27,166 nt of DNA from a virus: positions 1-27,166 of IMG/VR virus record IMGVR_UViG_3300035681_000109; one strand, given 5' to 3'. The translations under genes and the position numbers were made by a program. Under the pieces are notes generated by a model that was not told where the DNA came from, did no database searches, and saw only the letters and a program-made list of their open reading frames with translations. This document shows positions 1-27,166 of this stretch, piece after piece; position 1 is the first letter of the stretch, and each line of letters opens with the position of its first letter.

Positions 1-484
1 GATTGTAGGCGTTGCCATATTCTTGACTGCCCATATCTTGCCCATACCGCGCAGCAGCCATAAGCGCCGCCCCAGATTGTAGGCCGCCTCTTGCCGCAGC
101 GGATCTATCAATAGCTTGCTGGCCTTCAGCCACGCGGAAGGCGTAACCTGGGTCCATCTGAAGCTGGTCAATGGACGGCTGCTCCATAAGCGAACCCGAC
201 CCTGCGCCGGGGCGAAGACCCATCAGCGTCGCAAGGCGATTGGTCGACTCCATGCCAAACTGCGTGTAGGGATCATAAGCTGCCGCGCCTTTTTCAAGCG
301 CCGCTGCGCCCTGACGCTGAGCTTCCTGCTGAGCCTGAATAGCTTGCTGCTGCGCGATAAGGCCAAACAGTCCCGATGTCTGCGCGGCCTGCTGCTGAGC
401 GCCCGCAGCGCGCTGCGAGCCTAAATAATTTAAGCCGCCGCTTATTAGAGACGCGCCGCCCATAAGTGCTAATGCTGGTAACAT
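1..484 (-). CDS. Phage DNA transfer/ejection protein (P22 gp7-like region), 3' end cut by window edge
   Basis: Partial gene: 161 codons are visible from the ATG at 484, and the frame stays open to base 1. The N-terminus is small-residue and hydrophobic (about residues 3-20), followed by a Gln/Ala-rich helical stretch (about 29-68). Next come the motif DPGYAFRVAEGQQAI (111-125) and RSAAARGGLQSG (127-138), then ARYGQDMGSQEYGNAYN. This motif set is characteristic of proteins annotated as phage DNA transfer or ejection proteins, which leave the virion with the genome and help it cross the envelope. The start overlaps the stop of the preceding gene (TAATG), with a GGAAGG sequence upstream. Its place at the end of the tail genes matches the ejection-protein block of P22-like phages. 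Family call is from recognised motifs; the exact ejection role is inference. Confidence 0.75.
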   Translation of the reverse strand, partial: MLPALALMGGASLISGGLNYLGSQRAAGAQQQAAQTSGLFGLIAQQQAIQAQQEAQRQGAAALEKGAAAYDPYTQFGMESTNRLATLMGLRPGAGSGSLMEQPSIDQLQMDPGYAFRVAEGQQAIDRSAAARGGLQSGAALMAAARYGQDMGSQEYGNAYN

Positions 485-819
485 TACGTCACGGTCCTTC
501 CGGTAGCGCGGATGTTAATGGCCGAGGCCGTCCCGGCTATTGTAGAGATAAACCCGCCAGACGCCAAGGCGTGACCGACCAGTTCAGGGAATGTATACGT
601 CTCACCGGGCTGAAGCGTTTTAGTCTTGACGATCAGATCAGAATTACCCGGCGTGCCGCTGGGGTTGACCAGATTGACGCTGATCGTCGCTGCAAGCGCA
701 CTGTAATTCGTCGCCGTAAACTTGTCGATAATCGTCGTCAAACCCGTCGACGTGTATTGCGTCGTCTGCGTATTCTCCGCCGTCTTGGCCGGTATGATTA
801 CTGTGACTGTAACAGCCAT
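484..819 (-). CDS. Conserved phage structural-module protein, function unknown
   Basis: A 111-aa protein rich in Thr, Ser and Ala with alternating hydrophobic residues, suggesting a small all-beta fold (for example TTIIDKFTATNYSALAATIS, then the segment with ETYTFPELVGHALASGGFIS). Proteins of this type recur in tail regions of phages and prophages, but I know of no assigned function. The start has a good ribosome binding site (AAGGA, 6 nt before the ATG). It lies between the tailspike and the ejection protein and overlaps the latter by TAATG, so it is probably co-translated with virion proteins. It may be a minor virion or tail accessory protein (inference). Confidence 0.7.
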   Translation of the reverse strand: MAVTVTVIIPAKTAENTQTTQYTSTGLTTIIDKFTATNYSALAATISVNLVNPSGTPGNSDLIVKTKTLQPGETYTFPELVGHALASGGFISTIAGTASAINIRATGRTVT

Positions 820-828
820 GACGAGTCC

Positions 829-2655
829 TTAAGTTATGGCCGAATAAGTGCCAGTAAGCGTTAAATAATACACACGGTCAGCGCCGGTTTTATTCTGGAC
901 AACATAGGTGCTGGTGCCGGCGTCCCAATAGATATTGGTCTGCCCCGCCGTGTTTATGGTAACAGAATATTGACCGCCCGCGCTAAAATCTAACTCAGAC
1001 ACACCGTTAGAACCATACAAGGCTACGCGCCCGCATATAGCGCGATCATCAACGAGCGTTAAGAATCCAGCCACAAGATTAGCGCCGCGAACCGTACCCG
1101 TAGCATTATTTGCTACAGCCAAACGATACCCTTTGACAGCCGCCGTAGTTTCAATTTGCGCCAAACTTTGAGTATTGGCATAGATAGCATTCGTCGGCAA
1201 CGGCGAGGTGCCGTCAAATGAAGGGTTGCCTGAGACAAGATATTGTCCAGTCAGTGTAGCTGATGACCCACCTACGGCATAAAAATTATTAATATTAATG
1301 CCGTTTACAGTAGCACTGACATTAAGGGCTGTAGTTCCGGCAGTCCCTGCGTAAACGCTATTGTTTATGGATAGATCAATGACCGCGCGGGCGTATATGC
1401 CGTTCCGCGCGCTATCCATTCGACAGTTATTGATTGAGACGTTATAAATGCCGTTAGTGCTGTCGTTGATATAGAACATGTACGCGGTGGAGCTTAAACC
1501 TTGTTCACTTCTAACATTATTAAATGATAAATTATGGCTGGCTGCGGCTGCCGTCGTAGCAAGCCAATAGAACCCGTGCGTCCCCAAGTTCCACGTCTGA
1601 TAACCGTCAAACGTGACGTTAGATAATTGAACGCCGTCCAACGCCGTGACGCAAGGATTGTTTGCCGCAGCCAAGAAACAATCTTGAAAATGGAAATGGT
1701 CTGTGTCTATCGAAGCAAAGTTTGTATTTGGACCAAGTACAATAGGCTTATCCGCATACGCCTTAAACCGTTGAACGGACAGCGCCTCGCGGCCCGTCGT
1801 GTAAAGACCGCGCGACGAATTAGTTGCGTCGCTCCAGAACGTCGAACCGGGGACGGCTACAACAGAACCGCCCACTTCGACATCGACAAGCTCGAACTCA
1901 CGAATGTCGTTTAGGCTGATAGCTGTCTTGACATAAGTGTTATCGCCGCTGCGGAAATTCATGTTTCGAAGCGAGCATTGATATAGCGAACTTGCGCCAG
2001 CGGTGAACGAAAAGCATGAACCGTTTGCGGTAGGCGCAAAAGAGATCTGCGTGGCATAAATGCCTTGGCCGACAAGGTGGACGCGGTTCTGCGCAATTGT
2101 GATTGTGCTGGTTACTTTATATAGACCGCCGGGAAAAAAGACGGTGCCTTGGCCGGTCGTAAAATAGTTGATAGCGTTCTGAATGGCAGAGGTGACATCT
2201 TCGACACCATTACGCGCGCGAACGGATGCGATCTGCGCGGCGGTCATAAAGTCAAAAACGCTGACGACTTCACGCAGCTTAGACTGGACGGTGGTGGCGA
2301 CAGAGTTCGTGCCGCCTTGAATATAGCCGACAAGCGACGATCCGCTTGAACTGGCGAAGATATTAAGATCCGCCTGCGTAAGCTGCGGATAGATATTGTC
2401 GACGGTCCAGATCTCAACGTCGGTCGATGACTTCAGGACCAGCTTATACGGGTTGGTCTTCAGCCAAACATTCGCTTCTCCGCGAGAGTCCAGAATAACT
2501 GGATTGGTGTTTGTAGACACACCGGCATAGTCGACATAAGTCGCTTGAGGCGTCGTCGTGCCAGCCGCATACGAATAAAGCTTGCCGCCGACAAGCGGAT
2601 CTCCATTAGAATCAAAGAATTGCAGTTTAGGCGGCGGCGTAAGAGAAGCGACCAT
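829..2655 (-). CDS. Tailspike / tail fibre with beta-helix (pectate-lyase-like) domain
   Basis: A 608-aa receptor-binding protein. Residues about 8-90 form the N-terminal particle-binding domain common in podovirus spikes, with motifs KLQFFDSNGDPLVGGKLYSY, NPVILDSRGEANVW and EIWTVDNI. Residues 118-137 (SVATTVQSKLREVVSVFDFM) are the usual linker. From about 150 a right-handed parallel beta-helix of the Pectate_lyase_3 type begins (VEDVTSAIQNAINYF, then TVFFPGGLYKV), and Asn/Ser-rich rungs continue to about 480. The C-terminus is a short beta-rich domain. Such spikes bind and often cleave surface polysaccharide, but no catalytic residues can be assigned by eye. ATG 2655 is preceded by GAGG. It sits last among the tail genes before the ejection gene. 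Confidence 0.88.
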   Translation of the reverse strand: MVASLTPPPKLQFFDSNGDPLVGGKLYSYAAGTTTPQATYVDYAGVSTNTNPVILDSRGEANVWLKTNPYKLVLKSSTDVEIWTVDNIYPQLTQADLNIFASSSGSSLVGYIQGGTNSVATTVQSKLREVVSVFDFMTAAQIASVRARNGVEDVTSAIQNAINYFTTGQGTVFFPGGLYKVTSTITIAQNRVHLVGQGIYATQISFAPTANGSCFSFTAGASSLYQCSLRNMNFRSGDNTYVKTAISLNDIREFELVDVEVGGSVVAVPGSTFWSDATNSSRGLYTTGREALSVQRFKAYADKPIVLGPNTNFASIDTDHFHFQDCFLAAANNPCVTALDGVQLSNVTFDGYQTWNLGTHGFYWLATTAAAASHNLSFNNVRSEQGLSSTAYMFYINDSTNGIYNVSINNCRMDSARNGIYARAVIDLSINNSVYAGTAGTTALNVSATVNGININNFYAVGGSSATLTGQYLVSGNPSFDGTSPLPTNAIYANTQSLAQIETTAAVKGYRLAVANNATGTVRGANLVAGFLTLVDDRAICGRVALYGSNGVSELDFSAGGQYSVTINTAGQTNIYWDAGTSTYVVQNKTGADRVYYLTLTGTYSAIT

Positions 2656-2703
2656 GATCTACCTCGTTGACGGCATACTGCCATGTTTTCATACGATTAG
2701 CAA

Positions 2704-3987
2704 TCAAACCGCATAACAGAGAGTCAAGCGGAAATCGCTGGTATTGGTAAAATTTGTGTCCGTAAGATTAGCGCGCCCGGTCGTCGTTTGCTGAACTAAA
2801 TTCAACGTCGTGCTGGAAATAACCGGAATGACTGCGCCGCCAGCCGTTAAACCCGCCATATTAGCCGCAGGGTCAAAAGATCCAACACTATTGTCGCCCG
2901 CTGTCGGAAATGAACCTGTGCCAGCGACGACGGTAACGTCGCCAGTCGAAGACCCTTTATTAGACAGCACTATTCGAATGTATAGGTGAACGAACCGGCC
3001 TATCTTTGTGTAGCGCCCGATCTGTGTCGTATAGGTTACGCCGGTTGAAGCGCCGCCGAACTGGATAATTGGCGTGAACGACACATCGGTTGATAAAGGG
3101 ACGTTTTTCCAGTATGTTAACGTGCTATCATATTGAATAATGTCGCCATCGTTCAGAGTGCCAAACTGAACATTGCTGTCCGTTTCGCCTAGCTTCGACC
3201 CAAAACTGACACGGACAAATACAGACCCAGATCCAGCGGTGGCGGCGTTTACGACAGCCGCTATGATAGCTTTTACGTTAGGGGCCGCAGGTATTGTTTT
3301 GGTCAGGCCGCCGGGGACGGCGGGGTTATAGTAAAGAATGTCGCCGTCAGCCCATGTCTCTCCGTAAGGTGATCCAGTGGTATTAAACCCACGGACGAGA
3401 CCAAAAGAGGTGACAATACCAAAGCCATTAAGCGCTATGTTCTCAGCGGCGATACCCATAAGATAGTCGCCAATAGTGACGCTTGTGGCGGGCTTGCCTT
3501 TTAATACGCCCGATGCGCCGACAGCCCCGTCAAGCATGACGAGCTGGCCCTTAGTAATCGCGGCGCTGGCCTTAACGTAATAATACTGTGCCTCACCGAC
3601 AGGCTGCGCGACATTCGCGGTGTTCTGAATGGTGAGCGTCGTCCCGCCGTTCCAATAAACGGTTCCAACCGGCGGCGTATAGTTCAGACTAGGAACGGTC
3701 TGAAAGCCCAGATACCGAACATTATCTTGGTTTACGCTTGATAGCGTGCCCAGCTCATTTCTAGTCTGCGTATTAATCTCATTGTAGAGATCATTAAGTT
3801 GCATCAATACTTCAGGCGTCATGCTATTTGGCGCTAACTGAAGGTCTTGTAGCGACACGTCGGTGGTGCCGTTGCCCGTCAGCGTGAACAGATTAACAAA
3901 GAACCGATACCATTCGCGCGTAATCAATCCCGTTCGAGGATCGGTAAGCGGGACACGCGGAGGTGTGATGCTGGTAATATTAGGCAT
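2704..3987 (-). CDS. Virion tail protein in the tail-needle/fibre position
   Basis: A 427-aa protein. The N-terminus carries PPRVPLTDPRTGLITREWYR (residues 9-28), a motif common at the start of phage tail-module proteins, then a predicted helical stretch around residues 45-85 (LNDLYNEINTQTRNELGTL). The middle (about 135-265) is beta-rich with GQLVMLDGAVGASG and ADGDILYYNPAVPGGLTK. The C-terminal about 125 residues form a separate beta domain (QIGRYTKIGRFVHLYIRIVL) of the kind found at fibre tips. In P22 the gene directly after gp10 encodes the tail needle gp26. This gene holds the same position, so a needle, plug or fibre role is plausible but not shown by sequence. It overlaps the gp10-like gene by 8 nt. 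Confidence 0.7.
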   Translation of the reverse strand: MPNITSITPPRVPLTDPRTGLITREWYRFFVNLFTLTGNGTTDVSLQDLQLAPNSMTPEVLMQLNDLYNEINTQTRNELGTLSSVNQDNVRYLGFQTVPSLNYTPPVGTVYWNGGTTLTIQNTANVAQPVGEAQYYYVKASAAITKGQLVMLDGAVGASGVLKGKPATSVTIGDYLMGIAAENIALNGFGIVTSFGLVRGFNTTGSPYGETWADGDILYYNPAVPGGLTKTIPAAPNVKAIIAAVVNAATAGSGSVFVRVSFGSKLGETDSNVQFGTLNDGDIIQYDSTLTYWKNVPLSTDVSFTPIIQFGGASTGVTYTTQIGRYTKIGRFVHLYIRIVLSNKGSSTGDVTVVAGTGSFPTAGDNSVGSFDPAANMAGLTAGGAVIPVISSTTLNLVQQTTTGRANLTDTNFTNTSDFRLTLCYAV

Positions 3988-5413
3988 TCGTGGGGCTCAA
4001 GATTAGTTCAGCACCCATAATCGCAATCTTAACCGGATCTGTTCCCGATAGTTCATACACTCGGTCACGAATCTTCAGCGTCATGCCAAGACGCCGCCAG
4101 ATCGTCCTGTAGCCATACGCGCCGATTTTACCCATTGATTTCCAATGTTCATTAGACCATGTATGGCCGCCATCATCTGACCAGCGCAACATGACCTGTG
4201 GGTCAGTGCCCTGCGTCGTGCCGTCCAAACCTACGCCAGTCTGGCAGTCTAGCTGAAGGCTATGCTGCGTCGTGCGCTTAAGATTGTTTTCGCCTGTCGG
4301 AAGCGCCCGCCAAGAGCGCAACCACTTCTGGACGCCGTTATAGTCGTCATATTTGTCTAGGTCGAAATAGTAAATGTTGCCGTTTTCATAATCACCGACA
4401 ACAATCTTATTGTTAAAGTTCATCTGGCAGTTGCTGCGATGCCGCGCAAACTGATCGTCGACCCAGCTCGCGCGTTCATGCCACGCGCCGGTCGCCACGT
4501 CGTAAACCCACGTCGTGTTAGCGTTGGGGAAATTCAGCACATAAAAAGCGTGACCATCTTGCTGATACGTGTAGCCCACAGCGTCACTGAGATCCGAATA
4601 CTGCTGGATTTGCCACTCAACGGCGTGCGTCGAGATGCGCTCGCCAGTGTAGCCTTTGGCCTTGTAGACAATCCCGTTACCGCGCGCGTCAGCGCCCAGC
4701 CAGAACAGGGTGTTGTCCAGCTTGGCGACAGAATAGGCCGCTAGGCAACCGATTTCGTTAAACGCGCCTTGAATACGGGTAAGCGGGAAATCTGGCAGGC
4801 CAGCGTCATACCAGACTTCGACAGTGTTTGTGCCAAAGATCCAGACTTCGCGGTGATCGACGATCAGAGACACGATGTTGTCGGGCGAACCTTCGGCGCT
4901 GGCAAAGTCGAGCGGGTCAATTAACAAGCCGTTATAAGATGCGGTAAGCCAGATCTTTTGGCTGTTCGGCTGGTTAAAGACAAAATAGCCGTCGATGAAC
5001 CCGACAGTAACCGCGCCGGGAAAATCAGGGTCCAGAACTTGTTCGAACGTATTGGCGCTGGGCGTAAATATATATGCGTCAGGATTAGTTACGACGATTA
5101 ATTGCACGCCGTTATCGGACATGCTAACCGGGCCTGTGCCAGAAATGGTGCCAAGAAGAATGGCGTTCCATTCGGTGTCAATCTGATAAAACTCAGATCC
5201 GGATGCGACATAGCCATAGCCGCCAAAAGCCCAAAGCCCCCGGATAGGCCCGGTGCCAACAGTGGTTATAAGCGACAACCCTGGGCAGCGCTGAAGCCAT
5301 GCGGCTTCTTTGCCACCTTCAGGCACGATCTCAGGAAAAAGATTGACCATGCGGTTGTCAGCCGCATTTACGCTACGCGCCACATAAGACGAGCCAAGGA
5401 TCGGCGTCTTCAT
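3980..5413 (-). CDS. P22 gp10-like tail accessory / packaged-DNA stabilisation protein
   Basis: A 477-aa protein. The N-terminus (ILGSSYVARSVNAADNRMVN, then LFPEIVPEGGKEAAWLQRCPGL) is typical of the phage stabilisation protein family that includes P22 gp10. Repeated WD/propeller-like beta segments follow (GPIRGLWAFGGYGYVASGSE, TTWVYDVATGAWHERASWVD, KIVVGDYENGNIYYFD). In P22, gp10 binds below gp4 on the portal and closes the filled head, forming the hub for needle and spikes. Length is close to that of P22 gp10. It is translationally coupled to the gp4-like gene by TAATG at 5413 and to the next gene by an 8-nt overlap, so the order gp4-gp10-needle is kept. Confidence 0.85.
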   Translation of the reverse strand: MKTPILGSSYVARSVNAADNRMVNLFPEIVPEGGKEAAWLQRCPGLSLITTVGTGPIRGLWAFGGYGYVASGSEFYQIDTEWNAILLGTISGTGPVSMSDNGVQLIVVTNPDAYIFTPSANTFEQVLDPDFPGAVTVGFIDGYFVFNQPNSQKIWLTASYNGLLIDPLDFASAEGSPDNIVSLIVDHREVWIFGTNTVEVWYDAGLPDFPLTRIQGAFNEIGCLAAYSVAKLDNTLFWLGADARGNGIVYKAKGYTGERISTHAVEWQIQQYSDLSDAVGYTYQQDGHAFYVLNFPNANTTWVYDVATGAWHERASWVDDQFARHRSNCQMNFNNKIVVGDYENGNIYYFDLDKYDDYNGVQKWLRSWRALPTGENNLKRTTQHSLQLDCQTGVGLDGTTQGTDPQVMLRWSDDGGHTWSNEHWKSMGKIGAYGYRTIWRRLGMTLKIRDRVYELSGTDPVKIAIMGAELILSPTNA

Positions 5414-6126
5414 TAGTAGTTTCCGGCGTAGATGTTATAGCGCTGGCGGGTGCCTACAATGCTGTATGGCAGCGCCATGATGTCATCCGGGTTATTGATG
5501 CGCTTCAGATTGCGCTTGCTATACATGGCAATGCGCTGCACCTGCGCGGACGGCTCAACGCCAAACTCAGGGGCCATTTCGCAGGCTAAATTGTAACGGA
5601 ACGCCCGCAGATAGCCTGGCGGGAACGTCAATGGCGTAGCCAGAACAGCCGGTTGCGTCAGTTCTTCGACCGAAATGAAATGCCATTCCAGAAGCCGCAA
5701 CGGCACCGGATAAATGAACATTTCAATGTCTGGGTAGGTCATATTCGTAAAAATGACCTGCGGGTATGTGGACGTAACAGTCTTGACAGCGATACCGTCA
5801 TACTGCTGCTGATTGATGAACTTAATGCCGTAAGACACATTGGTCTGCGGATCGCGAAAATAAGTCGCGTCATCTAGCAGAACCGGACGATTGCCGACAA
5901 AATCGCCGGTGGGGCCAAGCGTCCGGCTAAGAGCGCTTGGCGGCCACAGAAAGGTTTGGTCCTGCGTTGAAAAGACCGACAGACGCTCCGTGTTCCACGA
6001 GTCGATCATCTGGTTCAGCGCTGTCAACGCGTCCTGAGATGTCTCCGCTGAGGGCGTTTCGCCTTCTGCGAGGACGCCCAGAAGTCTCAGGGCTCCGTTG
6101 ATCTGATCGCCCGCCGTCGTCGTCAT
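5413..6126 (-). CDS. P22 gp4-like head completion / tail accessory factor
   Basis: A 237-aa protein. The start TTAGDQINGALRLLGVLAEG followed by DALTALNQMIDSWNTE is the classic N-terminal helical region of the P22 tail accessory factor gp4 family, which binds the portal after packaging and begins tail assembly. Later features are FPPGYLRAFRYNLACEMAPE and a basic C-terminal segment (QRIAMYSKRNLKRINNPDD). A GGAAAGG sequence lies about 11 nt before the ATG at 6126. The gene is longer than the P22 gp4 gene, as in many distant relatives. Its first about 200 nt overlap, in another frame, the small gene starting at 6232. Confidence 0.85.
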   Translation of the reverse strand: MTTTAGDQINGALRLLGVLAEGETPSAETSQDALTALNQMIDSWNTERLSVFSTQDQTFLWPPSALSRTLGPTGDFVGNRPVLLDDATYFRDPQTNVSYGIKFINQQQYDGIAVKTVTSTYPQVIFTNMTYPDIEMFIYPVPLRLLEWHFISVEELTQPAVLATPLTFPPGYLRAFRYNLACEMAPEFGVEPSAQVQRIAMYSKRNLKRINNPDDIMALPYSIVGTRQRYNIYAGNY

Positions 6127-6232
6127 TTGGATCGAACCTTTCCCAGCCGTTCTCTTCGTCGGCTTCGGCTTCCATTTCTAGCGTGGCGATCTTAACGCCA
6201 TGACGCTCATGACGCAAATAAATGAGGGCCAT
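5927..6232 (-). CDS. Small acidic phage protein overlapping the gp4-like gene
   Basis: A 101-aa frame with a good ribosome binding site (AGGTGA, 5 nt before ATG 6232). The first about 40 residues look like a genuine, recurring small phage protein: LIYLRHERHGVKIATLEMEA, then DEENGWERFDPNDDD. From residue 36 the frame runs inside the gp4-like gene out of phase and becomes Arg/Ser/Pro-rich, as expected of a shadow frame. Either the protein is real with an overlapping tail of little constraint, or a ribosomal frameshift or sequence error moves the true end. It sits between the coat/decoration genes and the gp4-like gene. Function is unknown. Confidence 0.6.
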   Translation of the reverse strand: MALIYLRHERHGVKIATLEMEAEADEENGWERFDPNDDDGGRSDQRSPETSGRPRRRRNALSGDISGRVDSAEPDDRLVEHGASVGLFNAGPNLSVAAKRS

Positions 6233-6252
6233 TTTTCACCTATGGTAAGGGC

Positions 6253-6274
6253 CAGACGGGCCGTAGCCCGTCTG
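6253..6274 (-). other. Perfect 9-bp hairpin between late genes
   Basis: Arms CAGACGGGC and GCCCGTCTG pair perfectly around a 4-nt loop, in the 52-bp gap between the 151-aa decoration-like gene and the small gene starting at 6232. No U-tract follows on either strand, so it is not a standard intrinsic terminator. An RNA processing or stabilising hairpin in the late mRNA is more likely (inference). Confidence 0.6.
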
Positions 6275-6284
6275 TAGGATTAAA

Positions 6285-6740
6285 TTAGGACGCCAGAAGC
6301 GGGACCGAATACCAGGTCGTCGAGTCATACGCCACCAAAAGCGAGGACGTATAAGCCGCAAGAACGTAGTTCGAGTCCGCCGCAATGGCGTTAACAGCGT
6401 CTCCAGAAGCCGGCCAAACCTTCAAAACAGCGTTAGCATTGTTTTTCAGGATGACCGTGCGACCCGCAACCGCCGGCGGAAGAAGGACACCCTTAGTGCC
6501 GTCAGCCGCCGAAACCAGCGTAAAACCGTCAGAAACAGCCGCCGCGTTGGCCTGCGTAGAACCCGCCGCCGCAACAGTAGCCGACTTCAGATAAAGACCG
6601 CCGGTCGTCGTGATGTCGCTCGCGCTAACCGAAGTAGCGCCGGAGATAGTGCCTCCACTGATCGTCGCACCCGTGATGGTCGTGCCAGCAACGAGTTCGG
6701 GATCAGAGAAGGCAACACCGACAGATTTAGTGTTAGGCAT
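6285..6740 (-). CDS. Putative head decoration / minor virion protein
   Basis: A 151-aa Ala/Ser/Thr-rich protein. Residues about 18-37 form short GATISGGTISGAT-type repeats, as in collagen-like or beta-prism linkers. The C-terminal half (SDGFTLVSAADGTKGVLLPP, then TVILKN, AVLKVWPASGDAVNAIA, SLLVAYDSTTWYSVPLL) is a conserved beta-sandwich-like module found in phage head and tail genes with no proven role. It has a strong ribosome binding site (GGGAGAAGG) before ATG 6740. Placed just after the coat and another decoration-like gene, it may sit on the capsid surface (inference). Confidence 0.7.
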   Translation of the reverse strand: MPNTKSVGVAFSDPELVAGTTITGATISGGTISGATSVSASDITTTGGLYLKSATVAAAGSTQANAAAVSDGFTLVSAADGTKGVLLPPAVAGRTVILKNNANAVLKVWPASGDAVNAIAADSNYVLAAYTSSLLVAYDSTTWYSVPLLAS

Positions 6741-6755
6741 TGCCTTCTCCCGTGA

Positions 6756-7229
6756 TTACGCGATGCGGTAGATCGAATACGCCGCCGTGCCCGTCTTACG
6801 GAAACGGAAGATAGCCGAGGACGGCGTGGTCGCGCCGTCGATGACGACCGCGCTGCCAACGATGCTGTTGCCCGAACCAGCACCGAACGTCACATCGTTC
6901 TGCGACGCGTCGCCGACGTTGATGATAACAACGTCAAAAGCCGTGTTGACAGCAACGCTGGGGAACGCCGCGTCGATGAGCGCGCCCGTCGGGAACGTGT
7001 AGGTGCCCGCGTCCGTGCCGCCAGAGTCGACCGTAATAATGCCCGCCGCCAGATTAGCCGCCGTAACCGTAACCGTAGCGCCCGTCAGAGCCGCCGGAGC
7101 GCCCTGCGGAAGCATCAGCGGTTCAGTGCGATTGCCGGCAGAATACTGATAGCCACCATCACCATTCGGGATGCCGCTGTAGGGGCCAAACGTCTCAAGC
7201 GGATACGCCGCATTCGAAGTAGTCGTCAT
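6756..7229 (-). CDS. Putative capsid decoration protein
   Basis: A 157-aa beta-rich protein with a short N-terminal tail (residues about 1-40, with LETFGPYSGIPNGDGGYQYS). The body alternates hydrophobic and Thr/Asp/Gly residues (TGATVTVTAANLAAGIITVD, FDVVIINVGDASQNDVTFG). It is directly downstream of the major capsid gene with its own AAGGAG ribosome binding site, and is separated from it by a terminator-like hairpin. That position and the small beta-rich composition suggest a decoration or cement protein. I do not recognise a named family. Confidence 0.65.
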   Translation of the reverse strand: MTTTSNAAYPLETFGPYSGIPNGDGGYQYSAGNRTEPLMLPQGAPAALTGATVTVTAANLAAGIITVDSGGTDAGTYTFPTGALIDAAFPSVAVNTAFDVVIINVGDASQNDVTFGAGSGNSIVGSAVVIDGATTPSSAIFRFRKTGTAAYSIYRIA

Positions 7230-7250
7230 GGATTAACTCCTTGAATTAGA

Positions 7251-7274
7251 AGAAGAAGGGGCCGAAGCCCCCTC
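7251..7274 (-). terminator. Terminator/attenuator after the major capsid gene
   Basis: On the minus strand GAGGGGGC, loop UUCG, GCCCCUUC form an 8-bp stem with one G-U wobble and a very stable UUCG tetraloop, followed by UUCUUCUU. It starts 6 nt after the capsid stop codon. As the operon continues, it probably acts as a partial terminator or 3' mRNA stabiliser that raises capsid message over downstream genes. Confidence 0.7.
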
Positions 7275-7279
7275 TAATG

Positions 7280-8476
7280 TTAGCCCCACAGACGGACAGC
7301 CATCTGCGGACGAATGACCGAATAGCCATACAGCACGTCAATACGGCACGGCAGGCGGTCGTTGTTGATGTCATACTGACGCACGACGCGCAGGCTGATA
7401 CCATTGTGGACCTGACGCGAAGCCATGTCGACGCCCTGCGGCATAAGCAGGTCGGCGGTGGCGAACGCGATGGCGTCACGATGATAGATCAGGTTCTGCG
7501 GATACTGCGTCGAAGCAGAGCCATAGAACGTGACAGCCTTACCGGAAACCGGCAGAGCGTCGACCGTGGCGAGAGCCTGGCCAGCCGAATACATCGCCGG
7601 GACAGTGACCGAAGCCGTGGTGGACGCCGTAACGTCAGCCAGAGCAACGAACTGGAACAGCGAGCCGGTGGACTCACGGGTCTGCGGGTTGACGGCGTAG
7701 CAGTCAGCGATGGTGAACACGTCGCCGGCCTTGATCGTCGTCGAACCGAGGCCCGTCAGGACGATGGTCGTCGAACCTTCGGTCGTGACCGAGGTGCTGA
7801 CCGTCACGGTGCCGGCGCGAGAGCCAGTCGTAAACTGCTTGATCGACTGCGACATATTCAGCTCGTCATAGCCGAGGATGCCTTCGCCGAACATGCCGTT
7901 CTTGAACTGCTTGCTGATGGCCGAAACCGGGTTGAACAGGCCCTTCATGCCTTCAATCAGCGCGGCGTTAGCAGCCGGGTTGACCGTCGCGTAGCGCGGC
8001 TGCATGACAGCGGCGTTCTCGTTCAGCTTCTGCTGCGCCTGCAACAGAACCAGCGAAGTGGCCGGGGTCGTGCCGGGCGTGCCGACCGAGTTGCCGATGT
8101 ATTTGAACGAGTTCGCAACGTCAGCGTCGATGCTGGCGGCGAGCTGCGAAATACGCGGCTTCAGAACACGTTCCGCGAAGTCGTCCAACTGCATCGTCAG
8201 TTCGGCGGTCGTGAAGTTCACGCCGATATGCTTCTGCGAGGAGACGGTCAGGGTCGTGTACTGTTCGTTGTCGTCCTGAACCTGAAGCGCAGCGCCGTCC
8301 GTGACCAGAGCGCGGTCGGGCAGGCGGATACGCAGGGTCGAGCCGATCTTAGCGCCTTCAACGGCGAAAGAGTCGTCATACTGGCGGTTGACGGTGCGCG
8401 TCAGGACAAGATTATTCTCAAGGATCTCAAGAGCCTTGCGAGTAATCATGTCAATCGTAAGAATTGAGTTAGACAT
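7280..8476 (-). CDS. Major capsid protein, P22 gp5-like (HK97 fold)
   Basis: A 398-aa coat protein. The N-terminus (SILTIDMITRKALEILENNL, then RTVNRQYDDSFAVEGAKIG and STLRIRLPD) matches the signature of the P22 coat protein family, followed by NFTTAELTMQLDDFAERVLK. Residues about 180-320 contain a Thr/Ser/Val-rich segment resembling the middle part of P22-type coats that carries the inserted telokin-like domain. Length is somewhat below the 430 aa of P22 gp5. It lies 3 nt downstream of the scaffold gene, the usual partner, and has a GGAGATAAGG ribosome binding site. The family call is confident; the domain limits are approximate. Confidence 0.93.
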   Translation of the reverse strand: MSNSILTIDMITRKALEILENNLVLTRTVNRQYDDSFAVEGAKIGSTLRIRLPDRALVTDGAALQVQDDNEQYTTLTVSSQKHIGVNFTTAELTMQLDDFAERVLKPRISQLAASIDADVANSFKYIGNSVGTPGTTPATSLVLLQAQQKLNENAAVMQPRYATVNPAANAALIEGMKGLFNPVSAISKQFKNGMFGEGILGYDELNMSQSIKQFTTGSRAGTVTVSTSVTTEGSTTIVLTGLGSTTIKAGDVFTIADCYAVNPQTRESTGSLFQFVALADVTASTTASVTVPAMYSAGQALATVDALPVSGKAVTFYGSASTQYPQNLIYHRDAIAFATADLLMPQGVDMASRQVHNGISLRVVRQYDINNDRLPCRIDVLYGYSVIRPQMAVRLWG

Positions 8477-8479
8477 ACC

Positions 8480-9259
8480 TTATCTCCGATTCTGCGCTTC
8501 CCACTTCTTGATCTGACGCTGCCGTTCCGCTTCTATCCATTCCGACGTTGACATTGACTTGATAGATCGGGGATCTGCCGTGTCGTAACGTGGACCTGAG
8601 TTTGACCGGGTAGCCGTGACAGGAGCAAGAGGTGCGGGCGCGGTTGAGGTTTTCTTAACCGGCGGGTTCGTGGTCAGATTGACCTCGATCTTCCCGATCT
8701 CTTTTGCCTGCAAGACTGGCGGCAGTTTGGAAATCCGCCCGGCTTCTTTCGGATTAGACCCTAGCCAATAAATGACTTCGGGGCCAATGTCAGAAGCCTG
8801 GATGGCTTGAGCCATAACGTCCGTGACGGGAAGGTTCGGGTTATACGCGACTTGTTCAAAGTCCTCGTATCGGTCCCTAGCTTCTTCTTCACGATCCTTA
8901 TAGGACTCTAAGATCGCCGCCTGTTGGGCTGCGGCCTCGCGCTGGGCTAGAAGATCCCGAGCCTTTTGCTCCGCTAACGCTTCCGCGTATTGCTGAGCAT
9001 TTTCGAAATCATCTGGCGCAGGTGGAGGTGCGGCGGGCGTTCGCGCCTGCTGCTCCGCAAGCCGTTGGGCCTGCTCTCTTTCCCATTTGCGCTGTTCTCT
9101 TGCTAGGCGCTTGCTTACAATCGCGTCCAACTCTTCCTGAGAGAACGATTTTGTAGGCTGCTGTTCCTCCGGCGTCGATACATCAGATTCCGGCGCTGCC
9201 GTGGCTTCCGGTTCCGGCGCGGGGCTGATCTCCGCTACAGCCTGTTCTTCATCAGACAT
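8480..9259 (-). CDS. Capsid scaffolding protein
   Basis: A 259-aa, highly charged, Glu/Gln/Ala-rich protein. It has an acidic Pro/Glu-rich N-terminus (1-40), then FSQEELDAIVSKRLAREQRK and a long predicted coiled coil rich in Ala, Gln, Arg and Glu (about 45-135). The C-terminus is basic (TSEWIEAERQRQIKKWEAQN), as in P22 gp8, where a basic helix-turn-helix end binds the coat. Position immediately before the coat gene and composition both support scaffold. The ribosome binding site is GGAGA, 5 nt before ATG 9259. No protease is visible nearby, so like P22 it probably exits intact (inference). Confidence 0.85.
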   Translation of the reverse strand: MSDEEQAVAEISPAPEPEATAAPESDVSTPEEQQPTKSFSQEELDAIVSKRLAREQRKWEREQAQRLAEQQARTPAAPPPAPDDFENAQQYAEALAEQKARDLLAQREAAAQQAAILESYKDREEEARDRYEDFEQVAYNPNLPVTDVMAQAIQASDIGPEVIYWLGSNPKEAGRISKLPPVLQAKEIGKIEVNLTTNPPVKKTSTAPAPLAPVTATRSNSGPRYDTADPRSIKSMSTSEWIEAERQRQIKKWEAQNRR

Positions 9260-9323
9260 TACGTCTCCTACCTAGCTGTCCGGCTAGTCGGTTAGTTTAC
9301 AATGCCATAGAGTATTTGACGTG

Positions 9324-9653
9324 TCAAACGCTCCACGGTAATGCAGGGACTACGACGGCAGGATTGCCAATGCTGGCAAGCGCTGCCGCCAAATTCTGCT
9401 GGGTCAATGCAACGCCATCTGCGCCAAGATCGTTCTTGACCCAAGTAAGCACCTGCGTTTTTGTGAGATTTTCATAAGGCACAAACGGGCGGTCGTCATT
9501 AAAATGGATCATTTGATTTCCGCAGACACTTGTGGATTTTCCACCTTCAGTAGCTGTGGCGGTCCATTTCACTGAAGTCACGACATTAACCCGGCCGTCT
9601 AATTCAGGGGCGCACGCCATTTCGACGACATCCCAAGCATACGTAATAGCCAT
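9324..9653 (-). CDS. Small conserved phage protein, function unknown
   Basis: A 109-aa protein beginning AITYAWDVVEMACAPELDGR, with a beta-rich N-terminal half (NVVTSVKWTATATEGGKSTS) and a helical C-terminal half (YENLTKTQVLTWVKNDLGAD). This plan, an MAITY-W start and a later L-x-x-x-x-V-L-x-W-V motif, recurs in small phage structural-region proteins of unknown function. The strong AAGGA ribosome binding site and 1-nt spacing after the S74 fibre gene (TAAGATG) suggest coordinated synthesis, perhaps as a fibre partner or chaperone (inference). Confidence 0.65.
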   Translation of the reverse strand: MAITYAWDVVEMACAPELDGRVNVVTSVKWTATATEGGKSTSVCGNQMIHFNDDRPFVPYENLTKTQVLTWVKNDLGADGVALTQQNLAAALASIGNPAVVVPALPWSV

Positions 9654-9654
9654 C

Positions 9655-10806
9655 TTATTTTCCTTCCAGAGCCGTTAGACGCTGTTTAAGATCAGCATTT
9701 TCGCTCGAAAGTTCCTGAATCGCTTTCACAAGATAAGGAAGAAGATTAAACTGAATCGCCAGTTTTCCGTCTTCTTTCTTGGCGACCTGACGCGGCAGAA
9801 CATTGACGTATTCTTGGGCGATAAAACCTTCGTCATGGCGGCCGGAGTCGATATAATCAAATTCAACCGCGCGAAGCGCATTGATTACGCTCAGACCGTT
9901 CGCAAGATCAATGATATTTGTCTTGATCGACACGTCAGACGTAACAGACCAAGAAGCGCTGTTATTCTGTTGATACCATCCGCCAGCATTCTGCCAATAC
10001 GCGCCGACATTAGCCGCGCCGTCAGACAAAACGACATAATTATTGCCCGTTGCGCTAATCGGAGCAGCGCCCCCCAGATAGCTACCAATAATTACATTGT
10101 ATGAGCCGGTTGTGACGCTATACCCAGACGCATGACCCAGAAACGTGTTGAGCGTGCCGGTGGTTGTGTTAAAACCCGCGCTATTGCCAATACTCGTGTT
10201 ATTGTTGCCGGTTATTTTGTAGCCTGAGTTGAATCCTATGGCCGTAGACCCGCTGCCAGTATTGAGTAAATGCGCATTAACGCCAATAGCAGTGTTGTTG
10301 TTCCCGGCGGTATTGGCTGAAAGGGTGGCATATCCAACGCCAACATTACTGTTGCCGCTGGAATTTAACGTGAGCGACGATCCGCCAATAGCGGTATTAC
10401 TGCCGCCGCCAACATTAGCCGCTAATGCCGCCGCGCCGATAGCCAAATTAACGGAACCGGTCGTATTCGCCGCTAAAGCCCCTGATCCAATAGCCGTGTT
10501 AGATGTGCCGCTAGTATTCGAGTTCAACGCCGTAGCGCCAAAAGCCACATTGGAAACTATCGCGCTATTGCCGAGGCCAACCGTCATTCCTTGAATGGAC
10601 CCTGCGCCGGTGACTGTAAAAGTCCCTGACACCGCGCCATTGCCGCTTTTATCGACAGTGAACGACCCAGTGGTCGCGCCCGTCGAACTTAAGTTGATAA
10701 GATATGAGCTTGCCGCAGAGGCCGTGTTCGTAACGACCATCTTGATACCGTTGAACGCCGTTCCGGCGGCGTTCCAAGTATCTGTAAGATTATAAATATA
10801 AGCCAT
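9655..10806 (-). CDS. Fibre protein with YadA-like head repeats and C-terminal S74 intramolecular chaperone
   Basis: A 383-aa protein. Residues about 85-230 hold repeated NTAIGxxAL / NTSIGNSAGF units like the left-handed beta-roll head repeats of trimeric autotransporters. From Ser290 to the C-terminus is a peptidase S74 (endosialidase-type) chaperone domain. SDVSIKTNI holds the Ser290-Lys295 pair with the 5-residue spacing of the self-cleavage dyad, followed by GFIAQEYVNVLP and a C-terminal coiled coil (AIQELSSENADLKQRLTALE). In known cases the chaperone trimerises the fibre and then cuts itself off. Start and RBS (GAGG) are clear. Unusually, it lies between portal and scaffold genes rather than with the tail genes. 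Confidence 0.88.
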   Translation of the reverse strand: MAYIYNLTDTWNAAGTAFNGIKMVVTNTASAASSYLINLSSTGATTGSFTVDKSGNGAVSGTFTVTGAGSIQGMTVGLGNSAIVSNVAFGATALNSNTSGTSNTAIGSGALAANTTGSVNLAIGAAALAANVGGGSNTAIGGSSLTLNSSGNSNVGVGYATLSANTAGNNNTAIGVNAHLLNTGSGSTAIGFNSGYKITGNNNTSIGNSAGFNTTTGTLNTFLGHASGYSVTTGSYNVIIGSYLGGAAPISATGNNYVVLSDGAANVGAYWQNAGGWYQQNNSASWSVTSDVSIKTNIIDLANGLSVINALRAVEFDYIDSGRHDEGFIAQEYVNVLPRQVAKKEDGKLAIQFNLLPYLVKAIQELSSENADLKQRLTALEGK

Positions 10807-11018
10807 TACGCCCTCGTCTCTATCTCAAAACCTTCGCGGTCAAGAATTGCAACATCAAAACGATCAAAGATCGCTTGTGAGGGTATGGGGCCGGAGCCAC
10901 CCTCACCGACCGCCGGCATAAACGGCCCTAAACCACCTTCATACGAGGCTGGCTGAATGCGAAGCTGCGGCCGAAGCCGCATTTCATCGCCATTTATGGA
11001 CCGAAGCCGTATCGTCAT
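10806..11018 (-). CDS. Small late-operon protein, unknown
   Basis: A 70-aa protein with an Arg-rich N-terminus (TIRLRSINGDEMRLRPQLRI) and a Gly/Pro-rich middle (GGLGPFMPAVGEGGSGPIPS). No family is recognised. It is linked to both neighbours by overlaps (ATGA at 11015-11018 with the upstream gene, TAATG at 10806 with the fibre gene), which strongly suggests it is translated. The Gly/Pro-rich part could be a flexible virion linker, but this is a guess. Confidence 0.6.
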   Translation of the reverse strand: MTIRLRSINGDEMRLRPQLRIQPASYEGGLGPFMPAVGEGGSGPIPSQAIFDRFDVAILDREGFEIETRA

Positions 11019-11290
11019 GCGTAATAGCTGATGTTGAGCTTAGCGCTTGCGGCAGTTTCGATGAATTTGATTCTGTTGAAGTCGCCGTCATAGCTAAGTG
11101 ACGCGCCAACAAAGATTGGCATTCCGACACTTGCCGTGGGGTTCGTGCCGTCGTCGCGCCAACGCACGTTCTGCGTTTCCGGCACGATCAAAGCCAGTGT
11201 AGCACCTTGGGGGACGGTCAAACCAGCGGCAGAGCTAAGCGACGTGATCTGCTGATAGCCCAAGCAGACAGTAGTAGATTTCAGACCCAT
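11015..11290 (-). CDS. Small conserved phage protein, probable beta-sandwich
   Basis: A 91-aa protein with LGYQQITSLSSAAGLTVPQG, then QNVRWRDDGTNPTASVGMPI and a C-terminal KFIETAASAKLNISYY. This pattern (a W-R-D-D-G-x-x-P-T-A-x-x-G core) is a widespread small phage protein found near portal and head genes, usually left hypothetical. A single beta-sandwich is likely. It has an AGAGGG ribosome binding site and overlaps the following gene by ATGA. A minor capsid or adaptor role is possible but unproven. Confidence 0.7.
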   Translation of the reverse strand: MGLKSTTVCLGYQQITSLSSAAGLTVPQGATLALIVPETQNVRWRDDGTNPTASVGMPIFVGASLSYDGDFNRIKFIETAASAKLNISYYA

Positions 11291-11300
11291 AATGCCCTCT

Positions 11301-11657
11301 TTAGGCTAGGAATTTCAATTTATACAGCGTTGAGAGATATAAGTCTACAATGCCGTCGATGATGTTCTGGATGGCGGAGTCGTCTTTATACTCTTTTCGC
11401 GCCTCTTCGATCTCTTTTAGAGAATCTTCAAGAAATTCAACGACATTGTTGGTCTTTTTAGCCGAATGCAGCGTGATCGGCCCGATTAGACCGTAACGGC
11501 CCTGATAGGCTTCCGCCAGATCGTCGGCCAAGTCGATCACTTTGCTGTAAAAGCCGCCCAAAGCCTTGTGTTTGGCGTAAGACCGCGTGTTTAGATGCAC
11601 CGAATGGGTCACATCGCGGGCTAGAAACAGGTGTCCGATCAGATCCGCGCAGCTCAT
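11301..11657 (-). CDS. Helical Dps/ferritin-like phage protein (DUF5856-like)
   Basis: A 118-aa, mostly helical protein. It contains THSVHLNTRSYAKHKALGGF followed by YSKVIDLADDLAEAYQGRYG. The spacing of His, Thr/Asn, His, Phe-Tyr and the acidic helix recalls the first two helices of Dps/ferritin-like proteins and of small phage proteins of the DUF5856 type. A charged helix follows (EEARKEYKDD), then a hydrophobic C-terminal helix. The start overlaps the portal stop by ATGA. Whether it binds metal or DNA cannot be told; a portal- or DNA-associated role is only suggested by position. Confidence 0.65.
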   Translation of the reverse strand: MSCADLIGHLFLARDVTHSVHLNTRSYAKHKALGGFYSKVIDLADDLAEAYQGRYGLIGPITLHSAKKTNNVVEFLEDSLKEIEEARKEYKDDSAIQNIIDGIVDLYLSTLYKLKFLA

Positions 11658-13771
11658 TGTCCCATTTCCCTCATTGGCGTGTTGCCCGGCACGATGTCGC
11701 CCATGTCCAGCGCCGCCGCGATGGTGCCTTGCACGATGTCCTGCACCTGTTCAGGCGTCATGCCCGCCTGCATGGCCGACAGACGCTTAGTTTCGGCGTC
11801 ATAAGCCTTAATCTGCGCGTTTTGCTCGTCAATCGCCAGTTTCTGCATCTCGTAGGACTGCATAAGCTGCTGGATCTGGGCCGTTGTGGCTTCCATTTCC
11901 TGCGCCATCTGTTCCATCTGCATACGCATGGCCTGCGCTTCCGGCGATTCGTCCGTATCCTGAAGCACTTTCGGATCGAGCATCTTTTCGAACCGCTTGG
12001 CCATCGTCTCCGCGCCTGGCCAGTCCATGTTCTTGACGAACAGATCACCCGCAACGCTCCAGAGCGCCGGGTTGGTCTGGAGGATCTGGCCCATCGTGTC
12101 CATCGCCTCCTGCTTGCGCGTCATGTAGCTAGGACCGGAGCTAACCTGAACGTCATAAGTGCCGACATTCGGGTTGTAGATCTTGGCGATCTCGATGCCT
12201 TCTTCGTTGACGATCTTACGCACCGCCTCCGGCTGAGCCGGATTGATGCGCGCCATGTCCACGTCGCCCTCGACGTTGATGATGCGGGCCACGCGCTGCG
12301 TGTCGTAGATCTTCGGGATCAGATCGACGAGCTGGCGCGCGACATACTTTACCGCCCGCGCGAGGTTGTCGACATAATGATAAGTGCTCGTGTCGCCTTG
12401 CCGCTCCCTAGCGAGGATCGCACGACCCGTCCGTTCGTTGGAAGTCGCCCCAATGCTACTATCGTACTGGCCAGTGGTCGACTTGATGTCTTCGCCAGCC
12501 CCCATCTTGGCTTGAATAAGGCCCGTTTGAGCCATCGGAGGCTGGGCGCGTTCAGGTAGCGGTAGCGGGTTTCCGGCCCCGTCAGTGACATCGGGATTGA
12601 CCTCCAGATACGGCCAGTTGTTCGTATTGGCCGTTTTCCAGTTCGTCTCGTAGCCTTCGAACTGGCCACCGTAACCAATGAACGGCGCTTTGGGGGCCAG
12701 AGCAAGCATTTCAGCTTCCTGGCTGACCCAGTAGTTATACATGCGCTGCGCGTCTTTAGCGTTACGCACCAGACCGCTAATGTAGATCTGACCGTCGACC
12801 TCGAACTCGTTGCCGACAACGCGGATCATGGGGATATACTTACCCGCCCAGTCGCGCTCTTCCAGCACCTCATAGCCGTTGGTCTTGATCCATTTGACCT
12901 GCTTGCGGTCGCTCTCACGGCTGCGCAGCGGCTTGCCATAGGCGGCCATGAGCCGCTTGTCCTCCGGCGTGCCTTTGAAGGCCGTGATGTTGTCCGGGTA
13001 GAGGTTCAGCGTCGCCTTGCGATGCTCAATGTAGAAATACTCAGCAATGCGCACCGTCTCTTGGCTGACCCACATGCTAAGCGTCTGGTCGCCCACACCC
13101 TGCGACATCATACCAGTCACAGGCGTGGCGTCGGGATACATGCGCTCATATTCGGCTTTCGGAATGTCTTCCGTAATAAAGCACCAATTCGCGTCTTGAC
13201 CGCACGGGTCTTGGATCATTGGGTCCATGTAGACGCTGAAGCTGCTACGGACGCGAGCGATGCGGATGTCCTGTTCGAAAGAGTCTTCTTTCGTGTATTC
13301 CGTCAGAATTCGGATATAGCCTTCGCCGTATGTGACTTGGTTGTCGCAGGCCGTATCGTAGGCCACGTCGGCGTCGGACATATACTCAATATGCCGCACG
13401 ATGCCGTCGAAGATCTCCGCGACCTCCGGGTCGGCGTTCTCATCGGCAGGGATGACGCGGGCGGTCGGGCGGTTCTGGCGCTGCTCGTTCGTCACGAGGC
13501 GCACGTGCTGCGGCAGCTTGTTGATCGTCAGGCACGGACGCGCGTTGATCGTTTGCCCCTGCACCGCGCCTCTGGTCGCCAGCACGTCCGCCGGCCATTG
13601 CCAGGCGTTGTCAGGCGAGCCCGCCATGAACCGCAGGTCGTCCAGCTCATCTTCGCGTGAGTCTGAATAGGCCGCCTGCGCCACGGTGAAGCGGTGACGC
13701 ATGGTGGCCAGACGGTCATCGTCTGGGTTGTCGGAGACTTTGCCGGCGGCGATTACGTCATCAGAAGCCAT
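11654..13771 (-). CDS. Portal protein, P22 gp1-like
   Basis: A 705-aa protein, close to P22 gp1 (725 aa). N-terminal features are RFTVAQAAYSDSREDELDDL, FMAGSPDNAWQWP, RPCLTINKLPQHVRLVTNEQ and RQNRPTARVIPADENADPEV, all signatures of the P22-type portal family, plus VTYGEGYIRIL. The clip/stem/wing region runs to about residue 560. The C-terminal about 110 residues are a Gln/Met/Glu-rich coiled coil (QMEQMAQEMEATTAQIQQLM), equivalent to the P22 portal barrel. It forms the dodecameric DNA channel to which the terminase, and later the gp4-like protein, dock. RBS AGGA precedes ATG 13771, which overlaps the upstream stop (TAATG). Confidence 0.93.
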   Translation of the reverse strand: MASDDVIAAGKVSDNPDDDRLATMRHRFTVAQAAYSDSREDELDDLRFMAGSPDNAWQWPADVLATRGAVQGQTINARPCLTINKLPQHVRLVTNEQRQNRPTARVIPADENADPEVAEIFDGIVRHIEYMSDADVAYDTACDNQVTYGEGYIRILTEYTKEDSFEQDIRIARVRSSFSVYMDPMIQDPCGQDANWCFITEDIPKAEYERMYPDATPVTGMMSQGVGDQTLSMWVSQETVRIAEYFYIEHRKATLNLYPDNITAFKGTPEDKRLMAAYGKPLRSRESDRKQVKWIKTNGYEVLEERDWAGKYIPMIRVVGNEFEVDGQIYISGLVRNAKDAQRMYNYWVSQEAEMLALAPKAPFIGYGGQFEGYETNWKTANTNNWPYLEVNPDVTDGAGNPLPLPERAQPPMAQTGLIQAKMGAGEDIKSTTGQYDSSIGATSNERTGRAILARERQGDTSTYHYVDNLARAVKYVARQLVDLIPKIYDTQRVARIINVEGDVDMARINPAQPEAVRKIVNEEGIEIAKIYNPNVGTYDVQVSSGPSYMTRKQEAMDTMGQILQTNPALWSVAGDLFVKNMDWPGAETMAKRFEKMLDPKVLQDTDESPEAQAMRMQMEQMAQEMEATTAQIQQLMQSYEMQKLAIDEQNAQIKAYDAETKRLSAMQAGMTPEQVQDIVQGTIAAALDMGDIVPGNTPMREMGQ

Positions 13772-14922
13772 TACATATCCTGCCGCTGTTCTTGGCGAGC
13801 CAGTATCTTAGCCGCTATTCCAGCGCCTATCGGGCCCATTAGACCGTATTTACGCATAATTTCAACCAATTTGTCGTCAAACACAACGTAATTGCGCGAG
13901 CCCTCGCCGGCGGCGCGGGATTTTGCATCTAAATATCTGACCCCTTTTATGCCGGCTTCGCTGTATGTCTTAGAAAATGCCGGGTCGGATATATCAAAAG
14001 AATGTGGCATAAGCCCAGATTCCATAAGCTGCCCGACCGGCACATTACCGTATTCTTTCAACTTACGTTCGGCGTTAGGTAATTTCATAAAAGCCGCTAA
14101 AACTTCAGGACTCTGCGCGCTTAATGTCTTATCCCAATCCAATAATTCTTCGGGCCGCGCGTTGATACTAACTTCGTACATATGCCCTGTGTTGCCCGTA
14201 AAATCTTCGGGTTTAATTGTCCGCGCGATTTTAGCTTGTTCAATAGCTTTCCGTGCATAATCTTCGCGGATAGCTTTCAATTCAGGGGGCGATTCCTTAA
14301 ATTCTTTAACTGCATGCTGCGCGTATCTTAGGTGATCTTTTTGCGCAAGTGCAATAGCTTCGCTTGGTGGCATACCTTGTTTTATATCGTTAGAAATAAT
14401 TTCGGCCACATCCATTTCAGCGTGGGGTATATCTATCTCACCTATTGGTTTTCCCTTGTATAATGGGTGCGTTAATTTATCACGGTAATATTTAGCTAGG
14501 TTTTCAGCTTCAGCAAAATACAGCCCATGCCCGAACGATTGCGCGCCTTCGCCTGTGCCGATCTTGTTGATGTCAAAGCGCGGAAAGTCGTGCGGCGAGC
14601 CATGATACGCCCGTATGCCCTTGGCCACGTCCTGCGCGATGGCTTGCTCGGCCCTAGCCGCGACGTTAGCGCCGGGCAGCGGCAGCATGGCCATGATCGC
14701 GCCCTTGGTGTCGCCGGCACGGGCGGCCTCTTGGCCCTGTAGCACGTTACCGGTGCCGGGCAGGTAGCCAAGAATGTCGGCTATGCCTGTCGCAAACTGA
14801 CGACGCTCCGGCGACGGGCGTGTGTCGCCCATCAGATAGGCCGCGATCTGCTCCTTCCATGACGGCTCATAGGGCCGTAGCATGGCATTACGCGGTTCAG
14901 GAGCGAGCGCGTTGACAGGCAT
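13771..14922 (-). CDS. Putative ADP-ribosyltransferase (ART-PolyVal-like) encoded next to portal
   Basis: A 383-aa protein. Residues about 43-98 are an Ala/Gly-rich, partly amphipathic segment (TGIADILGYLPGTGNV, then AIMAMLPLPGANVAARA). An ADP-ribosyltransferase-like domain follows: AYHGSPHDF (105-113), IGTGEGAQSFGHGLYFAEAE (121-140), and a C-terminal SRNYVVFDDKLVEI (342-355). The YHGSP and GHGLYFAE pair is the hallmark of the H-Y-type ART fold seen in polyvalent phage proteins, which use NAD+ to modify targets. The last residue of the triad cannot be fixed by eye. Position between terminase and portal, both joined by TAATG, suggests a virion-packaged effector (inference). The target is unknown. 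Confidence 0.75.
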   Translation of the reverse strand: MPVNALAPEPRNAMLRPYEPSWKEQIAAYLMGDTRPSPERRQFATGIADILGYLPGTGNVLQGQEAARAGDTKGAIMAMLPLPGANVAARAEQAIAQDVAKGIRAYHGSPHDFPRFDINKIGTGEGAQSFGHGLYFAEAENLAKYYRDKLTHPLYKGKPIGEIDIPHAEMDVAEIISNDIKQGMPPSEAIALAQKDHLRYAQHAVKEFKESPPELKAIREDYARKAIEQAKIARTIKPEDFTGNTGHMYEVSINARPEELLDWDKTLSAQSPEVLAAFMKLPNAERKLKEYGNVPVGQLMESGLMPHSFDISDPAFSKTYSEAGIKGVRYLDAKSRAAGEGSRNYVVFDDKLVEIMRKYGLMGPIGAGIAAKILARQEQRQDM

Positions 14923-15059
14923 TATTTCTTTTTCTTAGCCGCCGCGCGCTTGGTCGAGTAAGCAATAGCGACGGCCTGTTTCACCGGCTTACCGGCGGCG
15001 ACTTCCGCTTTGATGTTCTTACGGAAGGCGTTCTTGCTGGTTGACTTAACTAGAGGCAT
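14922..15059 (-). CDS. Small basic phage protein (45 aa)
   Basis: Hand-translated 45-aa protein: PLVKSTSKNAFRKNIKAEVA, then GKPVKQAVAIAYSTKRAAAK and a short Lys tail. The pattern (PLVKS, a helix with A-F-x-K-N, AGKPxKQAxAIAY, poly-basic end) is a recurrent tiny phage protein near terminase and portal genes, with no assigned function. It is strongly positively charged, so nucleic-acid binding is possible. It is joined by TAATG to both neighbours (start at 15059 over the upstream stop, stop at 14922 over the ART start). Confidence 0.7.
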   Translation of the reverse strand: MPLVKSTSKNAFRKNIKAEVAAGKPVKQAVAIAYSTKRAAAKKKK

Positions 15060-15208
15060 TACTTCTTCCTCGTCTTAGCTGACTGCTTGAACGCCTTGGC
15101 GGTCGGTGCGCCCTCTGCGCCGGGCTTGCGCATCTTTTCGCCCGAGCCTGCTTTGATGCGTGCGCGCTTCGCGTGAATCGCAGCGTAGAGTCCTGGCTTA
15201 CTTGCCAC
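15059..15208 (-). CDS. Small basic phage protein (49 aa) with GTG start
   Basis: Hand-translated 49-aa protein starting with GTG at 15208: ASKPGLYAAIHAKRARIKAG, then SGEKMRKPGAEGAPTAKAFK and a basic tail. The KPGLYAxIHAKxxRIKAGSGEKMRKPGxxGAPT pattern is a known recurring hypothetical protein in phage packaging regions. The GTG choice is supported by AGAGGTGGA 7-11 nt upstream, by that conservation, and because no upstream ATG exists before the in-frame stop at 15221-15223. It overlaps the upstream gene by 11 nt and the downstream one by TAATG. Function unknown; the charge suggests DNA or RNA contact. Confidence 0.72.
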   Translation of the reverse strand: MASKPGLYAAIHAKRARIKAGSGEKMRKPGAEGAPTAKAFKQSAKTRKK

Positions 15209-15449
15209 AGTTCCACCTCTTCATGCTGGCCTTCGCCCGTTCGGCGTTCTTCGACTTAGCGACCACGCCGCCCATGCGCGCACAGAACGACTTCTTACGG
15301 CCCTCGTCGGCCTTGGTCTTAGGGTTAGGAGCCGGCGGCTTCAACTTGCTGCCCGTGGCGGCATTATACTTAGCCCGGCCCTTGGCCGTCAGCCCAGCGC
15401 CCGCCTTCGTCGACAGCTTCTCGCCACGCCCTACTGACAGCGATACCAT
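15198..15449 (-). CDS. Small basic phage protein (83 aa, DUF6321-like)
   Basis: With the start placed at ATG 15449 (1 nt after the large-terminase stop), it is an 83-aa protein. KAGAGLTAKGRAKYNAATGS, LKPPAPNPKTKADEGRKKSF and CARMGGVVAK precede a C-terminal RAKASMKRWNCGK. The AGLTAKGRAKYNxxTGSxLKPP block defines a widespread small phage protein (DUF6321-like) of unknown role. A longer frame from 15491 exists but lacks a ribosome binding site and would overlap terminase by 41 nt, so the internal start is preferred. Two conserved Cys residues and high charge allow a metal- or DNA-binding role (inference). Confidence 0.75.
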   Translation of the reverse strand: MVSLSVGRGEKLSTKAGAGLTAKGRAKYNAATGSKLKPPAPNPKTKADEGRKKSFCARMGGVVAKSKNAERAKASMKRWNCGK

Positions 15450-15450
15450 C

Positions 15451-16980
15451 TCAATGTCCCATCCATCCTGAAGAGGCTGCGTTGCCACCATAGGTCATGC
15501 GCGGTCGATTGTCCACTGGCCTTGCCTCGCGGTGCGCCACCGGATACGCGAACGTCACGGCGATAGCGTCGGCGGCGTCGGGGCTGGCCAGCCCGCGCGC
15601 CTTCATGTCCTTCTTGCTCTCTAGGAATATCGTCCCCTTTGAGTCCGGCTTCATCATTGGGCCGGTCAGGTCGCTCTTGAGGAAACGGTCGTTGGGGATG
15701 CTGGCCGTCTTCAGCCACTCCCGCATGGCGTGCCACATCTCGGCGCGCTTGTTCCCGAACATGACGGGCTTCGTTGAGCGCATACCGAAGTTCACGCCTC
15801 TGATCTTATACCGTTGCTCCTTCAGCCGGTCGACCACGCCCGCACCTAGTCCGCCCTCGTCGATCACGACGAGTTGGGGCCTGAACTCCTCGATGATGTC
15901 GATGACCCTGCCCACCACCTCCATCGTGTCGTCGCCCCGGTAGCGGCGTATGCCGATGATGTCACGGCCCTGCCGGATAGCGATGACGGTAGCGTCAGCC
16001 CCGAACCGCGCCGGGTCCACGCCCACGATTATCGGAGCCGTCTGGTCCTTCTGTGGTGGCCGTGTCTGCGCGTCCATGACCAGTGATGACGGTATGAACT
16101 GGTCATCCGATGCGTTCGGGAACGCGCCGTAGACCTCGACGTGGGCTTGGCTTGAGTCAGGTCCGTATTCGTCGATGATTTGCTGATAAACGGCCTTATC
16201 AGTTCCCTCCACGCTTCTGGCGTCAACAACCTTGTTTCGCCAGAACTCGCGCTTGCTGTTGAAGCACTCGTAGAAATATCCGCTGTTACGGCGGGGGTTG
16301 CTGAAAGCAAGCCAAAAACGATTAGGAGTGTTCTCTGTAAAGAAGCCACTGGCCACCGCCCAGATAGAGTCATCAATACCGCTCGCCTCGTCGAACACGA
16401 GCATGACGCCCGCGAAGTTATGCACGCCCGCGTAGCTGTCAGGGTTCTCAGCCGACCACAGCCGCCCCTCTACGCCCCAGTAGCGCGTGCCCAGCTTCAG
16501 ATCGCGTTCGACCAGCTCCGCGATCCACTTGGCCGGCAGCACTCGCGTTGCGGACACCTCGAACCAGTGGGTGTTAAGGCTCATTGATAGCCACTTGGTG
16601 ATCTCGGCCCAGGTGACGCTGCGGAGCTGCGCCTCTGAGTTGGCTGACACGATGGTCGTCGAGCCTATGCGGGTTGTCAGCATCCAGATCACGAGCCAGC
16701 TAACGAGGGCCGACTTACCGATACCGCGACCCGATGAGGTGGCCATACGGAAGGTTTCGTAATCTACCTTGCCGCCGTTCTCGCGGATGTGATCGCGCAG
16801 GTCCATCAGCACCTGCAACTGCCACTGACGCGGGCCTGTGAAGCCCTCCAGCGGCGTGCCGGCCTTACCCCACGGGAACGCCATCCTCACGAACGCGACC
16901 GGATCGTTCTTCACCTGCGCCGACCATAGCGTCGCCATCAGCTTCTGTTCTTCGTCCGCGCTATAAATCGGAACTTGCAT
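15451..16980 (-). CDS. terL: Terminase large subunit (packaging ATPase-nuclease)
   Basis: A 509-aa protein. The ATPase domain has a Walker A variant SGRGIGKS (83-90) and Walker B VMLVFDEAS (192-200, with D197-E198), then a probable coupling motif in FWLAFSNPRR (222-231). The C-terminal RNase H-like nuclease has GVDPARFGADATVIA (D322), VVIDEGGLGAGVVDRL (D374) and SPDAADAIA (D468/D471), the usual three-acid arrangement. It cuts concatemers and pumps DNA through the portal. It overlaps the upstream stop by TAATG at 16980. Unusually, an unknown gene separates it from the small subunit. Headful versus cohesive-end packaging cannot be told from sequence alone. Confidence 0.93.
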   Translation of the reverse strand: MQVPIYSADEEQKLMATLWSAQVKNDPVAFVRMAFPWGKAGTPLEGFTGPRQWQLQVLMDLRDHIRENGGKVDYETFRMATSSGRGIGKSALVSWLVIWMLTTRIGSTTIVSANSEAQLRSVTWAEITKWLSMSLNTHWFEVSATRVLPAKWIAELVERDLKLGTRYWGVEGRLWSAENPDSYAGVHNFAGVMLVFDEASGIDDSIWAVASGFFTENTPNRFWLAFSNPRRNSGYFYECFNSKREFWRNKVVDARSVEGTDKAVYQQIIDEYGPDSSQAHVEVYGAFPNASDDQFIPSSLVMDAQTRPPQKDQTAPIIVGVDPARFGADATVIAIRQGRDIIGIRRYRGDDTMEVVGRVIDIIEEFRPQLVVIDEGGLGAGVVDRLKEQRYKIRGVNFGMRSTKPVMFGNKRAEMWHAMREWLKTASIPNDRFLKSDLTGPMMKPDSKGTIFLESKKDMKARGLASPDAADAIAVTFAYPVAHREARPVDNRPRMTYGGNAASSGWMGH

Positions 16981-17621
16981 TATTCAGCCTTTCCGCCGCC
17001 GATCATGTGAAGCGATGGATACATGCGCAGGATCTCCGGCAAATGTCCCGCCCCCATAAAATACGCCCCATCCGGCTGGGCCAATAAGAACTTGTTGCGC
17101 CAGCGTTCGGCGCTTTTGGCGAACTTGTGCGGCTCCTTGCCGCCCCACATTTTGTCTTCGCCCTCAGACAGGAACGCCGTTACGTTGCGCTCAGTCGCCG
17201 GTTTTTTCGACTGATTCAGCATACCCATCTCAGACAAGAACTCTGTCAGCGTCCCATCGTCATAGTCGCGGTCTTTGAAGTAGTTTACGTCGCTGTCGAG
17301 GATAGACTGAAAGATCGTCTTGCTGCTGTCCGTTATGCGCGGCGCAATATGGTTTTCTTTGACGTTCGAGAATAGCACGAATAGGAACTCGACCGGATAG
17401 CCCTTTACGGACTTGGCGAACTTGTCATCCCATGACCCTTTATAGGGAACATCAAAATATTCTTTGTCCCCGCCGTCACCCTCATACCACGCCCCGTCAG
17501 CGCGAGCGATCAGATTGATCTTGTCTATCAGATCCTTCGACAGCGGCGGTTTGCGCCCATGCGGCATCCCCACGAATACCTTGTTCGGGTTCTGGAAGAT
17601 CACCCCGTATGGCGCTTGCAT
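16980..17621 (-). CDS. Unknown protein between small and large terminase genes
   Basis: A 213-aa protein I do not recognise. It has QAPYGVIFQNPNKVFVGMPH, KPPLSKDLIDKINLIARADG with AWYEGDGGDKEYFD, a hydrophobic core strand (VEFLFVLFSNV), acidic DSDVNYFKDRDYDDG, and a basic C-terminal part (AKSAERWRNKFLLAQPDGAY). The composition looks soluble and folded, with no signal or membrane segment. GGAGA lies 11 nt before ATG 17621. The first 125 nt overlap the end of the small terminase gene in another frame, and the stop overlaps the large terminase start (TAATG). Co-translation with both subunits hints at a packaging accessory, for example a nuclease modulator, but this is inference. Confidence 0.65.
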   Translation of the reverse strand: MQAPYGVIFQNPNKVFVGMPHGRKPPLSKDLIDKINLIARADGAWYEGDGGDKEYFDVPYKGSWDDKFAKSVKGYPVEFLFVLFSNVKENHIAPRITDSSKTIFQSILDSDVNYFKDRDYDDGTLTEFLSEMGMLNQSKKPATERNVTAFLSEGEDKMWGGKEPHKFAKSAERWRNKFLLAQPDGAYFMGAGHLPEILRMYPSLHMIGGGKAE

Positions 17622-18015
17622 CTAATAGTTCTCCGGTTATTACGCGCTGCTGCGCCTCTTCCAGCGCCGCTATGATGGATATGCGCTGCTCGACCTGCAC
17701 CTGCACCGACTGCGGAGCCGTCCACTTGTGGACATGCTTGAGGATGTCCAGCGCCGCCTTGGTGTCGCCCTCACGCGCCGCCTTGTGCAGCACCTCCGAC
17801 ATCTCCGCCTCGCCCTCAGCGCGGCCCTTCTGTTCGGCATACTCCGCGATGGGGTCGAACTGCACCAAGCGTCGGTATTCCTGCGGGGTCATGCCAGCGG
17901 CGTAGGCGAGCGTGTCGCCTTTCAGACCTTTGCGCGCGGCTAAGTAAATGCGCTCTAGGACGGCTTCCGTCGCTTCGATTTTGCGCGGCTCATAGGGAAG
18001 AGATTCAAACGTCAT
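17497..18015 (-). CDS. terS: Probable terminase small subunit
   Basis: From ATG 18015 it is a 172-aa protein starting TFESLPYEPRKIEATEAVLE. Residues about 20-55 look like a helix-turn-helix (AARKGLKGDTLAYAAGMTPQ EYRRL), then an Ala/Glu-rich helical oligomerisation region (AEGEAEMSEVLHKAAREGDT), AALDILKHVHKW and a conserved-looking VEQRISIIAALEEAQQRV. This fits small terminases that recognise packaging DNA. The frame is open up to 18189, but the extra residues only translate the AT-rich leader repeats, so the internal start is preferred despite a weak RBS (AAAGA). The last about 42 residues overlap the next gene out of frame and are polar and probably disordered. First gene of the late operon. 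Confidence 0.72.
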   Translation of the reverse strand: MTFESLPYEPRKIEATEAVLERIYLAARKGLKGDTLAYAAGMTPQEYRRLVQFDPIAEYAEQKGRAEGEAEMSEVLHKAAREGDTKAALDILKHVHKWTAPQSVQVQVEQRISIIAALEEAQQRVITGELLDASAIRGDLPEPEQGIRGDAAWAQTAAVEGSDRQDQSDRSR

Positions 18016-18037
18016 AAAGTCTTTTAGCACGGAAATA

Positions 18038-18087
18038 AAAAATAAAAAAGTTCGTGGATTTTTACAAAAAAAATAAAAAAGTTCGTG
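18038..18087. repeat. Imperfect direct repeat of an A-rich element in the small-terminase leader
   Basis: AAAAATAAAAAAGTTCGTG occurs twice, ending near 18056 and near 18087 and about 30 bp apart (second copy preceded by extra A residues). On the transcribed minus strand this gives two CACGAAC-plus-T-tract units upstream of the ATG at 18015. It could be a curved-DNA or regulator site, or two U-tract pause elements in the late leader RNA. No strong GC stem precedes the T-tracts, so these are not clear terminators. Confidence 0.65.
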
Positions 18088-18264
18088 CAGACCCTTCGTA
18101 TTTTTTAAAGGAGATCCTTCGGCCCAGCCCCCGCCCTGTTTACATACCTGATACGTTATAACATTACGTTTACAATTATGAATGTACAATTAAAGTATTG
18201 CGTTAAGTTTACATACAATGGCTGCGCTTATGCTTTATACAGTTTATACTATTTGCCAGCAAGT

Positions 18265-18300
18265 CGGGATCGGGATCGGGATCGGGATCGGGATCGGGAT
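18265..18300 (+). repeat. Six tandem copies of the hexamer CGGGAT
   Basis: Six perfect contiguous CGGGAT units (36 bp) followed by CC, so every unit junction forms a GATC. It is the only perfect short tandem repeat of this size noticed in the window. A simple-sequence tract in non-coding DNA may be a protein-binding array or a slippage-prone spacer. Frames crossing it give Asp-Arg or Asp-Pro dipeptide repeats and are not genes. Confidence 0.95.
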
Positions 18301-18340
18301 CCTGGCTTGCGCTTGGGTGCAGCGGCGTCGGGGCGAGGCG

Positions 18341-18370
18341 GTTTATATGCAGTTTATGCAGTTTATACAG
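18341..18370 (+). repeat. Three adjacent GTTTAT-GCA/ACA repeats
   Basis: GTTTATATGCA (18341), GTTTATGCA (18352) and GTTTATACAG (18361) are spaced 11 and 9 bp apart, about one helical turn, so proteins bound to them would lie on one face of the DNA. Related CTTTATAC and GTTTATAC units lie at 18232-18249 on the other side of the hexamer array. An iteron-like or operator array is likely. Confidence 0.75.
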
Positions 18371-18549
18371 CCAAAAAAAATCGGTTGCAGATAAATATGT
18401 ATGTATACAACTTAACATTTTCATAGGTTGTTATCTTTACTTTAATATAAATCGCCTAAGTGCCTTGTTCTCAATAGACTTTCGCCCGCCTATCGACCGC
18501 ATAAACCGGCGCTAACGACTATTTATTTTTCCACCCCGTAAAAAATCTC

Positions 18550-18577
18550 TTGCCACTATCCACAATCGGCCTATAAA
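18550..18577 (+). promoter_or_regulatory. Sigma70-like early promoter
   Basis: A -35 element TTGCCA (18550-18555), 16-bp spacer and -10 TATAAA (18572-18577) each match the sigma70 consensus at 5 of 6 positions. It points into the early operon, with the first ATG at 18606, predicting a very short leader. The spacer holds a DnaA-box-like CTATCCACA (18556-18564). Confidence 0.6.
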
Positions 18578-18590
18578 TAACATATCCACA
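18556..18590 (+). promoter_or_regulatory. Two DnaA-box-like sites in and after the early promoter
   Basis: CTATCCACA (18556-18564) and ATATCCACA (18582-18590) each differ from the DnaA box TTATCCACA only at the first base. The first lies between -35 and -10, the second at the expected transcription start. A third copy (18895-18903) precedes the second early gene. A protein bound here would compete with RNA polymerase. Candidate binders are host DnaA or the phage DnaA domain IV-like protein at 20361. Confidence 0.55.
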
Positions 18591-18605
18591 GCAAAGGAGA
18601 CGAAC

Positions 18606-18893
18606 ATGCGACTAACAATCTGCAAAGACTACAACGGACACAAAGACGCGCTGTTTATGATGCGCGACGATGACACGCGCAGCGGTTATGAGACGGCGAC
18701 ACGCGGCAAGTATGCGCGCGGCGTGCTGACAACCGATGACGGGCTAACCTATAAGGTCCACGCTGATTGGAGCGTGAGCGCAATCGAGACGGACGCGTTC
18801 AAGTGTTACGTTGTCAACGCCGCGCGGCTATCGCCGGCCAAGCGCAACGCCGCGCAACGCGCCGCTCTAATCGCCGCCCGCGCGTTAGTATAA
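18606..18893 (+). CDS. First early-operon protein, unknown
   Basis: A 95-aa basic protein (RLTICKDYNGHKDALFMMRD; YARGVLTTDDGLTYKVHADW; C-terminal RLSPAKRNAAQRAALIAARA helix). It has an excellent ribosome binding site (AAAGGAG, 6 nt before ATG). No family is recognised. The N-terminal half looks beta-rich and the C-terminal a positively charged amphipathic helix. Being first after the early promoter, it is a candidate host-takeover or regulatory protein, but nothing in the sequence proves this. Confidence 0.75.
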   Translation: MRLTICKDYNGHKDALFMMRDDDTRSGYETATRGKYARGVLTTDDGLTYKVHADWSVSAIETDAFKCYVVNAARLSPAKRNAAQRAALIAARALV

Positions 18894-18903
18894 CATATCC
18901 ACA
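18891..18903 (+). repeat. 13-bp direct repeat ahead of second early gene (copy of 18578-18590)
   Basis: TAACATATCCACA occurs identically at 18578-18590 and 18891-18903, each just upstream of a ribosome binding site (GCAAAGGAG and CAGGAG). It contains the DnaA-box-like core TATCCACA. Its first TAA is also the in-frame stop of the first early gene. It may be an operator, or a 5'-UTR element shared by the two messages. Confidence 0.85.
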
Positions 18904-18917
18904 CAGGAGCCAAGACA

Positions 18918-19394
18918 ATGGAAACCGCAGCAGACATTAAACAATGGGCAACCGAACAATGGAACGGTCGCCTGTTACATTCCGGCCATCGTAACGTGTT
19001 CACACAAGGCGCGGGCGGTATTGCCACGAAAGCGGGCGGCAACGTCACCTATAAGTCGAAAGAACAAAAAGCCTATGAAGCGCGGTTTGGCGTCTATAAC
19101 AAAAAGCTGGTGCCCGTCATCTTGGCCGAAGCGACACGCGACGATAGCGGCGAGCTGCCGCACTACACATGGCCTAAGACAGAAACGCCGGCCAAGATAG
19201 CGCCAGCAATACCGCGCAAGCGCGTTCCTAAAGCAAAACTAGAACAAGCGGCAGCCATTATCGCCAAAGTGCCGCAAGATGAGCTGGCGACGTTCCTTGC
19301 CCGGTTCGGCCTGTCACTGTCGCTCGCCGCGTCAATCGCGTCGCTGGACAATGCCGAACAAATCGCGCGTCAATTTTTGCGGGCTACGTTATGA
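18918..19394 (+). CDS. Early protein, unknown (158 aa)
   Basis: A 158-aa protein with an ACAGGAG ribosome binding site. The N-terminal half has TAADIKQWATEQWNGRLLHS and GNVTYKSKEQKAYEARFGVY. A Pro/Lys-rich linker (about 95-110: PAKIAPAIPRKRVPKAK) leads to a helical C-terminal domain (LEQAAAIIAKVPQDELATFL, SLSLAASIASLDNAEQIARQ). No known family is recognised. The two-domain plan with a basic linker would suit a DNA- or RNA-binding adaptor, which is inference only. Its stop overlaps the next start (ATGA at 19391). Confidence 0.75.
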   Translation: METAADIKQWATEQWNGRLLHSGHRNVFTQGAGGIATKAGGNVTYKSKEQKAYEARFGVYNKKLVPVILAEATRDDSGELPHYTWPKTETPAKIAPAIPRKRVPKAKLEQAAAIIAKVPQDELATFLARFGLSLSLAASIASLDNAEQIARQFLRATL

Positions 19395-19549
19395 CCGAAC
19401 CGCAACCTATCTGGCGCTTATTGCGCCAGCTTCGCGCCCTGCTAGTCGACGCTGACTGGCAAGGCGACGACACAACACAAATACAGGCCGCAATCACGCG
19501 GCTTGAAATGCTGCAATCATACGGAGAAACGCACGATGTTGAGCATTGA
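19391..19549 (+). CDS. Small early protein (52 aa), unknown
   Basis: Hand-translated 52-aa frame: TEPQPIWRLLRQLRALLVDA, DWQGDDTTQIQAAITRLEML, QSYGETHDVEH. Predicted two-helix protein. It starts in an ATGA overlap with the preceding gene and overlaps the next gene by 14 nt, so coupling supports expression. It may be a small helical partner or inhibitor protein; no family is recognised. Confidence 0.6.
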   Translation: MTEPQPIWRLLRQLRALLVDADWQGDDTTQIQAAITRLEMLQSYGETHDVEH

Positions 19550-19694
19550 CATAGAGATTGACCAGCTAGAGGCGCTGCTAAACCACCTCGCAAAGCAAGA
19601 GCGCACGCCGCTGCTAGACGTGGCCTATAAAACCTTGCAGGACGCCCACACGAACGCAGCTGAAGAATATTGGACGGGGGTTTGGAATGTATAG
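19536..19694 (+). CDS. Small early protein (52 aa), unknown
   Basis: From ATG 19536 (GGAG 9 nt upstream) it is a 52-aa acidic, helical protein: LSIDIEIDQLEALLNHLAKQ, ERTPLLDVAYKTLQDAHTNA, AEEYWTGVWNV. An upstream in-frame start at 19503 has no ribosome binding site and is not preferred. It overlaps the next gene by 8 nt. Function unknown. Confidence 0.6.
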   Translation: MLSIDIEIDQLEALLNHLAKQERTPLLDVAYKTLQDAHTNAAEEYWTGVWNV

Positions 19695-19956
19695 CTTCAC
19701 ATATGATTTCGACGAATTGCAGCCGTGGCCGGGCCTTGCCGTCTATTGCTACGGCAGCGCCGAGATCAGCTATGGCTGGGAAGGACCGGACCGCGAAGTA
19801 GGATACAGGGGCGGCCCATATGACATAGAGGTCGAAAGCATAACGCTAGACGCCCCGCTCGACCGGGACCATCCCCTCTATGCCCTAATCGTCGCGCAGC
19901 TAGAGACTAGCGACCATGTCGCAGAAAAATGTGTCGAGGACTATGAAGAATATTGA
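19687..19956 (+). CDS. Early acidic protein (89 aa), unknown
   Basis: An 89-aa acidic protein with aromatic residues throughout (YSFTYDFDELQPWPGLAVYC, YGSAEISYGWEGPDREVGYR, YDIEVESITLDAPLDRDHPL), ending in a charged helix (VAEKCVEDYEEY). It is probably beta-strand rich and cytoplasmic. No family is recognised. Acidic small early proteins often act as inhibitors or DNA mimics, but that is only a possibility. It overlaps both neighbours. Confidence 0.65.
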   Translation: MYSFTYDFDELQPWPGLAVYCYGSAEISYGWEGPDREVGYRGGPYDIEVESITLDAPLDRDHPLYALIVAQLETSDHVAEKCVEDYEEY

Positions 19957-20038
19957 TCTACTCGCCGCAGCACTAGGGGCAGCGCTGGCGATACCCGCGC
20001 TCGCCCTATTCGTAACGTATCTACTGGGAGGCCTATAA
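19943..20038 (+). CDS. 31-aa single-pass membrane micropeptide
   Basis: Hand-translated: KNIDLLAAALGAALAIPALA, then LFVTYLLGGL. Apart from the first few residues the whole peptide is one hydrophobic helix, so inner-membrane insertion is likely. It starts inside the end of the previous gene (14-nt overlap; the preceding GAGGA sequence at 19936 is a plausible ribosome binding site), and its TAA overlaps the next ATG. Real translation is supported by this tight packing, not by homology. Confidence 0.5.
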   Translation: MKNIDLLAAALGAALAIPALALFVTYLLGGL

Positions 20039-20190
20039 TGAGCCGTGTCAAGGACTACTTTCAATTTAGCCAGCTCTTACACTGGCTATCCGACGAAGCG
20101 CTTAACATCCTGCTAGAGACAGAGCAGGACGATTACCGCGCCAAGATCATCCAAAACGAGCTGGAGAAGCGCGGCCATGCTCCGGCTTGA
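20038..20190 (+). CDS. Small early protein (50 aa), unknown
   Basis: Hand-translated 50-aa helical, charged protein: SRVKDYFQFSQLLHWLSDEA, LNILLETEQDDYRAKIIQNE, LEKRGHAPA. GGGAGG lies upstream, inside the end of the micropeptide gene, and the start overlaps that gene's stop (TAATG). It overlaps the following gene by 14 nt. No family is recognised. Confidence 0.6.
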   Translation: MSRVKDYFQFSQLLHWLSDEALNILLETEQDDYRAKIIQNELEKRGHAPA

Positions 20191-20422
20191 TCTCGACACC
20201 GAACCCGGCGGGGTCACAACCCGCTGGCGCACCGGGGAGGGGCTATCGCTGCATCGCCGCGACGGCTCCCTTATAATGAAAATCCATGCGCCCTACGCTG
20301 ACGAGCGTTCTGTTGTCACGGCGGCGCACGCCCTCAATTTTATGTTCAAGAGTCTGAAACATGCGAAACGAACTGACGGAAGCGATACAGGATCTGATAG
20401 AGGAGACGGCGCACAAGCATAA
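20177..20422 (+). CDS. Early protein (81 aa), unknown
   Basis: An 81-aa protein. The first 60 residues look folded and beta-rich (LRLDLDTEPGGVTTRWRTGE; GLSLHRRDGSLIMKIHAPYA), followed by a helix (SVVTAAHALNFMFKSLKHAK). The last about 20 residues (Asp/Gly-rich) overlap the start of the DnaA domain IV-like gene in another frame and are probably unconstrained. GGAGAAG precedes the ATG. Function unknown. Confidence 0.6.
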   Translation: MLRLDLDTEPGGVTTRWRTGEGLSLHRRDGSLIMKIHAPYADERSVVTAAHALNFMFKSLKHAKRTDGSDTGSDRGDGAQA

Positions 20423-20603
20423 CATCTCCACCGACCTGCTAATCGGCCATAACCGCCATCCGAGGGCCATATGGCCCCGATTTGAGGTGATGTGGCGCGC
20501 ACGGCATGAGCTGAACGCGCCGCTGCAACTAATCGGCCAGGTGCTAGGCGGGCGCGACCATACAACAATAATGCACGGGATCAAACGCTATGAAGAACGA
20601 TAA
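20361..20603 (+). CDS. Stand-alone DnaA domain IV-like DNA-binding protein
   Basis: An 80-aa protein. After a short N-terminal helix (residues 3-20) it has ISTDLLIGHNRHPRAIWPRF (22-41), EVMWRARHELNAPLQLIGQV (42-61) and LGGRDHTTIMHGIKRYEE (62-79). The last block is the DnaA signature (I-G-x-x-x-G-G-R-D-H-T-T-x-x-H), whose Arg-Asp-His-Thr-Thr residues read the DnaA box, and the first part matches the basic loop and helix-turn-helix of DnaA domain IV. The AAA+ and N-terminal domains are absent. It may occupy DnaA boxes at the phage origin or early promoter, or compete with host DnaA (inference). The small DnaA-related HdaB of Caulobacter is a possible analogue. Confidence 0.82.
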   Translation: MRNELTEAIQDLIEETAHKHNISTDLLIGHNRHPRAIWPRFEVMWRARHELNAPLQLIGQVLGGRDHTTIMHGIKRYEER

Positions 20604-20658
20604 TATTTTCGTGATAGTCTTGGTCGTCCTAATTGAACTCTTACTTGGACTGAAATAA
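20590..20658 (+). CDS. 22-aa membrane micropeptide
   Basis: Hand-translated: KNDNIFVIVLVVLIELLLGLK. One hydrophobic helix with charged ends. It starts within the end of the DnaA-like gene (15-nt overlap), and its TAA overlaps the next start (TAATG), the same arrangement as the 31-aa peptide at 19943. At this length chance cannot be excluded; support is position and the clean membrane profile. Confidence 0.4.
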   Translation: MKNDNIFVIVLVVLIELLLGLK

Positions 20659-20858
20659 TGACGTTCGAAGAGCAATATCAGGCCATACAGGCCGTAATAC
20701 CTGACTTGCCGCGCGACGTGCCGGCCTATCAGGTGAACCCGCCTTTATGGGCGTTCTGGCGCACCGTGGAGCCGTGGGCGCAGGAAAGCCCGGTCTTTAC
20801 TGAAATGGAGATTGTGCGGCGATTAGATCTCATGTATATGGGCCAAGGCGTCTGTTAG
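20658..20858 (+). CDS. Early protein (66 aa), unknown
   Basis: A 66-aa protein rich in aromatic residues and Pro: TFEEQYQAIQAVIPDLPRDV, PAYQVNPPLWAFWRTVEPWA, QESPVFTEMEIVRRLDLMYM. Likely helical and soluble. It starts in a TAATG overlap and is the last gene before the intrinsic terminator at 20887. No family is recognised. Confidence 0.65.
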   Translation: MTFEEQYQAIQAVIPDLPRDVPAYQVNPPLWAFWRTVEPWAQESPVFTEMEIVRRLDLMYMGQGVC

Positions 20859-20886
20859 ACGCCAGTTTCCTCCCAATGGTGACTAG

Positions 20887-20910
20887 GCCGGCGCAAGCCG
20901 GCTTCTTTTT
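20887..20910 (+). terminator. Intrinsic terminator within the early operon
   Basis: GCCGGC, loop GCAA (a GNRA tetraloop), GCCGGC, then TTCTTTTT: a compact rho-independent terminator on the plus strand, 28 nt after the 66-aa gene. No T-tract follows it on the minus strand, so it should stop only rightward transcription. The next gene starts 10 nt later, so that gene needs read-through or antitermination. Confidence 0.88.
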
Positions 20911-20920
20911 AGGCGCTACC

Positions 20921-21166
20921 ATGACCGAAGCGGAGTTCGAGCAGCGCCTAAAGGCGCTCCAGCAGGAAGTCTCTGAGGCGTATCTAAAAGGCTATCAGGA
21001 AGCTCGCCAGCGCGCCCAATGGACTATTGCGGCGGCTGTCGATGAAAGCACCCGTCTACGGAACGCGCTCGAATGGGCGCTAGACGAGGTTCAGGACGAA
21101 AACCGGCGAGTCCGTATTCTAGCAGCAATGCACCGGCGGCAATCAACAGATCACGAACGAGACTGA
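20921..21166 (+). CDS. Small coiled-coil early protein after the terminator
   Basis: An 81-aa, highly charged helical protein from ATG 20921 (TEAEFEQRLKALQQEVSEAY, LKGYQEARQRAQWTIAAAVD, ESTRLRNALEWALDEVQDEN). A longer frame from 20876 would translate the terminator hairpin and is rejected; an AGG lies 7 nt before the chosen ATG. Its end overlaps, tail to tail, the 3' end of the minus-strand gene at 21151. No family is recognised; it is probably an oligomerising accessory protein. Confidence 0.6.
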   Translation: MTEAEFEQRLKALQQEVSEAYLKGYQEARQRAQWTIAAAVDESTRLRNALEWALDEVQDENRRVRILAAMHRRQSTDHERD

Positions 21167-21351
21167 CCATAGCCCAGGCCCTCCAGCAACTCGCGGGCCG
21201 TCTCATGGGCGTGGCATAGCCCCTCGACGATCTCCGGGGGACACTCATCATCCCCCGGCGTCGCCGCCCAGTCAAGGTAAAGATCAAGCTGGTCGGTTAA
21301 ATTCGCCAATACGTTCATAAAGACCGCATCAATTTTTAATTGAGACGACAT
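21151..21351 (-). CDS. Small acidic protein at the end of the replication operon
   Basis: A 66-aa acidic helical protein from ATG 21351: SSQLKIDAVFMNVLANLTDQ, LDLYLDWAATPGDDECPPEI, VEGLCHAHETARELLEGLGY. AAGGGA lies 9 nt upstream. The longer GTG start at 21372 would include that ribosome binding site in the coding sequence. It overlaps the primase-helicase 3' end by 23 nt and faces the early operon. Function unknown. Confidence 0.6.
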   Translation of the reverse strand: MSSQLKIDAVFMNVLANLTDQLDLYLDWAATPGDDECPPEIVEGLCHAHETARELLEGLGYGQSRS

Positions 21352-23626
21352 TATCGGTGTCCCTTCCCTCACCCGTGATCCGGGCCAGCTCGCGCCGCAC
21401 GTCCGACCGTGACCAGTCTTTCAAGGCCGGGCGAACAAAGCAATGCTTTTTAGAGCGGTAATCCGCTGAATAGCATAGCCCCTTGTCGATCCACCCGGCT
21501 TCTTTCAGTGCGTGAAATAGCGCCGGCTGCACAACTTTGAACGAGCTGTTGTTAGTGTGCGCATCGTTCATCTCCTTAATTATTTTGTGCCAAGGGCCGG
21601 CGATAACATCGACGTTGAACGGTGCATGGCCGGCTTCGATCTCGTGATAGACATAGCCTTCCGCATTGCTCATGCCGACATAGATTAGCTTCTGCTTGTA
21701 GTCGGTCATGGGCGGTATGCCTTGGGGGCTGAACCGCGACACATCCCGCGCCCGCAGCCACCCTGCGACCGCTTCAAACCCGCCGGCGTTATACCAGCCC
21801 CAGATCCGCTTGGCTTCCTCCGGCGTCATCTTGGCGCTCTCAGACCAGACGCAGAACCAGCGCCGATCGTCACTGTCCAGCGTGATCGGCATGTCCTCGT
21901 TCGTGAACGCCAGCATGAACAGACGATTGACCATCTTGTAGGGGTGCAAGCCCTTACGGTTGATCGTTAGCATCTCCGGCGGAGCGGCGATGATCGGCTT
22001 CAGCTTGTTCGCCAGCGCGCGACGATCCTTCGCCTCCGGCTCTTTCAGCTCGTTAAGGACGACGATCTCAGCCTCAAGCTGATAACCCCACTGGCTTGAC
22101 AGGCTCTCGTTGTCGATCAGCCCCTTGTTCTTCTCGTGCGGTCCGCAGACCGACCAGATGAAAGGAGCCCACATCGTATCCTTGCCGCAGCCGCCCTTGC
22201 CGCCGTGCAGGATAGCGTGGTTGATCTTGACGTTCGCGTGCTGGAGCTTGAACGCCATTACATTCCAGATATGCTCCAGCTCCGCAGCGTCCGGCACAAG
22301 CCGCCGGCAATGGTCGAGCCAAGGCTGCGGATCTCCAGCCTCTTTGACCTCCGGCCTGGCGTCGCGCCAGACGTTGCCATAGACCAGCCCGTCCTTATGA
22401 ACCATCCAGTCTTCGCCAGCGGCGTAGGTTAGACCTTTAAGAGCGTATCCACCCATCGCTTCGCGGTTTTCGTCATACCAGATAGACGCTTCAATACGGC
22501 GCGGTTTTTCGCCAGTTGATTTGCATTCAATGTGCCGAAACACAGCATTAAACGCTTTGCGGCTGATCTCGCTGCATGTCTTTTTATCAAAGTAAGCGTC
22601 GTCATCGACGATATAGGCGAAGCGTTCATGCCAACCGGCGCGGTCTTCACGCCCAGCCTGCTTGCGCTCAACGTCAGCAATAACTTGGCTTGCCCGATCT
22701 GGAAACGCTTTAGTTGGCGTCAATGTGCCAAACTTATCGGATAGTTCGGAAATGAGATCGTCACGCAATCCGGGGATTGTGCGCGGCCCACCCTGTTCCG
22801 CCACCCAATCGCAAAAGAACTTGCTATCAAGATGCTCGCAATGAGCGTGATAGCAACAGAATGAACGATCCTGCGGCTTATATCGCGCTTCAATCTGTCC
22901 ATCTGTATGACCTTCATGGTTCGGGCAGACGACGCCGCACCAGCCCTCTGCGTTTACGCCGGACGTAACAAGGCTGTTCTCGTTCAGCCATGCCAGCACC
23001 GTGTCGTTGCCAGTGTCCTTTACGCGAAACGTAATAGCGCGAGCCGTGCCTGTCTCAGCCGGTGTCACGCCAAGCGCCGCGCAGATCTCCGCTAACGTGA
23101 ACTCACGGTCAGGATGGAACTCCACCTCACGGCACACGAACGCATCGCGCCCCGGCTTGACGTTAACCGAGCCTGGCAGGCGACAGTTACGCACCGCATT
23201 AGTCGCGCCAGGATCTGTGTAGCCAGCTTCAGCAATAGCGGTAAGAGCTGCACAATGTTCCTCCACGGTCGGCTGGTCGCTGTAAGCATACCAGTATTGA
23301 TAATTGCCGGGGCTCGTCTCGACAATAGCGGTGGGCTCTAGCGGCGGAATCTTCGACTTGGTGCCGATGTCGTCCAGCATCATGAACAGGACGTGCGTGC
23401 AGTTCGCCACGCTGGCGGACGGCTTGCCCTGCATACGATCCATAATGAAGCTGCCGGTGTTAAGAAACCAACTCTCGCCTTCCTTGCGCTTGTGCTTTGG
23501 CAGATAAGCCGGCCAAGTGTATTTAGGCGAACCGTCCTTGTGCAGCCGGCCCGTGTCGATCTGTTTGACGATCAGCGCTGTCTCGCCAGCCGGTGCGAGG
23601 CCGATAAAGTAATCGAAAAGTGTCAT
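21329..23626 (-). CDS. Primase-helicase (RepB-like primase domain plus SF3/D5-type helicase)
   Basis: A 765-aa protein from ATG 23626 (GAGG ribosome binding site, ATGA overlap with the upstream gene; a TTG start four codons earlier is less likely). The N-terminal archaeo-eukaryotic-type primase has LFMMLDDIGTK (D85-D86), PTAIVETSPGNYQYWYAY and AVRNCRLPGSVNVKPG (144-159). A Cys/His cluster (C230, C234, then CCYHAHCEH at about 257-265) suggests zinc binding. The C-terminal helicase has Walker A GGKGGCGKDT (475-484), Walker B-like IVVLNELKE (521-529), LFMLAFTNED (569-578) and an arginine-finger region DSDDRRWF (584-591), as in DUF5906/D5-type proteins. It primes and unwinds the phage origin or fork. 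It neighbours the polymerase, so the two likely form the replisome core. Confidence 0.88.
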   Translation of the reverse strand: MTLFDYFIGLAPAGETALIVKQIDTGRLHKDGSPKYTWPAYLPKHKRKEGESWFLNTGSFIMDRMQGKPSASVANCTHVLFMMLDDIGTKSKIPPLEPTAIVETSPGNYQYWYAYSDQPTVEEHCAALTAIAEAGYTDPGATNAVRNCRLPGSVNVKPGRDAFVCREVEFHPDREFTLAEICAALGVTPAETGTARAITFRVKDTGNDTVLAWLNENSLVTSGVNAEGWCGVVCPNHEGHTDGQIEARYKPQDRSFCCYHAHCEHLDSKFFCDWVAEQGGPRTIPGLRDDLISELSDKFGTLTPTKAFPDRASQVIADVERKQAGREDRAGWHERFAYIVDDDAYFDKKTCSEISRKAFNAVFRHIECKSTGEKPRRIEASIWYDENREAMGGYALKGLTYAAGEDWMVHKDGLVYGNVWRDARPEVKEAGDPQPWLDHCRRLVPDAAELEHIWNVMAFKLQHANVKINHAILHGGKGGCGKDTMWAPFIWSVCGPHEKNKGLIDNESLSSQWGYQLEAEIVVLNELKEPEAKDRRALANKLKPIIAAPPEMLTINRKGLHPYKMVNRLFMLAFTNEDMPITLDSDDRRWFCVWSESAKMTPEEAKRIWGWYNAGGFEAVAGWLRARDVSRFSPQGIPPMTDYKQKLIYVGMSNAEGYVYHEIEAGHAPFNVDVIAGPWHKIIKEMNDAHTNNSSFKVVQPALFHALKEAGWIDKGLCYSADYRSKKHCFVRPALKDWSRSDVRRELARITGEGRDTDNVVSIKN

Positions 23627-24348
23627 TTTTCCTCGCAAAATATTCCGCAGTCCACTTGCATGTTTTTGAGCGGTCGGCCCTTTGCGCCTTCCGGCAACTC
23701 ATCAAGGAACATTCGCTTGCCTTTATACCGCACGAGCCTGACGCCGAGTTCACGCGACTGCGCCGCGCGGTTAGCATAGACGTTAGGATACTCTTTACGA
23801 ACTAACGACCAATAAGTCGGTGACGTGGCTTTAACGCATCCTATACAATTAGCGTTCGGAAAGCCTTTGCTATAGATGCGCGGCGGCTGAATGCCAGCAG
23901 CCAGTATTATGTTAAGGCAGTCCTGTTTTGTCAGCCCGGCGTCGATCAACACCGGCAGCACGTTGTCACGCTCTGACAAAACAAAGCGATCAAATCGATT
24001 GCGCTCATCAACCGTAAAGCCTAGCACATGCCAATCGGCTTTATTATCGCGCTCCCATTCTTGACGCGCGCGTTTCTTCAGCTCGACCGTGCAGACGGCT
24101 CCCGTAGGGCCGGACATAAATCCGCGCTTCTGCCATATATCTCGCGCCGAACAAGACGGATATTTGCTGTTAACGGCACGTTCGATTTTAACGCCAAGCC
24201 ATGACTCAACGTCGCGTAAAAATCGCTCATTATCTTCGTCTTCTTCGACAACCGGGTTATTGATGACCCGAACGTCAGAATACTTTTCTAGCGTTAGCTT
24301 CGCGGCGACCGCGCTGGCGGCTCCGCAAGAAAACCAGACGGCTATCAT
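23623..24348 (-). CDS. PAPS-reductase-like PP-loop (adenine nucleotide alpha hydrolase) protein
   Basis: A 241-aa protein. The PP-loop is FSCGAASAVAA (6-16), a Cys variant of the SGGxDS motif that binds ATP for adenylation. Later come GAVCTVELKKRA (C86), VLGFTVDERNRFDRF (108-122), CIGCVKA (168-174) and CGIFC (234-238). The four late Cys residues could hold an iron-sulfur cluster or zinc. Phage members are annotated as phosphoadenosine phosphosulfate reductase family, but they lie among replication genes, and sulfur transfer to nucleic acid (DndC- or tRNA-thiolase-like) is as plausible as sulfate reduction. It is coupled by ATGA on both sides, to polymerase and to primase-helicase. Substrate unknown. 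Confidence 0.8.
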   Translation of the reverse strand: MIAVWFSCGAASAVAAKLTLEKYSDVRVINNPVVEEDEDNERFLRDVESWLGVKIERAVNSKYPSCSARDIWQKRGFMSGPTGAVCTVELKKRARQEWERDNKADWHVLGFTVDERNRFDRFVLSERDNVLPVLIDAGLTKQDCLNIILAAGIQPPRIYSKGFPNANCIGCVKATSPTYWSLVRKEYPNVYANRAAQSRELGVRLVRYKGKRMFLDELPEGAKGRPLKNMQVDCGIFCEEK

Positions 24349-26276
24349 TTGCCGTACCTCCCCATGATGCTCGCTTCTACGTCGAGCGGTAATCCTTCAG
24401 CCCAAACGGGTGGTGTCGTCATTACTTCTTCTAGGAGCGCCTTCGCCTCTTCGGGCCGATCAGACTCCAACACAATCTCATCGTGAACATGCAACACAAC
24501 GTCAGGCAGACGGCGGAGAGCCTCACGTAGAAGATCATGGGCGGTCGCTTGTGTGACGTTCTCGCAAGCCAGTCCTCTCCAGAGCCGACCCCGAGGCCAC
24601 TCTTTAGCATCCGCCGCAGGCTTCCAAGACGCCTTTGAATAGGTGATCGAACCATCTTCTTCGAACCGCGCATTAGGGTAGCAAAGCACACGGCCAGAAG
24701 GCAGAGCATACCAAAGGTGCTGTTTGTCGGCTAGATATTTCACGCGACCGGCTTCAAACACCCTACCCGGATTACGCAGCGCACGAATGTAAGCAACCTC
24801 AAGGTCAGACCAGAACGGAACCGACCACTGGTTAGCGCGACGCCATGCGTCTACCATACGTCGTGCCTCTTCTTCAGGAAGGCTCAACCCATAGACGCGA
24901 CCCATCGCTGCGAAGGCTCCGATGCCACCACCGAAGCCGCACGCCAGCTCCTGCACCTTGCCGACCTGACGCTGCGACTTATTGACCTCTTCATACTTCA
25001 CGCGGAACGTAGCGGCGGCGTTTACAATATAAGGGTCGAGCCGATCACGGAATGCCTGTAACTTATCCTCACCGCGACCGGACAGCCACGGGTTGACGCG
25101 GCCTTCGATGGCGCTCCAGTCAGCAACGACGAACTGTTTGCCCTTTTCAGGGATCAGGGCTGGCCGTAGCATACCGCGCAATACGTCCGTGACGCGGCGT
25201 CCGTATTCAGGCACAATGGCATGACCTCGAACCATTGAATGTCGCACGGCTTCGGGGTCATCGGCGCACTTACGTGTGAAGTTGTGGACTTGCGCACCAT
25301 ACGAGGAAGCCCGTCCTGTGGCTGATCCGCCGGCAAAGACAAAAGCGCCTCGAACACGACCATCAGCGCAAGCAAGGTTATCAAGACGATTAAACTTAGC
25401 AACAGAAGACGCCCATAGGTCATCGGCGCATTGTATGACTTCTCTGACATCGGGAGGCACCTCCTCTGGGTCGTCTATGGCCAGTAGGTTGGCCCGAACT
25501 GACTTGTCGATTGAGACTTTATCGGCACGTTCCATAAGTTTACGCGCTTCTGATCCAACACGTTCGAAGACCCATTCTCGCATTCGAGGGCTTCTGACAG
25601 TCTGTATCTCACCGTTAGTGACGGTCTTAACCGTAGCTTCGATCTCTTGAAGTTCATCAGCCGCATATTTGACCGCCGCGCGGCATAGACGCTGATCGAC
25701 AAGAACGCCACGAAGATTGATGCGGGCATTAACATGGTAATCCTCCAATTCCTCGGGTGTTAGCTCTCTTAAAGTTTGACTAACGGCGCGCATTGTTCTG
25801 ACATCTTGGAGCGCGTATTCCCCCAACTCTGGCAGCAAGTCATCTTTATAAGGTGGAATACAGCAGGCTCTTACCAACGCTGCGCCACGATGATCCTTGC
25901 GCATATTCGTGCCAGCAAACCGCCCCACATCTTCTAGCGATCCTGGCGCGCAATTAGCGCGTGCTTGTGCTGCGGTGCAATACCAAGATTCGAGCAGCGG
26001 CAACGGCGCATTGTATTTAGGGCAAACCACATACCAAGTCAGGAGCCGGTCAAATTCTTCGTTGTGGCATCTGATCTGTTTCTTGGCGGCAAAATGATCT
26101 CTTATGCGCTGTGGCATAGGCTCGTAATGCCACCATAGCTGGGCTTCTTCGTCATTGAATGCATACGCCGCGCATAACATACTGGTAGTAGGGTGTTTGG
26201 CGTAATTATACGCGCCTCTTTCTGGCAACCCGCATTCGCTTCGGCTTTCATAGTCAAGCCACAATATGTCAGACAT
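24345..26276 (-). CDS. DNA polymerase, family A with 3'-5' exonuclease
   Basis: A 643-aa protein. The proofreading domain has ExoI LDYES (D8, E10), ExoII HNEEFDRLL (N72, D76) and ExoIII YALQD (Y154, D158). The polymerase has motif A VVADWSAIEGRV (D386), motif B RQVGKVQELACGFGGGIGAF (436-455) and motif C HVHDEIV (H598, D599, E600). GRASSYGAQVHNF (321-333) is the usual thumb/palm motif. It has no 5'-3' exonuclease domain and is shorter than T7 polymerase, like many small phage polymerases. All catalytic acids are present. It overlaps the PP-loop gene by ATGA and the upstream HNH gene by 8 nt. Confidence 0.94.
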   Translation of the reverse strand: MSDILWLDYESRSECGLPERGAYNYAKHPTTSMLCAAYAFNDEEAQLWWHYEPMPQRIRDHFAAKKQIRCHNEEFDRLLTWYVVCPKYNAPLPLLESWYCTAAQARANCAPGSLEDVGRFAGTNMRKDHRGAALVRACCIPPYKDDLLPELGEYALQDVRTMRAVSQTLRELTPEELEDYHVNARINLRGVLVDQRLCRAAVKYAADELQEIEATVKTVTNGEIQTVRSPRMREWVFERVGSEARKLMERADKVSIDKSVRANLLAIDDPEEVPPDVREVIQCADDLWASSVAKFNRLDNLACADGRVRGAFVFAGGSATGRASSYGAQVHNFTRKCADDPEAVRHSMVRGHAIVPEYGRRVTDVLRGMLRPALIPEKGKQFVVADWSAIEGRVNPWLSGRGEDKLQAFRDRLDPYIVNAAATFRVKYEEVNKSQRQVGKVQELACGFGGGIGAFAAMGRVYGLSLPEEEARRMVDAWRRANQWSVPFWSDLEVAYIRALRNPGRVFEAGRVKYLADKQHLWYALPSGRVLCYPNARFEEDGSITYSKASWKPAADAKEWPRGRLWRGLACENVTQATAHDLLREALRRLPDVVLHVHDEIVLESDRPEEAKALLEEVMTTPPVWAEGLPLDVEASIMGRYGK

Positions 26277-26730
26277 GCTTCCAGTTCTTTCTCTGACGGA
26301 TTAAACTTATGCACGCTGTTGTAACATTCAGTTGCCGCGCTAATTCCGCCTGCGTTGCCGACGAATCTCGTATAAAGCGAACATTATCTTCAGTAAGTTT
26401 AGCTGCGTGCTGGCGCGCGCCTCTCACTTGCGTCCCGTGGCGTATAGCGTCGGCGGCGTTATCGAATCCGTCGCCGTAATATAGATTTTCAAGGCTGTTG
26501 TTTTGCCGGTCGCCATCTTTATGCAACACCATTTGATCGCTAGGCCCAAAGAACGCCGCCGCTACAAGCCGATGAATAGTCCGCTGTTTATTGCGCCCTA
26601 ATGATACGGCCAAATATCCACCGGTTATGCAAACCGGTTTCAAAATACGCGACTTGGATTTGACGCGGCCCATATTGCTAACTTGGTAAGCATCTTCGAA
26701 TCCGACGACATCGCGCCAAATTTCAGTCAT
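26269..26730 (-). CDS. Free-standing NUMOD4/HNH homing-type endonuclease
   Basis: From ATG 26730 (GGAGG at the ideal distance) it is a 153-aa protein. Residues 1-30 are a NUMOD4 motif (TEIWRDVVGFEDAYQVSNMG RV). An HNH nuclease follows (TIHRLVAAAFFG with H53, then VLHKDGDRQNNSLENLYYGD with H70, N78 and N82), and a C-terminal helix-turn-helix (KLTEDNVRFIRDSSATQAEL, ARQLNVTTACISLIRQRKNW) that would set specificity. Such enzymes nick or cut intronless alleles at neighbouring genes. No intron is apparent in the polymerase next door, so an intergenic, selfish element is likely. A longer frame from 26769 lacks a ribosome binding site. Confidence 0.88.
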   Translation of the reverse strand: MTEIWRDVVGFEDAYQVSNMGRVKSKSRILKPVCITGGYLAVSLGRNKQRTIHRLVAAAFFGPSDQMVLHKDGDRQNNSLENLYYGDGFDNAADAIRHGTQVRGARQHAAKLTEDNVRFIRDSSATQAELARQLNVTTACISLIRQRKNWKHV

Positions 26731-26959
26731 CTCTTCCTCCATCCACACGATAGCCAAGATACTCTCCATTCGGGCCGTTGTAGATCGTCATATTGCCGAC
26801 CTTCGGCGCTGAGATCATGCCCTGCGGCGTGTAGTAGAAGTTCTCGTTCGGATAACTCAGTTCTGTTGCGACTGGCCCGTTCGGCCCACCCCAGACTGAG
26901 ATCTCTTGAGCTGCTGCTGGTGCTGATATGAGCGCGATGCAGCATATGAGTCTAACCAT
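26723..26959 (-). CDS. Small secreted (periplasmic) protein
   Basis: A 78-aa protein with a typical signal peptide: VRLICCIALISAPAAAQ, with likely cleavage after Ala-Ala-Ala or Ala-Gln. The mature part is about 60 residues (EISVWGGPNGPVATELSYPN; VGNMTIYNGPNGEYLGYRVD) with two GPNG units, probably beta-rich. The Cys residues lie early in the hydrophobic core, so it is not an obvious lipoprotein. It overlaps the HNH gene by 8 nt and the small membrane-protein gene upstream by about 100 nt. A secreted product in a replication operon suggests superinfection exclusion or envelope action (inference). Confidence 0.65.
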   Translation of the reverse strand: MVRLICCIALISAPAAAQEISVWGGPNGPVATELSYPNENFYYTPQGMISAPKVGNMTIYNGPNGEYLGYRVDGGRDD

Positions 26960-27027
26960 GATACAAACACTCCCGATGCTAGGCCGAAGCCGTAAAAGAA
27001 AAGGTATAGGCTAAGATCTTCGATCAT
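26857..27027 (-). CDS. Small membrane protein (56 aa) overlapping the secreted-protein gene
   Basis: Hand-translated: IEDLSLYLFFYGFGLASGVF, VSWLDSYAASRSYQHQQQLK, then a polar Ser/Gln tail. Residues about 5-25 form a membrane segment. The start is in ATGA overlap with the upstream frame and follows GGAGAAGAAGG, a very strong ribosome binding site. The second half runs out of frame within the secreted-protein gene. The nested membrane/secreted pair recalls spanin gene architecture, but no lipobox is seen, so spanins are not claimed. Confidence 0.6.
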   Translation of the reverse strand: MIEDLSLYLFFYGFGLASGVFVSWLDSYAASRSYQHQQQLKRSQSGVGRTGQSQQN

Positions 27028-27140
27028 TCCTTCTTCTCCAAAGCGGCGCGGGCGGCGCGGATTTCATCGTCGCGTCTTTTTATTTCACGCGCCTGTCTAT
27101 CCAATTCGCCTATAGGTGTTAAATACACAGCCGTTACCAT
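27024..27140 (-). CDS. Small helical protein at the right edge, possibly truncated
   Basis: From ATG 27140 it gives 38 aa: VTAVYLTPIGELDRQAREIK, RRDDEIRAARAALEKKE, a charged coiled coil. The frame stays open to the window edge at 27166 (adding QNLSTEVQ), and the ATG has only a weak ribosome binding site, so the true start may be GTG 27146 or lie outside the window. It ends in ATGA overlap with the membrane-protein gene. Confidence 0.5.
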   Translation of the reverse strand: MVTAVYLTPIGELDRQAREIKRRDDEIRAARAALEKKE

Positions 27141-27166
27141 TTGCACTTCTGTGGATAGGTTTTGTA

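Follow-up and report, generated by a model that had tools for sequence, protein, structure and literature searches.

In DnaA, domain IV binds DNA through a basic loop and a helix-turn-helix (PMC5835720), and the isolated domain is sufficient for sequence-specific DNA binding (Roth and Messer 1995, as cited in PMC5835720). E. coli DnaA controls its own gene, repressing it by way of a DnaA box located at a promoter (PMC5835720). Stand-alone versions of domain IV are already annotated in phages, an example being gp62 of Sulfitobacter phage phiGT1; this protein and its counterparts in Rhizobium phage RHph_TM3_3_3 and phage ctNMl277 likewise lack an AAA+ initiator and are often encoded in early or replication regions, and Aurantimonas phage AmM-1 encodes a larger stand-alone DnaA C-terminal domain protein. 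A leader arrangement of interest here is that of the start-associated sequences of cluster K mycobacteriophages (SAS/ESAS), in which a short asymmetric motif stands in one orientation just ahead of many different gene starts, frequently preceded by an inverted repeat (PMC3203893). In the searchable literature, mostly excluding subscription journals, we found neither a study of a phage stand-alone DnaA domain IV, or a role for one, nor such a protein paired with a conserved set of DnaA-box operators in phage early promoters.

The locus described here comes from an uncultivated freshwater phage represented by a virus record of 27,166 bases, the whole of which was analysed and is referred to as the window. 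The initial annotation had proposed a stand-alone DnaA domain IV without an AAA+ domain at 20361-20603, to be checked by an HMM search against Bac_DnaA_C and by structure prediction, and both analyses bore this out. The 80-residue open-reading frame was confirmed on the plus strand, and its product matched Pfam Bac_DnaA_C (PF08299) with an E-value of 7.3e-15 and a score of 55.2 bits against a cut-off of 31.5, the alignment covering residues 9-76 of the product and positions 1-68 of the 69 in the model. No further domain was found by the Pfam search, AAA+ ATPase domain III being absent, and the NCBIfam DnaA models aligned by their C-terminal part alone, with 49 bits for full-length DnaA compared to the equivalog cut-off of 343.9. 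The top sequence matches in the PDB were DnaA domain IV or whole DnaA chains (1j1v, 8btg, 2hcb, 1l8q), and every PDB match with an E-value below 0.01 was a DnaA. An AlphaFold2 model made with 57 relatives as input had a mean pLDDT of 95.9 and five helices, included the basic loop and helix-turn-helix fold of domain IV, and was superimposed by Foldseek on the DNA-bound E. coli domain IV 1j1v at 0.8 Å with a TM of 0.86.

20361..20603 (+): stand-alone DnaA domain IV gene, 80 aa (PF08299, AlphaFold2, Foldseek, residue mapping)
Product residues 2-19, 24-28, 34-51, 55-61 and 67-78: predicted helices (AlphaFold2)
Product residues D66-H67-T68-T69: recognition helix region (residue mapping)

The 1J1V work reportedly established which residues of E. 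coli DnaA domain IV touch DNA. In the phage product, the positions aligned to E. coli R399, R407, D433, H434, T435 and T436 are R, R, D, H, T and T, with R399 corresponding to R32 and D433/H434/T435/T436 to D66/H67/T68/T69, and R40, H67 and T69 of the product are invariant among 58 phage and cellular sequences. The fold (0.8-0.9 Å) and the main DNA-contact residues are thus common to the phage product and cellular domain IV (E. coli 1J1V; M. tuberculosis 3PVP), whereas the phage product differs from cellular DnaA in being a free protein of 80 residues without domains I-III and without an ATPase, and in its substitutions at Q408 (to F) and P423 (to Q). The product is a complete, bare DnaA domain IV. 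Relatives 59-100% identical to it are encoded at 46 IMG/VR loci among viral contigs. A search of genome contigs returned relatives of at most 44% identity from many phyla, which indicate no host for the phage; those examined resemble ordinary DnaA domain IV. PADLOC gave no match, and phrog_34198, which carries no function, matched weakly.

Structural genes occupy the minus strand of the window up to ~18.2 kb, and a run of small genes on the plus strand begins at 18606. Between these divergent late and early operons lies an intergenic, perfect tandem repeat of TCGGGA (6.3 copies, 18264-18301). Beyond the small-gene run, the minus strand encodes a primase-helicase-like protein (RepB_primase and DUF5906), a PAPS-reductase-like protein and a family A DNA polymerase (PolA); the PAPS-reductase-like gene (23623-24348, minus strand; phrog_424, 7.6e-44) sits between the primase and DNA polymerase genes. 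The closest annotated phage by DNA is ctNMl277 (Manatee Spring), which has a 'dnaa protein helix-turn-helix', 28% identical, at the matching place. No integrase was found among 15 related records of 29-47 kb. The early promoter and the operon that contains the DnaA domain IV gene have the following features.

18550..18555 (+): -35-like TTGCCA of the early promoter, from sequence; TTGACA or TTGACG in most relatives
18557..18564 (+): box A, TATCCACA, within the -35/-10 spacer
18572..18577 (+): -10-like TATAAA, 16 nt past TTGCCA, from sequence
18578..18590 (+): box B1, TAACATATCCACA, at the expected transcription start, 26 bp past box A
18594..18599 (+): Shine-Dalgarno AAGGAG of early gene 1, from sequence
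18606..18893 (+): early gene 1, 95 aa, without a family match
18891..18903 (+): box B2, TAACATATCCACA, immediately 5′ of the gene 2 Shine-Dalgarno
18905..18909 (+): Shine-Dalgarno AGGAG of early gene 2, from sequence
18918..19394 (+): early gene 2, 158 aa, without a Pfam or PHROGs match
20177..20422 (+): 81-aa open-reading frame of the same-strand run, in another frame, with a 62-nt overlap with the start of the DnaA domain IV gene
20885..20911 (+): terminator-like hairpin (AGGCCGGCGCAAGCCGGCTT CTTTTT) downstream of the DnaA domain IV gene

The initial annotation had also described the operon promoter as containing DnaA-box-like sites, and this held: TATCCACA starts at 18557, 18583 and 18896 on the plus strand. 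With one more at 27150 on the minus strand, the 27-kb window contains 4 copies compared to 0.50 expected, and none of 100 shuffles reached 4. The full 9-mer TTATCCACA is not present at the window sites, where the first base is C or A. The fourth copy (27150-27157) lies near the window end and outside the early operon, and may be due to chance or belong to a promoter cut by the contig end. The early promoter was missed by a consensus promoter scanner, since the scanner wants T at position 6 of the -10 and TATAAA ends in A. The TATCCACA core of box B1 begins 5 nt past TATAAA, where transcription should start, so that the candidate binding sites at 18557 and 18583 overlap the promoter of the DnaA domain IV gene's own operon. 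This placement is the layout expected of operators. The product is probably a single-domain, DnaA-derived transcription regulator that binds TATCCACA, and feedback repression of the early operon is its likeliest role.

The boxes are conserved among the relatives. In 30 gene-bearing lineages, the 3.6 kb upstream of the gene contain TATCCACA 87 times on the coding strand and 3 times on the other strand, compared to a single occurrence in the remaining 202 kb of sequence. Ranked among all 8-mers by the number of loci with at least two copies in these 3.6 kb, TATCCACA comes first (28/31). A Shine-Dalgarno followed by ATG lies within 50 nt of 82 of 89 boxes, compared to 268 of 1550 random positions, and the genes downstream of the boxes represent 22 families, many of them unrelated and a few of them chance matches, which ties the motif to start sites in general and not to a particular gene. 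This distribution bears on the idea that the boxes form a phage replication origin at which the protein helps to start phage replication. DnaA boxes are the usual markers of origins, and a primase-helicase-like protein and PolA are encoded by the phage itself; the boxes, however, are single, lie on one strand, are fixed to -35/-10 elements and to Shine-Dalgarno/ATG pairs, and are spread over up to ~1.5 kb before different genes, the AAA+ domain for DNA opening is absent, and GC skew has no clear switch there. Origin marking, one of the roles offered in the initial annotation, was rejected on this box layout, the sites standing on promoters and leaders and not in an origin-like cluster, and we consider it very improbable.

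Two classes of site can be distinguished. Class A sites adjoin the -35, with TTGACA or TTGACG followed by TATCCACA, while class B sites have the form (G)TAACATATCCACA and stand immediately 5′ of a Shine-Dalgarno and ATG, the first of them 26-27 bp after class A. A -35-like hexamer (at least 4/6) is found 16-18 nt before TAACAT at 19 of 42 single class B sites, compared to 0-6 at other offsets, which suggests that TAACAT may act as a -10 at these sites. A GC stem of at least 6 pairs lies just upstream of 14 of 43 class B sites (1.5% in shuffles), as would the terminator of a preceding gene. Sites that adjoin a Shine-Dalgarno, often after such a hairpin, could instead act as an RNA or core promoter element without any DnaA-type reader, and the phage boxes do share the SAS/ESAS layout (PMC3203893), being asymmetric, in one orientation and just before many unrelated gene starts. 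The phage motif TAACATATCCACA differs, however, from the SAS GGGATAGGAGCCC, which is not a DnaA box and whose reader was not determined in PMC3203893. Box A, moreover, lies upstream of the -10 and outside the transcript of that promoter, yet has the identical 8 bases; these equal the core of the DnaA box, and a fold that binds DnaA boxes is encoded in the operon. To the RNA or core promoter explanation we give the least credence of all.

The association between gene and boxes was examined from two sides. When viral contigs were scanned for the two-box pattern without regard to the protein, 45 were retrieved. Of these, 18 have at least 3.5 kb downstream, and 15 of the 18 encode the protein on the same strand at a distance of 1.7-3.3 kb. 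The remaining three (L180, L185, L188) are unrelated phages with tandem oriC-like boxes; together with the related L173, they were considered as cases of boxes without the gene and rejected as such, their TATCCACA clusters being tandem and oriC-like. In L180 and in L185/L188/L173, 5-7 tandem TATCCACA copies within ~100 bp resemble a host-type DnaA origin or titration site, and no DnaA domain IV gene is present in the available stretch. A single-motif scan of the viral contigs with GTAACATATCCACA gave mostly chance single matches and was set aside in favor of the two-box pattern. A second set of 80 contigs was anchored on the primase, blind to both gene and boxes. In the clade with primase identity of at least 69%, the DnaA domain IV gene is present in each contig whose early region extends over 3.4 kb or more, while in the sister clades of that set (primase at most 60%) there are no close copies of the gene and no class B sites.

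At least one leader site was found in all 22 gene-bearing contigs examined. L314, L317 and the duplicates of L317, at first seemingly without boxes, have drifted boxes, TATACACA and TGTCCACA, at the same leader position. Where the protein has GGRDH[TS]T[IV]MH, 36 of 38 leader sites are TATCCACA; where the helix is changed (MY for MH, or TG for TT, a count that takes in the DHTG variant), 3 of 11 are TATCCACA and the other 8 are TATCAACA, TATACACA or TGTCCACA, the contigs being related, with about one gain and one or two drifts, so that these counts are not independent events. In these counts, the box letters drift together with the recognition helix.

This drift also bears on who reads the boxes. 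The strongest rival explanation is that host DnaA does, tying early expression to the host replication state, with the phage protein competing with or displacing DnaA there and so relieving or re-setting the control. TATCCACA makes up 8 of the 9 DnaA-box bases, a box of this kind mediates the repression of the E. coli dnaA promoters by DnaA (PMC5835720), and the unrelated phages L180, L185 and L188 have tandem TATCCACA clusters with no DnaA domain IV in the stretch. On the other hand, the consensus first T is kept in 8 of 77 boxes (A in 54, C in 10, G in 5), some clade 2 boxes have lost the CACA core (TATCAACA) along with the changes in the recognition helix, and the sister phages that have no close gene copy have no boxes either; we regard a host DnaA reader as rather unlikely. 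A related suggestion, in line with the oriC-blocking role also offered in the initial annotation, is that the protein mainly antagonizes host DnaA: lacking ATPase and oligomerisation domains, it would sit on the oriC boxes and halt host initiation, and the phage boxes would serve feedback only. The ability of domain IV alone to bind DNA sequence-specifically (Roth and Messer 1995, as cited in PMC5835720), the early-operon position of the gene and the missing AAA+ domain would fit such a role, but on its own it leaves the conserved array of phage operators unexplained, and the clade 2 box letters drift away from the host consensus; we find it improbable.

For the feedback repressor that we favor, the following scheme can be drawn. 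The product would be made from the early operon and bind the TATCCACA boxes, of which the early promoter has one in the -35/-10 spacer and one just past the -10, where bound protein should exclude RNA polymerase; repression would be much likelier than activation, because protein in the spacer and over the start point would have this effect. Boxes before the downstream Shine-Dalgarnos would overlap internal -10-like TAACAT elements or serve as roadblocks, and those at later gene starts would in this way widen control to internal promoters or roadblocks. As the product accumulates, it would dampen the early genes, including its own, giving negative feedback and early shut-off. Such feedback would cover the whole early run, since the DnaA domain IV gene lies 1.8 kb downstream of the early promoter on the same strand and the terminator scan found no strong terminator-like site between them. 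Early repression and autoregulation had been offered as a candidate role in the initial annotation, and the conserved promoter and gene-start boxes, the clade-level gene association and the joint drift of box and helix argue in its favor.

Several points count against the repressor. Host DnaA would be expected to recognise TATCCACA-like boxes too, and the association of gene with boxes amounts to little more than one evolutionary gain, the contigs being non-independent. The product has the Q408 and P423 changes, the early-promoter -10 varies among relatives, and for some boxes, placed between promoter and start codon, an RNA role is conceivable. Compared to E. coli dnaA autoregulation, which uses the full initiator, the phage case would use a single domain, two boxes around the -10 and more at downstream gene starts. 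If true, a domain of a replication initiator now serves as a simple repressor, and the early regulon of a phage responds to almost the same sequence word as the host initiator does. More tentatively, this phage clade may have made the DNA-reading domain of DnaA the master regulator of a cassette-built early region, with one DnaA-box-derived operator built into promoter core and leader of exchangeable early genes and a recognition common with host DnaA, timing its own genes with cross-talk with host replication control. The likely targets of a phage DnaA domain IV protein can now be named base by base, making its function directly testable, and a candidate reader is named for a leader motif laid out like the mycobacteriophage start-associated sequences.

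Other phages with stand-alone DnaA domain IV proteins, 22-38% identical to the 80-residue product, differ from this clade in having no clustered TATCCACA in the stretches examined. The word is absent from the stretches read of the DnaA_C phages phiGT1, AmM-1, Mvi-Yong1342-1 and RHph_TM3_3_3, and in L002 (MW202483.1), the nearest annotated phage, whose DnaA domain IV is 28% identical, it is not clustered near the early-gene start. Near that start (~16747-16972), GTTTATGTAA occurs five times in L002, in four cases with an extension to TATGTAAACA. The sister phages L357, L363 and L365, without a close DnaA domain IV, have a clustered repeat, TTGCCCACA / TGTGGGCAA, in both orientations ~4 kb before the primase end, and these early-leader repeats are probably operators of another regulator. 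Besides the DnaA-type boxes, the early leaders of single relatives contain further clustered motifs, GCGGTTTAT in L160 and ATAGTCATAT in L046.
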